A stretch of 64,000 bases of DNA from Peribacillus simplex. GTDB taxonomy: Bacteria; Bacillota; Bacilli; Bacillales; DSM-1321. This document shows positions 1 to 64,000 of this stretch, piece by piece. Under the pieces are notes generated by a model that saw only the letters and a list, made by a program, of their open reading frames with translations, did no database searches and was not told the DNA's origin. Location: assembly GCF_001542915.1 (NCBI RefSeq), contig NZ_LNNH01000029.1, positions 1 through 64,000 on the forward strand. The letters are read 5' to 3'. Each line of letters starts with the position of its first letter. Positions within the stretch are counted from its first letter, which is position 1. The position numbers and the translations under genes were made by a program.

Positions 1-1
1 A

Positions 2-1013
2 GATACAGACCTGTTTGAACAGATTTTCTGTCGCATTTTAATGACAGCTGCTAATAAAAAGTTAATAAGTGTAGAACACGTTTTCGTGGATTCCACACAT
101 ATGAAAGCCAGTGCGAATAAACAGAAATTTGAAAAGAAAATCGTTCGTAAAGAAACACGAGCGTATCAAGGACGTCTTCAAGAAGAAATCAATCAAGATC
201 GTGAAAACCATGGAAAGAAGCCTTTTCCACCAGATAAATTTGATAAGGAAGAAACCAAAGCAATTAAAGAAAGTACTACGGATCCTGAGAGTGGCTACTA
301 TGTGAAAGATGAACGAACAAAACAGTTTGCCTATTCATTCCATGCGGCCGCAGACGGCAACGGTTTTGTATTGGGAACGATTGTAACACCTGGTAATACA
401 CATGACAGTCATATTTTGGAGCCACTTGTTGAGCAAGTGATTGAGAAAGTTGGAAAACCAGAAGCAGTTGCCGCAGATGCAGCTTATAAAACACCAGCGA
501 TTACAAGCTACCTATTTAACAAAGAAATCACACCTGCCTTTACCCTATACACGTCCTTGTACAAAAGAAGGATTCTTTCGCAAACGTGACTATGTTTACG
601 ATGAACACTTTGATTGTTACCTTTGCCCTTCGGGAGAAACTTTAAAGTACTCAACAACAAATAAAGAGGGCTATCGCGAGTACAAATCGCCCAAACAAAT
701 TTGTGCAACATGCTCATTTTTATCACGGTGTACGGAAAGCAAAGACCATCAAAAAGTAGTGACACGGCATATCTGGCAAGCATATGTGGAAGAAGCAGAT
801 CATCTGCGTCATCATCAAGAGGTAAAACCTATATATGCGAAACGCAAAGAAACGATTGAGCGTGTATTCGCAGATGCAAAAGAAAAGCATGGTATGCGTT
901 GGACTAATTTAAGGGGACTTAAAAAATTGTCGATGCAGGCAATGCTTACTTTCGCTGCCATGAATGTAAAGAAGATGGCCACTTGGACATGGCAAGGTCC
1001 TAAAACGGCTTAA
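2..1013 (+). pseudogene. IS1182-family transposase, frameshifted and cut by the window edge
   Basis: The frame is open from base 2, so the N-terminal part lies outside the window. Reading runs through VFVDSTHMKASANK (first catalytic Asp region) and AVAADAAYKT (second Asp), and then continues in another frame with a Cys-rich stretch (CYLCP, CATCSFLSRC) and ERVFADAKEKHGMRWT, which carries the likely catalytic Glu. The switch falls at 539-541: removing one T from that TTT run restores PALPYTRP and joins the two halves. This is typical of IS1182/IS1380-like DDE transposases with a zinc-ribbon-like insertion. I infer an inactive copy, or a sequencing error, because no slippery programmed-frameshift heptamer is evident. 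It sits just downstream of convergent yjbC. Confidence 0.88.
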
Positions 1014-1055
1014 CATAGTGGCTCGAAGAGCCCAAATCTCGTAACCTTTGGTCAA

Positions 1056-1088
1056 AATTTCAAAGGAATTTCAAAGGAATTTCAAAAG
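1056..1088. repeat. Three tandem 11-bp direct repeats at the IS right flank
   Basis: The unit AATTTCAAAGG occurs at 1056-1066 and 1067-1077, and a variant ending in AAG at 1078-1088. It lies between the transposase stop and the yjbC terminator, probably at or just outside the right end of the insertion sequence. The true IS end cannot be fixed because the left end is outside the window. Confidence 0.7.
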
Positions 1089-1115
1089 GGCCGGTGAATG
1101 ACCGGCCCTTGTTTT
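1086..1115. terminator. Bidirectional rho-independent terminator between transposase and yjbC
   Basis: A perfect 10-bp stem (AAGGGCCGGT / ACCGGCCCTT) with a 5-base loop is followed by GTTTTT on the plus strand. The minus strand also has a T-rich exit. It can serve yjbC, whose stop is at 1115-1117. Confidence 0.85.
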
Positions 1116-1696
1116 TATACTTCCATCTCTTTAAAAATATTCGTTTCCTGCTTGGCATTCAGGCTCAGGACGTCCTCGACATTTTGATAAGACTTGCCGT
1201 AAAGGTCGTCATCTTTGTAGGTATGGATTTCAGAATAAATTTCTTTCATGAAATCGAATACGTCTTCCTCTCCAACTGAGGGATCTGACGGCCAATATAG
1301 GATTTCCATCGGGGTATTCTCCATGGTGGCAAGCGATTTCCTGCTGTAGGTGATCGAGGAGGCATGTTCGAATCCTTCCCTTTTATAAAACCGCAGCCTT
1401 TTAAAGGAATCGTCATCATTTTCTTGGATTGGCTCGACTTCCAATAAAATCGTTTTTTCTTTCGCTTGCAGTTTTTGAATCAATTTCCTTCCCAATCCCT
1501 GCCCCCGTGAATTCTTGGATACAAATAGATAATCGATGAATATAAACTCTTCTCCTTCAACATATAATAAAACATGGTCAGGCCCTTCATCTTTTATATA
1601 TATTTCTTTCTTATCCTTCAATAGGACGTCTATATGCTCTTTGGACTTCATTTCCTCGATAGGGAAATATTGATTTAATTTTTCATACCAATTCAT
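1115..1696 (-). CDS. yjbC: GNAT-family acetyltransferase YjbC
   Basis: Predicted N-acetyltransferase of 193 residues, the usual length for Bacillus YjbC (about 192). The acetyl-CoA loop RGQGLG is at residues 64-69, after a beta strand with FIFIDYLFVS, and FYKREGF (the GNAT motif B region) follows near 106. The start is supported by AAGGAG about 8 bases upstream. The substrate is unknown. In B. subtilis the gene lies next to spx, a thiol-stress regulator, but that neighbour is not in this window; here the transposase lies downstream. It ends in a bidirectional terminator. Confidence 0.9.
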   Translation of the reverse strand: MNWYEKLNQYFPIEEMKSKEHIDVLLKDKKEIYIKDEGPDHVLLYVEGEEFIFIDYLFVSKNSRGQGLGRKLIQKLQAKEKTILLEVEPIQENDDDSFKRLRFYKREGFEHASSITYSRKSLATMENTPMEILYWPSDPSVGEEDVFDFMKEIYSEIHTYKDDDLYGKSYQNVEDVLSLNAKQETNIFKEMEV

Positions 1697-1792
1697 GATT
1701 CCATCTCCTTTTCACTTGTTTTTACTTTCAATGCTTTCTCTTATCCACTACAATAGAATCAATAACAACTTGAAAATATTAGGAGGGATGTA

Positions 1793-1981
1793 ATGATCAG
1801 TTACTTTACGGACTTTATTTTGGTCGCCGCCTGCGTTATTGGCATTACGGCAGTGAATGGCGTTGTGACGAATGCTGTCGGCGAAAAATGGTTTGGCGGG
1901 AAACGTCACTCTCATATTTTCGATCAATCGAAACGAATTCAGTCAGGGTGGAATAAAGTTGGCGGGAATAAAAAGCGGTAA
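1793..1981 (+). CDS. Small membrane protein of unknown function
   Basis: A 62-residue product with one N-terminal hydrophobic segment (about residues 5-28, rich in I, L, V and A) followed by a basic, Gly-rich tail ending in GGNKKR. A strong ribosome site, TTAGGAGGG, lies 5-6 bases before the ATG, which supports translation. I do not recognise a family. It stands alone between divergent yjbC and the convergent glycoside-hydrolase-like gene, and ends at a hairpin terminator. It could be a small membrane-anchored, basic-tailed protein. Confidence 0.65.
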   Translation: MISYFTDFILVAACVIGITAVNGVVTNAVGEKWFGGKRHSHIFDQSKRIQSGWNKVGGNKKR

Positions 1982-1990
1982 TCCAGAGAG

Positions 1991-2036
1991 AAAAAGGGAT
2001 GACCGAAATGCTTTCCTTCCGGTCATCCAATTTTCA
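1991..2036. terminator. Bidirectional terminator hairpin
   Basis: A 9-bp stem GGATGACCG / CGGTCATCC (1997-2005 and 2020-2028) has A-rich sequence on the left and AATTTT on the right. It separates two convergent genes. Confidence 0.8.
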
Positions 2037-3212
2037 TGGGGTATAGTCGACTCCCTTTGTATAGCGATTTGCTGCATTCCACAATAGATATTCATTAATA
2101 CCGTTATCGTTCAATGCTTTTATTTGGGCCTCGACTTCTTCCTTGCCATACTTTTGATAATTTCCTTCTCCTAAATAGGAAGCGGTGAAATCTTGAAGCC
2201 ACGGCCTTGAAGTAGGTGGGGTTTTCAATTCCTTCAGCTTCCCTTTCTCCAATTTCGCATATTCCGTAACGAGGTCATAAGGCTCCAGGTCAGGTTTATC
2301 TATGCCAAAATAAGATGTCCAATGACTTGGATAGATCATTGAGGAAATGACATCGACATTCTCGGAGATTTTCGTGAAGTTTTGGCCGATACCTGGTGCT
2401 TCAGGCAGGGTAGCGGTATATCCGAAAATATCCACCGATACCTTCACTCCATATGGCTCCAAACGCTTCTTCGCATAACTTACGAAATCCGTCACGGCCT
2501 GAACACGTTTAGCTGTATGATTCACTTTCGCCTCATCATATTCACCCATATCATACTTCAAGTCGTCTTCCTTATTCTCGAACCCTTCAGGAAACCGGAC
2601 ATAATCGAATTGGATTTCCTTGAAGCCTATCTTTGCCGCTTCAATGGCAATGCCGACATTATAATCCCATACCTCTTTTAGGAAAGGATTAACGAAGGCC
2701 TCGCCCCGGCCATTCTTCCATACCTCTTCACCATCTTGAAAGGACCATTCGGGCTTCTCTTTAGCCAAAAGGGAATCCTTGAAGACAACGACCCTGGCAA
2801 TCGGATATATTTTTTTATCCTCAAATTTCTTCAGCATTGCCTTTGGATCTTTTATGTAGTCTTTACCAATTCCAGCATATGGAGAATCGGAATCTTTGGC
2901 TTTATACGTAATGTTACCCCAGTCATCCTTAATATCAACGACCATCGCATTCAAATCGGTTTCATCTACATATTTAATAAGTTCGTTCAGTTTACTGCCG
3001 CCCGCTGCCGGTCCGGTGACATATATTCCTCGCACTGCATCCGGATAATCGAATTTCAAACCCGAATCAAAAACAAAACGAGGTGCATTCACAGGCAATT
3101 CTTTCGTTTCTAATGCCACCTGCCTCGTTTCATTCACGCTTTGTGCATGGACAGGCTGTTGAACCAGGAAAAGGCAAACACCTGTCATCAACCATTTACT
3201 CATTGTTTTCAT
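2034..3212 (-). CDS. Secreted putative glycoside hydrolase (DUF4015-type)
   Basis: A 392-residue protein with a signal peptide (about residues 1-23, ending VHA before QSV). The body matches the putative glycoside hydrolase family found in firmicutes: RGIYVTG near the start, VVDIKDDWGNITY, EIQFDYVRFPEG, and SVDIFGYTA, all typical of a TIM-barrel polysaccharide-acting domain. I chose the ATG at 3210-3212 because GGAGGAT sits just before it. The in-frame ATG at 3203 has better spacing (about 11 bases) and is an alternative; an upstream ATG at 3281 lacks such a site. The substrate is unknown. It appears monocistronic. Confidence 0.85.
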   Translation of the reverse strand: MKTMSKWLMTGVCLFLVQQPVHAQSVNETRQVALETKELPVNAPRFVFDSGLKFDYPDAVRGIYVTGPAAGGSKLNELIKYVDETDLNAMVVDIKDDWGNITYKAKDSDSPYAGIGKDYIKDPKAMLKKFEDKKIYPIARVVVFKDSLLAKEKPEWSFQDGEEVWKNGRGEAFVNPFLKEVWDYNVGIAIEAAKIGFKEIQFDYVRFPEGFENKEDDLKYDMGEYDEAKVNHTAKRVQAVTDFVSYAKKRLEPYGVKVSVDIFGYTATLPEAPGIGQNFTKISENVDVISSMIYPSHWTSYFGIDKPDLEPYDLVTEYAKLEKGKLKELKTPPTSRPWLQDFTASYLGEGNYQKYGKEEVEAQIKALNDNGINEYLLWNAANRYTKGVDYTP

Positions 3213-4770
<1,558 letters not shown>

Positions 4771-4807
4771 AAAAACAAGACGATCGTCCCTGTCTGTAGA
4801 CAAAAAG

Positions 4808-4839
4808 GTTTCGGAATGATATCATTCCGAAACTTTTTT
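4808..4839 (+). terminator. trpS terminator
   Basis: A perfect 26-base palindrome (arms 4808-4820 and 4821-4833, GTTTCGGAATGAT and its complement) followed by a run of six T. Confidence 0.9.
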
Positions 4840-5097
4840 GTTTTTATTAGAGAGGGTTGGTCATACACATGGTGATACTTTCGAAGAATCCTTCATTTGT
4901 TCAAAGTGGTGTATGGGGGGGCTGATCCAGCTTGAATGGAAAGGCAACAACTTTGGAATTCCAGGATTCCCAGGCACCTGTTCAACTAAAAAGAGATGCT
5001 CATCATGTGTAATTCTAGATGTTACTAACTACACTAACCCGTTGCTGTTTAGTAACGCATATAATCAAAAAGCGCATGCCTCCTGCCTAGAAATGCG

Positions 5098-5225
5098 GGT
5101 CTACGTGGGACCCCGCAGGCAATAAAATTGAAGTGCACCCCCATTGTTGGACACATATCTAACAATGGGGGTGTACGTCAAAAGCCGCGGGGGCTCACGG
5201 ACCGCCCACGGAAAGCGAGCAACTG
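5098..5225 (-). repeat. Dispersed intergenic repeat, copy A, interrupted
   Basis: Read on the minus strand this starts with GCTCGCTTTCCGTGGGCGGT, continues through CCGTGAGCC, is broken by a palindrome at about 5131-5176, and resumes as GCCTGCGGGGTCCCACG. The same words appear in two other intergenic places in the window (15410-15487 and 53160-53203). This looks like a widespread Bacillaceae intergenic repeat; the identification is from memory. Confidence 0.6.
5131..5176. repeat. Palindrome of two facing IS-like ends
   Basis: Two near-identical arms, GTGCACCCCCATTGTTGGA and TCTAACAATGGGGGTGTAC, face each other across about 6 bases (CACATA). Each arm resembles the terminal inverted repeat of IS3/IS150-type elements (C-run then GTTGGAC). 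It has no internal coding sequence and splits the repeat around it. Confidence 0.55.
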
Positions 5226-5304
5226 CAGTGCCATGAAATGCTCATTGTACAAATCACTAAAATTGTAGGCAATGACAATACTAGCTTAGTGTTCACTCAA
5301 AGTG

Positions 5305-5339
5305 CAATAAAAAAAAGACGATCCGCACCGGATCGTCTT
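5305..5339 (-). terminator. yjbA terminator
   Basis: Stem AAGACGATCCG / CGGATCGTCTT around a short loop (5315-5339), followed on the minus strand by eight T. Confidence 0.9.
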
Positions 5340-5351
5340 CTTGAAGTATTT

Positions 5352-6110
5352 CTATAAAATCGATGGGCTATCGCCAGCCTCGACTTGCCAAAGCTTTTCA
5401 AAAAAAGGCTGCCCCTTCACCAAGTTCTCGCAAAGTTGAAGGTGCTTATCCGACCAGCCCTCCTTCATTTCTTCATATAACTCAAGCCACGCTAGTTGAA
5501 ACTCCATCTCTTGAATGCTCTCATATTTTTCAGGAGCCCATTCTGTATACCAATAACGAATTTCAGCGGTGTTTTTCGCCGTAAATAATTGATCCATCGC
5601 CATGAAAAGTAATTGTTTCAGCTGTCTTTCCTTTCTAGTCAAACCATTCATGAATAAAGGTGACGGCGATAAAATGTGATATTCTTTTTCAGATGTAGGT
5701 TTTTCAGTAAATGTGTAATCCAGGACATCATGATTTTCTATCATGTCATAAACAATTTGTTCCTGGCGGGGAATAATTCTGCTTTTCCTGATCGGAATAT
5801 GATAACCTATCGTATCAACAGCTAGAATCCCATTTCCATCAGTTACGATAAAACAATAGTCAAGCTGAATTCGTTCATGATTTTTTCTTGCATATGCTTT
5901 TTGATACACATCATTCAGCAACGGCTTAGGCAATTCTGACAAGTCATTTTCTATGTAGTCGAACAATGTTGCCGACACTTTCAACAAAGGAACTTGATCT
6001 AACAGTTCAATCCCATCATCCTTCCTCCATTCGTGAAAATGGCAAATGTTATAGCCGTTTTCTTCTCCTTCAAACCAGTTAACCCATACATCATGAAGAT
6101 ATAGCATCAT
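5352..6110 (-). CDS. yjbA: Conserved protein YjbA (UPF0736)
   Basis: A 252-residue cytoplasmic protein of unknown function found throughout Bacillus. I recognise the family from [18 protein letters not shown] at the N-terminus, [14 protein letters not shown] near the middle and [16 protein letters not shown]. No catalytic motif or membrane segment is visible. The first two codons are both ATG, and GAGGG lies 4-7 bases upstream, so the start could be either. It is a single-gene unit, downstream of yjaZ with about 110 bases between. Confidence 0.93.
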
Positions 6111-6198
6111 TCATCCCTCACTTAAACAAATTTCTGTTTGTCACTCAGTATAGGCAGGAATCATACAATTTATTCCTATTCCAAAAAAACAGCTTAAA

Positions 6199-6230
6199 GA
6201 AAAAAGAACGGATAGATTCGTTCTTTATAA
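6199..6230 (-). terminator. yjaZ terminator overlapping the stop codon
   Basis: AAAGAACG / CGTTCTTT with an 8-base loop (6203-6226), then a T-rich tract on the minus strand. The yjaZ stop codon at 6225-6227 lies in the first stem arm. Confidence 0.7.
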
Positions 6231-6983
6231 GAATTCTTCAGATTGAACGATGAATGATTTTTTCACAGAACGTTTTTCGGATTTCCCCACTAAATAAAAG
6301 CCGCTGCAGTATCCTAGCATATGCGGGTATTCTTTTTGGCCAAGCAGAAGGACATCATGCAGGGGGTCCGTGCGCTTTATCGTGTGTTTCCCTTCCAGAT
6401 GCTTGCTCCAAAACCCTTGCAGTTTATCTTCCTGATATAACTTGGTCCATCTAGCTAAATACTTTGCACCCAAATATCTCTCGACTGTTCGTTCAGCGAG
6501 CCCTTCCATGATCATCGTGTCCAGAAGCGTAAATTCTTTCTGTTCCTTCTCTAAATGATGCAATCGGCAGATATGATGATATTCATGAATCAGCACAGCC
6601 TCCATTTCCTTGTCTTCTATATCTAGGTCATAAAAAAGAAACAATTTATCTTCAAATGCCAACCCTGATTTCGTTTCATTCTTTTTCTTCCACATCCCGG
6701 AAGACATCAGCGGAAAAATATATATGGGCACATCTGGCCCTCCCCACATCTTCTTATAAGTTGTAAATAGATTTTGAGTTTTTTTCCACGAATCATTATC
6801 TTGTAAAAATTCCAAGGTCGCTTTAGTCCTTTGATTTGGAGAATACATGCCGTGCTTCAATAAGTGCTGATAAATCACCTCTCCATCAATCGAATTGCGG
6901 AACGTACTTTTAAGTCTTTCCATTATCTGTATCGGGCGGTTGAAATCCTTCTTCAGCCATTCATCTGTTGAAATAACTCCCAT
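6225..6983 (-). CDS. yjaZ: YjaZ-type DUF2268 putative Zn-dependent protease
   Basis: A 252-residue protein with a zincin motif HEYHH at residues 133-137 and a possible third ligand region IMEGLAER from about 158. This is the DUF2268 (predicted zinc protease) family; in Bacillus the gene lies next to fabF, as here. No signal peptide is visible. The ATG is preceded by GGAGGGC at about 8 bases. The substrate is unknown. The gene is in the same orientation as fabF but separated by a terminator. Confidence 0.88.
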   Translation of the reverse strand: MGVISTDEWLKKDFNRPIQIMERLKSTFRNSIDGEVIYQHLLKHGMYSPNQRTKATLEFLQDNDSWKKTQNLFTTYKKMWGGPDVPIYIFPLMSSGMWKKKNETKSGLAFEDKLFLFYDLDIEDKEMEAVLIHEYHHICRLHHLEKEQKEFTLLDTMIMEGLAERTVERYLGAKYLARWTKLYQEDKLQGFWSKHLEGKHTIKRTDPLHDVLLLGQKEYPHMLGYCSGFYLVGKSEKRSVKKSFIVQSEEFL

Positions 6984-7060
6984 TTTCCTGCCCTCCGCTT
7001 TTTTGACTATCTTATGATTTCAAAAAGCGGTTGACACCCCTTCGCATTTACGACTGTACA

Positions 7061-7092
7061 AAAAAAGAGCAGATCTAAAAAGATCCGCTCCA
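7061..7092 (-). terminator. fabH-fabF terminator
   Basis: Imperfect stem GAGCAGATCT / AGATCCGCTC (7067-7076, 7081-7090) followed on the minus strand by seven T. Confidence 0.8.
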
Positions 7093-7098
7093 CTTCAA

Positions 7099-8337
7099 TT
7101 ATTGATATTTCTTAAAAAGAATCGTGGCGTTATGTCCACCAAATCCAAGGGAATTACTGATTGCAGCATTAATTTCGCCTTTTCTTGCTTCATTCGGAAT
7201 ATAGTCCAAATCACATTCAGGGTCTGGCGTTACTATGTTGATGGTTGGCGGCAGAATGCTATCCCTGATCGCTTGAATCGTGAATATTGCCTCCACTCCA
7301 CCTGCTGCCCCTAACATATGGCCCGTCATGGACTTTGTTGAGCTGATCGCAAGTTTATATGCATGATCGCCAAAGACTTCCTTGACTGCCATCGTTTCAT
7401 ATTTATCATTATACGGTGTACTCGTTCCATGGGCATTTACGTATTGGATGTCTTCCGGGTTCAAACCTGCATCATCAATCGCAATTTTCATCGCTCTTGC
7501 CCCGCCTTCTCCACCAGGTGCCGGAGCCGTAATATGGAAGGCATCCCCAGTGGAACCATAGCCCGCTATCTCGGCATAAATCTTCGCCCCTCTGTTCAAG
7601 GCATGTTCCAAATCTTCCAGAACGATAATGCCTGCTCCTTCACCGATTACGAATCCATCACGATTCGCATCGAATGGACGGCTAGCCGTTTGCGGATCAG
7701 GATTGGTCGATAACGCTGTGTTTGCACAGAAGCCTGCAACCGACATCTTCGTGATTGGCGCTTCCGCTCCACCTGTGATCATTGCATCGGCATCGCCCCG
7801 TTGGATGGCCTTAAATGCATCACCAATCGAGTTCGTTCCAGTTGCACAGGCTGTTACCGTACATGAATTGATTCCTTTTGCTCCAAGCAGGATAGATACC
7901 TGGCCAGCTGCCATATCCGGGATCATCATTGGTACGAAGAAGGGGCTGACACGCTTATATCCCCTGTTTATAAAGTTTTCATGCTGTGTTTCCAATGTCT
8001 CCAGTCCGCCGATGCCAGAACCGATCCATACCCCTATACGTGCAGCATTTTCATCGGTTATTTCCAGCTTACTATCATTATAAGCCATTACGGATGCGGC
8101 AATGGCATAGTGCGTGAACCGATCCATCTTGCGCGCTTCTTTACGGTTAATATAAGTTTCGATATCAAAGTCCTTGATTTCCGCTGCCACTTTAACGGGG
8201 AAATCATCAGCGTTCAAGCGTGTTAATGGCCCTACACCCGATTTTCCCTCGATTATATTCTTCCAGCCTGTTTCTGCATCATTACCAACTGGAGAAATGG
8301 CTCCAATACCTGTTACTACTACACGACGATTCGTCAT
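7099..8337 (-). CDS. fabF: Beta-ketoacyl-ACP synthase II
   Basis: Elongates acyl-ACP with malonyl-ACP in type II fatty acid synthesis. 412 residues, the usual length. The active-site Cys is at 164 ([11 protein letters not shown]), with the two catalytic His in [11 protein letters not shown] and GHMLGAAG in the C-terminal half, giving the Cys-His-His triad. The ATG has GGAAGGAG a short way upstream. It lies 49 bases downstream of fabH on the same strand with no terminator between, so both are probably one transcript under the FapR operator. Confidence 0.98.
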
Positions 8338-8386
8338 TCGAAATGGCTCCTTCCAATATTAAAAAGTTCGTACGTTTATTTGTCTT

Positions 8387-9322
8387 TTATTTCCCCCATC
8401 TAAGGGCGATCGCTCCCCAAGTTAGGCCTCCGCCAAAACCGACCATGATGATCAGGTCATTGTCCTTGATCCTTCCCGCTTCCATTTCTTCCACAAGGGC
8501 AATCGGAATGGACGCTGAAGAGGTATTTCCATATTTATGAACCGTTTTTGTCATTTTTTCAACCGGGAGTCCAAGGCGTTCCCTTGAAGCTTCCATAATG
8601 CGGATGTTCGCTTGATGAGGGACAAGTAAATCTACATCCTCTTTTGTCAATCCCGCTTTATCCAGTACGTTCAGGCTGGATTCCCCCATTTGGCGCACAG
8701 CGAATTTAAACACTTCACGGCCATTCATGCTGAGGAATTCTCCTTCCTGCATTAAGTACTTCCCGCCAGATCCATCTGCCCCTAATTCGAAGGAAAGGAT
8801 TCCTTTTCCTTCTGACACAGGTCCAACTACAGCTGCACCTGCACCATCACCAAAGAGAACGGCCGTATTGCGGTCTTCCCAATTAGTTATTTTCGAAAGT
8901 TTCTCGACTCCTACGATCAGCACATGCTTGTATGCACCCGTTTGAATGAATTGCTGTGCCATAATCATTCCATACATAAAGCCCGCACATGCAGCACTTA
9001 CATCCATGGCAGCTGCCTTTTTCGCTCCTAATTTCTCTTGGATCATGCAAGCAACAGTAGGGAACGATTGATCCGGCGTCACTGTAGCTACAAGAATCAA
9101 ATCTATGTCTTCAGCTGAAATTTCCGCATTTTCCAATGCAGCTTTTGCCGCTTCATAAGCCATATCAGAAGTATTTATATCATCATTGGCAATTCTTCTT
9201 TCCTCGATACCCGTCCTTGTCCGGATCCACTCGTCAGAAGTGTCCATCATTTTCTCTAAATCCGCATTTGTTAAGATTTTTTCGGGTAAGTAGCGGCCAA
9301 GCCCTAATATTCCAGCGTTCAT
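8387..9322 (-). CDS. fabH: Beta-ketoacyl-ACP synthase III
   Basis: Starts fatty acid synthesis by condensing an acyl-CoA (branched in Bacillus) with malonyl-ACP. 311 residues. The catalytic triad is visible: Cys112 in AACAGFMYG, His in VPHQANIRI near 237, and Asn in [11 protein letters not shown] near 267. It corresponds by position to B. subtilis fabHA; no second copy is in the window. AAGGGGAT precedes the ATG. The upstream region carries a FapR operator at the promoter. Confidence 0.98.
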
Positions 9323-9364
9323 ATTGCCATCCCCTTATATTTAATGAGTTATTATAATCATCTA

Positions 9365-9409
9365 TTATTACCTGGTACTAATTTTATATAAAAAATCACT
9401 TCCTTGCAA
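9365..9409 (-). promoter_or_regulatory. fabH promoter with FapR operator
   Basis: On the minus strand TTGCAA (9404-9409), 17 bases, then TAAAAT (9381-9386) form a good vegetative promoter. The next 17 bases read TTAGTACCAGGTAATAA (9365-9381), close to the FapR consensus TTAGTACCTRNTACTAA. FapR represses lipid synthesis genes and is released by malonyl-CoA. The operator position over the start point fits repression. Confidence 0.85.
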
Positions 9410-9646
9410 GAGCTAACAGTTTGAAAGTATAAAAGAAACGGATTCCGAGTTCGGTTATGAGCCTATTCCAAGGCGATTTGGGGACATACATTAATAAGGG
9501 AAGGCTCATTTCGAAAAGATTGTTGTTTTTATACGAAACGATCTAAGGTTGATTGGAGGAGAAACCAACCACACCGCTTTACGGTGAAAAGCAACAAAGG
9601 ATGCGAAAACACCCTTAATAATTAATCTGGAAAGGGGGGAATGATT

Positions 9647-9886
9647 ATGGATATCTTCAACCGCAACAATCATAGGACCGAGGATGATCATTTTTCGAAT
9701 TTGATGTTCGGCAGCAGGAAAGCAGAACCGGAGAAAGATGAATTAAAAGAAGGTGAATCCAGTGTTGATTACCTGAAATTGATGCAAAGCGTCGAAACAT
9801 TGATGGGTTTATACGGGCAATACAAGCCAGCCATCGAGAAACTGAACCTGAGTCCAATGATCGACAAGTTCTTGAAAAAGGAATAA
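9647..9886 (+). CDS. Small conserved protein at the yjzB position
   Basis: A 79-residue hydrophilic protein, N-terminus MDIFNRNNHR, acidic middle and a helical C-terminal half (VDYLKLMQSVETLMGLYG) ending in PMIDKFLKKE. AAGGGGGG precedes two in-frame ATGs; the second (9647) has the better spacing of about 7 bases. The gene points away from fabH and converges on comZ, and matches the position and length of B. subtilis yjzB, though I cannot verify the similarity. Function unknown. Confidence 0.75.
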   Translation: MDIFNRNNHRTEDDHFSNLMFGSRKAEPEKDELKEGESSVDYLKLMQSVETLMGLYGQYKPAIEKLNLSPMIDKFLKKE

Positions 9887-9892
9887 AAAAAA

Positions 9893-9927
9893 GCAAGGCT
9901 GCCGGTAAATCCGGACAGCCTTCCTTT
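9893..9927. terminator. Bidirectional terminator between small gene and comZ
   Basis: AAGGCTGCCGG / CCGG-A-CAGCCTT stem with a TAAAT loop (9895-9922), with A-run on the left and TTCCTTTTAA on the right. Confidence 0.85.
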
Positions 9928-9930
9928 TAA

Positions 9931-10113
9931 TTAACGTTGGGCATCTTGCTTGCCAAGCTCATAGGCCTCTTGCATGACGCTTTTGAAAAGCTCCATGAAC
10001 GGCTCTGCCATCTCCATTGAGAAGGGAATCCCGCTCGCTTCAAGTTTCGCTTTAGCCTCAGGGAAGTACTTCATTGCTATCCCCATAAATTCAAGTGTTT
10101 TGTCTGAACTCAT
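9931..10113 (-). CDS. comZ: ComG operon repressor ComZ
   Basis: A 60-residue protein. ComZ in B. subtilis (63 residues) lowers comG operon expression. The body EFMGIAMKYFPEAKAKLEASG and the tail EAYELGKQDA match ComZ closely in pattern. I chose the ATG at 10111-10113 because AAGGAGG lies 8 bases upstream; the longer in-frame ATG at 10194 has only a cramped site. In B. subtilis comZ follows med, but here the upstream gene is yjaV and med is missing. Confidence 0.9.
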   Translation of the reverse strand: MSSDKTLEFMGIAMKYFPEAKAKLEASGIPFSMEMAEPFMELFKSVMQEAYELGKQDAQR

Positions 10114-10179
10114 TTCCGTTTCCTCCTTACTTTTAAAAAATTCATTGATCGTTGTGATGCCTAAAGAAAGCTCAATATT

Positions 10180-10208
10180 ATCATAATTCGCCATGTCCCT
10201 TTCGTAAA
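10180..10208 (-). promoter_or_regulatory. Candidate comZ promoter
   Basis: Minus-strand TTTACG (10203-10208), 17 bases, TATGAT (10180-10185), about 66 bases upstream of the comZ start. It lies after the yjaV terminator, so comZ may have its own transcript here. Confidence 0.45.
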
Positions 10209-10233
10209 GGGCGTAAATTAAATATCAAAAAAA

Positions 10234-10270
10234 ATAGAAGTTCATGGATAAGGTATCCATGAACTTCTAT
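10234..10270 (-). terminator. yjaU-yjaV terminator
   Basis: A perfect 17-bp stem (10234-10250 and 10254-10270) with a 3-base loop, then TTTTTTTT on the minus strand. Confidence 0.93.
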
Positions 10271-10358
10271 GGTACTCGACAAAAAGGCGTGAGGCAAATA
10301 TACCGTTCGTTCCTTTACGAATAATGAAAGCCTTCGCCTCCGGGAATTGCTTTAACAC
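10242..10358 (-). CDS. Possible short ORF running into the yjaV terminator
   Basis: A 38-codon frame starting at a GTG (10356-10358), just after the yjaV stop and in another frame. The product reads LKQFPEAKAFIIRKGTNGIF and ends inside the terminator stem. The composition looks protein-like, but the only ribosome-site candidate (GGAG) is 13 bases away. It may be a remnant of a lost neighbour. I do not recognise it. Confidence 0.2.
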   Translation of the reverse strand: MLKQFPEAKAFIIRKGTNGIFASRLFVEYHRSSWIPYP

Positions 10359-10359
10359 T

Positions 10360-11184
10360 TCATTCCGCTTTTCTCCACTTTTTAAGTAAGCTTAATCGTT
10401 TATTATGTTTTCTTTGTAAGGCCACGCCTTCCTGCGGATCCGTGTTGCATTGCACCTCAACTAAGCTGCCTTTGTTGATTTCGGGTGTTGGGGCAAATGA
10501 AGAAGCGATTTCTTCATCAAAAACATGCGCCGCACATTTATTCCAGTGATCGGCTATATTGCTTGATAATTGAATGCTCCTATCCGAAGAAGCAAGTACT
10601 CCTTCCAAAGCACTCACGAAATCAGAAACGAAGAGGGCATCCCCCGTATATTCTTTAGCAATGGCCGCTTCGATGACAGACGATCCTTGTTGATTGATTC
10701 CCACTTCAAAACTCATTGCTTCCGATTGCCAAGGTCCATAAACCGTCGGTAAATATATGATTTTGGCAGAGTCGATGCCTTCTATCGCGGATATGATGGA
10801 TTGAAACAAACTCTCTTCTGCTACTGGCATGAACAGAACAATATTTGGCGTTTCGCTCAGACCTTTCTTTTTGCATTTTTCAATGAACGAACCGATTTCA
10901 CTTAACAGTAATTCAGTATTACCATATTTCCCGTGATAAATATCGTAACAAGATATGAACACCGTGTCCTGACGAGCAATATCCAATAACTTAAGTTTAT
11001 TTACCGGAAAGTATATATAGTTGGCGCTTCTGCCTATTTCAAGTTCCTTTTCTTCCATAATATACGGGCTGTCATCCTTATCAGCCCAATCTATCCCAAT
11101 AACCTCTTCACCTTGGTTCAAAAAATATTGAGTCACATAGAAACCTATGAATTGATAAGTGCCTATCACAATATATGTCTGCAT
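10360..11184 (-). CDS. yjaV: NAD(P)-binding epimerase-like protein YjaV
   Basis: A 274-residue protein starting MQTYIVIGTYQFIGFYVTQ, a Rossmann-type beta-alpha-beta start where the usual GxxGxxG reads G-TYQFI-G, so the dinucleotide site is degenerate. An aromatic region ending LPTVYGPWQ resembles the SDR-epimerase YGP(W) turn. GAGGAGG lies 8 bases before the chosen ATG, and a longer in-frame extension upstream lacks such a site. It is second in a two-gene transcript after yjaU. In B. subtilis the pair precedes med and comZ. Function unknown; binding of a nucleotide cofactor is only an inference. Confidence 0.78.
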   Translation of the reverse strand: MQTYIVIGTYQFIGFYVTQYFLNQGEEVIGIDWADKDDSPYIMEEKELEIGRSANYIYFPVNKLKLLDIARQDTVFISCYDIYHGKYGNTELLLSEIGSFIEKCKKKGLSETPNIVLFMPVAEESLFQSIISAIEGIDSAKIIYLPTVYGPWQSEAMSFEVGINQQGSSVIEAAIAKEYTGDALFVSDFVSALEGVLASSDRSIQLSSNIADHWNKCAAHVFDEEIASSFAPTPEINKGSLVEVQCNTDPQEGVALQRKHNKRLSLLKKWRKAE

Positions 11185-11286
11185 CAATACAGCCTCCTCG
11201 TATGCCATCAAGCCTGCTTCATCCGGCACGTCTAGTTTTTTTAGATGCTGTATCGTATGCAAACCATTGTGTAAATATATCCAAAC

Positions 11287-12009
11287 TCACAAATCCTCTT
11301 CATTTTGATTGAAAAATTTTTGGATTTGAGATGGGATTTTATAACGTTTTTCGGGCAATAAATACGTCAGCTGCAAGTCGGCCTTTCTGGCTAGCTGTAT
11401 TTGTCTGTAAAGGGAGGCTTGCTCTTTCCGCATGCTTCCAAAAACCTGAATTACCTTCATCGGGATTTTCTCCGGGATTACAGGTTCTTCGGATTTCAGA
11501 ATATAGCTTTCACATTCTGCTGGCTCGAGCTCATATGCAGCTGCCACCTCGGACAGCCATTTTTTATAGAAAAATTTATTTTCCTTTTCTTTTTCAAGCT
11601 GCGCTTTCAAGGAGAAAACCGGATCGATCAATACGACAGATCGGATATTATTGCCAAGTTCATTCATTAGCTTCAAGGCGAGGAGCGCGCCTGCACCCTC
11701 TGCCAATACATGAACCCTTTTATTGACTATTTCCTTTTTCATGAAAAGTATATATAAGTTAAGGGAAAGATCCATTGCTTTAGGACTGCCCCAGTTGGCT
11801 CCATATAGATTGGATGAAAATAACGTGTATCCGAATCCCTTTAAATATTCCAATATTTGCAGCCTGCCGGGGTGCTGAAGCCAAAAGCTGCTGTCTTTTT
11901 CGACAAAATGACTGCGATCTCCAATAACCAAAACGGAAAAACCACTGGGCCGCTCTGGATAATAGATGATATTCCATTGGTCGTCAATTTGAAAAGTTCG
12001 TTGTTCCAT
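11287..12009 (-). CDS. yjaU: Alpha/beta-hydrolase-fold protein YjaU, nucleophile missing
   Basis: A 240-residue protein with alpha/beta-hydrolase layout: VLVIGDRS strand early, VHVLAEGAGALLALKLM at the nucleophile elbow (about 99-115) and VVLIDPVF after it. The elbow, normally G-x-S-x-G, reads A103-E-G105-A-G, so the catalytic Ser is replaced by Gly. This suggests a non-enzymatic role. AAAGGAG precedes the ATG by 8 bases. First gene of the transcript with yjaV (102-base gap). Confidence 0.78.
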   Translation of the reverse strand: MEQRTFQIDDQWNIIYYPERPSGFSVLVIGDRSHFVEKDSSFWLQHPGRLQILEYLKGFGYTLFSSNLYGANWGSPKAMDLSLNLYILFMKKEIVNKRVHVLAEGAGALLALKLMNELGNNIRSVVLIDPVFSLKAQLEKEKENKFFYKKWLSEVAAAYELEPAECESYILKSEEPVIPEKIPMKVIQVFGSMRKEQASLYRQIQLARKADLQLTYLLPEKRYKIPSQIQKFFNQNEEDL

Positions 12010-12304
12010 CGGTCTAACTCCTTTAAGGAATATTACTACTACTATATTAATTTATGACGTAAAATAGAAAGGGTCAGTGGAAACGCCTAACTTCTTAGCT
12101 TAAATTAACCAAGCAGGGAGGATTTTTTCATCCATGGACCGCAATGATTTCCGTGATGACCTTTGATATCGACCCGCTTGGCCTGGAAGGTTCCTATCAG
12201 TGAATGCACTGAATTATTTAACGGGTATTATTAAAAACCCGTTTTAACTGCATATTAATTATGGTAAGATAAAAATGAATGTAGTGGAATGAGGTGAAAT
12301 TTCG
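12010..12304. other. Divergent intergenic region with a weak hairpin
   Basis: About 295 bases between yjaU and yjzD. It contains AACGGGT / ACCCGTT (12218-12241) with a 10-base AT loop followed by TTTTAAC. I see no gene. The promoters of the divergent flanking genes must lie here. Confidence 0.5.
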
Positions 12305-12499
12305 ATGCGTTATGCTTGGACAATTTTTTGGACATTCTTATTAGTGCATATGACTGTATATGTTGTTTCTTCCATGATGGGAGTTTCATACGATGCTGCA
12401 CAGGGATCGATTCTAGGAATAGCAGCTTCTATCCTGATCTTAATCATCCCTGCTATTTTGCCTGCTGGGCCAACAGAAGAAGACTCCCATCAGCATTAA
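12305..12499 (+). CDS. yjzD: Small membrane protein YjzD
   Basis: A 64-residue protein, mostly hydrophobic: one segment at about 6-25 and another at about 35-54, ending with a charged PTEEDSHQH tail. It fits YjzD, an uncharacterised DUF2929-type two-helix membrane protein. A GAGGTG site lies 8-9 bases upstream of the ATG. It is a single gene, convergent with clpB. Confidence 0.85.
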   Translation: MRYAWTIFWTFLLVHMTVYVVSSMMGVSYDAAQGSILGIAASILILIIPAILPAGPTEEDSHQH

Positions 12500-12509
12500 G
12501 AAGCAAAAG

Positions 12510-12537
12510 AGGACATCCTATTTGGATGTCCTTTTTG
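12510..12537. terminator. Bidirectional terminator between yjzD and clpB
   Basis: AGGACATCC / GGATGTCCT with a 5-base loop, then TTTTTG on the plus strand; the minus strand also exits in CTCTTTTGC. Confidence 0.88.
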
Positions 12538-12579
12538 TTATACCGCCCTTTTCTTTCGATTAAACTGAATTTCATATAT

Positions 12580-15168
12580 TTAAAGGAGAACCAATTCATC
12601 ATCATTAAGATCGATCGTTATCCCTTCTTTTAGACCGTCCGTCCCGGCTATGATTTGACGGGCGATTTTTGTTTCCAGATGCTTTTGGATGAATCGTTTC
12701 AAAGGCCTTGCACCATATACCGGATCATATCCTTGTTCGGCAATGAATTCCTTTGCGGCTTCAGTGACATTCAATCGAATATTCTGCTCGGTTAATCTCA
12801 CTTGCAATTGCTGAACCATTTTTTCTACGATTTCAACGATTTCCTGTTTTGTAAGAGGTTTGAATAAAACGATGTCGTCTACGCGATTCAAAAATTCCGG
12901 GCGGAAATGCCCTCTTAATTCTTTGAACACTTGATCTTTGATTTCCTCTTCGATGCCGCCATCATTCCTGCTGGACTGCAACAAGAAATGGGAACCTATA
13001 TTTGAGGTCATGATGATCACCGTATTTTTACAGTTGATGGTTCTACCTTGGGAATCGGTAATCCTTCCATCATCGAGCAGTTGCAGCAAAATATTGAATA
13101 CCTCAGGATGGGCCTTTTCGATTTCGTCCAATAATACGACTGAATATGGATTTCTCCTGATAGCCTCTGTTAGCTGGCCGCCTTCCTCAAAACCGACATA
13201 TCCAGGAGGGGCTCCAACAAGACGGGAAACGGAATGTTTCTCCATATATTCGGACATATCGATTCTAATCATATGTTCTTCACTATCGAATAACGTTTCT
13301 GCCAGTGCTTTCACCAATTCGGTTTTTCCCACACCGGTCGGTCCGAGGAAAATGAACGAGCCGATGGGCCTGTTTGGATCCTTGATTCCTGCCCTTGCCC
13401 TTAGAACTGCGTCAGAAACAAGTTCAACCGCTTCCCCTTGACCAATTACACGTTCATGGAGGATATCCGATAGACGAAGCAGTTTCTCCCTTTCGCTTTC
13501 CACCAGCTTGCTGACAGGAATGCCCGTCCACCTTGCCACGATCGAAGCAATTTCTTCTTCCGTTACTTCTTGGCGAAGTAATCGTGACTCCTGTTTTTCT
13601 TGTTCCAATTCATCCTCCATCGCTTCCAATTCTTTTTGAAGCTCGGGAATCCTTCCGTGCCGGAGCTCCGCTGCCCGATTAAGGTCATAGTCATTCTCGG
13701 CCTGTTCCAATTCATGACGCAGCTTCTCCAGTTCTTCACGTTGATCCTGAACCTTTTGAAGCGCCGACTTCTCCATTTGCCATTTGGATTTCATTCCATT
13801 CGCCTGATCTTGAAGTTCCGAAAGTTCTTTTTGCAGCACTTCCAGCCTTGCGATACTTTGAGGATCTTCTTCATTCTTCAAGGCCGCTTCTTCAATCTCT
13901 AGCTGCATGATCTTTCTCGTGATTTCATCCAGCTCCGATGGCATTGAATCGATTTCCATCCGGATCATGGCACAAGCTTCATCAACAAGATCGATTGCTT
14001 TATCCGGCAGGAACCGCTCCGTTATATATCGGTTGGAGAGAACGGAGGCTGCCACGATCGCCCGGTCATGAATCCTGACACCATGGTGAATTTCAAACCG
14101 TTCCTTCAGCCCCCGCAAGATGGAAATGGTATCTTCCACATCGGGCTCTGGCACGAGTACCTGCTGGAAACGACGCTCCAGAGCTGGATCCTTTTCGATA
14201 TATTTTCGATATTCATCCAAGGTAGTTGCCCCGATGCAATGAAGCTCGCCACGTGCAAGCATAGGCTTCAGCATATTACCGGCATCCAATGCCCCATCCG
14301 TTCTGCCTGCGCCGACGATGGTATGCAATTCATCTATGAATAACAAAATTTTACCATCACTTTTCTTAATTTCATTCAATACGGCTTTTAGCCGTTCCTC
14401 AAATTCGCCACGGAATTTTGCGCCTGCGACAAGCGCGCTCATATCCAGTGAAAAAACGGTCTTGTCCTTCAATCCTTCCGGGACGTCCTTCCTGACGATC
14501 CTTTGGGCCAGCCCCTCGACAATCGCGGTTTTTCCAACCCCAGGCTCACCTATCAATACGGGGTTGTTTTTTGTTTTACGTGAAAGGATTCGAATGACGT
14601 TTCGAATTTCCGTATCACGTCCTATGACAGGATCGACCTTCCCCGTTTTAACTTCAGCAACGAGGTCTCTGCCGTATTTTTTCAATACTTCATATGTGCT
14701 TTCAGGATTTTGACTAGTCACTCGCTGATTCCCCCTTATATCCTGTATGATCATTTTCGCTTTATCGTAATCCATTCCAAATGATGAAAAAAGCTTGATA
14801 ACATTCGCTTTACTGCCTTTCAATACTGCAAGCAGGATATGTTCGACTGATAAATATTCATCCTCCCACACCAGCATTTCCTTTTCGGCGGCTGTCACGA
14901 TCTGCTGAAGTGAAGGTGACATGTAAATCTGGGAAACACCCCCGCTTACTTCCGGCAAACGATCGAGCTCCTTATTCAGCTCCATTTCAAATTGATCAAG
15001 CGATTTATCGGATTCCGATAAAATCCTGACCAATATACTATCATCCTGCCCGAGAAGATTCTTCAATAAATGAAGCTCCGTCAACTCCGGATTCCCTCTC
15101 TCGCTGGCTACCTCTTGTCCCCCGATGAATGCTTGCTGGGTTCTTTCGGTCATTCTATTCATATCCAT
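12580..15168 (-). CDS. clpB: ATP-dependent disaggregase ClpB
   Basis: Hsp100 chaperone that resolubilises aggregated proteins together with DnaK. 862 residues, the normal length. The N-terminal Clp repeat region is followed by Walker A GEPGVGKT (about 200-207), Walker B, a long coiled-coil M domain (about 400-530, rich in E, L, Q and K), Walker A GPTGVGKT (near 605), and a C-terminal D2 small domain. No ClpP-binding IGL/IGF loop was noticed. The gene is absent from the B. subtilis counterpart region. Its upstream carries a CtsR box, so it is likely a class III heat shock gene. Confidence 0.97.
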
Positions 15169-15205
15169 CCTGAATACCTCCCATCTATTACATGACCGAT
15201 TTAAG

Positions 15206-15261
15206 TTTGACCAATTTTGACCTTTATATTTTTATTATACTTCTAATTTTCCCCATGTAAA
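15206..15261 (-). promoter_or_regulatory. clpB promoter with CtsR box
   Basis: Minus-strand TTTACA (15256-15261), 16 bases, TATAAT (15234-15239). The CtsR heptad repeat GGTCAAA-ATT-GGTCAAA lies at 15206-15222, just downstream of the expected start point. CtsR represses clp genes until heat or protein stress. Confidence 0.9.
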
Positions 15262-15299
15262 GAAAAGTTAACATGAATCCACAATGCAAGTTAAAAAAA

Positions 15300-15332
15300 A
15301 GGAAAAAACCTTTCTCCATGACGAAGAAAGGT
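15300..15332 (-). terminator. Terminator downstream of the FAH-family gene
   Basis: ACCTTTCT / AGAAAGGT stem (15308-15315, 15325-15332) followed on the minus strand by TTTTTTCC. It is about 300 bases past the stop of the gene at 15633. Confidence 0.6.
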
Positions 15333-15409
15333 CAGACTGTAGACAAACTCGATGAAAATCGAATTTGTCAATGTTTATGAGTTGTACAATGTGGCCGTTG
15401 CTTTCCTAT

Positions 15410-15487
15410 CGGGTCACTCGCTTTCCGCCTGCGGGATCTCCCGTTACTCGCATTCCCCTCAGGAGTCCCGTACCCTCCGTTCCAATC
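15410..15487 (+). repeat. Dispersed intergenic repeat, copy B
   Basis: Reads TCACTCGCTTTCCGCCTGCG, then GGATCTCCCG and later CAGGAGTCCCG, ending at GTTCCAATCAAC. It shares words with copy A (5098-5225) and the end GTTCCAATCAAC recalls common Bacillaceae intergenic repeats. Compared with copy A it lacks the middle section. Confidence 0.55.
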
Positions 15488-15632
15488 AACTTTGTTTTAC
15501 CTTCTCGATAAATCAAGTTTGCCTAGATTCATGTTTGTTTTTAAATAGAAGGAGTAAAGCTTGCAACGAGACCCATGGAAACGTCAAATTCGGAAATTGC
15601 ATGAGGTGACTTCCGAATTTCCCTAACCAGTC

Positions 15633-16580
15633 CTATTTCCCCTCACCAACACGCCTCACGCGGTTTTCAAGGTAGCCGATTTTATCGATTTCGATCTTGA
15701 CCACATCCCCATCTTTCAGGAACACTTGCGGGCTGCGCGCAAATCCCACTCCACCAGGCGTTCCAGTGAGCACGATGTCTCCTGGTTCGAGGGTCATTAA
15801 ATTCGATAAAAATTCAATTAAATATTTCACATCAAATACGAAGTTGGATGTATTCGTTTTTTGCCGTTCTTCTCCATTCACCGTTAATCGAACATGTAAA
15901 CCGGATGGATCGGGCAGCTCGTCGGAAGTCACCAACCAAGGTCCCATCGGAGCGCTTCCATCTACCGTTTTGCCTTGAAGCCACTCGATTGTACGCCGTT
16001 GGATGTCGCGATACGTAACATCATTGGCAATCGTATAACCTGCTACATAATCGAGAGCATCTTCTTGTGACACTTGGCGTGTCCTTTGTCCGATGACAAA
16101 TGCGAATTCAGCTTCATAATCAAGCTGTTCAGAGATCGGGAAGAAGGGAATGTCATCCTGGGGTCCGATCACTGCATTCGTGTACTTGGCGAATACAACC
16201 GGAAAAAGTGGCAATTCTCGCCCCATTTCTGCAATATGCTCACGATAGTTTTGGCCAACACAGATGATTTTTCCTGGATTTTGGACAGGTGCCTCAAGTT
16301 TTATATCCTCCATGGCATGTATCAATTTATGTCGAAATGAATCACGATTATCGATTGCATAGTCAGCCGCCTTCTTGGCAATGGCCATGCTTTCCTTGCC
16401 CCCCTGTAAAAAATCGACCATCGATGAGGGGACATACGCGTTTGCAATTTGTACACTGCGCAGTTTCCCTTCACTTTCAAGAAATGATTGATAAGCATAA
16501 TTCAAGTCCACTATTTCATCATTGGGGTAAAGCGCTCCAATCCGTTTAAACCCTTCATTACTGAAAGTCACTAATTTCAT
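15633..16580 (-). CDS. Fumarylacetoacetate hydrolase family protein
   Basis: A 315-residue enzyme of the FAH superfamily, which cleaves or decarboxylates beta-keto/enol acids with Mg2+ or Mn2+. Metal-binding residues are seen in DYEAEFAFVIG (E-x-E) and in the downstream DVTYRDIQRR segment; the C-terminal LEPGDIVLTGTPGGVGFARS is typical. It resembles B. subtilis YisK and hydroxyheptadienoate isomerases, and the exact substrate is unclear. The start ATG at 16578-16580 follows AAAGGAG; the upstream extension of the frame is spurious. Confidence 0.9.
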   Translation of the reverse strand: MKLVTFSNEGFKRIGALYPNDEIVDLNYAYQSFLESEGKLRSVQIANAYVPSSMVDFLQGGKESMAIAKKAADYAIDNRDSFRHKLIHAMEDIKLEAPVQNPGKIICVGQNYREHIAEMGRELPLFPVVFAKYTNAVIGPQDDIPFFPISEQLDYEAEFAFVIGQRTRQVSQEDALDYVAGYTIANDVTYRDIQRRTIEWLQGKTVDGSAPMGPWLVTSDELPDPSGLHVRLTVNGEERQKTNTSNFVFDVKYLIEFLSNLMTLEPGDIVLTGTPGGVGFARSPQVFLKDGDVVKIEIDKIGYLENRVRRVGEGK

Positions 16581-16818
16581 ATCCCATTCTCCTTTACTAA
16601 TCACTTTTATTGGTGGTTGCTCATGGACGCAGCCAAACCCACTTCTTTTGTTTATGTATAAATGATTCAATATTCGGAAATTCACTTATTTTCTATATCA
16701 TTATAAAACTCCCATAATCCACATGGCAAATGGATGATATGCAAGACTATCAATCTTTTTATTCGGGAATAAAAACAAGGCAGGGAAATTGCTGAGTCAA
16801 ATTATATTAGGAAGATAA

Positions 16819-16846
16819 GGAAAAGGAGTTATTCCCTCCTTTTCCC
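16819..16846 (-). terminator. yjzC terminator
   Basis: GGAAAAGGAG / CTCCTTTTCC stem with a 7-base loop, followed by TTATCTTCC on the minus strand. Moderate T-tract. Confidence 0.65.
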
Positions 16847-16860
16847 TGCTTTAAGTTTTT

Positions 16861-17040
16861 TCAAGGCTTCCGCTGATAAGTCCATATCCGGTTATGATTG
16901 GATGTTTCAGGAAAGGAATCTCCTGCATCGAGTTTTACCATTTTCGGATTAACAACCGTACTGCCCGTTTCACCAATCTCTACGTAGGTCCCATTATTAG
17001 GTGCCTTCTGACCTGGCTTGAATTGACGATTTTGCCCCAT
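16861..17040 (-). CDS. yjzC: YjzC family protein
   Basis: A 59-residue protein, exactly the length I recall for B. subtilis YjzC. It starts MGQNRQFKPGQKAPNNG and continues TYVEIGETGSTVVNPK. AAGGGGTG lies about 7 bases before the ATG. No enzymatic motif is seen. It stands alone downstream of the argF terminator, as in B. subtilis. Confidence 0.88.
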   Translation of the reverse strand: MGQNRQFKPGQKAPNNGTYVEIGETGSTVVNPKMVKLDAGDSFPETSNHNRIWTYQRKP

Positions 17041-17137
17041 AGATTTCACCCCTTTACATGCTTTCCTTGTTATTATTGCCAGGATTTTTCCTTTCATGTC
17101 TGAAAAATTAAGGACAAAAAGGAAATCCGCAAATAAA

Positions 17138-17165
17138 AAAGGCGTCCGCTCAGTGAGCGGACACC
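17138..17165 (-). terminator. argF / arginine operon terminator
   Basis: GTCCGCTCA / TGAGCGGAC (17144-17152, 17154-17162) with a one-base centre, then CCTTTTTTATTT on the minus strand. Confidence 0.9.
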
Positions 17166-17172
17166 TCATAGG

Positions 17173-18132
17173 TTAAGACATTAAATCCACTAAAACCGCT
17201 TTCTGCGCATGAAGACGATTTCCAGCTTGATGGAAAACGACGGAATTAGGTCCATCGATGACTTCACCGGTTACTTCCTCTCCCCTATGTGCAGGAAGAC
17301 AATGCATGAATAAATAGTCGTCTTTAGCCAGTTTGACTAGTTCATTGTTGATTTGATAATCCTTAAACGCTTCCAAGCGGATTCCATTCTCGATTTCCTG
17401 CCCCATGGACGTCCAGACATCGGAATACACGATGTCCGCATTTTGTATCGCTTCCTGGGCGGATGTCGCCACAACAATATTACTTCCCGTCTTTTCTGCC
17501 ACTTTTTGCGCATAGCTGACGACTTTTTCATCAGGCTTGTAGGCCTCTGGGCATCCAATGGAAAAGTCCACACCCATTTTTGCACAGCCGACCATCAAGG
17601 AATTGGCGACATTATTGCCATCTCCGATATAACTCATCTTCAAACCTTTTAGCTTCCCTTTAATCTCGATGATGGTCAAGAAGTCAGCCAGCACCTGACA
17701 CGGGTGGGCAAGATCAGTTAGTCCATTGATGACCGGAATGGACGCATTCCCCGCCAATTCCAGGATTTTTTCATGTTCGAACGTACGGATCATGATGCCA
17801 TCAATATATTCCGAAAGGACTTTAGCCGTATCGGAAATGGTTTCACCGCGACCTATTTGCAGATCATTTCCACTTAAGAACAAGGCGTGTCCGCCAAGCT
17901 GCATCATGCCCACTTCAAAGGATACACGGGTTCTGGTCGATGATTTTTCAAAAATCATCCCAAGCGTCTTTCCTTTTAAAGGTGTATATTCCTCGCCAGC
18001 CTGTAATTTACCCTTAATCTCCTGAGCCAGCTTTAACAGTTCTGCTATCTCTGTAGGTGTAGACTCTTTCATCGTCAAAAAATCTTTTCCATTTAAAATC
18101 TTGGCGCGTTCCTGTACTATAATCGGGCTCAT
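17173..18132 (-). CDS. argF: Ornithine carbamoyltransferase
   Basis: Forms citrulline from ornithine and carbamoyl phosphate. 319 residues. The carbamoyl phosphate loop STRTR is at residues 65-69, HPCQ at about 145, and HCLPAHRG near 283. The ATG overlaps the carB stop (ATGA at 18129-18132), so translation is coupled; AAAGGAG lies 8 bases upstream. It is the last gene of the arg operon, ending in a strong terminator. Context (carAB next to argF) supports channelling of carbamoyl phosphate. Confidence 0.98.
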   Translation of the reverse strand: MSPIIVQERAKILNGKDFLTMKESTPTEIAELLKLAQEIKGKLQAGEEYTPLKGKTLGMIFEKSSTRTRVSFEVGMMQLGGHALFLSGNDLQIGRGETISDTAKVLSEYIDGIMIRTFEHEKILELAGNASIPVINGLTDLAHPCQVLADFLTIIEIKGKLKGLKMSYIGDGNNVANSLMVGCAKMGVDFSIGCPEAYKPDEKVVSYAQKVAEKTGSNIVVATSAQEAIQNADIVYSDVWTSMGQEIENGIRLEAFKDYQINNELVKLAKDDYLFMHCLPAHRGEEVTGEVIDGPNSVVFHQAGNRLHAQKAVLVDLMS

Positions 18133-21100
18133 GCGTGTGACACTCCTTTCGAATAGGTTACAAGCCAATCCTGAAGCGAGGTTACTTCTAGGTCAGCATT
18201 ACCTGCCGATTGCAGATATGCCTTGAAGGTCTCTTCTTCCGTAAACGCAAGCAACCGGTATTTTGCGGCCATAAGCCTTAGCTTCTTATCTTCTGCCGTT
18301 GTTCCATAAGCCAAGACGATTGCGGCATTCCCGTCTTTCAGCCATTTTTCAAAGTCCGTGTCACACAGGATCAAACCGGCTTCCGTGATTTGCTCAAGCA
18401 ATCCTGCACTTAGCTGGACTGAGTTGGATTGGTAAACTCCTGAAGCATGTTTGGCTTTTTGAGCATGGAATACTTTAGCCAAAGCTTCTTTAACCGTTTT
18501 ACCAACGGCAATTCCCTCACCTGTCGATTTCATTTCCGGACCTACCTTGGAGTCAAGCCCGCTTAAGGCAAACGTTGAGAATACTGGGTATTTGACGACT
18601 TTATACGGAATGTCTTCCATTAATCCCGTTTTTTCGAACACATTCGACAATAAATATTTCCCAAGCAATATTTTTGTTGCGACTTGCACTAAAGATACAT
18701 CTGTGACTTTACTGATGATCGGAATTGTCCGGCTTGCACGCGGATTTACTTCCAATACATATACGCTGCTTCCTTCAATCACATATTGGATGTTCATAAG
18801 TCCTTTATAACCCAGCTCTGTAACTAGCTTTTGGGCATAAAGGGTCATTTTCGCTTTCATTTCATCACTTAAGGTTTGTGCCGGCAATAAGGCCATGCTA
18901 TCTCCTGAATGGACGCCTGCCTTTTCAACATGTTCAGCAATGATTGGGATATATAGATCCACTCCATCCGCAATCAAATCAATTTCCGCTTCTTTCCCTG
19001 GTATATAGGAATCGATCAGCACGGGGTAAACGAGTGCGGCCCCATTTTTCATTCTTTGGATCAAGCCTTCCTTCGAACGGATTATTTCCATGCCTTGGCC
19101 GCCAATTACATAGGATGGGCGCAATAGGACTGGAAAGCCGATTGCCTCGGAACGCTCCATTAACTGCCGTTCATCATTCGCCATCGAACCTGGGACATGC
19201 GGGATCTCCAGCTTTTGCAGAAGTTGATAAAAACGATCGCGATCCTCCAATTGATCAAGTGTATCGAAGGTGGTGCCCAACAAGTTCACACCGTAATCTT
19301 CAAGACCCTTTGCCAAGTTTATCGCGGTCTGTCCTCCGAATTGGACGATGACATCGTCGATATCCTCCACTTCAATTACATTAAGCACATATTCCAATGT
19401 TAACGGCTCGAAGTAAAGGCGGTCTGCGGTGGCAAAATCGGTACTTACCGTTTCCGGATTATTGTTGATCATGATGGTTTCAACATTTTCATCCTGGAGT
19501 GCATAAACTCCATGCACGGAACAGTAATCGAATTCAATTCCCTGTCCGATCCGGATAGGCCCGCTGCCAATCATCAATACCTTCTTTTTATTGGTTTTCT
19601 TCTGCTCATTCTCACCGAAATATGTCGAATAATGATAGTTCGTATGTGAACTGAACTCGGCTGCACAAGTATCGACCGTTTTGTATACAGCGGTGACTCC
19701 AAGCGCTTTTCGATGTGTCCTCACTTCCATTTCACTTACATTCCACACGGACGCAAGGTAACGATCGGAGAAACCCTTTTCTTTGAATAACTGAAGTTCT
19801 TCTTTTGTTACCGATTTGATTGACTTGGACGTGATTTCAGTTTCCTTGGCGATAAGCGAAGCGAAGGAATGAAGGAAGAAATAATCAATGATCGTCGCTT
19901 CGTGGATTTCTTCAACGGTCACACCTTTACGAAGCATCTCGAATATGACGAAAATTCGTTCGTCGGATTTTTCGGCAAGTTTTTTCCACAGTTCTGGAAC
20001 GGATTTATCCCTCAACGATAAAAGCTGCAGGCCATTCGTTTTTAGTTCCAATGAATCGACGGCCTTTTGAACCCCGCCCTCAAAGCTGCGGTGTAAAGCC
20101 ATCACTTCACCCGTTGCCTTCATCTGTGTTCCCAATTTTCTGTTTGCGGCCGTGAATTTGTCGAATGGCCACCTTGGGAACTTCACGGCTACATAGTCAA
20201 GGGCAGGCTCAAAGCTTGAATATGTACTTTTCGTTACAGGATTGATTATTTCAGATAAATGATAGCCGACGGCGAGCTTTGCGGCGATGCGGGCAATGGG
20301 ATATCCTGTTGCCTTGGAAGCCAATGCCGATGAACGGCTGACGCGCGGATTCACTTCTATCAGATAATATTGTTTGCTATGTGGATCAAGTGCGAATTGA
20401 ATGTTACAACCCCCGATGATGCCTAAAGCAGAGATGATCTTGATCGATGCGGCACGCAGCATCTGAAACTCATCGTCCGATAAGGTCTGAGAAGGTGCCA
20501 CGACGATGGAATCGCCTGTATGGATACCGACGGGATCGATATTTTCCATATTGCAGATGGTGATGCACGTATTGTTGCCATCGCGCATGACCTCATATTC
20601 GACTTCTTTATACCCAGCTATGCTTCTTTCAATCAAGCATTGTGTAATCGGGCTTTCTTGAAGGCCGCCCCGAACTAGTTCCTTGAATGTCTCCAAACAA
20701 TCAGCAATTCCGCCACCTGTCCCGCCAAGTGTATAGGCAGGCCGGACGATGATGGGAAAACCGATTTTATCCGCGAAAGCCTGCGCCTCTTCCAATGTAT
20801 GAACGATTGTACTGTCCGGGACAGGCTCATCAATTTCAAGCATCAGCTCACGGAACAATTCACGATCTTCACCCTTTTTGATCGAGTCGATCGGTGTACC
20901 TAATAGTTTCACATCATACTGCTTGAGTACTCCTGCATCATCCAATTGATAGGCAAGATTCAAACCTGTTTGGCCCCCTAAAGTAGCGAGCAGGCCATCA
21001 GGCTTTTCTTTGGCAATGATTTTTTCCAGCACATCCACTGTCAACGGTTCAAAATAGACAGCATCCGCATTCATGTCATCCGTCATGATCGTTGCCGGGT

Positions 21101-21248
21101 TATTGTTCACAAGAATGACCTTATATCCTTCTTCTTTTAAAGCTAGGCAGGCTTGTGTACCTGCATAATCGAATTCGGCAGCCTGCCCGATGACAATCGG
21201 CCCCGAACCAATCACTAAAATCGTCTGTATCGTGTTGTCCTTAGGCAT
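18129..21248 (-). CDS. carB: Carbamoyl-phosphate synthase large chain, arginine-type
   Basis: Makes carbamoyl phosphate from bicarbonate, ammonia (from CarA glutaminase) and two ATP. 1039 residues with two ATP-grasp halves: ILVIGSGPIVIGQAAEFDYA near the start and VLMIGSGPIRIGQGIEFDYC at the centre. The last ~130 residues form an MGS-like regulatory domain (VLAYGTTAEDKK). The length and context match the arginine-specific enzyme of Bacillus. Its ATG lies inside the carA end (8-base overlap), preceded by GGGAGAG. It overlaps argF by the ATGA. Confidence 0.98.
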   Translation of the reverse strand: MPKDNTIQTILVIGSGPIVIGQAAEFDYAGTQACLALKEEGYKVILVNNNPATIMTDDMNADAVYFEPLTVDVLEKIIAKEKPDGLLATLGGQTGLNLAYQLDDAGVLKQYDVKLLGTPIDSIKKGEDRELFRELMLEIDEPVPDSTIVHTLEEAQAFADKIGFPIIVRPAYTLGGTGGGIADCLETFKELVRGGLQESPITQCLIERSIAGYKEVEYEVMRDGNNTCITICNMENIDPVGIHTGDSIVVAPSQTLSDDEFQMLRAASIKIISALGIIGGCNIQFALDPHSKQYYLIEVNPRVSRSSALASKATGYPIARIAAKLAVGYHLSEIINPVTKSTYSSFEPALDYVAVKFPRWPFDKFTAANRKLGTQMKATGEVMALHRSFEGGVQKAVDSLELKTNGLQLLSLRDKSVPELWKKLAEKSDERIFVIFEMLRKGVTVEEIHEATIIDYFFLHSFASLIAKETEITSKSIKSVTKEELQLFKEKGFSDRYLASVWNVSEMEVRTHRKALGVTAVYKTVDTCAAEFSSHTNYHYSTYFGENEQKKTNKKKVLMIGSGPIRIGQGIEFDYCSVHGVYALQDENVETIMINNNPETVSTDFATADRLYFEPLTLEYVLNVIEVEDIDDVIVQFGGQTAINLAKGLEDYGVNLLGTTFDTLDQLEDRDRFYQLLQKLEIPHVPGSMANDERQLMERSEAIGFPVLLRPSYVIGGQGMEIIRSKEGLIQRMKNGAALVYPVLIDSYIPGKEAEIDLIADGVDLYIPIIAEHVEKAGVHSGDSMALLPAQTLSDEMKAKMTLYAQKLVTELGYKGLMNIQYVIEGSSVYVLEVNPRASRTIPIISKVTDVSLVQVATKILLGKYLLSNVFEKTGLMEDIPYKVVKYPVFSTFALSGLDSKVGPEMKSTGEGIAVGKTVKEALAKVFHAQKAKHASGVYQSNSVQLSAGLLEQITEAGLILCDTDFEKWLKDGNAAIVLAYGTTAEDKKLRLMAAKYRLLAFTEEETFKAYLQSAGNADLEVTSLQDWLVTYSKGVSHA

Positions 21249-22323
21249 AGGCTTTTTCTCTCCCGCTATAGTCATTTATCATTTGTAAAAAGTCATTGAA
21301 TAGTTGTGAACTCTCGTTTGGTCCTGGATTTGCCTCAGGGTGGTACTGGGTAGTGAAAATTGGCAGGTCTTCATGCATAAGGCCCTCAACCGTGCTATCA
21401 TTGACATTCCTGAAACGAACTTGAAGCGATGTCCCCTGTAAGCTTGTTTCATCCACCTCATAACTATGATTTTGAGAACTCATATACACCCTTTTCGTTT
21501 TCAAATCGACCACGGGCTGATTCGCACCGCGATGTCCAAACAGCATTTTTTTTGTATTCCCACCGAAGGCAAGGGCCGTTAATTGATGACCGAGGCAGAT
21601 GCCCATCGTCGGGAATTTCGTAATGATCTTTTTTAAGTTCCCTAAAAGATATTCCAGCTGTTTTGGATCCCCAGGCCCATTTGAAAGCAAAATCCCATCC
21701 GGCTGCAGCTCCTTGATCTGTTCGAATCCAGTGTCAAATGGTACGACCGAGACTCTGCAGCCTTGCTCAACCAACGAGTCCAAAATGGATTTCTTATATC
21801 CGAAGTCCATCATCACTACGTGCTTGTCACCTTCTCCAAAGCTCTCTACCACCTTTGTCGATACTTCGGCGACATGGGCTGCCAAATCATTCTGGCTTGG
21901 TTTGACCGTGAATCCTTCTTCCGCTGTGATGACGGCCTGCATCGAGCCTTCCTGTCTAATGTTTTTAACGACCGCCCGTGTATCAACATGGCTTAACAGC
22001 GGAATGGCCCATTTTTCTAAATATTCCCCAAGTGAATATTTTGCCTGATAATGGGAATGGCTCATATTCCCTTCATAAACAATGACGCCAGCAACATGCG
22101 GCTTTTTGCTTTCAAAATCATTTTCATTAATTCCGTAATTTCCAATGAGGGGATAGGTGAAAATGACAATTTGGTCCTTATAGGAAGGATCGGTCAATAC
22201 CTCTTGATATCCGGTCATTCCCGTAAAAAAGACAATCTCTCCACAGGTTGCTTTTTCAGTGGGTCCAGTAAGCAGTTCCCCTTCAAAAACGGAACCATTC
22301 TCTAAATATAGATAGTTTTTCAT
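21241..22323 (-). CDS. carA: Carbamoyl-phosphate synthase small chain, arginine-type
   Basis: Glutaminase subunit that feeds ammonia to CarB. 360 residues with an N-terminal swivel domain and C-terminal class I amidotransferase: nucleophile Cys in GICLGHQL and catalytic His/Glu in HPEA. The ATG at 22321-22323 (MKNYLYLENG) with AGAGGTG upstream is preferred to the GTG at 22332. A promoter and ARG-box-like sequences precede it, so carA-carB-argF can be transcribed from a second start inside the arg operon. Confidence 0.97.
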   Translation of the reverse strand: MKNYLYLENGSVFEGELLTGPTEKATCGEIVFFTGMTGYQEVLTDPSYKDQIVIFTYPLIGNYGINENDFESKKPHVAGVIVYEGNMSHSHYQAKYSLGEYLEKWAIPLLSHVDTRAVVKNIRQEGSMQAVITAEEGFTVKPSQNDLAAHVAEVSTKVVESFGEGDKHVVMMDFGYKKSILDSLVEQGCRVSVVPFDTGFEQIKELQPDGILLSNGPGDPKQLEYLLGNLKKIITKFPTMGICLGHQLTALAFGGNTKKMLFGHRGANQPVVDLKTKRVYMSSQNHSYEVDETSLQGTSLQVRFRNVNDSTVEGLMHEDLPIFTTQYHPEANPGPNESSQLFNDFLQMINDYSGREKAYA

Positions 22324-22373
22324 GTTCTTCACCTCTGTAGTGGACTGCGTATATTTATATATACAATAGCATA

Positions 22374-22403
22374 ATTATTCATTTTACTCTATAAAAATTC
22401 AAG
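22374..22403 (-). promoter_or_regulatory. Candidate carA promoter and ARG boxes
   Basis: Minus-strand TTGAAT (22397-22402), 17 bases, AATAAT (22374-22379). Plus-strand ATAAAAATTCAAG (22391-22403) resembles the right half of the AhrC/ArgR operator consensus (GAATAAAAATTCAAG) over the -35, and TAATTATTCAT lies over the -10. Confidence 0.55.
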
Positions 22404-22407
22404 CAAT

Positions 22408-23559
22408 TCAGACAGTTTGCTTGATTGCCAGTACTTTTTCTATTTTCTTAACCGCGATATCAATTTCTGTTTCTGTGACTGTAAGCGAAGGGAGCAGCCG
22501 AAGAACCTTAGGTCCTGCGCTCAATACAAGTAAGCCTTCTTCTTGAAGCTCAGCCAGGAATTCCTGAACATCTTGTTCACTTTCAATCCCGATCATCATT
22601 CCAAGCCCGCGGATCTCCTTCACTTTGACAGAATCCTGCAATGCCTTTGCCAATGCACTCCTAAGATATTCAGCTTTATTCACGATTTCTTTTAAAAACC
22701 CTTCTTTGAAAATTTCCTTTAAAACAGCCTCCGCTGCCGAGATGCTAACAGGGTTGCCGCCAAAAGTTGAGCCATGGCTTCCCGGATTGAAATGCTCCGA
22801 AAGCATTTCACGTCCAATCATCGCGCCGATCGGCAGGCCATTTCCCAGACCCTTTGCCGAGGTGATGATATCCGGTTGGACATTATAATGCTGAAAGGCA
22901 AATGGTTTTCCCGTCCGTCCTATCCCAGTCTGTATTTCATCAATGATTAATAGAGCCCCATGTTTTTTGCAGTGTGTCTGGATCGTGTCCAAATACGATT
23001 GGTTTATGACATGGATGCCGCCCTCTCCCTGAACGATTTCAATCATGACAGCGGCTGTCTTCTCATCAATCGCCGCTATCATGGCATCATCGTCATTAAA
23101 CGGGACATATTCAAAGCACTCAAGCATCGGCCCGAATCCAGTCTTGATTTTTTCCTGTCCCGTTGCTGCCATCGTTGCAAATGTCCGTCCGTGGAAAGAC
23201 TGCTGGCATGTGACGATTTTACTTTTCCCGGTAGCTTTACGTGCCAGTTTGATGGCAGCCTCATTCGCTTCCGCACCACTGTTGGCAAAAAACACCTGAC
23301 TTAAACCGGAGGCATCCGCCAGCATTTTTGCCGTGCGCTCCTGAATCGAACTCTGAAACATATTCGATACATGCCAATATTTATTTAGCTGTTCCGTGAC
23401 GGCCAACTTTACCGACTCATGGCAATGTCCAAGATTCAAAACCCCGATTCCCGACGTGAAATCCAGATACTCTTTACCTGTCGTACTTGTAATCTTCACT
23501 CCTATCGCTGTATCCGGCTCAATGTGCCACCTTGCATATGTAGGAAATAAATAACTCAT
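22408..23559 (-). CDS. argD: Acetylornithine aminotransferase
   Basis: Converts N-acetylglutamate semialdehyde to N-acetylornithine using PLP. 383 residues. The PLP-binding Lys is in ITSAKGLGNGLPIGA; FANSGAEANEAAIKLAR is the substrate/cofactor loop. The ATG overlaps the argB stop by ATGA (23556-23559). Followed by 84 bases that carry the carA promoter. Confidence 0.97.
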   Translation of the reverse strand: MSYLFPTYARWHIEPDTAIGVKITSTTGKEYLDFTSGIGVLNLGHCHESVKLAVTEQLNKYWHVSNMFQSSIQERTAKMLADASGLSQVFFANSGAEANEAAIKLARKATGKSKIVTCQQSFHGRTFATMAATGQEKIKTGFGPMLECFEYVPFNDDDAMIAAIDEKTAAVMIEIVQGEGGIHVINQSYLDTIQTHCKKHGALLIIDEIQTGIGRTGKPFAFQHYNVQPDIITSAKGLGNGLPIGAMIGREMLSEHFNPGSHGSTFGGNPVSISAAEAVLKEIFKEGFLKEIVNKAEYLRSALAKALQDSVKVKEIRGLGMMIGIESEQDVQEFLAELQEEGLLVLSAGPKVLRLLPSLTVTETEIDIAVKKIEKVLAIKQTV

Positions 23560-24329
23560 TGAATGACCCCCTCTTCCTGAAGAAATTTCGTGCCGATGAA
23601 CTGTCCAGCTTCATAAAAATGATCTTTCCCGCTAACGATCATCACTTCCCCAACCCCCTTATTGAGCACCGACAGTGCTGTATTGACCTTTGGGATCATT
23701 CCGCCATGGATGCTCCCATCCAAGATCAAGCCCAATGTTTCCGTTTCAGTCAAACTCTCAATGATTTGCTCATCCTTTAAAACCCCTTTTACATCGGTCA
23801 CAAATAAACACATTTCTGCAGAGAGTGCCTTCGCTACAGAGCCTGCAGCCATATCGGCATTCACATTCAATTTGGTGCCCTCACCCGTTATCGAGATTGG
23901 TGTCAATACCGGACAATACCCCTTTTCCAATAAAATCCCCAGCAATTCCGGATTGACTTGCTGTATCTCTCCAACAGCTCCCAGTTTTTGTTCATCGATA
24001 AACCCGCCTGTAAGAATCCCGCCATCCGATCCATTCAAGCCCACTGCCCGAATTCCGTGCGTTTCCAGTTTATGAACGAGACTTCGGTTCGATTTGCCAG
24101 CCAGCATGAGTTCGACGATTCCCAATACTTCCGCGGTCGTCTTTCTTAACCCGTCCTCAAAGATTGGCTCGATCTCGAATTTTTCCATCATCGAATTGAT
24201 ATCAGGACCGCCGCCATGAACAAAGACAATATGATAGCCGCGATCCTGCAGCTGATTGACACTATGGAAAAAAGACTCCGATAACTCATTAATGATGCTG
24301 CCCCCGCACTTGATGACCAATATATTCAT
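23556..24329 (-). CDS. argB: Acetylglutamate kinase
   Basis: Phosphorylates N-acetylglutamate with ATP. 257 residues. The amino acid kinase start IKCGGS is at residues 6-11, and VHGGGPDINSMM is the substrate loop. The ATG at 24327-24329 (MNILVIKCGG) is preferred over a GTG 12 bases earlier; AAGGGGTG lies about 9 bases before it. Overlaps argD start. Confidence 0.97.
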   Translation of the reverse strand: MNILVIKCGGSIINELSESFFHSVNQLQDRGYHIVFVHGGGPDINSMMEKFEIEPIFEDGLRKTTAEVLGIVELMLAGKSNRSLVHKLETHGIRAVGLNGSDGGILTGGFIDEQKLGAVGEIQQVNPELLGILLEKGYCPVLTPISITGEGTKLNVNADMAAGSVAKALSAEMCLFVTDVKGVLKDEQIIESLTETETLGLILDGSIHGGMIPKVNTALSVLNKGVGEVMIVSGKDHFYEAGQFIGTKFLQEEGVIQ

Positions 24330-24344
24330 CCTTGTCAACACCCC

Positions 24345-25577
24345 TTAAGAACGATAGCTTCCGTTTATTTTTACGTAGTCATATGTTAAATCACAGCCCC
24401 ATGCCGTTCCTATTTCCTGCCCATCCTTCAAAAAGACATGAATGATGATATTTTCATTTTCAAGGTAGGCCTTTGCTTCTTCCTCAGAAAATAGGACCGG
24501 TTCACCATCTTTAAGTACGACAATATCACCAAATACGATCGTTGCTTGATCAGGCTGGAATTCCACTCCGCTTCTTCCCATCGCCGCTATGATTCGTCCC
24601 CAGTTCGCATCAGCGCCAAACGCTGCCGTTTTCACTAGATTCGAACCCACGATCGTCTTCGCCATCATCTGGCAATCTTGCTTTGTATGCATCCCATGGA
24701 CATTCACTTCTATCAGCTTCGTGGCCCCTTCCCCGTCTTTGGCGATTTGTTTGGCCAGATTTTCGGAAGTTTGTTTCAGTAATTCCAAGAAAATGGACCA
24801 TTGATGATGTGTGGGTGTCAAAGGTTCATTATTCGCCTCTCCATTCGCCAGCACCAATACCATGTCATTCGTGGAACAATCGCCATCGACCGTGATTTGA
24901 TTGAAGGTATCATTCGTAATGGAGGACAAGGCAAGCTGTAAGTCCGCAGATTCGATGACAGCGTCCGTTGTTATGAAACCGAGCATGGTGGCCATGTTTG
25001 GATGAATCATTCCCGACCCTTTCGCCGCTCCGCCCATTTTCACGGTTTTGCCGTCGATGACCGTTTCATAGCCGCAGCTCTTGGTTACGATATCCGTTGT
25101 TAAAATGGCAGTTCCAAAATCTTCAGCAGCCCCGGGTGTATGATTTGGCTGCAATACGTCTATGCCTTTTTTCACTTTTTCCATTTCCATGTATTCTCCG
25201 ATGACACCGGTAGAAGCGACTGCGAATGCATGATCCTCCAAGCCGAATTTTTGCGCCGCCAGCTTTCTCATTTCCTTTGCATCCTTTATGCCTTGTTTTC
25301 CAGTACAAGCATTCGCACATGCACTATTGACCACGATACCGTGAAGTTTCCCTGTAGCCGCAATGCTATCCTTGGTTACATCGATTGGAGCCGCTTGAAC
25401 TAAATTTTGGGTATAAACCGCAGCGGCTGAAGCTGGTGTCTCGGTAAAAATGATGCCAACGTCTTTTTTTGAGTACCGCAATCCAGCATGGACCCCTGAT
25501 GCCTTGAAGCCTTGTGCAATTAAGATGTTTCCGTCTTTAATCTGTTTGATTTCTTCAACTGTCTGTAATGTATTCAT
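24345..25577 (-). CDS. argJ: Bifunctional ornithine acetyltransferase / acetylglutamate synthase
   Basis: Transfers acetyl from acetylornithine to glutamate, closing the cyclic arginine route; it may also use acetyl-CoA. 410 residues. The self-cleavage and nucleophile site is ATMLGF, with Thr197. KGSGMIHPNMATML precedes it. GGAGGAG lies 5 bases before the ATG. Between argC and argB in the operon. Confidence 0.97.
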   Translation of the reverse strand: MNTLQTVEEIKQIKDGNILIAQGFKASGVHAGLRYSKKDVGIIFTETPASAAAVYTQNLVQAAPIDVTKDSIAATGKLHGIVVNSACANACTGKQGIKDAKEMRKLAAQKFGLEDHAFAVASTGVIGEYMEMEKVKKGIDVLQPNHTPGAAEDFGTAILTTDIVTKSCGYETVIDGKTVKMGGAAKGSGMIHPNMATMLGFITTDAVIESADLQLALSSITNDTFNQITVDGDCSTNDMVLVLANGEANNEPLTPTHHQWSIFLELLKQTSENLAKQIAKDGEGATKLIEVNVHGMHTKQDCQMMAKTIVGSNLVKTAAFGADANWGRIIAAMGRSGVEFQPDQATIVFGDIVVLKDGEPVLFSEEEAKAYLENENIIIHVFLKDGQEIGTAWGCDLTYDYVKINGSYRS

Positions 25578-25593
25578 TTTTCTCCTCCATATT

Positions 25594-26640
25594 TTAAGGA
25601 TAAAGGGGACTGTTCCAAAGCCCTGCCGTTTCTTCCAGTCCCATTAATAGATTGGCATTTTGAATGGCCTGGCCTGCAGCACCCTTCATTAAATTATCAA
25701 TGACCGAAACCACCGTTACTTTACCAGTTCTTTCATCATGGGCGACACCGACATCACAGAAATTCGATCCGTACACCTGTTTCGTGGATGGAAATTGAGC
25801 GAGCGGCTGTACCCGGACAAATGGATGATCCTCGTAAACTGTTTTGTATAAGTCGACCAATTCCTCCGATGAGGTTTGACGATCCACCTTTATATACATC
25901 GTTGCCATTATGCCCCTAGTCATCGGAACGAGATGGGTATTGAAGGTAATGGGTTGTATAGGCTGCATCCCCGGCGACCATCGCCCAAGCTGCTGTTCGA
26001 TTTCCGGTATATGTTGATGCTGATTCACTTTATATATTTTGAAGTTCTCATTCATTTCGCTAAAATGTGTTACGGCTGAAGGGGATTTACCCGCTCCGGA
26101 AACTCCGGATTTCGCGTCGATTACCACATCTGAAGCTGCGCCAGCCAACCCTTCCGTATACAAAGGAGCAAGGCCTAGAAGTGATGCCGTAGGGTAGCAC
26201 CCTGGATTGGCAACAATATTCGATTTCTTTATCGCTTTTGCATTCCATTCAGACAATCCGTATACGGCTTCTTCAATGATGGGCTTTGGCGCTGCCGGTT
26301 TCTTATACCAGTATTCATATTCACCCGGGGTTTGAAGCCTAAGATCACCGGATAAATCAATCACCTTAATATCAAGGTCTGAAAATTCGGAAATCAATCG
26401 CGAAGATACACCTGAAGGGGTGGCAAGGAATACAATATCCGAGTGTTTAGCGATCGCCTCCGGATCAATTTTTTCCAATTTGTCTTTCATATGCATTAAA
26501 TGTGCATTTTCTTCATGTAAACTTCGACCAAATTGGGATGAAGTATGTAATGATTTAATTTTGAATTGCGGATGATTATTCAAAATCCTGATTAATTCCA
26601 GCCCTCCATAACCTGTGGCGCCTACAATTGATACAAACAC
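25594..26640 (-). CDS. argC: N-acetyl-gamma-glutamyl-phosphate reductase
   Basis: Reduces N-acetylglutamyl phosphate with NADPH. 348 residues with NADP fold start FVSIVGATGYGGLEL and catalytic Cys148 in VANPGCYPTAS. The start is a GTG at 26638-26640 preceded by AGGAG at about 9 bases; the upstream in-frame extension lacks a site. First gene of the seven-gene arg operon. Confidence 0.97.
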   Translation of the reverse strand: MFVSIVGATGYGGLELIRILNNHPQFKIKSLHTSSQFGRSLHEENAHLMHMKDKLEKIDPEAIAKHSDIVFLATPSGVSSRLISEFSDLDIKVIDLSGDLRLQTPGEYEYWYKKPAAPKPIIEEAVYGLSEWNAKAIKKSNIVANPGCYPTASLLGLAPLYTEGLAGAASDVVIDAKSGVSGAGKSPSAVTHFSEMNENFKIYKVNQHQHIPEIEQQLGRWSPGMQPIQPITFNTHLVPMTRGIMATMYIKVDRQTSSEELVDLYKTVYEDHPFVRVQPLAQFPSTKQVYGSNFCDVGVAHDERTGKVTVVSVIDNLMKGAAGQAIQNANLLMGLEETAGLWNSPLYP

Positions 26641-26689
26641 ATTAACCAACTCCTGTATTTTTTTGTCCCTGTCATTATTTGATTCTATT

Positions 26690-26735
26690 ATTATATGACT
26701 GAATAAAAATAAAATCAAATGTATTTTTATAAAAT
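26690..26735 (-). promoter_or_regulatory. argC operon promoter with ARG boxes
   Basis: Minus-strand TTGATT (26713-26718), exactly 17 bases, TATAAT (26690-26695). ARG-like sequences ACTGAATAAAAATAAAAT (26698-26715) and ATGTATTTTTATAAAAT (26719-26735, plus strand) lie over and just upstream of the -35, as expected for AhrC/ArgR repression when arginine is plentiful. Confidence 0.75.
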
Positions 26736-26873
26736 TTCAGTCTTTAATTCCAAGAGGCAATTCCTCTTCAGCTAAATTCTACATTTATCCATATATGTTG
26801 ACCGCTAGTTGTTTTTCCGTTTAAATCAAAGGTAGTAATTGGATATCCCTTCACTTGAAAGGTGGTTATTAAC

Positions 26874-27563
26874 ATGAATGGATCATCGTTATCAAAACGG
26901 TTGCATGCCCTTTTAGATAATAGACGGCACATTAAACATATGGAAAAAGGATGCTTCCTTTTTCAGGAAAGCACCCCCGCAAATGATTTATATTACATAT
27001 TGAGCGGCAAAGTGGAGCTGAGCAAGGTTGTTCCAGACGGACGGGATTTAACTTTGCGCATTTGTTCGGAGAATGACTTGGTTGGAGAAACCATCCTTTT
27101 TTCTCTTAATCCAAAATATATGATGAATGCAAAAATGTTGGAAGATGGCAATGTGGCGGTTATATCAAAAGAATCGCTGGAACAGAAAATTTCCTCCGAT
27201 AGCAGCCTTGCAATCGAGATGATAACTTGGTTGTCCGCTCAAAACCGCAAAAATCAGGCGAAATTCCGCGATATGCTCCTGCACGGAAAAAAAGGGGCAT
27301 TTTACTCTACCCTCATCCGTTTATCAAATAGCTATGGGAAGGAAGTTGAAGATGGCAAAGTCATCAATTTTCCCTTTACAAACCAAGAACTCGCCAATTT
27401 TTGCGGGTCATCACGTGAGGTGGTCAATCGATTGCTCTCTCATTTAAGGAAAAATGATGTCGTCTCCATCAAAAAGGGGATCATTACGATTCTTGACATT
27501 GATTATTTAAAACAAGAGATCGATTGTGAAAACTGTCCAATCGAAATCTGCACGATCGATTGA
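26874..27563 (+). CDS. fnr: Crp/Fnr-family anaerobic regulator, Fnr-type
   Basis: A 229-residue protein with an N-terminal cyclic-nucleotide-like beta barrel and C-terminal winged helix (TNQELANFCGSSREVVNRLL). Three Cys at 218, 221 and 226 (C-x2-C-x4-C) at the extreme C-terminus match the [4Fe-4S] site of Bacillus Fnr, which activates anaerobic genes. The ATG at 26874 follows AAAGGTGG; a GTG 12 bases earlier is less likely. It lies divergent from argC and convergent with moaA. Nitrate reductase genes are not in the window. Confidence 0.82.
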   Translation: MNGSSLSKRLHALLDNRRHIKHMEKGCFLFQESTPANDLYYILSGKVELSKVVPDGRDLTLRICSENDLVGETILFSLNPKYMMNAKMLEDGNVAVISKESLEQKISSDSSLAIEMITWLSAQNRKNQAKFRDMLLHGKKGAFYSTLIRLSNSYGKEVEDGKVINFPFTNQELANFCGSSREVVNRLLSHLRKNDVVSIKKGIITILDIDYLKQEIDCENCPIEICTID

Positions 27564-27702
27564 AGCCGCCTCCCTAAAACAGACAATGCATAAGACCATA
27601 CTCATACATCCCCACCGGGACCATGGCCTTATTTTCCTTGCTGCGGGTTCGTTAACAATATCTTTCCCCATCAAAAAAAGTTGCATAAAAATTGTATAAA
27701 AA

Positions 27703-27729
27703 AAGATGAATGCTATTGGCACTCATCCT
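27703..27729 (-). terminator. moaA terminator
   Basis: GATGAATGC / GCACTCATC stem (27705-27727) with one mismatch, then TTTTTTTATAC on the minus strand. Confidence 0.8.
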
Positions 27730-27771
27730 CGGTGTTTCACATATACAGATTAAATTCGGGATGGCAATCGG

Positions 27772-28785
27772 TTAACCTCCGATGAAGGACATCTCGATTT
27801 TTTCCTGTCCTTTCAAGGTTCCCGCTGCCCGTTCATCTGAATAGCGGTCATCCCTATCATTCCACAATGAAAGGATGAGCTCGGTCAAATCCTCATCCGT
27901 CATGTCAGAACGGAGCACGGACTTCAAATCGTGGCCCTTTCCATTGAACAGGCACGTGTATAAACTTCCATTGGCAGATAAGCGGGCACGTGTACAACTG
28001 GAACAAAAAGACTCGGATACGGATGTTATGAAGCCCACTTCCGTATTCGTTCCTTTATGACGGAAGCGTTTTGCGACTTCTCCATAATACTCTTCTTCCA
28101 CAGGCTCCAGGTCGAATTCAGTTTGAAGCATTTCAAGCAATTCCATTTTCGTTATCACATTCTTCAATTGCCAGCCATTTGTATGACCAACATCCATGAA
28201 TTCGATAAACCGTAAGGTGATGCCCTCTTCTTTACAAAAACGGGTCATGGGAAGGATCTGAGATTCATTGGTTCCTTTTTTCACCACCATATTCACTTTA
28301 ACGCCAAGACCGGCTTCTTTGGCAGCTCTTATGCCACAAATAACCGGCTCGATTCCGATCCCCCTGCCATTCATCTGCTTAAACAGTTCATCATCGAGGC
28401 TGTCCAAGCTGACATTCACTCTCTGTAAACCAGCCATCATCAACTTCTCGGCATGTTTTTTCAAATATACGCCATTCGTGGTCAATCCAATATCTTCTAT
28501 CCCTTCAATGTTAACGAGCGCAGCTATCAGTATAGGAAGATCCTTCCGCAACAATGGTTCCCCGCCCGTCAATCTGAGCTTTTTAACTCCTAAGTCAGCA
28601 AATATCTGCGAAACCCTCACGATTTCCTCATAAGATAGCAGTTCACTTTTTGGGAGGAATTGAAACGAATCATCAAAAATTTCTGCTGGCATGCAATATT
28701 GGCAGCGGAAGTTACACCGATCGATGACGGATATCCTTAAATCCCTCAATGGTCTGCCCAATGAATCTTTTATAGGTTTATTCAA
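27772..28785 (-). CDS. moaA: GTP 3',8-cyclase MoaA
   Basis: First step of molybdenum cofactor synthesis: rearranges GTP with radical SAM chemistry. 337 residues. The N-terminal cluster CNFRCQYC uses Cys24, 28, 31; a second cluster near the C-terminus has CSSC and a later Cys (LYTC). It ends in GG, as the family requires. The start is TTG with AGGGGTGG about 4 bases upstream. No other moa gene is in the window, so it is separated from the rest of the pathway. Its neighbour fnr is consistent with nitrate reductase use of the cofactor. Confidence 0.96.
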
Positions 28786-28891
28786 TTAACCACCCCTAAC
28801 CCAGCGTATCAGAAAAAACCAGCCCACAAAAAGTTTCACCCTTATAAAGGATTCACTATGCGACTGGTTTCCCATTTTTATTCCTTGTCGA

Positions 28892-29200
28892 TTATTTGAT
28901 ACCCAATGCGATTTTGGCATATCTGGACATTTTGTCTCTGGTCCATGGCGGACTCCAGACAATCTTCACATCTGTTTCCTTAACCTCCGGGATATCTTCA
29001 AGAACCAACTTCACTTGATCGACTATCGTCCCAGCTAGCGGACAGCCCATTGCGGTCAACGTCATCGTAACTGTAGTCAGACCTGCTTCATCCATGTCCA
29101 CATCATATACCAAACCTAAATTCACGATATCTATACCAAGCTCAGGGTCAATGACCTGCTCCAAAGCTCCAAGAATAACGTCTTTTGTATCTTGATCCAC
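28892..29200 (-). CDS. yitW: MIP18/DUF59 family metal-sulfur cluster protein YitW
   Basis: A 102-residue protein of the DUF59 type (SufT-like), thought to aid Fe-S assembly. It has VIDPELGIDIVNLGLVYDV and the conserved Cys53 in TAMGCPLAG. I chose the second in-frame GTG (29198-29200), 8 bases past AAGGAG, giving the length of the B. subtilis homologue; GTG at 29209 abuts the site. It ends near the moaA upstream region. Neighbours yitV and yitU match the B. subtilis order. Confidence 0.88.
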   Translation of the reverse strand: MDQDTKDVILGALEQVIDPELGIDIVNLGLVYDVDMDEAGLTTVTMTLTAMGCPLAGTIVDQVKLVLEDIPEVKETDVKIVWSPPWTRDKMSRYAKIALGIK

Positions 29201-29324
29201 ACCAATCACTCCTTCTATGAAAAATCTCTTCGTTTCTAAAATTTATCGGTTTCATCGCAAACTGTCCCGATTTAGACTTTACACTGCGTCTGTATTAGAA
29301 TCATAACAGATTTTGCGTGAGTAC

Positions 29325-30113
29325 TTAAGCTTTTTGCACAGTTGGCAGCAAATGTTTCTCGAACCAGCCTGCTGTCATAAGCACTCCTTCTCTGCTGACC
29401 TTATGGCCAGCCTTTGGGTCGAGGATGAACTCGATTTTCCCTTCTGCCCCATCATACCCCGCTTTGACTCCTTCAAAAAAGCGATACGCATGCTGATAAG
29501 GGACGACCGGATCTTTAGCTCCATGCCAAAAAAGAAGCGGGCGGCTGGCAAGCCTGTCTGGATTGAGACTCAAGTCGTACGGTTTAAGATATTCCATCAC
29601 TTTGCCGGCTTCCTCATCCGTTACAGGGAAGGGCAATTTTCTTTTCTTAATTTCTTCGATTTGGAGCTCTGCATACGCGACATATGATGGATTCCCCATC
29701 AGACTGACTCCGGCCGTTATCCATTCATAAGCGGCAAGTGCCCCGTTCGTCACGATCCCCCCCATTGATGTACCCGCTACGCCAATCCTGTCAGGGTCAA
29801 TTAATTTTCTCCTTAATAATTCATCCTTCATCTCAGATAATTCTTTTATCGTTTGTAAAACCATTTCCCAGAAAAGGGGCATCATTTCGGAATCGCTTAA
29901 ACCAGAATCCCTTTCCCCATGATGATTCACATCGGGAAGAAGCACCCGGAAACCCTTTTCAGCCAATAAATAGGCATAGTGAAGATTATGTTCTTTCGCA
30001 CTTTGAAAGCCATGTATAAAAATGATGAGCGGCAATTCCTGATGGAATGTGGTCTGCTCACTCAAGTGTAAGGCAGGAATTTGTCCTATTTGTTCTTTTT
30101 CGATTATTATCAA
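29325..30113 (-). CDS. yitV: Alpha/beta-hydrolase YitV
   Basis: A 263-residue putative esterase or peptidase-like hydrolase. Oxyanion strand FIHGFQSAKEHN; nucleophile elbow GTSMGG with Ser at about 116; acid in GAKDPVVP and His in AGHKVS. It starts with TTG at 30111-30113 preceded by GGAGGGG; the frame upstream of this is spurious. Cytoplasmic, substrate unknown. Divergent from yitU. Confidence 0.88.
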   Translation of the reverse strand: MIIIEKEQIGQIPALHLSEQTTFHQELPLIIFIHGFQSAKEHNLHYAYLLAEKGFRVLLPDVNHHGERDSGLSDSEMMPLFWEMVLQTIKELSEMKDELLRRKLIDPDRIGVAGTSMGGIVTNGALAAYEWITAGVSLMGNPSYVAYAELQIEEIKKRKLPFPVTDEEAGKVMEYLKPYDLSLNPDRLASRPLLFWHGAKDPVVPYQHAYRFFEGVKAGYDGAEGKIEFILDPKAGHKVSREGVLMTAGWFEKHLLPTVQKA

Positions 30114-30303
30114 GTTAACCCCTCCGAATATTTTCACCCTAAAATGATTCCCGTTGTCTCCATACTCGCTCTAAGTATTATAATCCTGGATATAGTAATA
30201 TCATACAGGAATGCATAAAGAATGAAAAAGATTTACATTTACTTTAAAATAGGCTTAACAATATTTGCATATAATGAAATCAAAAAGAACAGAAGGTGTG
30301 TAC

Positions 30304-31119
30304 ATGGCTGAGAAACATTTAATCGTATTGGATCTTGATGGAACTTTACTTACCGATAAAAAAACCATTTCTGCAAAGACTAAACAAACATTGCTTAAAT
30401 TAAAAGAGGATGGACACGAAATCATGATTGCCACCGGTCGTCCGTTTCGTTCAAGCGAACTGTATTACCGCGAATTGGGCTTGACTACACCAATCGTCAA
30501 TTTCAATGGAGCTTTCGTCCATCATCCATTACAGACAAGTTGGGGGGTATATCACTCTCCGCTTGATATAAGCGTTGCGAAAGATATCGTGGAGGCTTGT
30601 GATCAATTTAAATACCATAACATCATCGCTGAAGTCCGTGATGATGTCTACGTCCATCATCATGACCAGAAATTGATGGACATGTTCAATCTAGGCGATC
30701 CAACCATGACGACGGGTGACTTGCGCAATTTCCTTCAGGATTCCCCCACATCGATGCTCATCCATACAGACAGTGAATATGTAGGATCGATTCGCCAGCA
30801 TTTATCCGATGTGCATGCAGAATTGGTCGATCATCGCCGCTGGGCGGAGCCTTTCCATATCATCGAAATCATTAAAAGCGGGTTAAGCAAGGCGGTCGGC
30901 CTAAAACGCGTTTCCAACTATCTAGGAATCCCCCAAGACCGGATCATTGCATTCGGGGATGAGGACAACGACTTGGAAATGCTTGATTATGCAGGAACCG
31001 GCGTTGCTATGGGAAATGCCATCTCGCCTGTTAAGACGGTGGCAAATATGACGACTTTGACGAATGAAGAGGATGGAATAGCTGTCTTCCTTGAAGAAAA
31101 ATTCAATATAAAGTTCTGA
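30304..31119 (+). CDS. yitU: HAD-family Cof-type phosphatase YitU
   Basis: A 271-residue phosphatase. Motif I is DLDGT at residues 10-14, the Lys motif is in KSGLSKAVGL, and motif IV reads GDEDNDLEML. This is the Cof/type IIB cap subfamily, which acts on sugar phosphates or flavin intermediates. In B. subtilis YitU has been linked to riboflavin intermediate dephosphorylation; I treat that as family knowledge. AGAAGGTG precedes the ATG at 30304. Confidence 0.93.
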   Translation: MAEKHLIVLDLDGTLLTDKKTISAKTKQTLLKLKEDGHEIMIATGRPFRSSELYYRELGLTTPIVNFNGAFVHHPLQTSWGVYHSPLDISVAKDIVEACDQFKYHNIIAEVRDDVYVHHHDQKLMDMFNLGDPTMTTGDLRNFLQDSPTSMLIHTDSEYVGSIRQHLSDVHAELVDHRRWAEPFHIIEIIKSGLSKAVGLKRVSNYLGIPQDRIIAFGDEDNDLEMLDYAGTGVAMGNAISPVKTVANMTTLTNEEDGIAVFLEEKFNIKF

Positions 31120-31223
31120 TGCGGCATTTTTTACCTTCATAAAATCTCCTATCGAAGCCAAACTAATATCGACAACAGATTTGCTTCTGTTGTTCACAAC
31201 GCTCAGAATCGGAGGAGATAAGC

Positions 31224-31370
31224 ATGGGTAGTAAATCTAAACGATTTGTACAGCAGGGCAAAGAAAGTGTTGCCAAGCATGCCGAAAGGATCCCTTATCA
31301 CACCACGTTTGAACAGGCTGAAAAAGACAGGTTGAGAATCATGTCTGAACAAAGCTATGGTGGCTTCTAA
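31224..31370 (+). CDS. Small hydrophilic protein, coupled to the next gene
   Basis: A 48-residue basic product: MGSKSKRFVQQGKESVAKHA and then a stretch ending in QSYGGF. GGAGGAG lies 6 bases before the ATG. The stop overlaps the next start (TAATG at 31368-31372), so translation is coupled. I do not recognise the family; the composition resembles small cytosolic or spore-type proteins. Confidence 0.7.
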   Translation: MGSKSKRFVQQGKESVAKHAERIPYHTTFEQAEKDRLRIMSEQSYGGF

Positions 31371-31567
31371 TGGGAAACAAATTATTCCAGAAAGCTAGAG
31401 AATTTGTTGAAGAAGCCCTTCACTCTGAGCATGACCATGACGGTGACCAGCACAACACCGAGGATATCGCTAAAAACGCTCTTTCATCCGCCTTTGCCAA
31501 CTCGACCGAGGCTGAGAAAGAACAATTGCGGGAATTCCAGGAAGAGTTGGAAAACCACACGAAATAA
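31370..31567 (+). CDS. DUF3813-type small protein
   Basis: A 65-residue acidic, helical product: MGNKLFQKAREFVEEAL, a His/Asp-rich middle, and NALSSAFANSTEAEKEQLREFQEELE. The second half matches the DUF3813 pattern as I recall it. It begins with the last base of the preceding stop and ends in a strong terminator. Function unknown. Confidence 0.75.
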   Translation: MGNKLFQKAREFVEEALHSEHDHDGDQHNTEDIAKNALSSAFANSTEAEKEQLREFQEELENHTK

Positions 31568-31571
31568 GCGA

Positions 31572-31602
31572 AAGCCTCCAGGATATCCTGGAGGCTTTTG
31601 TT
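31572..31602. terminator. Bidirectional terminator
   Basis: AAGCCTCCAGGAT / ATCCTGGAGGCTT perfect palindrome (31572-31597) followed by TTGTTC; also A-rich on the left. Confidence 0.88.
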
Positions 31603-31856
31603 CAATTATTATCCTTTCGGGCTTTTCCGCCCTTTTCCCCAATCTCCTTATAAAATGACTTGCCATGAGAATCGGAAGTGGCCTCTCCGCCCTTCTGCCC
31701 AATTTCCTGATAAAAGTCCTTATTATGGTTATTGGATGTTGCTTTGCCGCCCTTTTGTCCAATTTCCCTGAAAAATTCCTTGTCGTGATTTTTTGAAGTG
31801 GCTTCCCCGCCTTTACGTCCTGCTTCCTGCCTGCTCATTTTTTCATCGTTAGCCAT
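31602..31856 (-). CDS. GsiB-like KGG-repeat stress protein
   Basis: An 84-residue very hydrophilic protein made of about three 20-residue repeats with the core EIGQKGGEATS and NHDK, preceded by MSRQEAGRKGG. It resembles B. subtilis GsiB (about 123 residues) and plant group 1 LEA proteins, which are desiccation and glucose-starvation related; this version has fewer repeats. The DNA also shows a 60-base period at 31625-31815. A candidate sigma-B promoter lies upstream. Confidence 0.92.
   Translation of the reverse strand: MANDEKMSRQEAGRKGGEATSKNHDKEFFREIGQKGGKATSNNHNKDFYQEIGQKGGEATSDSHGKSFYKEIGEKGGKARKDNN
31625..31815 (-). repeat. 60-base coding repeats in the KGG gene
   Basis: The minus strand repeats a unit of 60 bases about three times, each encoding one KGG repeat. 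Copies differ at several bases, so expansion or contraction is possible but not recent. Confidence 0.75.
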
Positions 31857-31906
31857 TTTTCATCACTCCTTCGGTAGATTTTTGAATTGGCGCTACACTA
31901 TATGAA

Positions 31907-31932
31907 GTAACCGCTTTGAACAAGCAGTAAAC
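31907..31932 (-). promoter_or_regulatory. Candidate sigma-B promoter of the KGG gene
   Basis: Minus-strand GTTTAC (31927-31932), 14 bases, GGTTAC (31907-31912). The sigma-B consensus is GTTTAA and GGGTAT with 12-15 bases; the match is partial. Confidence 0.4.
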
Positions 31933-31995
31933 AGGAAATGCCAACAAAACTCCCATCTGTAAACGAAGTGTAATGGTTTTAATTTGCCGTTAATA

Positions 31996-32841
31996 TCATT
32001 CCCTCCTGAATGTGCCAACGATTCCTGAAGTTTCGATAATGTTCGTGAAGGCTTGAGGATCCACTTCTTTAATGATACGTTCCAGGTCATAAAGTTCATA
32101 TCTGGTAATGACAATCAATAACATTTCCTTATTTTCATTAGTGAATGCACCTTTAGCCGGAACCCTCGTGATTCCACGGACAAGCTTGGCATGGATGGCT
32201 TGTTTAAGTTCTTCGCTTTTCTTTGTAATGATCATGGCCGTAAGCTTTTCATGGCGTGTATGTATCGCGTCCACAACACGAGTAGATGTGTATAAGGTGA
32301 CCAATGTATACAAAGCTTTTTCCGGTCCGTATACCGCTCCGGCCGTTACGATGATCACACCATTGAGCAGGAATAAATAAGTGCCAACAGGTTTATCCTT
32401 TTTCCGCGACAGCAGCATGGCAATAATATCCATACCACCTGTCGATGCACCATACTTCAAGGTGATTCCGACGCCCACAGCAGCTATGACACCGCCAAAC
32501 ACGGCATTCAATAATATGTCAGGAGACCATCTTGTAATGGGGATCACTTCCATAAAGAGTGTCATCAAAGCAACGCTAAGAAAACTATAAAAGGTAAAGG
32601 ACTTTCCAACTTTCCGCCATGCGATGATGGTTACGGGAATATTCAATAACAGCAATAAAATCCCTGTAGAAACATTAAAAGGAGCAAAGGACCCAATCAT
32701 TCGCGATAGAAGCTGAGCCACTCCCGTAAAGCCGCTTGCATAAACATTTGCCGGTATTAGAAAAAAGTTCATCGCGATGGCATTCAAGAATGCCCCGACC
32801 ACAACTATGATGATTTTCTTCATTTCGCCACTATACATCAT
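31996..32841 (-). CDS. yitT: YitT family membrane protein
   Basis: A 281-residue membrane protein. About five hydrophobic helices lie in the first 180 residues (IIIVVVGAFLNAIAMNFFL at the start), followed by a C-terminal cytosolic DUF2179 domain (about 205-281). GGAGG lies 4 bases before the first of two start ATGs. Family function is unclear. Neighbours (DegV gene, KGG gene, yitU) match the B. subtilis yit region. Confidence 0.93.
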   Translation of the reverse strand: MMYSGEMKKIIIVVVGAFLNAIAMNFFLIPANVYASGFTGVAQLLSRMIGSFAPFNVSTGILLLLLNIPVTIIAWRKVGKSFTFYSFLSVALMTLFMEVIPITRWSPDILLNAVFGGVIAAVGVGITLKYGASTGGMDIIAMLLSRKKDKPVGTYLFLLNGVIIVTAGAVYGPEKALYTLVTLYTSTRVVDAIHTRHEKLTAMIITKKSEELKQAIHAKLVRGITRVPAKGAFTNENKEMLLIVITRYELYDLERIIKEVDPQAFTNIIETSGIVGTFRRE

Positions 32842-32993
32842 AAAACCTCCATTTCACCCTTATCCTATTATCTTTTTACCCATAAATATTTATTCTATTT
32901 ACGTATGGATTGAAATTTTGCGTTTACGTGCTACACTAAAAAGTGGAGTGAACTCTCATTTTCTAAAAACTGTAAAAAGAAAGCAGGTGTATT

Positions 32994-33860
32994 ATGGCTA
33001 TCACAATTCTTGCAGATAGTGCATGTGATTTGCCATTGTCTTTCTATAAGGAAAACAATGTCTCATTGATCCCTTTACAAGTCCACCTTGATGGGAAAAA
33101 CTATGAAGATTTGCTTACCATTAATTCTAAAGAAGTCTATCAGGCGATGATTGACGGAAAAGCGCCGAAAACATCCCAAGCTTCCCCGGAATACTTAATA
33201 GAACTTTTCAGGCAATTTGCCAAGGAGGAAAAACAGGGGATTTATATTGCCTTTTCCTCTGAGCTATCCGGAACCTACCAAACGGCTGTGATGATCCTTA
33301 ATCAGGTGAAGGAAGAATATCCTGCTCTTGATATTGAAATCGTCAACACAAAATGCGCTTCGATGGGTGTCGGCTTAATCGTCAAGCAAGCCGCCGAATT
33401 AGCGGCAAACGGTGCATCGAAAGAAGAAATCCTGGCTGATATCGAATTTCGCACCCGCCATATGGAGCATCTGTTCACGGTGGATAATCTTGAATATTTG
33501 GCACGCGGAGGCCGCATCTCCAAAACTTCTGCCCTTGTTGGCGGATTATTAAACATTAAACCGTTATTACACGTTGAAGATGGGAAACTGGTCCCACTGG
33601 AAAAGATTCGCGGCAAAAAGAAATTGATTAAACGTGTCATTGAATTAATGCATGAAAGAGGCAAAAACTTAACAACCCAAACGATTGCCATCAGTCATGG
33701 CGATGATGAAGAAACGGCATTGGAGTGGAAAGAAGCCATCCAAAATGAATTCGGGACGAGCGATTTCATGATCCACACGATCGGCTCCGTCATTGGCGCT
33801 CATGCAGGCCCTGGCACAATTGCCCTTTTCTTCTTAAACGATACCCCTGAGAAATCATAA
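32994..33860 (+). CDS. yitS: DegV/FakB-type fatty acid binding protein YitS
   Basis: A 288-residue DegV-domain protein that likely binds a fatty acid for the FakA kinase. Sequence opens AITILADSACDLPLSFYKEN, with the ligand-binding SASP-like region TSQASPEYL near 70 and AGPGTIALFF near the end. AGCAGGTG precedes the ATG. Single gene, divergent from yitT. Confidence 0.92.
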   Translation: MAITILADSACDLPLSFYKENNVSLIPLQVHLDGKNYEDLLTINSKEVYQAMIDGKAPKTSQASPEYLIELFRQFAKEEKQGIYIAFSSELSGTYQTAVMILNQVKEEYPALDIEIVNTKCASMGVGLIVKQAAELAANGASKEEILADIEFRTRHMEHLFTVDNLEYLARGGRISKTSALVGGLLNIKPLLHVEDGKLVPLEKIRGKKKLIKRVIELMHERGKNLTTQTIAISHGDDEETALEWKEAIQNEFGTSDFMIHTIGSVIGAHAGPGTIALFFLNDTPEKS

Positions 33861-33928
33861 ACATACATACTTCCTCCCATCATTGTGAATCATAATATTG
33901 ATCATGATTATGGAAGGGAGTTTTCAGT

Positions 33929-34060
33929 ATGTCCAAAACCACTGATAACAATAAAAGACCGAAAGACAATCAAGCGATCAATGCCGAAAAAAATATCGCT
34001 TATCAGGAAAACCTCACTGCAGGTAAACACTCCTATTCGAAGAAAACGGATCATAAATGA
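33929..34060 (+). CDS. Small hydrophilic protein
   Basis: A 43-residue product, MSKTTDNNKRPKDNQAIN and then a polar stretch ending in SYSKKTDHK. GGAAGGGAG lies 8-9 bases before the ATG, and a terminator follows the stop at once. No family recognised; composition (K, N, T, no Cys) resembles small spore or stress proteins. Confidence 0.6.
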   Translation: MSKTTDNNKRPKDNQAINAEKNIAYQENLTAGKHSYSKKTDHK

Positions 34061-34089
34061 AGCGTAGGGGCTTGCCCCCTCGCTTTTTT
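34061..34089 (+). terminator. Terminator after small gene
   Basis: AGCG-TA-GGGG / CCCC-CT-CGCT with a CTTG loop, then TTTTTT. Confidence 0.85.
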
Positions 34090-34177
34090 AGTCATGCAGC
34101 CATTTACGGTCAATTTGGTTGTCTTCCTTGCACACTTTCTCTATAATGAAGGAAATAAACCCTGCTGGAGGTAAGTG

Positions 34178-34669
34178 ATGGCAAAGGAAAATTCATTTGA
34201 TATAGTATCCAAAGTAGACTTTTCGGAAGTGACGAATGCAGTGACCATGGCTATGAAGGAAATTCAGACACGCTATGATTTTAAAGGGAGTGTAAGCAGC
34301 ATAACCCTTGAAAAGGAAGACCTCGTTTTAGTGTCTGACGATGAATATAAGCTTGAACAATTAAAGGATGTCCTTATCAGTAAACTCGTGAAACGGGACG
34401 TACCGATCAAGAATTTGGACTATGGCAAATTGGAAGGTGCGTCTGGCGGAACTGTTCGCCAACGGGCCAAGCTAATTCAAGGCATTGATAAGGAACAAGC
34501 CAAAAAAATCAACACGATCATCAAAAATAGCGGTCTTAAGGTGAAAAGCCAAATACAAGATGACCAAATTCGCGTTACCGGGAAAAACAGGGATGATTTG
34601 CAAGGAATCATTTCAGCCATCAGGGGCGCCGATCTCTCGATTGACGTCCAATTCCTGAATTATCGCTAA
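34178..34669 (+). CDS. yitK: YajQ/DUF520 family protein YitK
   Basis: A 163-residue nucleotide-binding protein of the YajQ family, whose members bind cyclic di-GMP or nucleic acids in some bacteria. [18 protein letters not shown] opens the protein and DVQFLNYR ends it. The ATG at 34178 follows GGAGG at about 6 bases; GTG at 34175 is less likely. Single gene. Confidence 0.93.
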
Positions 34670-34674
34670 TTAAG

Positions 34675-34708
34675 ATAGACCTTACCCGTCGGGGTGGGTC
34701 TTTTTTTG
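34675..34708 (+). terminator. yitK terminator
   Basis: AGACC-TTA-CCC / GGG-GT-GGTCT stem (34677-34701) followed by seven T. Confidence 0.85.
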
Positions 34709-34904
34709 GCCTCTCATACAGGGCTTTACCTTCTCACTTTGAATGAATTTGCTTCATTGAACATGGTAAGACTAAGGATGTTGCATTCTTGAACTTTCAA
34801 GAAAAATTTACGGCAATTTATTATGGAATGTTTTGCCATGTTTTCTTTTTCCAAGAACAAGGAATAGAAATGGTGTAGATCATTAATCAGGAGGCGTTTT
34901 AACT

Positions 34905-35774
34905 TTGACTAATCAAAACGAAAGCAAACAAGGATTTCCCCCTCAGCATCAGCAACACCAACCTGGCTTGGAAACAAAAATGGAACCGAACCCAGAATCG
35001 GTTAAATCCTCTTATAAAGGCAGCGGAAAATTGAAAGGGAAAACCGCTATCATCACGGGAGGAGACAGCGGTATCGGCAAATCAGTGGCCATCTATTATG
35101 CAAAAGAAGGAGCAAATGTCACAGTCGCGTACTTGGATGAACATGAGGATGCCAAGCAGACAAAAGAATTGATTGAAAAAGAAGGGCAAAAATGCTTACT
35201 CATTTCCGGAGATATTGGTAATGAAGCCTTCTGCCAGGATGTCGTCAAAAAAACGGTGGATGAATTCGGCGGTTTGGATATTCTGGTGAACAATGCCGGT
35301 GAGCAGCATGTACAAACAAGTATCCTTGATATTTCCGCTGAACAATTGGAAAAAACGTTCCGCACCAATATCTTTTCGATGTTCCACTTAACAAAGGCTG
35401 CTTTAAAGCATCTAAAAAAAGGCAGCAGCATCATTAATACAACCTCTATCACCGCCTATCAGGGCAATCCGAAATTAATCGATTACTCTTCTACAAAAGG
35501 TGCCATTTTAGCCTTTACGAGGGCTCTTTCCAACTCCATTTTAAAAGATGGCATCAGAGTGAACGGTGTTGCACCGGGTCCAATCTGGACGCCCCTGATC
35601 CCTGCTTCATTCGGTGAAGAGGATGTTGCCAAATTCGGCCAGGATACACCAATGGGCCGCGCTGGACAGCCAGAGGAATTAGCACCAGCCTATGTCTATT
35701 TGGCCAGTGATGATTCTTCCTATGTCAGCGGACAAGTCATTCATGTAAACGGCGGAAATGTTGTAAACGGGTAA
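34905..35774 (+). CDS. SDR-family general-stress-type oxidoreductase
   Basis: A 289-residue short-chain dehydrogenase with a 45-residue N-terminal extension containing QHQQHQPG and a KGSGKLKGK hinge. The NAD loop is TGGDSGIG, NNAG follows, and the catalytic YSSTK motif is present. It matches the YhdF/YdaD/YhxC stress dehydrogenases of Bacillus. The start is a TTG with AGGAGG about 10 bases before. A weak sigma-B-like pair (GTTTTC-N15-GGAATA) lies at about 34838-34865; not firm. Confidence 0.9.
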   Translation: MTNQNESKQGFPPQHQQHQPGLETKMEPNPESVKSSYKGSGKLKGKTAIITGGDSGIGKSVAIYYAKEGANVTVAYLDEHEDAKQTKELIEKEGQKCLLISGDIGNEAFCQDVVKKTVDEFGGLDILVNNAGEQHVQTSILDISAEQLEKTFRTNIFSMFHLTKAALKHLKKGSSIINTTSITAYQGNPKLIDYSSTKGAILAFTRALSNSILKDGIRVNGVAPGPIWTPLIPASFGEEDVAKFGQDTPMGRAGQPEELAPAYVYLASDDSSYVSGQVIHVNGGNVVNG

Positions 35775-35788
35775 AATCATGAACTACA

Positions 35789-35828
35789 GCTGCAGTGGGT
35801 TTCTTTTGAAATCCGCTGTTTTTCCTTT
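35789..35828 (+). terminator. SDR gene terminator
   Basis: GCAGTGGGTTTC / GAAATCCGCTGT stem with mismatches and TTTT loop, then TTTTTCC. Confidence 0.7.
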
Positions 35829-35894
35829 TTCATGCAGGATATTGCCGGTCCGCACCGTATAAGACCGTAGTAAGATGGAAAGGAATGATATGAT

Positions 35895-36682
35895 TTGAAC
35901 AAGATTGCCCACCCTTGGTTCACCGTTCAGGAATTGGACGCAATGACGTTTGCGATAAGTGAATATGGTCATTGGGAGAAAGTGCATTCTTTTTTACTAA
36001 TTGGCAAGACCAGGGCTGCGTTGATTGATACCGGGCTTGGCATCGATTCGATCAAGCGGATCACGAACCAACTAACGGACCTCCCGATCATCGTCTTGAC
36101 CACACACGTGCATGTGGATCATATCGGGGGACATGGGGAATTCGATATGAGTTATGTTCATGGGGCGGATGCCGATTGGCTCATTAATGGCATCAAGGGC
36201 TTGTCTTTGAACCAAATAAGGAAAGACATGGCCAGGGATATAACAAAACCTTTGCCTGAATCATTCGACCCTGCAACATATAGACCATATGTAGGAACCC
36301 TGACGGACTCCTTGCAGATGGGGATACGGTCGACCTCGGGAATCGGAGTTTAAGCATCTATCACACCCCTGGACATTCACCGGGCCACATCTCCATATTG
36401 GATCATGATAGAGAGTATTTGTTTACAGGTGATTTGCTTTATTCGAATACTCCCATTTACGCATTTTATCCATCCACAAATCCTATAGACCTTGTGAATT
36501 TATTTGAAAGAATCGCCAAAATCCGCAAAGTTTCGAAAATATACGGCAGTCATAACCAGCTGGGACTGGAATCGTCCATTCTGGAGGAAGTGTTGGCAGC
36601 CGCCAAATACCTCAAAGACAATGATTTGGCCAGACATGGTACAGGCATCCATACGTTCAAGGGCTTCAGTGTCCAATTCTAG
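35895..36682 (+). pseudogene. MBL-fold metallo-hydrolase, frameshifted
   Basis: The first part (152 residues) has the metal motif HVHVDH at 71-76 and ends early with a stop at 36352. The downstream frame, from about 36312, continues as LADGDTVDLGNRSLSIYHT and PGHSPGHIS, then FTGDLLYSN, the rest of the fold. A single missing base near 36310-36312 (likely a lost C in GACTCC-CTT) explains both halves. The start is a TTG with AAAGGA about 11 bases upstream. It is inactive as read, or a sequencing error. It is a hydroxyacylglutathione-hydrolase-like member. Confidence 0.85.
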
Positions 36683-36683
36683 C

Positions 36684-36716
36684 AAAAGGGCATTGCTTAT
36701 GAGCAATGCCCTCCCT
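36684..36716. terminator. Bidirectional terminator
   Basis: GGGCATTGC / GCAATGCCC (36688-36696, 36703-36711) with a 6-base loop; A-rich left and CCTTTCG right, so it works best on the minus strand for malR. Confidence 0.75.
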
Positions 36717-36721
36717 TTCGT

Positions 36722-37768
36722 TTAATAGTTCATGGCCACCATCGCACCCTGCTTGAGTGATCTGCAAGAGTGCCTTTCCACGAAATGATGTGGAATGATG
36801 GCACCAGCAGGAGCATCTCCAGTTTGCAGCATCTGAATGATGCCCTTGGCCGCCTGATAGCCTAAATCGAAAATATTAATATCCACTGAGGTCAGGGCAG
36901 GTAAAGATAATTCCGAGAAAAGCACATTATTGAAACTGACGATGGACATTTCTTCCGGCGTGCGAATCCCCATCTCCCGAAGTGACTGCACGACGCCTAG
37001 TGCCATAAGGTCATCACTGACCACCAAGGCTGTTGGAGGCTCGTCAACGGAAAGCAGCCTTTTCGCCGCTGCCTGTCCACCTTCATGCAAGAAGTCTTCA
37101 TGTAAGGTATATTCATTCCTCGGAACGATGCCAGCCCTTTTCAGCGCTCGTTCAAACCCTGACAAACGATCGAGTGTCATCACAAGGGTTGCATCTCCTC
37201 CAATGAAGCCGATTCTTTCATGTCCGAGCTGAATGAGGTAATCTGTTGCCTGTTCTGCAGCGAGGACATTATCATTATCTACATACGTTAGCTCCTCGAT
37301 GAAATCGTAAGGTTTCCCGATGATGACGAAGGGAAATCCCCTTTCTCTCAAATAGGTCAGAATATGATCATTCAACCTTGAATACATCAAGATGATTCCA
37401 TCAACCATCCCGCCCTGCACCATATTTACGACTCCATTGTAGATTTCGTCTTCTGTTTTCCCCGTACTAAGCAAAAGTGAATAGTGGTTTTCCTGAGCTC
37501 CCTCACTAAGGCCTTGCAATATCGTCGGAAAAAAAGGATTTTGATAAAATTCTATTGATGAGCTTGGCAGTACCAAGCCAATGATCCTCGTTGTCTGATT
37601 AGCAAGGCTGCGTGCAATGAAGTTTGGGTGATAGCCTAGTTTTTTCATTGCCTTTCGCACACGCACTTTCGTTTTTTCACTTATCCGAGGATTATTCGCG
37701 ATCACCCTGGATACCGTTGAAGGTGCAACTTTCGCTAACTGTGCCACATCTTTTATCGTGATTGCCAT
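36722..37768 (-). CDS. LacI-family repressor, MalR-like
   Basis: A 348-residue regulator. N-terminal helix-turn-helix TIKDVAQLAKVAPSTVSRVI (about 3-22) and hinge VRKAMKKLGYHPNFIARSL, then a sugar-binding-like core and GFIGG in the ligand domain. Its position beside alpha-glucosidase and neopullulanase genes points to maltose/maltodextrin control, comparable to B. subtilis MdxR (YvdE), though this is an inference. GGGGAGAGGGG precedes the ATG. Own promoter, since a terminator separates it from the alpha-glucosidase gene. Confidence 0.88.
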   Translation of the reverse strand: MAITIKDVAQLAKVAPSTVSRVIANNPRISEKTKVRVRKAMKKLGYHPNFIARSLANQTTRIIGLVLPSSSIEFYQNPFFPTILQGLSEGAQENHYSLLLSTGKTEDEIYNGVVNMVQGGMVDGIILMYSRLNDHILTYLRERGFPFVIIGKPYDFIEELTYVDNDNVLAAEQATDYLIQLGHERIGFIGGDATLVMTLDRLSGFERALKRAGIVPRNEYTLHEDFLHEGGQAAAKRLLSVDEPPTALVVSDDLMALGVVQSLREMGIRTPEEMSIVSFNNVLFSELSLPALTSVDINIFDLGYQAAKGIIQMLQTGDAPAGAIIPHHFVERHSCRSLKQGAMVAMNY

Positions 37769-37969
37769 GTCGTTCCCCTCTCCCCTCTTTAGCCTTAATT
37801 GACTTCATTTATAAATGCCCATGAATACTTCTTGAAATTATTTATATTTATACATTTGTATGTATTCATAATACACTCAGTCCAACAGTTATATCCATAC
37901 TTTTTTTATGGTCATTTGCTTTTTTTCAGAAAATACTAACTATTCCTCTTTTTATCTTTTTCAAATAAA
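37769..37969. other. AT-rich regulatory gap upstream of malR-like gene
   Basis: About 200 bases, very AT-rich; contains ATACATTTGTATGTAT, a partly symmetric sequence at about 37852-37867, which is a possible operator. No gene seen. Confidence 0.35.
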
Positions 37970-37970
37970 A

Positions 37971-38005
37971 AGAAGCTGATTTTCGGATCAGCTTCTAAAA
38001 AAAAA
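37971..38005 (-). terminator. Alpha-glucosidase terminator
   Basis: AGAAGCTGAT / ATCAGCTTCT (37971-37980, 37987-37996); the minus strand exits in TTTTTATTTG. Confidence 0.9.
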
Positions 38006-38087
38006 TGTAAGGGCATTGGGGGAAGGAAAGGTCAGACGACTAACCATATGTGGATATAGAGTCACATTCAATGATTTTCCATTTGGT

Positions 38088-39737
38088 TCAATAACGATAA
38101 ATCCTTGTTTCATATGGCCGTAAACCAATAATGGAACCTTCCGGACAATCATCATAGTTAGCAAGCAATAGCTCCATTTCCCCCCAAGGGGAAAGATCGA
38201 TTTGATGGTGATTCATGCTGAAATTACATACTACCTTGACTGAATCACCATTCATACTTCTTGTATAAATATAAAGATCCGGGTGATCTTCCCATAATAA
38301 TTCGTATTCTCCGTAAACTAGGACCTCATGTTTTTTTCTTAGCTGAATCATCTTTTTATAAAAATGGTAAATCGATGAAGGGTCTTCCTTCTGCCGTTCG
38401 ACATTAATCGCCCGATAATTGGAATTGACCCTCATCCACGGCGTCCCATTAGTGAATCCGCCATTATCTTGTTCACTCCATTGCATCGGGGTCCTTGAAT
38501 TATCACGGCCGCTATGCCATATGATGTGCATGATTTCGTCATGCGGGCGGCCTTTGGAGGTCTCAATGCGATAGAAGTTTTTCATTCCGACATCATCATA
38601 ATCATCTATCGAGTCAAATCGGACATTCGTCATGCCTATTTCCTGACCTTGATAAATGAAAGGGGTCCCTTGCATGAAAAAGTATAGAGCCCCAATCATT
38701 TTTGCGCTCTCCAGCCAATATTGATGATCATTTCCCCATGTCGATACACTTCTGGGTTGATCATGGTTTTCAAAAAATAAGGCATTCCAGCCTTTATCCT
38801 TTAGGCCCTTTTGCCATTTGGTCATGGCGCGTTTAAGCCCGATTACATCCACATGCTGATTTTGTCCTCGATTCCAAAGTCCAAGGTGTTCGAATTGAAA
38901 GATCATATTGAACTTCCCATTCGCTTCCCCGACCCACTCTTCAGCCTGCTCGATCCTGACGCCATTGGCTTCCCCGACCGTCATGATATCATATTGGGAG
39001 AAAGTTTCCTCTTTAAGCTCTAGCAGGTAATCGAGTATCCCATCCTGGTTCGTGTGCATTTCAAACGCAGGTACATACTGATGCCAATAAGGGTTTGCCA
39101 TATCCGGCAGGCCCTCCCGCTTATGAATGTGCGTGATCGCATCAATCCGGAAGCCATCAATCCCCTTATCAAGCCACCAATTGACCATTTTATACAGGGC
39201 TTTCCGCACATCAGCATTTTTCCAATTTAAGTCTGGCTGCTTTTCGGCAAAAAGATGTAAATAGTATTGATGGGTACCTTCATCGAATTTCCAGGCACTT
39301 CCTGAAAAAATACTTTCCCAATTATTCGGCTCGCGGCCGTCATGACCATCCCTCCATATATACCAATCGCGTTTCGGATTATCTCTGGACGACCGTGACT
39401 CAATGAACCAAGGATGCTCATCACTCGTATGGTTCAACACAAGATCGAGGATCACCTTCATGCCGCGCTGGTGAACATCTTTCAATAGTAGCTCGATATC
39501 ATCGATTGATCCGAACTCTTCCGAAACTGCTTGATAATCACTAATGTCATAGCCATTATCAGCATTGGGAGATTTATAAAATGGACATATCCAAATGACG
39601 TCGATCCCTAAATCCTGGAGGTAATCGAGTTTGGAAATCACTCCTTTTAAATCTCCCACTCCATCACCATTACTATCCATGAAGCTGCGTGGATAAATTT
39701 GATAACAAACGGCTTCTTTCCACCAAGTCTTGATCAT
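38088..39737 (-). CDS. Intracellular alpha-glucosidase (oligo-1,6-glucosidase type)
   Basis: Hydrolyses maltose, isomaltose and short oligosaccharides inside the cell. GH13 family, 549 residues, no signal peptide. The nucleophile is Asp199 (GFRIDAITH), acid/base Glu256 (VGEANG) and Asp326 (FENHDQPR), all intact. DLVLNHTSD lies near 98. The ATG at 39735-39737 follows GGGGGG; the frame's upstream part is not used. It is similar to B. subtilis MalL. Follows the GH13-like gene by 70 bases on the same strand. Confidence 0.95.
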   Translation of the reverse strand: MIKTWWKEAVCYQIYPRSFMDSNGDGVGDLKGVISKLDYLQDLGIDVIWICPFYKSPNADNGYDISDYQAVSEEFGSIDDIELLLKDVHQRGMKVILDLVLNHTSDEHPWFIESRSSRDNPKRDWYIWRDGHDGREPNNWESIFSGSAWKFDEGTHQYYLHLFAEKQPDLNWKNADVRKALYKMVNWWLDKGIDGFRIDAITHIHKREGLPDMANPYWHQYVPAFEMHTNQDGILDYLLELKEETFSQYDIMTVGEANGVRIEQAEEWVGEANGKFNMIFQFEHLGLWNRGQNQHVDVIGLKRAMTKWQKGLKDKGWNALFFENHDQPRSVSTWGNDHQYWLESAKMIGALYFFMQGTPFIYQGQEIGMTNVRFDSIDDYDDVGMKNFYRIETSKGRPHDEIMHIIWHSGRDNSRTPMQWSEQDNGGFTNGTPWMRVNSNYRAINVERQKEDPSSIYHFYKKMIQLRKKHEVLVYGEYELLWEDHPDLYIYTRSMNGDSVKVVCNFSMNHHQIDLSPWGEMELLLANYDDCPEGSIIGLRPYETRIYRY

Positions 39738-39806
39738 GATGAATCCCCCCGAACCTGTTTTCACAAAGCCTTAGGGACATAGTTTTCAGCCAGCTACAAG
39801 AGGTGA

Positions 39807-41342
39807 TTATTTTGGTTGGTTCCTTTTTGACCGTTTAATGACCAAAGCAATGAATATAGCAAAAATGACAAGAACCAATCCTATAACGATCAGGTAAGGG
39901 ATATTGATGATGGACTTAGGTGACAGTGTGTAGACCTCTGTCGTCTCCCTGTCGATTACAATTGTGTAACTGTTGCCCTTACTGCGCACCAGATCGCCAT
40001 TCAGCATGCCTCTTAGCTCTTTGTTCTTTTCCAGTTGCTTATCGGAAAGCTTTATCGTTTGGGTCCCAGACGTATTGTTCATGACGACAACCATCGTCTC
40101 CTTGCCATGAACACGTTTGAATACCGAGGCTCCCCCCTGTTCATATAAAATTTCCATATCCCCCTTTGTCAAAGCAGGGTGCATGTCTCTAAGATCAGAA
40201 AGCTTCGTAATGTATTCCACCAGCTCCTGTTCTGTCTTAAAATTCATCAATTTATGATTGTCAGGAGCCAAATTGCCATTCAAAGCAATTTCGGAGCCAT
40301 AAAATACGATTGGCACTCCTGGCATCGTATAAAGATAGGACAACGCCATTTTCCATCTGGAACCCGGATTTTCATTATGATCGGCTGCATCCTTGGTAAA
40401 ACGCGGCATACTCTGGGTATCCATGAACAATGCTTGGGGGGCCTTACCGCCGAACTTCGCTTCACTGTCCTCGAATGCATTAAAAACCGGCTTCAATTCT
40501 TTGTCGGGAGCGGAAAACGCTTCCCTTAATGCACCATTTTGCGGATAGGCCATAAAGGCATCCATTCCCGTTTCCTTGTAGCTTGAAATCGTATCGGCAT
40601 CACCATTTACACCGCCGATTGTATAGAAATTTGATTTTTCAGATTTGACTGCATCCACAAATTCCTTCCAAAAATCTTTTCCCACGTATTGGACTTTATT
40701 TAAACGGTACCCATCAATATCAGTTTCCGTTATCCACCATTTTGCAGCATCAAGTAGATATTCCCTTGTTGCCTCATTGTCTTGATTCAAATCGGGAAGA
40801 CCGTCGTGCCAGCCTGTTTCCATTAGCTTTTGGTCGCCGTCATTGGAGATTTCTTTTTTATCATGGAACCATCCTTGTTTATCTTCCTCATTCAGCCAAG
40901 ATGAATGAGGTCCCACATTATTGGCCTGAAAATCAAGAATCACTTTCATGTCAAGATCATGGGCCTCATTCACGAGCTTTTTAAATTCTTTCATTGTCCC
41001 ATAGTGTTGATCCGTTTTATAAAAATCGGTCACCCAATCCCCATGATAGCCCTTATCTTCATTAGCAAAAATCGGTGAAAGGATGATAGCGGTATAACCC
41101 ATGTCCTTTAAATAATTCAGTTTCTTCGTGACACCTTCAAAATCCCCGCCATTAAACGCAGAAGGGTCATTTACATTCGCATCACCATTATTTTTGGTGT
41201 TGCCATCGAAAAATCGGTCCACCATTAATGAATATACGATTTCATCCGTCCAAGTTCGTTGTTCTTTTTCAGCTGCTCCTACTGGAATGGCGTAAAAAAG
41301 AAGCAACGGAATTAAAGCGAGTGATAACACTCCATTTCTCAT
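39807..41342 (-). CDS. Membrane-anchored GH13-like protein with altered catalytic residues
   Basis: A 511-residue amylase-fold protein with a signal peptide (residues 1-24) and a C-terminal membrane helix (about 482-502, then KRSKRNQPK), so the body is outside, tethered to the membrane. Region I is D137-F-Q-A-N-N142 (usual DxxxNH); region II is GYRLN215 (usual GxRxD nucleophile); region III is IGG244 (usual GE acid/base); region IV is MDTQ310-S311 (usual HD). Three catalytic positions are changed, so hydrolase activity is unlikely. Its Ca-site-like loop NGDANVND is kept. AGGAGGAGAG precedes the ATG. It may bind starch or maltodextrin at the surface. Confidence 0.93.
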   Translation of the reverse strand: MRNGVLSLALIPLLLFYAIPVGAAEKEQRTWTDEIVYSLMVDRFFDGNTKNNGDANVNDPSAFNGGDFEGVTKKLNYLKDMGYTAIILSPIFANEDKGYHGDWVTDFYKTDQHYGTMKEFKKLVNEAHDLDMKVILDFQANNVGPHSSWLNEEDKQGWFHDKKEISNDGDQKLMETGWHDGLPDLNQDNEATREYLLDAAKWWITETDIDGYRLNKVQYVGKDFWKEFVDAVKSEKSNFYTIGGVNGDADTISSYKETGMDAFMAYPQNGALREAFSAPDKELKPVFNAFEDSEAKFGGKAPQALFMDTQSMPRFTKDAADHNENPGSRWKMALSYLYTMPGVPIVFYGSEIALNGNLAPDNHKLMNFKTEQELVEYITKLSDLRDMHPALTKGDMEILYEQGGASVFKRVHGKETMVVVMNNTSGTQTIKLSDKQLEKNKELRGMLNGDLVRSKGNSYTIVIDRETTEVYTLSPKSIINIPYLIVIGLVLVIFAIFIALVIKRSKRNQPK

Positions 41343-41413
41343 ATCCGCTCTCCTCCTAGCTATCTCTTTACGCCTTTAAGATTAGCCTTTTGACCACTTC
41401 TCGTCAAATCCAA

Positions 41414-41443
41414 ATTATAAAAAACTTTACACTTAAGGGACAA
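41414..41443 (-). promoter_or_regulatory. Candidate promoter of the GH13-like gene
   Basis: Minus-strand TTGTCC (41438-41443), 18 bases, TATAAT (41414-41419), about 70 bases upstream of the start. It suggests a transcript separate from the malE-like gene. Confidence 0.5.
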
Positions 41444-41492
41444 ATTGGGCATGGGGGAGGAACGCAATGAAATCGAACAGGGAACGCGAAAA

Positions 41493-42746
41493 TCATTCTT
41501 TTTTTATCGCCTTCACCGCTTCATCCAACGTCCTTTTCGGTTTAGCTTTTTCCATCGTTATCCGATTCATGGCAGAATCCATCGGTCTCCATACTTTGTT
41601 CATTTCCGGAATATTCGGCACAGGTTCAGCGTATTGTAATTGTATGCTTAAGGCTTGTGCCCTTTCATTTTCTTTAATCAATTTATTATGACTGAACGAT
41701 TTGTTCGGCGGGACATCACCAGTTGTTTCATAACGTTGGATTGCCTGTTTGTCACTTGTCAGATACTCGACCAATTTTGTAGACCAGTAAGGATGTTTCG
41801 TGAAGGCCGTTACATGCCAGCCTTTGACTTCCAGGAATGATTTCATCGGCATGCCATTCGGCAATTCAGGCAAAGGCGCCATTCCTGTTTCCTTTTTCCC
41901 GGAAAATGAGTTTGCGTCCCCAAGGAATGAAGCCAATTCCCCTTGACTATACAGCTTTTCGATCGCAGCCCCGTCGCCTTTTGGGATCAAATTCGTTTTA
42001 TACCATTTTTGGATATAGGCAGCTGCTTTGATGGCATGCTTATCATTCAAACCAATGTCCGAAGGGTTGAAATTCCCGTTTTCATCGTGGAATACGTAGC
42101 TTCCCATTCCTGCCATCACGCCATACGCATCATGAAATCCATTCCATTCGGCGTGAAAACCATAGGCGTTCTCTTTTCTTAATTTCTTCGAGATTTTATA
42201 TAAGTCATTCATCGTTTCGGGAGCTTTAGACAGTATTTTTTTATTGTAAATCAATACGGAGGTGTTTACCGATTTCGGCAATCCAAATACCTTATCTTGA
42301 TACATTTCAGCCCGGATCGAAGATTCATGGAAGGCATCCGTTACCTCATCCTCCACCTTCACTTCCTGAATCAGGCCTTCCTTCACGAGCTGACCGACTT
42401 GCCGATGAGAAAATGTTACGACATCCGGGGCTTTTCCGTTTCCGATTGGGCCATCACGGCGCAGGCGGTCATGCATTTCTTCAGCAATTTCCAGTTCTTC
42501 ATGTACAACTTTAATGCCATATTCTTTTTCAAAGCCTTCGATAACTGGCTTTAGGGCCTCAGCTTTACCTTTTTCCTCCCAAATGACCATTTTTTCCGGT
42601 TTCGCTTCTTCGGTGGTTTCTTCCACAGTTTTCTTATTATCCTTGACGATTCTATTTTCCTTATCTGAATCAGTACCACAAGCACTTGCCATCATGATCA
42701 AAAATATGGACATGAACAAATGAAATATCTGCTTCTTCAATTTCAT
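41493..42746 (-). CDS. MalE-like extracellular solute-binding lipoprotein
   Basis: A 417-residue sugar-binding-type protein with lipobox ASAC (Cys23) so it is anchored in the outer face of the membrane. The family start MVIWEEKGKAEALKPVIEGFEKEY and PLPELPNGMPMKSF match maltose-type binders. Two regions that usually carry sugar contacts read SHRQVGQL and LGDANSFS instead of forms such as HDRVG and NGPWA. No permease (MalF/MalG type) or ATPase gene lies beside it. AAAGGAG lies 2-3 bases before the ATG. Divergent from the neopullulanase gene. Confidence 0.88.
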   Translation of the reverse strand: MKLKKQIFHLFMSIFLIMMASACGTDSDKENRIVKDNKKTVEETTEEAKPEKMVIWEEKGKAEALKPVIEGFEKEYGIKVVHEELEIAEEMHDRLRRDGPIGNGKAPDVVTFSHRQVGQLVKEGLIQEVKVEDEVTDAFHESSIRAEMYQDKVFGLPKSVNTSVLIYNKKILSKAPETMNDLYKISKKLRKENAYGFHAEWNGFHDAYGVMAGMGSYVFHDENGNFNPSDIGLNDKHAIKAAAYIQKWYKTNLIPKGDGAAIEKLYSQGELASFLGDANSFSGKKETGMAPLPELPNGMPMKSFLEVKGWHVTAFTKHPYWSTKLVEYLTSDKQAIQRYETTGDVPPNKSFSHNKLIKENERAQALSIQLQYAEPVPNIPEMNKVWRPMDSAMNRITMEKAKPKRTLDEAVKAIKKE

Positions 42747-43115
42747 TCTCCTTTTTAAAATGTTTATTCTATCATGTCCAAAAGCGCCGAATTGTTTACA
42801 GTGCTTGTTTTTCAGTTCAATAAATCGGACGAAGCCCCAAGAATGAAAGCGATGCCAACTCTGTTGTTACCATTATATGAACGGCTTTCATTTTTACAAC
42901 ATGTTCCTCTTTGTATTTATTTCCTTGTCGAGATGAATAATTTTTGTTATTTTTTAATTAATTCCCGCTTTTTTCAATTATTATCGGGTATATAACCATA
43001 TTGAAAAATACATGTTCCGGCTGTACCCAATTATACTGACTCTTCCACATTCATAGCCTGGCGTTCCCTTTTTCAATTCACTTCCTCAAATACACTTATA
43101 GAATTGGAGTGATCA
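42747..43115. other. Divergent regulatory region of the maltodextrin island
   Basis: About 370 bases holding both outward promoters. TTGTCG-N17-TATTTT (from about 42927) could serve the neopullulanase gene. It contains a candidate cre site (42844-42857). No gene seen. Confidence 0.5.
42844..42857. promoter_or_regulatory. Candidate CcpA cre site
   Basis: TGAAAGCGATGCCA matches the consensus TGWAANCGNTNWCA at all but one position (C for W at position 12). CcpA binding here would repress the maltodextrin genes when glucose is present. Confidence 0.55.
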
Positions 43116-44870
43116 TTGTTGGAATTTTCTTCGATACACCATAGACCTACTGACAATTTCGCCTATACCATCGACAAAGAAACTCTACATATCCGCCTGC
43201 GTACGAAAAGACAAGATATCTCCTCAGTAGGATTGATTTTTGGGGATCCATACATATCGGATAAAGGACAATGGCTATATGAGGAGAAAGCGATGAGCCT
43301 ATCCGGACGCGATGCCCATTATGATTATTGGGATGTGTATGTGTTGCCCCCATACCGAAGAATTCGCTATGGCTTCAAGATCCGTTCAGGAGATGATATG
43401 GCCATCTACACGGAAAAGGGTTTTTTCAAAGAAGTTCCAAGGGACCCAGGAAGCTATTTCGCCATTCCCTATCTGCATCAAAATGAAATATTCGGTGCTC
43501 CTGAATGGGTAAAAGATACAATTTGGTACCAAATTTTCCCAGAACGATTTGCGAACGGCAACCCTGATAACGACCCAGAAGGTGCAAAGCCTTGGGGGAG
43601 CGAAGAACCGACCGTGGATAATTTTTTTGGCGGTGACTTTGAAGGGATCATTGAACATTTAGATTATTTGGAAGGGCTTGGCATTAACGGGATCTACTTC
43701 ACGCCAATCTTCGAGGCCCATTCCAATCACAAGTACGATACGATCGATTACCGGAAAATCGACCCTCAATTCGGAACCGAGGAAACATTGAAGACACTCA
43801 TACAGGAGTGCCACAAGCGTGGTATCCGCGTCATGCTGGATGCCGTTTTCAACCATAGCGGCTACTACTTCCCACCTTTCCAGGATTTACTCGAGAAGGG
43901 AGAGGAATCAAAGTATAAGGACTGGTTCCACCCCCATGATTTCCCCCTTCATGGAGGGGAAAGGCCGAATTATGAAACATTCGGTTTTTTCGAATCGATG
44001 CCGAAATTGAATACAGCGAATCCGGAGGTAAAGGAATACCTGCTTGAAGTATCGACCTATTGGATCAAGGAGTATGATATAGATGCGTGGCGGCTGGACG
44101 TAGCCAATGAAGTCGACCATCCCTTCTGGCGTGATTTCCGAAAAGCGGTCAAAGAAATCAAGCCAGACCTATATATCCTTGGAGAAATCTGGCACGACTC
44201 CATGCCTTGGCTGCGCGGCGACCAGTTTGATGCCGTGATGAATTACCCGTTCACCAACCAAGTTTTTCGCCTGGTGGCTTCGCAAACCATCAATGCTCGC
44301 GAGTTCATCGAGGAAATGACAGCCATTTATCAGAGCTATCCGACCAATGTTTTTGACGTAACGTTCAATCTGCTCGGAAGTCATGATACACCGCGGATTT
44401 TCACCGATTGCGGCGAGGATTTGGCCCGAGCCAAACTAATCCACGCCATCCTGCTGACCTTCAATGGCAGCCCCTGCATTTATTATGGTGATGAGATCGG
44501 CTTGACAGGCGGCATGGATCCAGGATGCCGAAAATGCATGGTTTGGGAAGAAGAAAAACAAAACAGCGAGCTTTTAAATGAAATCAAGGAATTGATTCGG
44601 TTAAGGAAAGAAGAACGGTTATTGGCAAATGAAGGGATGTTCAAATTTTTGGATACTAGCGGAAACGAAGATATCGTTGCTTACTTAAAATATAATCAAG
44701 ATCGTTCCGTGGTGGTCCTCGTTAATCCAACCGAGGCTTTCCAATCCTTCCCCCTTCCTTTTGACTTGAGGGGACGGACCGTTACGGATTTAAGAACGAA
44801 AGCAGCCATTAAGGAACGGCAAATTGAATTGGGTAACTATGAATATAAAATCTTGGCATTCGATCATTGA
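43116..44870 (+). CDS. Neopullulanase / maltogenic amylase-type enzyme
   Basis: Cleaves maltodextrin, pullulan or cyclodextrin inside the cell. 584 residues: an N-terminal CBM34-like domain (about 1-120) and a GH13_20 catalytic barrel with WYQIFPERFANG, nucleophile Asp328 (AWRLDVANEVDH), acid/base Glu357 (LGEIWHD) and Asp424 (GSHDTPR). No signal peptide. Comparable to B. subtilis YvdF (588). TTG start (43116 or 43119), GGAG upstream. Divergent from the MalE-like gene. Confidence 0.93.
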   Translation: MLEFSSIHHRPTDNFAYTIDKETLHIRLRTKRQDISSVGLIFGDPYISDKGQWLYEEKAMSLSGRDAHYDYWDVYVLPPYRRIRYGFKIRSGDDMAIYTEKGFFKEVPRDPGSYFAIPYLHQNEIFGAPEWVKDTIWYQIFPERFANGNPDNDPEGAKPWGSEEPTVDNFFGGDFEGIIEHLDYLEGLGINGIYFTPIFEAHSNHKYDTIDYRKIDPQFGTEETLKTLIQECHKRGIRVMLDAVFNHSGYYFPPFQDLLEKGEESKYKDWFHPHDFPLHGGERPNYETFGFFESMPKLNTANPEVKEYLLEVSTYWIKEYDIDAWRLDVANEVDHPFWRDFRKAVKEIKPDLYILGEIWHDSMPWLRGDQFDAVMNYPFTNQVFRLVASQTINAREFIEEMTAIYQSYPTNVFDVTFNLLGSHDTPRIFTDCGEDLARAKLIHAILLTFNGSPCIYYGDEIGLTGGMDPGCRKCMVWEEEKQNSELLNEIKELIRLRKEERLLANEGMFKFLDTSGNEDIVAYLKYNQDRSVVVLVNPTEAFQSFPLPFDLRGRTVTDLRTKAAIKERQIELGNYEYKILAFDH

Positions 44871-44875
44871 GGCAA

Positions 44876-44914
44876 GGAAAAAGGGGCAAGGAAAATTTTC
44901 CTGCCCCTTTTTTC
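44876..44914. terminator. Bidirectional terminator between neopullulanase and asnO
   Basis: AAAGGGGCA-A-GGAAAA / TTTTCC-T-GCCCCTTT palindrome followed by TTT on both sides. Confidence 0.9.
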
Positions 44915-46760
44915 ATTCAATGATTTGGATATCATATTCTTTGAACCATACATGGGTCTGTGCCAAGTGGGCAAGTAACTGCGGACCCGACATTAATTGT
45001 CCGAACCATGGCACCTTAAATGCGGCCCCTTTGGAGTCGACAATGTCATTTAACTTCTGTTTATCGAAAAATTCGTGCAGGACGGAATTTTTGTCCCTCA
45101 GCAGCTCTTTTAGCCAACCCTGCACACGGTCTGTGTATTGAGGGTTATGAGTTTTGGGGTAGGGACTTTTCTTACGATACAATACCTCATCAGGCAACAG
45201 CCCTTCCAGCGCTTTCCTTAGTATACCCTTTTCGCGGTTCCCCTCCATTTTCATATCCCAAGGGATGTTCCACGCATATTCGACAAGGCGGTGATCGGCA
45301 AATGGTACCCGCACCTCCAGGCTTGCTCCCATGCTCATCCGGTCCTTGCGGTCAAGAAGCGTGGTCATGAACCATAATAAGTTCACATAGAATAGCTCCC
45401 GGCGCTTTGCTGCTATACCATTTTCGCCATCCAATTTAGGTGTTTCGGCAAGGGTGGTCAAATAGGCTTCCTGTGCGTATTGCTCCAGTTTCAGCTTGTC
45501 ACGCCAGCCCCCCTTCAATAAAGATACTCGTTCATCCGTAGACCTCATCCAGGGGAACCCTGCCCGATTCAAATCGTCCTCGCGGTGAAACCATGGATAA
45601 CCGCCGAAAATCTCGTCCGCACACTCGCCTGATAGGCCTACGACGAAATCCTGCTTGATTTCCTTACAAAACCAAAGTAAGGAAGAGTCGACGTCCGCCA
45701 TGCCCGGGAGGTCCCTTACAAGCACCGCTTCCGTCAGATGATCCGTTAGCTGTTCCTGGGTGATAATCGATGAATGGTGAACCGTATTGAAGGTATCCGA
45801 CATTTTTTTTATCCAATAACCATCGGAGTTGGGCTGAAAATCATTCGCCTTGAAATAGCGTTCATTATCTTCATAATCAATCGAATACGTATGGAGCCGT
45901 CCTTTTCCTTCTTTTTGATAGGAGTTGGCAGCAATGGCCGTAATGGCACTTGAATCAAGCCCCCCTGACAGGAAGGTACACAGTGGAACATCGGATACAA
46001 GCTGCCTCGTCACTGCATCCTCGACAAGAAAACGGACCTTCTCGGCCGTTTCATCGAGGGAATCCCTATGCTCTTCACTTTTCACATTCCAATAGCGCCA
46101 AATCCTGAGCCCCTTCCTCGATAATGTAAGGGCATGGGCGGGCCTTAATTCGTGAATATTACGAAACACACCCGATCCCGGCTTTCGGGAAGGACCGACA
46201 CCAAAAACTTCAGACAGTCCTTCACGGTCAATCTCCGTCTTTACATCCGGGTGGGCTAATATCGCCTTCAGTTCAGATCCAAAAATGAACCCGCCATCCT
46301 TTTCCGTGTAAAATAATGGTTTTACCCCCATCCGATCTCTTGCAACGAATAATTTTTGCTCCTTTTCATCCCAGATTGCAAACGCAAAAATCCCATTGAA
46401 CAAGTCAATGCATTTTTCTTTCCATTCAATATAAGAAGTTAGTAAAACTTCTGTATCAGAATGACCCTTAAAGGAATATCCTTTTAATAATAGCTGTTTA
46501 CGAAGATCTTCGGTGTTATATAGCTCCCCATTGTAGCTTAGCGTATATCTGCCGTCTTGTTGATTTTTCGTCATCGGCTGTTTTCCGCCTTCCGCATCTA
46601 CAACCGTCAATCGTTTATGGCCAAAGGCGACATGGGCTTCGCTCCAGACATTATCCTCGTCAGGCCCCCGCTTTGCCAATGTTTTCGTCATGCTTTCCAG
46701 TGTTTTCGTTTCAGTTCGTAAATCTTTTCGAAAATGCACCCAGCCTGTTATCCCACACAT
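44913..46760 (-). CDS. asnO: Glutamine-dependent asparagine synthase, AsnO-like
   Basis: Makes asparagine from aspartate, glutamine and ATP. 615 residues, close to the 614 of B. subtilis AsnO (YisO). The true start is the ATG at 46758-46760, which gives the N-terminal nucleophile Cys2 (MCGITGW). RLTVVDAEGGKQPM is in the glutaminase domain and FLSGGLDSSAI is the PPi loop near 250-260. Neighbours yisN and yisL match the B. subtilis asnO locus, which supports the AsnO assignment. AAAGGATG precedes the ATG. Confidence 0.93.
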   Translation of the reverse strand: MCGITGWVHFRKDLRTETKTLESMTKTLAKRGPDEDNVWSEAHVAFGHKRLTVVDAEGGKQPMTKNQQDGRYTLSYNGELYNTEDLRKQLLLKGYSFKGHSDTEVLLTSYIEWKEKCIDLFNGIFAFAIWDEKEQKLFVARDRMGVKPLFYTEKDGGFIFGSELKAILAHPDVKTEIDREGLSEVFGVGPSRKPGSGVFRNIHELRPAHALTLSRKGLRIWRYWNVKSEEHRDSLDETAEKVRFLVEDAVTRQLVSDVPLCTFLSGGLDSSAITAIAANSYQKEGKGRLHTYSIDYEDNERYFKANDFQPNSDGYWIKKMSDTFNTVHHSSIITQEQLTDHLTEAVLVRDLPGMADVDSSLLWFCKEIKQDFVVGLSGECADEIFGGYPWFHREDDLNRAGFPWMRSTDERVSLLKGGWRDKLKLEQYAQEAYLTTLAETPKLDGENGIAAKRRELFYVNLLWFMTTLLDRKDRMSMGASLEVRVPFADHRLVEYAWNIPWDMKMEGNREKGILRKALEGLLPDEVLYRKKSPYPKTHNPQYTDRVQGWLKELLRDKNSVLHEFFDKQKLNDIVDSKGAAFKVPWFGQLMSGPQLLAHLAQTHVWFKEYDIQIIE

Positions 46761-47081
46761 TTTACACTTCATCCTTTCCATCGGGACTACTACAGAATAT
46801 TGGCTCCTGTCTAAAAAAGATTTACCGTCCCTTATTTCCTAATTCGAAGACATGCACAACAAAGTTTAAGTATCGATCAGCGTCATTCGTAGGATCCCTG
46901 CCCTCGAAACGCCCCCCTTTATTGATTACGAAGTGGTGAGCAAAGCATCCCGTGTTTAAACATAGCCTATGCAAAGACGGAAAGATGGTTATTTGTCCAT
47001 AATATTTTAAAATATACCGTTATATTTTCATTGGATTTTGACTAAAAAGTAGGTGAGGATTCCACTATTGGAGGTATATGT
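46761..47081. other. Divergent promoter region of asnO and yisN
   Basis: About 320 bases, AT-rich near 47000-47040 (TAAAATATACCG). I see no gene and no clear operator. Confidence 0.4.
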
Positions 47082-47648
47082 ATGAGTCAGCAACAACGAA
47101 CCAAACTAATGAACAGGCAAACGAGAGCTTTTACCGAAGGAACAGTGGAAAATATCAATCAACAATGGATTTTCTTCGATGATGAAACAGATGAGGCCTG
47201 CTCCATCGAAGACCATGTTGATAGCGTCATTGAAGTATACAGGGGTGGGCGTTGGCAGCAAGGAGTGGTCGAGGAAGAGGGAAAAATCCTGCTTCACCGG
47301 GAGATCACCTTCCTAAAGGAAAACGAACCCATCCGGATTCGCAAAAAGCTGCTCTACTCTTTTGAGCGTTTGTTGGAAGAATTGAACGATGATTCGTTTT
47401 TCCAATTTGTAACGACCTTGAATTCTCTTGATTTTTCCATTTATGATTGTATATATAGCTATAATCAGCTCACGTTTTTAAGGACCGTCCCGAACCAGTC
47501 CGGCGTGAATTTCTTCACCTTCGATAACGAGAATCAAATATGTCTCGTCCAGCACCATTTTTCTTATGGGAAAAAGGATCATGATCGCTTCGAATTCACC
47601 TTGAACACCGGGAAAAGGATCGTCATTGAAAAAGTGAATTCCCAATAG
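47082..47648 (+). CDS. yisN: YisN-like protein (DUF2777)
   Basis: A 188-residue cytoplasmic protein of unknown function. The start MSQQQRTKLMNRQTRAFTEG and the core SIEDHVDSVIEVYRGGRW have the feel of DUF2777; B. subtilis YisN occupies the same place next to asnO. GGAGG lies 7 bases before the ATG. Ends in a convergent terminator with yisL. Confidence 0.72.
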   Translation: MSQQQRTKLMNRQTRAFTEGTVENINQQWIFFDDETDEACSIEDHVDSVIEVYRGGRWQQGVVEEEGKILLHREITFLKENEPIRIRKKLLYSFERLLEELNDDSFFQFVTTLNSLDFSIYDCIYSYNQLTFLRTVPNQSGVNFFTFDNENQICLVQHHFSYGKKDHDRFEFTLNTGKRIVIEKVNSQ

Positions 47649-47655
47649 CAGGAAA

Positions 47656-47695
47656 AAAGCGGGTAAATGAGATCAGCTCATTTACCCGCTTTTCC
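47656..47695. terminator. Bidirectional terminator yisN/yisL
   Basis: AAGCGGGTAAATGAG / CTCATTTACCCGCTT stem with a loop of about 4 bases, then TTTTCC. Confidence 0.92.
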
Positions 47696-47699
47696 ATTC

Positions 47700-48047
47700 C
47701 TATTTAAAGAGGTAAAGTCCTTGTGGCAGGGAAAGTCCCAAATACACGACGAACACTAATGCAACGGCGAATAAGATCCACATGGCACTCGTGCCTTTTC
47801 TTTTTTTCGTACGGACCAATACCATTTCCATCGCAGCAATCACGATGATGCCGACGATCATTTTAACGGCATAGGCACCAAAATCCGTGATCAGCATTCC
47901 GCCAGTCAAAATAATTAATAGATAGAATAACCTTGTAATCATATGTAGCATTTTCGCTTTCGGATTTCCACTTTTATACATCGAATATGTGACAAAGAAA
48001 AGGATGATTCCGATTACCCACGCTGTAATATGCAAGTGTGTAGTCAT
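47700..48047 (-). CDS. yisL: YisL (UPF0344) membrane protein
   Basis: A 115-residue protein with about four hydrophobic segments: residues 8-20, 38-56, 62-78 and 92-108. The family is UPF0344. AGGGGGC lies about 6 bases before the ATG. Function unknown. Follows the DUF418 gene in the same direction. Confidence 0.92.
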   Translation of the reverse strand: MTTHLHITAWVIGIILFFVTYSMYKSGNPKAKMLHMITRLFYLLIILTGGMLITDFGAYAVKMIVGIIVIAAMEMVLVRTKKRKGTSAMWILFAVALVFVVYLGLSLPQGLYLFK

Positions 48048-48181
48048 TTTATTGCCCCCTCGTTCAGTTTCTCTCTCATCATATCATAGGCTTTTATATA
48101 AAAACAAAGCTAAGATGCCACCTGGGTGGGGAAAAATCAACAATTTAATGAACATCATGTACCATTCCCCTCCACTGTGCC

Positions 48182-49363
48182 CTACCTACGCATAAGCGGC
48201 CTTTTTCCATATGTAACAAAACGCCAGATATATTCAACCGGGCCATATTTATACAGGCTCATCCATAAGCGGGATAACAGGAGTTGCAAGCAAAACAGAG
48301 CGATTAGCAAAATGAACCCTGTCGTGTAAGAAATCGATCCGTATAAACCAAGGCCGTATGAATAGAAAATCGAGGTGCAGACAATCGATTGGAATAAGTA
48401 ATTGCTCATCGACATCCTGCCAACATGGGAAAGGGGCATCAACAACCGGGAAAATCCATTTTTTTCCACAATAAGCGTGACGGCTGTAATATAAAATATC
48501 GTCAATAACGGCCCGCCAAAATAATCCTGTACGAAAATCGTGCCAAAATGGTATACCGCCACATATGGTAGAGTTTTGATCGCCAGACCCAATAGCAGGC
48601 TTACGATCATGATTGCTTTCAATTTCTTCCTATATTGCACCGGGTTTAGCAAATAGCCTTGCTTGGCAACACCTGCCCCGATCAAGAAAAACGGAAAAAT
48701 CGATAAAAAAAGGATGCCGGAATTCGCGAGATTATTCACCTTATACCAATCTAGCGCCCTCTGATTGACGATTTGCAGAAATGTGCTTGATTGATAAATT
48801 TCCAAAGACCGCTTCATCATCGTCGAATCTGTCTGTATCGCCAGCCCCTCGCTATCGATGCTGCCCATAACCAGGAGAAGCGCACCCAATATGGCAAAGG
48901 GCAGAACATAACACACCGTGCCCACTAAAATTAACGTCTTTCCCTTCATCTGATAAAAAAACAATAAGGCAAACCCGAACACAGCATAATTAATAAGGAT
49001 ATCGCCATGCCAGATGAAAAAAGCATGAATGCACCCAAGAACCAGCAGGAAGGATAGCCTTTTCGTAAACAGGACAGGAAAGGCTATCCCCTTTTCTTCA
49101 CTCCTGATGGCCAGGATAATCGCACCGAAACCGAATAAAAATGCAAATAACGGATAAAAGCTGGCCTGGGCCATGACATCACTGAGCCTGTATAATATCC
49201 CGTCCCAGCCCCCGGGCCATCGCCTTGCACCATCGATGTACAAGAGCGGGGAGTGGAAAGCAGGCATATTCACTAAAAAAATCCCTAAAATGGCCAAGCC
49301 TCGTAATATATCGATGCTAACGATCCGTTTATTTTCCTGCAATGATATCATCGTTCCGTTCAA
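48182..49363 (-). CDS. DUF418/YeiB-type membrane protein
   Basis: A 393-residue membrane protein with about ten helices. The N-terminal SIDILRGLAILGIFLVNMPA pattern and C-terminal DUF418 block (PLSHVGRMSMSNYLFQSIVC) are diagnostic. Family members are unassigned; some act with secretion or cell-envelope steps. Start TTG (49363) with AAGGGGGG upstream, or ATG 12 bases on. 34 bases after the MFS gene, so likely one transcript. Confidence 0.88.
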   Translation of the reverse strand: MNGTMISLQENKRIVSIDILRGLAILGIFLVNMPAFHSPLLYIDGARRWPGGWDGILYRLSDVMAQASFYPLFAFLFGFGAIILAIRSEEKGIAFPVLFTKRLSFLLVLGCIHAFFIWHGDILINYAVFGFALLFFYQMKGKTLILVGTVCYVLPFAILGALLLVMGSIDSEGLAIQTDSTMMKRSLEIYQSSTFLQIVNQRALDWYKVNNLANSGILFLSIFPFFLIGAGVAKQGYLLNPVQYRKKLKAIMIVSLLLGLAIKTLPYVAVYHFGTIFVQDYFGGPLLTIFYITAVTLIVEKNGFSRLLMPLSHVGRMSMSNYLFQSIVCTSIFYSYGLGLYGSISYTTGFILLIALFCLQLLLSRLWMSLYKYGPVEYIWRFVTYGKRPLMRR

Positions 49364-49397
49364 GAATGTCCCCCCTTTCCGCTACAGAATTTCTTCT

Positions 49398-50672
49398 TTA
49401 TGGACTCACTGCACCATTTTCCACAATGGAAACCGCTTTTTTCCTCTTTATCAATATGACGAACAAGCTTCCCAATAAGCAGAAGATCCCCGCAAGGAAA
49501 AATGCCCATGTATAGGAGTTGAAAACCTTGAAAATCAGGCCACCGCCGTATGCCGCCACCGCAGCACCGGCCTGGTGGGAAGCGAATATCCACCCATAGA
49601 CAATCCCGCTTTTCTCCACCCCGAAGACTTGCCTTGAAATGCTGATGGTCGGGGGAACCGTCGCTATCCAATCCAATCCGTAAAATACGGAGAAGAGGAT
49701 CAACAGGGTGATCGTACCCTCTTTGAGGGCAAAAGGAAGCAATACTAGGGAAGCTCCCCTTAAGCCGTAATACCAAAACAGCAGCCAGCGGTTATCAAAA
49801 CGGTCCGATAACCAGCCCGATAAGGTTGTGCCAATCAAATCGAAGATACCCATGAAAGAGAGCAATGATGCTGCCATAACGACCGGCAAACCGAAACTGA
49901 TGCAGTAAGAAATGAAATGTGTCCCGATCAACCCGTTCGTTGAAAGTCCGCATATGAAAAAGCTACCTGCCAATAACCAGAATTCCTTGACCCGCACCGC
50001 TTCATTTAAAGATCGAAAAGCCATGCCAATGGGATTCTTCTTTTGAACCGCAGCTTCCTCCTTGATTTCTTCTTCCGTCCCATACGGAAGGAGGCCAACT
50101 TCCTTCGGCGTATTTTTCATGAAAAACAGGATCATCAGCAGCATGATCAAGCTCAGGAAAACGATCAATCCAAGCGCCCATTTAAAAGAGTAATTCTCTA
50201 TGATGATGGCTAAAGCCGGCAGCAAAATGAGCTGACCTGTAGCCGTGCTGGCTGTTAATATCCCGACTGCGAGCCCCCGCCGCTTTTCGAACCAACGATT
50301 CGCCACATACGGGCTCAATACAGTCAAAAACACGCCCGAACCCAGTCCTATGATCATCCCCCAGATAAGCATCAGCTGCCACTCATGCTCCATGAAAAAT
50401 GTGAGGCATATGCCTGCCAATAAAGTCGACATGCCAAGTACCATCATTTTCTTTAATCCAAGCACTTCAATCAAGGCAGCCATGAAGGGCCCCGATAATC
50501 CATAAAGAAATAGACTTACCGCAAATGCCAAGGAAATGATGGAACGGTCCCACCCATATTCATTTTCAAATGGTACGATGAATACGCCGGATGAGGACCT
50601 AATGATCCCTGCTACAATAATTGAAAAAAATGTAAGGATTAAGATGACCCAGCTATAATGAATTCGTTTCAA
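49398..50672 (-). CDS. MFS transporter
   Basis: A 424-residue 12-helix transporter. Motif A-like GWLSDRFDNRWL in the loop between helices 8 and 9 region, and ILTASTATGQLILLPALA in the centre. It resembles YbfB/OFA-type MFS proteins, carboxylate-like transport being possible but unproven. TTG start with GGGGGAGGG upstream. First gene of a probable two-gene transcript with the DUF418 gene. Confidence 0.9.
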   Translation of the reverse strand: MKRIHYSWVILILTFFSIIVAGIIRSSSGVFIVPFENEYGWDRSIISLAFAVSLFLYGLSGPFMAALIEVLGLKKMMVLGMSTLLAGICLTFFMEHEWQLMLIWGMIIGLGSGVFLTVLSPYVANRWFEKRRGLAVGILTASTATGQLILLPALAIIIENYSFKWALGLIVFLSLIMLLMILFFMKNTPKEVGLLPYGTEEEIKEEAAVQKKNPIGMAFRSLNEAVRVKEFWLLAGSFFICGLSTNGLIGTHFISYCISFGLPVVMAASLLSFMGIFDLIGTTLSGWLSDRFDNRWLLFWYYGLRGASLVLLPFALKEGTITLLILFSVFYGLDWIATVPPTISISRQVFGVEKSGIVYGWIFASHQAGAAVAAYGGGLIFKVFNSYTWAFFLAGIFCLLGSLFVILIKRKKAVSIVENGAVSP

Positions 50673-51002
50673 TGCCCTCCCCCACTTCTACTAATCATGA
50701 AATACGCCATGAAAAAAAGAAAAGTATCATGATGTGAAATATTTTATAATCGTACCACTTATTATTAAAATCCGTAGCCCTTTTATTGAAAAATTCCGTT
50801 ATTTCCTCTTTCTTCCTCCGCACACTTCCGGCTTCCTTAAAAACAGGGCCATCAATTGGAAAATGAAAAATCTTCAATGCCAGATTCTTTTTGATCAATC
50901 ACATCGATCCTGGGTAAACATACAATACGATGAAACTCCCTACTGCAGCAGGCCCGTCGCCTCTGTCCCAGGGAAAAACCGAATGAAAAAAGGGTGATTT
51001 TC
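50673..51002. other. Upstream region of gerP with sigma-K promoter
   Basis: About 330 bases between the MFS gene (minus) and gerPA (plus). Only the sigma-K promoter is recognisable; the small frames are not supported. Confidence 0.6.
50901..50927 (+). promoter_or_regulatory. gerPA sigma-K-type promoter
   Basis: AC (50901-50902), exactly 16 bases, then CATACAATA (50919-50927), matching the sigma-K consensus AC-N16-CATANNNTA. gerP is known to be made late in the mother cell. The promoter is 75 bases before the gerPA start. Confidence 0.8.
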
Positions 51003-51224
51003 TTGCCGGCCATTGTAGGTATCGTTCAAGTCATTAACGTCGGTAGCAGTGGCGTTGTCCATATTGGTGACGTCTTTAAAATTAATCCATACTCCACTTC
51101 AAAAACATTTGCAGGTGCTGGTTCGTTCAATACAGGTGAATCCATTTCACTTTATAATGCCTATAGCACCACAAATACAAATGATACAGATGGTGTTGAC
51201 CAGCCAATGGTCTTAAATCTCTAA
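51003..51224 (+). CDS. gerPA: Spore germination protein GerPA
   Basis: A 73-residue protein, the length of B. subtilis GerPA. The gerP set acts in the spore coat to let germinants through. Starts at TTG (MPAIVGIVQVINVGSSG), with AAGGGTG 6 bases before; the start at 50994 given by the longer frame is less likely. Ends with NTNDTDGVDQPMVLNL. First of six genes. Confidence 0.92.
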   Translation: MPAIVGIVQVINVGSSGVVHIGDVFKINPYSTSKTFAGAGSFNTGESISLYNAYSTTNTNDTDGVDQPMVLNL

Positions 51225-51247
51225 TGGTTGTATAGAAAGGAGTCATC

Positions 51248-51460
51248 ATGATTTTCAATATTCACCAAACCATCCAAATCAATATGATCAAAATTGAAAG
51301 CATCGCAAACTCCTCCGTTTTTCAAATCGGGAGTGCAGGCGTGATCAAACCATATTCCACATTGGCCAATACCGGCGGCTTCACTGAGCCAGCACCGGAA
51401 ATCGAAACTGATATAGCACCATTGTCCACCATCGTTCCATTTACTCCTCCTAGTTCATAG
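51248..51460 (+). CDS. gerPB: Spore germination protein GerPB
   Basis: A 70-residue protein with GerPB pattern IHQTIQINMIKIESIANSSV then IGSAGVIKPYS. AAAGGAG lies 6 bases before the ATG. 23 bases after gerPA. Confidence 0.93.
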   Translation: MIFNIHQTIQINMIKIESIANSSVFQIGSAGVIKPYSTLANTGGFTEPAPEIETDIAPLSTIVPFTPPSS

Positions 51461-51483
51461 GCATTCACCTACCGCAAACTTTT

Positions 51484-51505
51484 TCATATACTGTCATATA
51501 TGAAA
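51484..51505. repeat. Inverted repeat between gerPB and gerPC
   Basis: TTCATATA / TATATGAA with a 6-base centre (CTGTCA), inside the operon. Confidence 0.6.
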
Positions 51506-51536
51506 ATATATCTTGGTGAAGGTGAGGTGTTGAATC

Positions 51537-52148
51537 GTGAATCAGGATCTTTATTCGTACTCCATGCAAATGCAGCGTTATCTAGAAGCCCAGGATAAGC
51601 GGATCATGAAACTTGAACACGAACTCAAACGCCTGACGGATGAACTTGCCGAGCTGAAAAATAGGCCGCCAATCCATGTTGATAGAATTGAATATAAATT
51701 CGATCAATTAAAAGTCGAATCACTGGACGGTACGTTGAATATCGGTTTAAATCCGAATGATCTAAACAACATTGATGAATTCGCCGTTAATAACCAACCC
51801 GTTCAGCCTGCTCCAAATTTATTTCCAGGCCGGGAACTCGTTGTCCAGGAAATTCATAACGACATTCTTTCAGACTTGGAAAATATGATTCACGATACGG
51901 AAAGCCAGCTGAAAATTTCATTGGAGCCTTCTTATCATGACTTCATTAAACAAGACGTTGAACGTCAGCTCCATCAACGGATCAATATGTATTACGATAA
52001 CCTCTCTTACCCGGAACGTGCACCGCAGCAACGTGATAACGTTAAGGAAAAGGTCAAGGAAAGGGTGAAATCCGATATTCAAGCGGCATTGTTTCAATTC
52101 ATCACACATTCACAAGCAGAAACAGGAGGAAATGTAAATGGAGTTTAA
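51537..52148 (+). CDS. gerPC: Spore germination protein GerPC
   Basis: A 203-residue protein with a likely coiled coil near residues 19-40 (KRIMKLEHELKRLTDELAEL). GTG start with GGTGAGGTG upstream. Its end overlaps gerPD by 11 bases. Supports coat permeability with the other GerP proteins. Confidence 0.92.
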   Translation: MNQDLYSYSMQMQRYLEAQDKRIMKLEHELKRLTDELAELKNRPPIHVDRIEYKFDQLKVESLDGTLNIGLNPNDLNNIDEFAVNNQPVQPAPNLFPGRELVVQEIHNDILSDLENMIHDTESQLKISLEPSYHDFIKQDVERQLHQRINMYYDNLSYPERAPQQRDNVKEKVKERVKSDIQAALFQFITHSQAETGGNVNGV

Positions 52149-52317
52149 CGTAACCAATCACCAGCTTTGTGTAGGTGATATAAAAATCACCGGTGTAGCC
52201 AGCTCTGCTTTATTTCTCATCGGGGATGTCCAAACGGTGCAACTATCTTCCGCATTCGATACCCCGCCAGAATCCCTTATCATCGGTCCATTCGTACCGG
52301 TTTCCCCGGAAGGGTAA
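52138..52317 (+). CDS. gerPD: Spore germination protein GerPD
   Basis: A 59-residue protein, MEFNVTNHQLCVGDIKITGV at the N-terminus. It lies in the usual gerPC-gerPE slot and its length is typical. AGGAGG lies just before the ATG, inside gerPC. Confidence 0.9.
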   Translation: MEFNVTNHQLCVGDIKITGVASSALFLIGDVQTVQLSSAFDTPPESLIIGPFVPVSPEG

Positions 52318-52322
52318 CCAAC

Positions 52323-52730
52323 ATGTTCTCTCGAATATCGAAAGTGAAATCCATATTATCCGATACGGTCTCATTCTGCTCGACCATGCAAATCGGGGAC
52401 ACTTCCTATATAGACGGAAATGCCCTTGCATTAGCCGTTCAAAAGAAAAGCGAGACTTTTGGTTCAGTGGACATTCAATTCAAAGACTATGACATTTTTA
52501 AGCGGCCCATTTATATTCCGAGATTGTATGAACCGGTCTACTCAACATTTGCAAATTCGAATCCCTTCATACGTGTCGGCCATATCAATATCATCGGGAT
52601 ATCATCCTCTTCCGTGGTTGGCGTGGGCAATGTCGGCCACATACGTATGGAATCCAGGGTGAAGCACATTCGGCAGGTCCCTAAAAAGGTCGAAGAAACA
52701 TCCGTTGAGGATTCAACAAACAATACTTGA
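52323..52730 (+). CDS. gerPE: Spore germination protein GerPE
   Basis: A 135-residue protein with GerPE pattern TVSFCSTMQIGDTSYIDGNA and PRLYEPVYS. GGAAGGG precedes the ATG by about 8 bases, 5 bases after gerPD. Confidence 0.93.
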   Translation: MFSRISKVKSILSDTVSFCSTMQIGDTSYIDGNALALAVQKKSETFGSVDIQFKDYDIFKRPIYIPRLYEPVYSTFANSNPFIRVGHINIIGISSSSVVGVGNVGHIRMESRVKHIRQVPKKVEETSVEDSTNNT

Positions 52731-52753
52731 TTTTTTAAGAAGGAGGAGTTCAT

Positions 52754-52972
52754 ATGCCAGCCATAGTCGGCCCAATTCAAATATTCAATGTAGGGGAAGG
52801 AAATCTATTATTCGGTGATGCAGCGGTCATTTCTCCAAAGTCATCCTCCAAATCGGTCACAGGATCAGGTTCAGCGAACACAGGTGCCATCGTTTTTACC
52901 GCCAACGGACTGAATGGAAGCAATGTCCTTGATATCAATGGAATCGACCAACCCATTGCAGGGAATAATTAA
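52754..52972 (+). CDS. gerPF: Spore germination protein GerPF
   Basis: A 72-residue protein similar to GerPA: MPAIVGPIQIFNVGEG at the start, then GSANTGAIVFTANGLNGSN and DQPIAGNN at the end. AAGGAGGAG is 5 bases before the ATG. Last gene of the operon. Confidence 0.95.
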   Translation: MPAIVGPIQIFNVGEGNLLFGDAAVISPKSSSKSVTGSGSANTGAIVFTANGLNGSNVLDINGIDQPIAGNN

Positions 52973-52998
52973 CGAAGGAAAAGGCTCCCGCTTCTTAT

Positions 52999-53045
52999 AT
53001 GTGCCCTATAGAGTAGACACGAAAAGTCTACCCTATTGGGCACAT
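52999..53045. repeat. Palindrome of facing IS-like ends after gerPF
   Basis: ATGTGCCCTATAGAGTAGAC faces GTCTACCCTATTGGGCACAT across 7 bases (ACGAAAA). The arms match with 1-2 mismatches and recall the palindrome at 5131-5176. It may also act as the gerP terminator, since TTTGTTT follows. Confidence 0.6.
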
Positions 53046-53446
53046 TTGTTTAAAATAAAAAAACGTCGGATGAACCAGTGGAAAACTGCCGGTTTTTATT
53101 AACTCCAGGTTTGAAAATGCAGATGAAATTTCGACTGTCCACAACTTTGGAGAGGTCGGACTTCGGCCTTTGCTTTTCGCGGGCGGTCCGGGAGCCGCCT
53201 TGGCGCTTTATGACTCAAATAGAATAGATAAAACGAAGATTTTTTTTAATTATGAATGATGGATGAGGCAGCCTTACAATTAAGCTGGTTGATGCGTGAG
53301 TCAGGATCATCCAAGTCACATGGGGAAACTGTAGAGATATACCCGACAAGAACCATTCTTCCGTCATTTTATAAAATTTGGACGGGTACGATAAAATTGG
53401 AGGATTGATTACAACCTCTATCGTGGACAGTAAAACCATAAAAAAT
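53046..53446. other. Gene-free stretch between gerPF and addA
   Basis: Holds repeat copy C (53160-53203). Two frames here (53215-53439 minus and 53378-53608 plus) have no family features. Confidence 0.5.
53160..53203 (+). repeat. Dispersed intergenic repeat, copy C
   Basis: Contains TTCGCGGGCGGTCC, matching the TTTCCGTGGGCGGTCCGTGA part of copy A on its minus strand. It is a partial copy. Confidence 0.5.
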
Positions 53447-53472
53447 GCCGCCTGTAAAATACAGACGGCCTT
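53444..53472 (-). terminator. addA terminator
   Basis: GCCG-C-CTGTA / TACAG-A-CGGC (53447-53469) with an AAA loop, then CATTTTTTATGG on the minus strand. Confidence 0.85.
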
Positions 53473-53593
53473 CCCTTCAAGCTGCGTAGCTTTATTTTCA
53501 ATACCCTTTACGAAACTTACACTTTACTTCAGAGATACTTTCAAATTCATCCAGGTTTCCCAGCAGGCTTGCTCGATTGATCCTACCTACCCC

Positions 53594-56500
53594 TTAAACT
53601 TCCAATAAATGTGACCCATCAAAGAAAAACAAGTAGCGGTTGGTTACTTTCTTATTCAGTATCCCTTCAACAGCCCTCGTATAAAGCTGGAGCTGCATCC
53701 GGTATCGATCGGCAAGGATTTCTTTAGCTCCTTCAAACCCATTGGCAAATCGGCCGTTTATCGTATCCGTTTTATAATCCAGCAGGACAAGGCCCCGTTC
53801 ATCCTCAAAAATACAATCAATCACACCTTGAATCAGGATTTCCTCTTCACCGGAAGCCCAATCGGCGTAAGCTTCCTTTGCCGGCAATGACATCGTGAAT
53901 GGCACTTCCCGGCGAATGTTCAGCGACTTTTGCATTCTTCGCCCGATTTCACTGTCAAAGAAAACGACAATCGTCTCCGGGTCCACAGCTTCTTTCTGTT
54001 CCTCTGTCAACAGTTCACGTTGTATCAAATCCACCATCAATTCTTGGACCGCTTGAACGGTAATCTGCTGGGATAAATTAATATGCTGCATCACTAGATG
54101 GGTAATCGTCCCCCTTTCCGCAGGGGTAAGTGATTTTTCCTGCATGAAAGTCGGGCGCTTCGTGATGGGACGCTGAAATTTACGCAATAATTCCGTGGAG
54201 CCCGTTTCGTCCTTCAATTCATATTGACGCTTCAGCTCAGAAACGGATTGCTTCGAACGATGCACGGAAGCCTCATATTCCGGGTACTCCCATTCAAGCT
54301 GTGCTTTAATATCTTCATAAAACTCGGAAACGATTCCGACCTTCTCCGATTTCTGGACATGTTCAAGTAATTGCTCCTGTACAATTGCCTCTTCTTCATC
54401 CAGAACGGCAAGCTCCTCACTTGGAACGATCGAAATCGACCAGTTCGATGGATGCGACTCCATTTCCAGGCCTTGGCCTTCCATAAGTGAATCGCGATGG
54501 CGGACAAGGGCTGGGCCAATCCAATCAAGATAGCTTTTGGCACCTGCCCGTACATAGTCCTTTAATAACCATTCTCCATGCGCCGCATTGCTTGCCCAGT
54601 CTTGCTGCGTTTTTTCCGCATCATTGATGCTGGCAATCAAATAAAGCTTTTCCTTAGCTCTTGTCAGTGCCACGTAGAGGACCCGCATCTCCTCGGCAAT
54701 CAGTTCAAGCTGCTTCTTTTTCTTAAATGCCAACTGGGGCAGGGATGGATAAGTGATCCGCAATTCGGGATTGACGTACTTAGCTGCGAATCCATAATCC
54801 TTATCAAGTAAATACGATTTGCGGATATCCATCCTATTGAATTGTTTGGAAAGTCCGGCAATAAACACGATCGGGAATTCCAAGCCCTTTGAGGAGTGGA
54901 TCGTCATCAAGCGGACTACATCTTCCTGTTCGCCTAAAGCCCGAGCCGCCCCTAAATCATCTCCGCGCTCCTGCATCCTTTCGATGAACCGCAGGAAACG
55001 GAACAATCCGCGAAAGGAGCTTGCTTCATATTGCCTTGCCCTGTCATACAATGCCCTCAAATTGGCCTGACGCTGTTTGCCGCCAGGCATCCCCCCTGCA
55101 AAATCGTAGAACTGGGTTTCGCGGTATAACAGCCAAATTAAATCTGATAATGCTTCCTGCCTGGCAAGCTTTCTCCACTTGACCAGTTTTTTATAAAAAG
55201 CCGAAGCCTTATCATAAAGCGCTGGGTACTCTTCCCGATCACTCTTCCTGTAAAAATCAGCTAATGCTTCGTAATAACTCCCGGTATGGAATAATCGTAC
55301 CTGTGACATTTCTTCTTCATCCAACCCGACGATGGGGGAACGAAGAACGGATGCCAAGGGGATATCCTGCTGCGGATTATCAATCACCTTCAACAGGGAA
55401 ATCATGATCGCAACTTCTGTCGCTTCAAAATACCCTGTCGATAAATTGGCATAGACTGGAATCCCTTGCTTTTTAAATTCTTCCATGATTTGCGGTGCCC
55501 ATGGCATCGAACGCAGCAGGATGACCATATCCCGATAAGTGGCCGAACGGTACTGTTTGGTCTTCGTATCATATATCGGATGCTTTTCACTTATGGCCTT
55601 TTTAATGAGCTTGGCCATCTGCCTTGCTTCTAGCTGCGCTTTCTCAAGCTCCTCTGCCTCAAATCCGTCCTCCGCCGCCGTATCCGCATGTGCATTTGGA
55701 TCAGCTGCCCCATCAATCAAATGGAGTTCAATCGGATTGGGGACGTCTTCGGGATAAGGCGCACCTTTTTTCAATTGAGCATCCTCATCATAATCAATCT
55801 CACCGACTGTGATGCCCATCAACTGCTGAAACAAGAAATTCGTTCCATCCAGAACCTCTTTACGGCTTCGGAAATTGCGGTTCAAATCAATTTTCAGCCC
55901 AGAATCAATTCCATCATGAGTAAAGCGGGTGTACTTTCCAAGGAAGAGATTCGGTTCGGCAAGCCTGAACCGGTAAATGGACTGCTTGACATCACCAACC
56001 ATGAAAAGATTTCCATCATATTCACCATCGGCCGTCACCAGTTTTAAAATCGATTCCTGAACAAGGTTCGTATCCTGATACTCATCGACAAGCACCTCTT
56101 TGAACTGGTTCCTGTATTCGATGGCAGCCTCCGATGGTTTTCGTTCACCCGCTACGGTTTCACCAGTCAGGATTTGCAGGCAATAATGTTCCAAATCAGC
56201 GAAGTCGACCAAGTTCTTTTCTGCTTTGGCCGCGAAGAATCGTGCATCGAATCGTTTCACCAGCAGGATGAGTGTGTCTACATATCCCTTGAGCTCCCTT
56301 ATGTCGCGCAGGTAGCTTTCCGGCTTACGGGAAAACAACTCTTCCTGTAACGCTTTGATGATTTTCTTCGCCTTATCACGATATTTCGTGGCCTCATCCG
56401 ATATTTCCTTGATGAAATCTGCACCAGTGCAGCGTTTTGCCGTTCCGAATTTCACGTTTTGGATTTCTTCGTAAAGCGCATCCCAGGATTGCTCTTTCAC

Positions 56501-57322
56501 TTCCGACAGTTTGGCAACCATGGCAAGGTCAGCCAAATAGTTTTCAGCCCTTGGCGCCGGTCCCCCCGGCACTTTTGTCAACGCAAGCGAGCGTTCCAAC
56601 AAATCCCTTGCCGTGTCCAGCTGCAACCCAATATCAAATTTCAATGAAGCGATGAACGAAAGGTCGTCAATGCCCTCACCATCAGCCAACTCATACATGC
56701 TGGCGGCCCCATCGAGCCATCGATCGGGATCAGGGTTCGATTGCGAAAAATCGTGGAGCGATCGAACGATATCCTGAAGTGCATCATCGTTTCGATCGCT
56801 CGTGAATGCATCAACCAATTGAAAGAACGTTTCATTATCACTTTGTCCGTACTGCTCCTCGAAAAGCTCTTCCATTACTTCATCACGAAGCAGCTGGACT
56901 TCTGTAGAATCGGCTATCCTGAAAGCCGGGTCGATATCCGTCAGATAGTAATACTTCCGGATCACCTCTAAACAAAAGGAATGCAGGGTCGATATCGAGG
57001 CACGATTAATCAAGCTCAGCTGCTTACGAAGATGCTGTGACTGCGGATTATCAGAAATCGCTTGTTCCAATGCCTCACCTACCCTATGACGCATCTCGGC
57101 AGCCGAAGCATTGGTGAATGTTACGACGAGCAGTTCATCAACATCGATCGGCTCATCTTCCGATATCACTTTTTGAATGATCCGATTGACAAGCACTGCC
57201 GTTTTCCCGGAACCGGCAGCGGCCGCAACCAAAATGTCCTGATCCTTGGCCCATATCGCCTTCCATTGGTCTTCGGTCCAGGTCACATCTGCTGGAAGAG
57301 CAGGTATTATCGTTTTACTCAT
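53594..57322 (-). CDS. addA: ATP-dependent helicase/nuclease subunit A
   Basis: RecBCD-like subunit with UvrD-type helicase and a C-terminal nuclease. 1242 residues. Walker A AAAGSGKTAVLVNRI lies near residues 35-49, and the nuclease motif IQGVIDCIFEDERGLVLLDY holds the metal ligands near the C-terminus. The start overlaps addB by 8 bases (57315-57322), so translation is coupled. It repairs breaks from stalled forks and supports recombination; in B. subtilis it recognises Chi (AGCGG). Confidence 0.98.
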   Translation of the reverse strand: MSKTIIPALPADVTWTEDQWKAIWAKDQDILVAAAAGSGKTAVLVNRIIQKVISEDEPIDVDELLVVTFTNASAAEMRHRVGEALEQAISDNPQSQHLRKQLSLINRASISTLHSFCLEVIRKYYYLTDIDPAFRIADSTEVQLLRDEVMEELFEEQYGQSDNETFFQLVDAFTSDRNDDALQDIVRSLHDFSQSNPDPDRWLDGAASMYELADGEGIDDLSFIASLKFDIGLQLDTARDLLERSLALTKVPGGPAPRAENYLADLAMVAKLSEVKEQSWDALYEEIQNVKFGTAKRCTGADFIKEISDEATKYRDKAKKIIKALQEELFSRKPESYLRDIRELKGYVDTLILLVKRFDARFFAAKAEKNLVDFADLEHYCLQILTGETVAGERKPSEAAIEYRNQFKEVLVDEYQDTNLVQESILKLVTADGEYDGNLFMVGDVKQSIYRFRLAEPNLFLGKYTRFTHDGIDSGLKIDLNRNFRSRKEVLDGTNFLFQQLMGITVGEIDYDEDAQLKKGAPYPEDVPNPIELHLIDGAADPNAHADTAAEDGFEAEELEKAQLEARQMAKLIKKAISEKHPIYDTKTKQYRSATYRDMVILLRSMPWAPQIMEEFKKQGIPVYANLSTGYFEATEVAIMISLLKVIDNPQQDIPLASVLRSPIVGLDEEEMSQVRLFHTGSYYEALADFYRKSDREEYPALYDKASAFYKKLVKWRKLARQEALSDLIWLLYRETQFYDFAGGMPGGKQRQANLRALYDRARQYEASSFRGLFRFLRFIERMQERGDDLGAARALGEQEDVVRLMTIHSSKGLEFPIVFIAGLSKQFNRMDIRKSYLLDKDYGFAAKYVNPELRITYPSLPQLAFKKKKQLELIAEEMRVLYVALTRAKEKLYLIASINDAEKTQQDWASNAAHGEWLLKDYVRAGAKSYLDWIGPALVRHRDSLMEGQGLEMESHPSNWSISIVPSEELAVLDEEEAIVQEQLLEHVQKSEKVGIVSEFYEDIKAQLEWEYPEYEASVHRSKQSVSELKRQYELKDETGSTELLRKFQRPITKRPTFMQEKSLTPAERGTITHLVMQHINLSQQITVQAVQELMVDLIQRELLTEEQKEAVDPETIVVFFDSEIGRRMQKSLNIRREVPFTMSLPAKEAYADWASGEEEILIQGVIDCIFEDERGLVLLDYKTDTINGRFANGFEGAKEILADRYRMQLQLYTRAVEGILNKKVTNRYLFFFDGSHLLEV

Positions 57323-60300
57323 CGCTCTCCCCCTCCCCTCTCAATAGATCAAGAACATCATTTTGTTTCTTTTGTGCTAAATTCCTAAATTGATTTTCCT
57401 CTAGGGACTGGTCGAATTGGCATACCGATTTAAAGGAACAGAAGGTACAAGGCGTTTTTTCCTTTAATTTATATGGCGTTATATCCACATCACCATCAAC
57501 CATGCGATCACCAGCTTCCTGATAAATGCGGCGAACGTGGCGATTCAGCAATGAAAACTCTTCCCTGCTGGCAACTTTGGAAGCGGCGAGGAGCGATCCA
57601 TCCTTTTTGAATCCTGCCGGAATGATATCGGACTTACCCGAGCTTTCGATATCAAGCGATTGATCCATCATCTGGATGACATTCGAATGATCCAGTACAA
57701 GGCCATTCATTTTAAAGCTTTTATATATCTCTTCCTCAATTTTATCCAAACTGAGCATGCCTTTTGATTTGACCACCGGGTTATGCACATGAAAATACAA
57801 AACGCCGGCCGGAATCGCTTCCTTGCCAATCAGCGAATTCGAATGAGTAACGACGATATCAAGGTAGGTCAGCATTTGCAGGGCAAGTCCATAATATACT
57901 TCACTCATGTTCAGTTCCTTTTCACTCGACTTATAATCGAGCACACGCAAATAGACTCCTTCCCCTTCCTCCGCTTTATCCACGCGATCGATCCGGCCGA
58001 TCAATTCCATCTTCGTACCGTTCTTCAAGGTGAAAGTTAGCGGCGGCAGCTCTCCACTTTTCCCGAACCCAAGTTCCAAACCAACCGGAGCAAAACCGCT
58101 CACCTTGGCATGCTCGCTTAAAACCATCGAGGCACGTCCGATCACATGCTCCAATTTCCTGCGTAAATAGTGATGCCGGTTCGTACTTAACAAAATTTGA
58201 TTTTGCAATTTAGGAGCGAGTCTTTCCACTGCCATTCTGGCAAGTTCCAGGCATTGTTCAGTCGTCAATGCAGACCAAGCGATATCATGCTCCTTTAAAA
58301 AATCCGAAATCATTTTCAACGCTCCATGGAACATCTCTCCGATATCCGGTGCATCCAAACGGAAAATTTGCCTTTCCCTCAATTTCAAGCCATGGGCTGC
58401 ATAATGGGAAAACGGGCAGCTATTGAACATTTCCATTCGCGAAACACTCGTAAGTATGCTTTCTCCATACAATTGCTTACTGGTTTCTTCGGATAATTTC
58501 TTCGTTTTGTTCTGGTAAAAAAGGCTTGATAACACCTTAGTCGCAAAAGGTCCGGCCATTTCATCCTCTATGATGATATTATATACATCCCACCATAGCG
58601 GATGAATTGGATAGTTCCTTTTTTTGAGCTGTAATTGGGCAGCCAGATACGAGAGGGCCACATCATTATTCGCGGCATATTTCAACTGTTCCCCAGCAGG
58701 CAGATCGGATGGACCATTCATGTAATGCACATCGGAAACGTTAGGCAGCACATCCCTCACCCGCTTTAAGTAGGAAGATGGCAGCAGAGCCTTTCCTTCC
58801 TCATCGGCAAGCGGATATGATAAATAGAGGGACTCTGCAGGTGTCGTGAAAGCTTTGTACGCGGTGAACTCCTCATCAAGGAGGCGCACCTTGGAGCTTG
58901 GGGCGACGTCAAATCCACCAGCCAAAAGAACCTCGCGATCACTATCGGAAAAGACCCCCTCGGAAACAGCCTTGCCCGGCAGGACCCCTTCATTCAGGCC
59001 GATAACAAAAGCCGTCTTCACATCGTCAAGCCGGGATAGATCGAGATTGGCGACAAGAACTTGGTCAATGGCAGGCGGCACTAAAGAGAACTCAAGCGAT
59101 TCCAGCCCGGCTTCAATGATTGTCGCAAATTGCTTCATGGAAAGCTGTTCCTCGCTTAAAAGCTCGACGAATTGGTCCAATAGGTCGACAATCGCATTCC
59201 ATGCTTGTTCATGCTCTCTTGCCGAAACCAAATCGCCGGCATCTTCCGCGTCCTGTTTCAGCTTTTCCAACTTTTCCGATACATGCAATTCTTCAAGATA
59301 TAAATAAAGGGCTTCGCATAATTCCCTCCCATTTTCAGCCTTCTTAACACGCTTGGAAAGCTTCAAGATGGGCTCGGTAAATAATTGCTTCATCTCATTC
59401 AGCTCTTGCTCAAGCTTCATTTCCTTATCCGTTTGGTTCCGGTCCTCCAGTTCCAGACCACGGAAGCGCCTGTACGTCCAACGATCTTTTGAAGTCCATC
59501 TGCTCCCTTTGATCCCACGGGACAATACATAGTTCTCCAGCTTATCCACCTGCTCGCGCATCCTGTCATGATTATTTTGCAGCGGAAAGAGCAGCTCCGT
59601 CTTGATTGCGCGAAATACCGGTTCATAACGCCAATATCCAGTGATGATCTCCAATGTGGATCGAATCAATTCGATTAAAGGATGATTCAGCATCGTCCGT
59701 TTCGAATCGACGAACAAGGGAATTTGATAATCGCGGAAAACGGTTTGTAAAATATCAGAGTACGCTTCACCGTTCCGGACTAAAATCGCAATATCACGGA
59801 AACGGTGCCCCTTCTGCCTGACAAGCATCAAGATATCCCGGGCAACACCTTCAATTTCTGCCCTGCGGTTAACGGCCTGTGCAATCGCTACATCCGGTAA
59901 GTGCTCAAACGTCCGTACAGGACGAATTGCAAAATAAGTTTCGAGATGATCCAGTGCCGGACTCTTCCCAAACCTTTCCGTTCCCGTTAAGATCTTATCG
60001 TCTGAAATTGGGATGTCATTCCTCAACCCTGCTTGATAAAGATGATGATACAGGTTTCCCGTTTGCCTGAACAATTGCAGGTCATCCGGTGCATATTGCC
60101 TATAGGGCCGATCCAAGGTAAGTGAAACCGTCACATTCTTGCACAGCTTCATCATTTCTTCGACAATCAATAATTCCTGGGGCGTCAAGCTATAAAAGCC
60201 ATCGATATAGATCTCCGCATTCTTTATATATGAAGACTCAGCCATTTTTTCGATCAGTAAAGTGAAATAGTCTTCGGAGTCGAGATATTTGCCGACCATT

Positions 60301-60812
60301 TCATCCTCAAACGCCTGATAGATCAATTCAAGGTCATGAAGTTTATCCTGGATGCCGCTTGCTGCCTTTGATGCTTCAGTCAAGTAGTTTTGAATATCCC
60401 GCGGCTCGATGCAATACTGCTTGAACTCAGCCAGCATTAGTTCCATCTGGGCAATGAAACCCTGCTTATCTGCAGACCGGCGAAACAGCTTGAACTCCTC
60501 TTTTTTATCATCCATTATTTTCCTTATCAGCATATTCACGCCAACACTATCCAAATGGAGGCGGCTCATTCCCCCGGTTTCCTGTAGAACCCGCCAAGCC
60601 AGCCTGCTAAAACTGAAAACCTGTGTCCGGATCATGCCGGCAAGACCTGGCGTTTTAATTAATTTATATTCAGATAGAAACGTCATCTGATCAGGAACGA
60701 GATAGATGATCGGATTGCCTTCGGGATCTTCTGCCAGTTTGGAGCGGATTTCGCCCAATACATTCGAGGTTTTCCCTGTACCTGATCTTCCCAGTAAAAA
60801 ACGGAGTGACAT
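57315..60812 (-). CDS. addB: ATP-dependent helicase/nuclease subunit B
   Basis: AddA partner with ATPase-like N-terminus and a nuclease plus Fe-S cluster at the C-terminus. 1165 residues from the ATG at 60810-60812, where AAGGGGG lies about 8 bases upstream. Walker A GRSGTGKT is at residues 8-15. The nuclease has IGRIDRVD and LDYKSS, and Cys residues in FNSCPFS and CTFCSFKSVCQFD form the Fe-S site. Start of the addB-addA transcript. Confidence 0.98.
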   Translation of the reverse strand: MSLRFLLGRSGTGKTSNVLGEIRSKLAEDPEGNPIIYLVPDQMTFLSEYKLIKTPGLAGMIRTQVFSFSRLAWRVLQETGGMSRLHLDSVGVNMLIRKIMDDKKEEFKLFRRSADKQGFIAQMELMLAEFKQYCIEPRDIQNYLTEASKAASGIQDKLHDLELIYQAFEDEMVGKYLDSEDYFTLLIEKMAESSYIKNAEIYIDGFYSLTPQELLIVEEMMKLCKNVTVSLTLDRPYRQYAPDDLQLFRQTGNLYHHLYQAGLRNDIPISDDKILTGTERFGKSPALDHLETYFAIRPVRTFEHLPDVAIAQAVNRRAEIEGVARDILMLVRQKGHRFRDIAILVRNGEAYSDILQTVFRDYQIPLFVDSKRTMLNHPLIELIRSTLEIITGYWRYEPVFRAIKTELLFPLQNNHDRMREQVDKLENYVLSRGIKGSRWTSKDRWTYRRFRGLELEDRNQTDKEMKLEQELNEMKQLFTEPILKLSKRVKKAENGRELCEALYLYLEELHVSEKLEKLKQDAEDAGDLVSAREHEQAWNAIVDLLDQFVELLSEEQLSMKQFATIIEAGLESLEFSLVPPAIDQVLVANLDLSRLDDVKTAFVIGLNEGVLPGKAVSEGVFSDSDREVLLAGGFDVAPSSKVRLLDEEFTAYKAFTTPAESLYLSYPLADEEGKALLPSSYLKRVRDVLPNVSDVHYMNGPSDLPAGEQLKYAANNDVALSYLAAQLQLKKRNYPIHPLWWDVYNIIIEDEMAGPFATKVLSSLFYQNKTKKLSEETSKQLYGESILTSVSRMEMFNSCPFSHYAAHGLKLRERQIFRLDAPDIGEMFHGALKMISDFLKEHDIAWSALTTEQCLELARMAVERLAPKLQNQILLSTNRHHYLRRKLEHVIGRASMVLSEHAKVSGFAPVGLELGFGKSGELPPLTFTLKNGTKMELIGRIDRVDKAEEGEGVYLRVLDYKSSEKELNMSEVYYGLALQMLTYLDIVVTHSNSLIGKEAIPAGVLYFHVHNPVVKSKGMLSLDKIEEEIYKSFKMNGLVLDHSNVIQMMDQSLDIESSGKSDIIPAGFKKDGSLLAASKVASREEFSLLNRHVRRIYQEAGDRMVDGDVDITPYKLKEKTPCTFCSFKSVCQFDQSLEENQFRNLAQKKQNDVLDLLRGEGESDE

Positions 60813-60965
60813 CTCTTTTTCCCCCTTATACACCAACATTATGTCTAGATCTATCATACCAGAAAATCCTTCAACTTTTTGATGAGGATCCTTTCCAGTC
60901 AAGGACCACTTTCTATCATTTTACTGTTTCCCAATCCAAAACACCAATCGTACGTTCGCGTTTCC

Positions 60966-61000
60966 CCAAAAGAAAAAGCCCTCTGCTTTCTCGGGCTTTG
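60966..61000 (-). terminator. Signal peptidase gene terminator
   Basis: AAAGCCC / GGGCTTT stem (60975-60981, 60993-60999) with 11-base loop, then TTTCTTTTGG on the minus strand. Confidence 0.8.
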
Positions 61001-61004
61001 CCAG

Positions 61005-61568
61005 TCATTCACCTGTAAATCTATAATTGAATTCTTTGAGCGGCCAATATCGAACATCCACCTTACCGACGACATTTTCCACTGGTATAAAGCCAAAGTG
61101 GCGGCTGTCCGCACTCTCAAGACGATTGTCACCCATGACAAAAAGCTTTCCCTTCGGAACGGTGGTCTCGTCCGTCAATTCCTTTAATGTGAAATCCCCC
61201 GTAAAATCCTGATCTGGGAATCCTTCCTTCCATTTCTCGAGATAAGGCTCATCCACTTTCCTGCCATTTACGTAAAGCCAATCATCCTTGTAACGGATGC
61301 GGTCACCTGCAATCCCGATCACTCGTTTAACATAATCTTCTTGTGAATTCGCATGAAAAACAATAATGTCAAACCGGTGAATATCGTGAATCTGATAATT
61401 GATTTTATTCACAACAAGTTTGTTGCCATCTTCTAGGGTCGGCTGCATCGACTTCCCTTCAACGTCATAGCTTGAAAAGAAAAATGTACGGATCAAGATG
61501 TAAATAACAAAAGCTATCATGGCTGCTTTTATCCAATCGGATAAAGAATTCTTGTTTGTTTTTCCCAT
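61005..61568 (-). CDS. sipV: Signal peptidase I (Sip family)
   Basis: Cleaves signal peptides on the outer membrane face. 187 residues with an N-terminal membrane helix (about 13-31). The catalytic Ser40 is in GKSMQPTL and Lys81 in DYVKRVIG; MGDNRLESADSR is box E. The neighbour yhjE matches the B. subtilis sipV locus, although this protein is longer than SipV (about 168). AGGGGTTGAC precedes the ATG. Whether it is the main or a minor Sip is not shown. Confidence 0.88.
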   Translation of the reverse strand: MGKTNKNSLSDWIKAAMIAFVIYILIRTFFFSSYDVEGKSMQPTLEDGNKLVVNKINYQIHDIHRFDIIVFHANSQEDYVKRVIGIAGDRIRYKDDWLYVNGRKVDEPYLEKWKEGFPDQDFTGDFTLKELTDETTVPKGKLFVMGDNRLESADSRHFGFIPVENVVGKVDVRYWPLKEFNYRFTGE

Positions 61569-61600
61569 CTCGTCAACCCCTACTACATTTATATTCTAAC

Positions 61601-62215
61601 TTATTGTCCTTCTTCCCTCTTCATGCTTTTATTTAATCGGACTTCCAGTCTTTTTCCTACATACCAAAGGACGAATATGACGACCCCGATAATGATCGTG
61701 CGTATTGGCTTATGTATTAATGATACTAAATCGTAGCCTACGAAGCTAATCGTGAAAATCATCACCGCTTTTCCTCCTACGACCGCAAGTCCATATTGCA
61801 ACGGACTGACCTTTGACAATCCCGCCACGATATTCACGATGGCCGAAGGTGTAAAAGGGAAGCAGAGCAGGATGAACAAAGGTCCGAATCCATGACTTTC
61901 CACCCAAACCATCAAACGCTGAACCTGCTTATGTTTTTGTAAAAACCGAAAAAACCTCATTTGACCATATCTTCTAATGACTAAAAAGATCAAAAATGAC
62001 CCCGCTACCGCACCAATCCAGGAAAATAAAAATCCCCACCAAAGGCCAAAAGCGGTTGCATTAGCCAACACGAACACCACTAAAGGTAAAAAGGGCAAGA
62101 ACGCTTCCAGCATCGGCAGTAAGATACCGGGAATCGGGCCGAATGAGCGATATTGCTGAATAAGCCCCGAAATATGATCAAGTGTAAACCACTCACGTAT
62201 TGTCTCCAAGTCCAT
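61601..62215 (-). CDS. yhjE: DedA/TVP38-type membrane protein YhjE
   Basis: A 204-residue membrane protein of the VTT/DedA family. The FPFTPSAIVNIVAGLSKVS motif near 122-140 is characteristic. The start at 62213-62215 (MDLETIREW) follows GAGGGAG at 6 bases; the ATG at 62233 is upstream without a clear site. Likely translated with sipV. VTT proteins may scramble lipids; unproven here. Confidence 0.85.
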   Translation of the reverse strand: MDLETIREWFTLDHISGLIQQYRSFGPIPGILLPMLEAFLPFLPLVVFVLANATAFGLWWGFLFSWIGAVAGSFLIFLVIRRYGQMRFFRFLQKHKQVQRLMVWVESHGFGPLFILLCFPFTPSAIVNIVAGLSKVSPLQYGLAVVGGKAVMIFTISFVGYDLVSLIHKPIRTIIIGVVIFVLWYVGKRLEVRLNKSMKREEGQ

Positions 62216-62505
62216 AATTATCTCCCTCGACATGCTGCCGTCAAAGCAGCATAAACTTATTAAAAAGATGTTTATTTTAGATATATCACTTTCTTCTGAA
62301 ATTGCAAGAATTATTATCCATATATCTTCATACTTTCCCTATCTCAGGAAATCATAATCTTGTTAATGAAATTTTCACCATTTTTTAAAACAGCTTGCAT
62401 ATCGATTGAAAATACATTAGGATAATCAAACAAGAACAAATGTTCTATGTGTTATAAATGTTACATATTCATAGTAAAAAAGTGTTTTGTCAGAAAGGGG
62501 CGGTC
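62216..62505. other. Divergent upstream region of yhjE and yhjD
   Basis: AT-rich, about 290 bases. ATGCTGC / GCAGCAT hairpin (62231-62251) in the yhjE leader. No gene. Confidence 0.45.
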
Positions 62506-62880
62506 ATGATGACCCGCATTCCAGAGGATGACCGGAATATGATCGAAAAAGCCATCTACCTACCGATGGTGATTACAGTCTTAAACCGGGATCTCAAAGT
62601 CATCGAAATCAGTCCGTTTAAATTAAGAAGGCCCTATTCCGAGCTAGTCGAGCACATCCTAAAAATCGTTCAGGACGATTTTGCCGAGGTTCGTCGATAT
62701 CTGCGCAAGGAAAATATTAAGGTAAGTGAAATCAAACGCGATGAATCCTTCACGATGTATTGTTTTTTATACAAAGGATACGAGGAACATCATAATTATT
62801 TCAATCCGCGCCTTCGCAACAAAACCGAAGACCTGTTATGTTATTACTTTTTCGAGAGAAGCCACCGTTCTACGAATTAG
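62506..62880 (+). CDS. yhjD: YhjD-like protein
   Basis: A 124-residue cytoplasmic protein of unknown function. The start reads MMTRIPEDDRN; the middle has LNRDLKVIEISPFKLRRPYS, and FLYKGYEEHHNYFNPRLRNK is typical. AAGGGGCGG precedes two ATGs, so 62503 could be used. Neighbours yhjE and comK match the B. subtilis order. Confidence 0.82.
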   Translation: MMTRIPEDDRNMIEKAIYLPMVITVLNRDLKVIEISPFKLRRPYSELVEHILKIVQDDFAEVRRYLRKENIKVSEIKRDESFTMYCFLYKGYEEHHNYFNPRLRNKTEDLLCYYFFERSHRSTN

Positions 62881-62960
62881 CGGGTTACAGACATACCTAT
62901 CCTGTAGATGCCGAATATTTAGGGTGGAGGAAATGAATGTAAGTAAATAGTATCATAAAT

Positions 62961-62993
62961 AACTCCCTTATCTTTTTCTGATAAGGGAGTTCA
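62961..62993. terminator. Bidirectional terminator
   Basis: AACTCCCTTAT / ATAAGGGAGTT perfect 11-bp stem, 9-base T-rich loop. T-rich exits on both sides. Confidence 0.85.
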
Positions 62994-63013
62994 TTTTGAT
63001 GATTATAATCTAT

Positions 63014-63247
63014 TCACTTCACACGCCTCCATCGCCGATTTAAAAATGACCTAGAAATAAAATCCATTAAATGATAGATTTCCCAATCCGATATCGGTGA
63101 CTTATTCACGTATAAGCATGGGTCTGGATAAACCCACTTGAACGGGGGGGACCTGATATGATAAAACGGCAGTTTCAATGGAACCGTACCCCATTTAGCA
63201 CTGTAGCGATTAATAGTAAGAAACTTGTTCCATTCATTTTCATCCAT
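63014..63247 (-). CDS. YhzC-like small protein
   Basis: A 77-residue product: NEWNKFLTINRYSAKWGTVP, SPPFKWVYPDPCLYV and SRSFLNRRWRRVK. Many Trp and Tyr residues give it the look of a true protein. The length and place beside comK match what I recall of YhzC. Only a weak purine-rich site (AAAGAAA) lies before the ATG. Function unknown. Confidence 0.75.
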   Translation of the reverse strand: MDENEWNKFLTINRYSAKWGTVPLKLPFYHIRSPPFKWVYPDPCLYVNKSPISDWEIYHLMDFISRSFLNRRWRRVK

Positions 63248-63293
63248 TTTCTTTACATTCGATTAGCCTTTCCTTACATTCACTTTTCCTCCT

Positions 63294-63854
63294 CTAACGT
63301 GGAATATACTTTGAATTCAACTCTGAAGCCTTGGCTCCATTGGCATCGGTGAATAAATAGAAAGACTTTCTCTTGGTTTCCTCAATCCTCTGGATCAGTT
63401 TCGTTTTTAAAAAGGATGTCCGGTGCAGCTGATTTTCGAACGAGCTGTACGATACCTCTAAGTCGATCGATTGTTTATTCCGGAATGTAACGGTTGTATG
63501 TTTGGAGTCCAGGCGATCATAGGCTACGACATGCTCATGTGATAACCAGATGCATGGTAGACGCAGCGGAGATGTAGTTGGAAAGAAGAAAATCGAACTG
63601 GTCGGATCAATCGCGATCGGTGCTTTATGCGTGATGTTTATGAGCTGCTTAGTGCCTTGTCTACGCCCTTCGTAGCTGGATCCGAAGAATTCACAGCTTC
63701 TCTTGATAATTTCCAACGGCTTGAAAGGGGATATGAACTCGTCCTCCATTTCAACGATACGGGCATAAATTTTACTGCCATAGTTGAGCGGTGCAACCAT
63801 AAGTGTTTGGGGCGTTATTTCATATTCCTCTATGATTCCCTCGTTGTGTTGCAT
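63294..63854 (-). CDS. comK: Competence transcription factor ComK
   Basis: Master activator of DNA uptake genes, binding K-boxes. 186 residues; the start ATG at 63852-63854 follows GAGGTGGG at about 9 bases. The core YGSKIYARIVEMEDEF and SPLRLPCIWLSHEHVVAYD is the ComK pattern. It is close to full length compared with B. subtilis (192). The upstream control region is only partly in the window, so autoregulatory sites cannot be judged. Confidence 0.93.
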   Translation of the reverse strand: MQHNEGIIEEYEITPQTLMVAPLNYGSKIYARIVEMEDEFISPFKPLEIIKRSCEFFGSSYEGRRQGTKQLINITHKAPIAIDPTSSIFFFPTTSPLRLPCIWLSHEHVVAYDRLDSKHTTVTFRNKQSIDLEVSYSSFENQLHRTSFLKTKLIQRIEETKRKSFYLFTDANGAKASELNSKYIPR

Positions 63855-63857
63855 CAA

Positions 63858-64000
63858 TTTTAACCCACCTCTTCCTCATTGCATTAGGATTCAACGTTTT
63901 ACTAAAGGCATTCGTCCCCTTTCACCGACAATTGGTGAAGAGTACCAGTCCATATAAGTAAATTTCCTCACTATAATAGCACAATAAATTATGAGAAATT
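63858..64000. other. comK upstream region, cut by window edge
   Basis: Holds a TTCACC / GGTGAA hairpin (about 63920-63938) and AT-rich sequence. No clear K-box pair (AAAA-N5-TTTT) could be seen in the 140 bases available. Confidence 0.4.

Follow-up and report, generated by a model that had tools for sequence, protein, structure and literature searches.

A gene for a membrane-bound look-alike of a starch-degrading enzyme, found in a 64 000 nt stretch of DNA (the window) from the soil bacterium Peribacillus simplex, probably does another job than that of the enzyme. Its product is most likely a surface protein that neither cuts nor holds alpha-glucan and is kept for contact on the membrane side, since its catalytic residues and nearly all its known sugar contacts have been lost while selection continues and neither the C-terminal domain nor the C-terminal helix is relaxed. 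We read it, with a probability of about 0.55, as a non-hydrolytic membrane-anchored scaffold or non-glucan binder encoded by a former amylase gene that would have outlived the permease genes malF and malG. The features concerned are listed in Table 1.

Table 1. Features of the triad-less gene, its leader and its neighbours in the window
Feature	Position	Strand	Basis
CDS, triad-less membrane-anchored GH13_45-type protein, 511 aa	39807..41342	-	ORF; Pfam; solved relatives
Signal-peptide-like N-terminus, residues 1-23	41274..41342	-	Hydropathy; cleavage site by eye
Predicted (beta/alpha)8 barrel + B domain, residues 26-390; N142, N215, G244, Q310 and S311 replaced	40173..41267	-	Alignment
C-terminal beta domain, Alpha-amylase_C_2, residues 394-471; constraint unrelaxed after triad loss	39930..40163	-	Pfam, conservation, dN/dS
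Predicted C-terminal membrane helix, residues ~481-503; basic tail then runs to 39810	39834..39902	-	Hydropathy, by eye
Conserved leader, ~105 nt, including second promoter-like site and ribosome-binding site	41343..41447	-	12-genome alignment
Promoter-like element TTGACG-N17-TAATCT(TAAA)	41375..41407	-	Only perfect match in genome; relatives
MalE/GanS-like extracellular solute-binding protein; malF/malG absent beside gene	41493..42746	-	Domain/similarity matches
GH13 oligo-1,6-glucosidase-like gene, directly downstream, triad present	38088..39764	-	Triad by eye
LacI-family regulator, end of putative former maltodextrin gene group	36722..37768	-	Model matches
GH13 neopullulanase/cyclomaltodextrinase-like gene, divergent, triad present	43116..44870	+	Triad by eye

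The 511-residue product matches the Pfam families Alpha-amylase (6.8e-49) and Alpha-amylase_C_2 (3.5e-28), and none of the 25 NCBIfam models listed, from 41 matched, reaches its cut-off. Its closest solved relatives are three amylases from Anoxybacillus and Geobacillus, 5a2b, 5a2a and 4e2o (E-values 5.5e-152 to 2e-146), 5a2b aligning over residues 21-482 with an E-value of 5.5e-152, and the first entries beyond this GH13_45 group follow at about 1e-51. Such strong homology to solved structures points to a GH13 fold; an AlphaFold2 model built from 12 sequences had a mean pLDDT of 52 and was discarded. A first-pass annotation of this DNA had left the strand of the ORF unstated; the ORF is real and lies on the minus strand, and the replacements then proposed at Asn142, Asn215, Gly244 and Gln310-Ser311 are all borne out by alignment with the three solved amylases. 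In that alignment N215, G244 and S311 occupy the places of the Asp/Glu/Asp triad, N142 that of the region-I His and Q218-Y219 that of the Lys-His after the nucleophile position; the Asn-His-Asp segment reads T309-Q310-S311, with Q310 for the His preceding the third Asp. No carboxylate at another place that could take over from the triad is seen in the same alignment, and one new cleft acid was noticed, D102, at a site occupied by Tyr in 5a2b and 4e2o. Sequencing error is ruled out as the cause of the triad loss because 20 genomes show a like pattern, G244 alone being peculiar to the window assembly: Asp stands at this position in 19 of the 20 distinct clade sequences, among them the one from the species' other genome. 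As had been said of the two GH13 genes alongside, their Asp/Glu/Asp is intact by eye. The calcium loop NGDANVND is present at residues 52-59 as described, although position 52 is Asn whereas intact relatives have Asp (weighted frequency 1.00).

The signal peptide at the N-terminus and the transmembrane helix at the C-terminus, both proposed from the start, have counterparts in the hydropathy profile, a signal-peptide-like N-terminus and a C-terminal hydrophobic stretch with a basic tail. By hydropathy thresholds, which were used here with no dedicated predictor, 50 of the 51 triad-less representatives and all 89 intact ones have such an N-terminus, and all 51 and 88 of the 89, respectively, have a C-terminal hydrophobic helix. 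The product would be exported as a GH13 barrel and C domain, with the C-terminal helix holding it to the outer face of the membrane. That it might be a direct signalling sensor looks unlikely, since the predicted cytoplasmic tail has only about nine residues, five of them basic.

Amylases of the 5a2b/5a2a/4e2o type are assigned to GH13_45 in the accessible part of PMC11448133, and were placed in a then unnamed new subfamily in that of PMC4791539. The window protein belongs to GH13_45 by descent, being related over both its catalytic and C domains to TASKA and GTA, with which it was compared. With the alpha-amylases of this subfamily (BaqA, ASKA/TASKA and GTA) it shares whole-length homology, the WW pair (residues 202-203), the LPDL motif (at 182), the signal peptide, the C domain and the membrane segment. 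It differs from them in that most of its sugar contacts are replaced, as are the triad and the region-I His, and its last 35 residues contain only three aromatic residues, whereas GH13_45 is characterized by five conserved ones in a C-terminal region of about 30 residues. The D-E-D triad that also characterizes the subfamily is lacking (N215, G244, S311), and the BmaN1 branch has been admitted to it without D-E-D. Of the four marks of a pseudoenzyme two are found, the loss of catalytic residues and the purifying selection that follows it; the third, a retained fold, is suggested by homology to solved structures, and a non-catalytic role, the fourth, is what we propose.

Triad-less GH13_45 proteins are themselves already known. 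The accessible text of Sarian 2017 (PMC5347038) describes seven GH13_45-like sequences (Nos 28-34) close to BaqA in which the whole triad is irregularly substituted, and GH13_45 is stated elsewhere to contain a subgroup with an aberrant triad (PMC11239784). Sequences 28-34 appear to be the same kind of protein as ours, near BaqA and with all catalytic positions changed without pattern; they are the subject of a side remark in that text, which does not treat neighbourhood, selection, promoter or repeated loss. BmaN1, from Bacillus megaterium NL3, has a K-E-H triad (PMC5347038); expressed in E. coli, it is reported to have activity, at 1.54 and 1.69 U/mg (PMC11448133). It shares subfamily and anchor with the window protein but differs from it in this reported activity and in keeping the acid/base Glu and a neighbouring Asp (PMC5347038). 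BmaN1 is likely to have an orphan setting of the kind described below, judging from a K-E-H locus (L224, genome G374) without malF/malG in the stretch examined. We note that three loci of a Q-D-M group (L208-L210) likewise have no malF/malG in the stretches examined. The SLC3 heavy chains rBAT and 4F2hc are GH13-like non-enzymes of animal amino-acid transporters; they have a GH13 fold without the full triad, are membrane-anchored and act via partners, and in this they resemble the window protein. They differ in having an N-terminal anchor and in belonging to another subfamily, and we claim no kinship beyond the fold. No report of the operon-orphan pattern, the constraint shift or the promoter element was found in the accessible parts of the open-licence literature, a scope that leaves most subscription papers outside.

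The gene is present in all 36 genomes of the genus, its own included (the genus being taken as Peribacillus from named relatives), with one copy broken, and in 43 of 43 genomes of the family. In the order sample 211 of 397 genomes have a match at E-values up to 1e-80 and the other 186 have none at this threshold, so its role is not universal. Its presence in 36 of 36 genus genomes, with dN/dS well below 1, takes the observation beyond chance. In the genome with the broken copy (G008) the orthologue and the adjacent neopullulanase gene are both split, so a fault of assembly seems likelier than decay. An orthologue in genome G144 (L161) with D-E-D and malF/malG has five in-frame stops in the search alignment; broken copies thus also occur among genes of the intact type.

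Of 224 loci, 211 had an ORF of at least 380 aa that aligned over at least about 350 residues; the 13 excluded were seven other GH13 genes of the organism's own genome, four remote matches and the broken G008 copy, found twice (L051 and L067). The 211 retained loci encode 177 distinct proteins, or 176 when a piece of the window gene (L003) is removed, and of these orthologues 112 carry the D-E-D triad and 64 lack it; the latter include three E-to-D changes, scored as triad-less, that are possibly weakly active. All three letters are replaced in 41 of the 64, among which there are 37 different triad spellings. The loci were chosen for their similarity to the window protein, and of the 211 matching order genomes 150 were taken in and 61 left out (20 listed ones and 41 from a set of 61 weaker matches), so the triad-less share is no estimate for the order. 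Within the genus 35 genomes have an unbroken ORF, and in 30 of them at least one triad residue is missing; in the window clade the triad is gone in 20 of 20 such genomes, which supports, from sequence, the early claim that the protein is not an enzyme. A tree of 140 representatives, made leaving out the catalytic columns, requires at least nine changes of triad state, eight of them forced by well-supported branches; this count is blind to gain versus loss, and long branches leave some deeper joins unsure.

In intact relatives the usual gene order is a divergent neopullulanase gene, binding protein, malF, malG and the amylase gene, followed sometimes by a glucosidase gene or a gene of about 785 aa and then by the LacI regulator, and the slot occupied by the group is often flanked by asnB and SDR/yajQ genes. 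In the window the binding-protein gene is followed directly by the triad-less gene, malF and malG being missing between them, and in some lineages, L195 and L059 among them, the orthologue is the last of the group remaining between asnB and the SDR gene. Permease genes were identified by Pfam at one locus (L204) and elsewhere by similarity to the genes of that locus. Both malF and malG lie upstream of 103 intact genes and are absent from nine, and lie upstream of five triad-less genes and are absent from 58, with one of the 176 sequences unassigned (Fisher p 2e-30, uncorrected for kinship); absence here means that tblastn gave no match in the 6 kb upstream, only about 1.5-2.5 kb being examined at some loci, and one locus with a short upstream sequence (L122) is excluded from the permease and promoter counts. 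On the tree, eight independent pairs differ in triad state, and their permeases differ in the same direction in 5.3 (mean), in the opposite direction in 0.0 and not at all in 2.7 (median p 0.06); the raw table therefore overstates the number of independent events. The exceptions to the link are the five triad-less copies beside malF/malG, the nine intact copies without them, and two genomes (G027 and G035) in which malF lies on a contig other than that of the gene. At E-values below 1e-80 malF is found in seven of the 36 genus genomes, those two included, and a genome-wide search of the organism's own genome at E-values up to 1e-30 finds only a 30 % relative of malF.

The orphan binding protein next door, which by eye has a lipobox-like ASAC near its N-terminus, is the obvious candidate for a partner, yet it is unlikely to be a general one since it is missing beside many triad-less copies. 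A metallo-beta-lactamase-fold gene at 35895-36682 (plus strand) seemingly consists of two separate ORFs, with the Pfam match in the first only.

Sixty-five nucleotides 5' of the start codon lies the promoter-like element TTGACG-N17-TAATCTTAAA, within a leader in which 89 of 105 alignment columns are invariant among 12 clade genomes, compared with 4 of 52 immediately upstream. A second promoter-like site, TTGTCC-N18-TATAAT (41414-41443, minus strand), just 5' of the first, is well conserved in the 12 genomes. When matches are scored at 10 or more of 12 letters and expectations are taken from shuffles, the element with a spacing of 17 is present at 28 of 45 triad-less orphans (0.3 expected) and at none of 80 intact permease-bearing loci. 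With spacings of 15-19 the counts for triad-less genes are 35 of 45 orphans (1.7 expected) and 5 of 5 loci that have malF/malG (0.2), and those for intact genes are 6 of 9 orphans (0.5) and 32 of 80 permease-bearing loci (2.1), so that the element is missing from 10 of the 45 triad-less orphans and 48 of the 80 intact permease-bearing loci; it is also absent from the K-E-H locus and the three Q-D-M loci mentioned above. At permease-bearing loci the element coincides with the end of malG, TTGACG encoding Leu-Thr and the TAA of TAATCT being the malG stop codon, which sets the spacing to 18 at each of the 83 loci where a malG end was recognized. The two halves go together much more often than expected, both occurring at 32 of 84 malF/malG loci, one half alone at 6 and 0, and neither at 46 (p 2e-17, uncorrected for kinship). 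This pattern suggests that the gene has its own promoter, one that would drive transcription and, over part of the tree, would be older than the loss of the permease. When malG ceased to fix the spacing, the element may have shifted to 17, the better value; a tree test of this shift had only five pairs and did not reach significance (median p 0.25).

A regulon sharing the promoter was considered and rejected, the genome having one perfect match, the gene's own site, and seven others with one or two mismatches. Control through a cre (CcpA) site was also rejected: the strict pattern is absent from the 400 nt upstream of 12 window-clade copies and has one match (L066) among 53 loci, and with one mismatch allowed five sites were found in the window against 4.99 expected. 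A standard sigma-70 scan gave no excess of sites (17, with 18.8 expected).

The orthologue alignment and dN/dS comparison that had been proposed as a check uphold the triad loss and give dN/dS values well below 1, and the view that the gene is kept under selection stands: values are 0.11-0.17 (median 0.131) between the window gene and eight clade relatives and 0.11-0.21 for pairs within the clade, and the signal peptide and anchor are retained. Neighbour medians in the eight-relative comparison are 0.197 for the binding protein (the fastest evolving of the eight local genes measured), 0.077 for the neopullulanase, 0.048 for the glucosidase, 0.039 for LacI, 0.033 for AsnB, 0.028 for the SDR protein and 0.015 for YajQ, so that the window gene exceeds six neighbours by factors of 1.7 to about 9 and lies below the binding protein only. 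Sister pairs were hand-picked from the tree, 19 triad-less (seven of them within the window clade, and one, L058/L060, a mixed pair of a triad-less and an intact copy) and 20 intact. At dS <1.5 the median barrel dN/dS is 0.117 (0.05-0.21, 15 pairs including the mixed one) in triad-less and 0.041 (11 pairs) in intact copies (p 5e-4), compared with 0.134 (14 pairs) and 0.104 (10 pairs) for the C region (p 0.54). The median ratio of C-region dN to barrel dN, for one hand-picked pair per clade, is 0.87 in 11 triad-less and 2.09 in 14 intact pairs (p 9e-5), and weighted column conservation in triad-less proteins changes by -0.08 to -0.27 by bin across the barrel but by +0.03 to -0.02 in the C domain and helix. 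Triad-less copies are under purifying selection, and constraint is relaxed in the barrel and not in the C domain or membrane segment. With dN/dS above that of six neighbours, the gene could instead be a slowly decaying relic, part of a gene group without purpose that drifts under weak constraint toward loss, and the roughly threefold higher barrel dN/dS, the broken copy in the genus and the 186 order genomes without a match agree with this. We nevertheless regard decay as unlikely, since the barrel values in the 15 triad-less pairs are far below 1, the C domain and helix are unrelaxed, a long ORF and anchor persist in deep triad-less clades and the leader is conserved; the broken copy, in a record that also splits the neighbouring gene, is possibly an assembly error.

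Decay aside, the protein might still bind glucan or still be a glycosidase, and here the cleft is informative. Sugar in subsites -2 to +2 of TASKA is contacted by 12 residues, listed in the accessible part of PMC4791539 as Y100, W101, Y143, R211, D213, K216, H217, E242, W244, H309, D310 and R362. With this numbering transferred via alignment and not by structure overlay, two of the 12 are kept in the window protein, W103 (TASKA W101) and R213 (TASKA R211); the replaced contacts read D102, P145, N215, Q218, Y219, G244, Q310, S311 and H363, and TASKA W244 falls opposite a gap in the solved-relative alignment and opposite N246 in a larger one. With 10 of 12 contacts replaced, a plain glucan binder is therefore unlikely. 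The surface glucan binder or decoy of the first-pass annotation, holding starch or maltodextrin for other enzymes or for a binding protein, agrees with the GH13 sequence family, the predicted surface location and the retention of the binding protein alongside in the window clade. We consider it distinctly improbable, given the few known contacts left in the cleft, the concentration of losses around the cleft (14 of 31 positions in the conserved regions around it were lost across triad-less lineages, against 11 of 104 elsewhere, p 6e-5) and the lack of a close malF in the organism's own genome. Hydrolysis or transfer, on alpha-glucan or some other substrate, by other cleft acids (D102, the D244 of relatives, D137, D308 or E351), as claimed for BmaN1, is the least probable of these readings. 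The reported activity of BmaN1 with K-E-H (accessible parts of PMC5347038 and PMC11448133) means that lost triad letters are no proof of inactivity, and is the weightiest argument against taking all triad-less proteins for dead. In the window clade all 20 sequences have D102 and 19 have D244, in a cleft that is more conserved than other barrel positions. However, the usual nucleophile and acid/base sites are empty (N215, K216, G244), BmaN1 as described in PMC5347038 retains a Glu and the Asp adjoining the nucleophile position, the former stabilizer position, 311, takes five residues (G, S, A, E and N) among the 20 clade sequences, and D244 is lost in the window's own copy.

The altered cleft is conserved in the window clade but not in another triad-less clade. 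Among the 20 distinct window-clade sequences mean diversity is 0.039 over 49 positions of the cleft neighbourhood and 0.106 over the rest of the barrel (p 0.015), much as among 15 sequences of an intact clade, where it is 0.037 and 0.137; in this second triad-less clade (eight sequences) the values are 0.346 and 0.395, with no special conservation of the cleft. Structural demands on the barrel strands may be a partial cause of the conservation in the window clade, and the second triad-less clade suggests that they need not explain it. The rebuilt cleft of the P. simplex clade reads D102, Q139, N142, P145, N215, K216, Q218, Y219, D244, T309, Q310 and H363. Since it is conserved there, the protein of this clade may bind another ligand, and the cleft could have room for a non-glucan ligand or for other chemistry.

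We therefore return to the scaffold or non-glucan binder that we favour. The gene would have begun as a GH13_45 alpha-amylase gene ending a maltodextrin-uptake group, in the order binding protein, malF, malG, amylase, with a promoter-like sequence of its own that, in some of the relatives with permease genes, overlaps the malG end. In the window lineage, and on several occasions in other parts of the order, the locus would then have lost its permease genes, whereas the gene apparently stayed, usually with the element, and the triad was replaced. The product most likely no longer cleaves alpha-glucans; its C domain and helix probably serve as a membrane scaffold or partner contact, a role suggested by their conservation, and in the P. 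simplex clade the rebuilt cleft may hold a non-glucan ligand as well. The original proposal of a surface binder, sensor or scaffold is in this respect partly supported, a scaffold fitting better because constraint persists in the C domain and membrane segment across triad-less lineages. A more tentative extension, which we think doubtful as it stands, is that the cleft of the P. simplex clade, nearly fixed once rebuilt, now binds an envelope ligand or acts on it as a new catalytic site, and that the ancestral amylase already had, besides its own promoter, a second role in which the C domain and helix met a membrane partner. If true, this second role would be why lineages throughout the order independently lost catalysis yet retained the protein.

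The C-terminal region of these proteins is usually explained by starch-binding aromatic residues; our reading predicts that it has a role independent of starch cutting. With its eight or nine changes of triad state at the least, tied to the absence of the transporter for the enzyme's product, the tree offers a natural replicated experiment in which an enzyme would have become a non-enzyme; along with the triad change, constraint leaves the catalytic barrel for the C domain and the membrane helix. Genes annotated as 'alpha-amylase' in this order may thus not be amylases.
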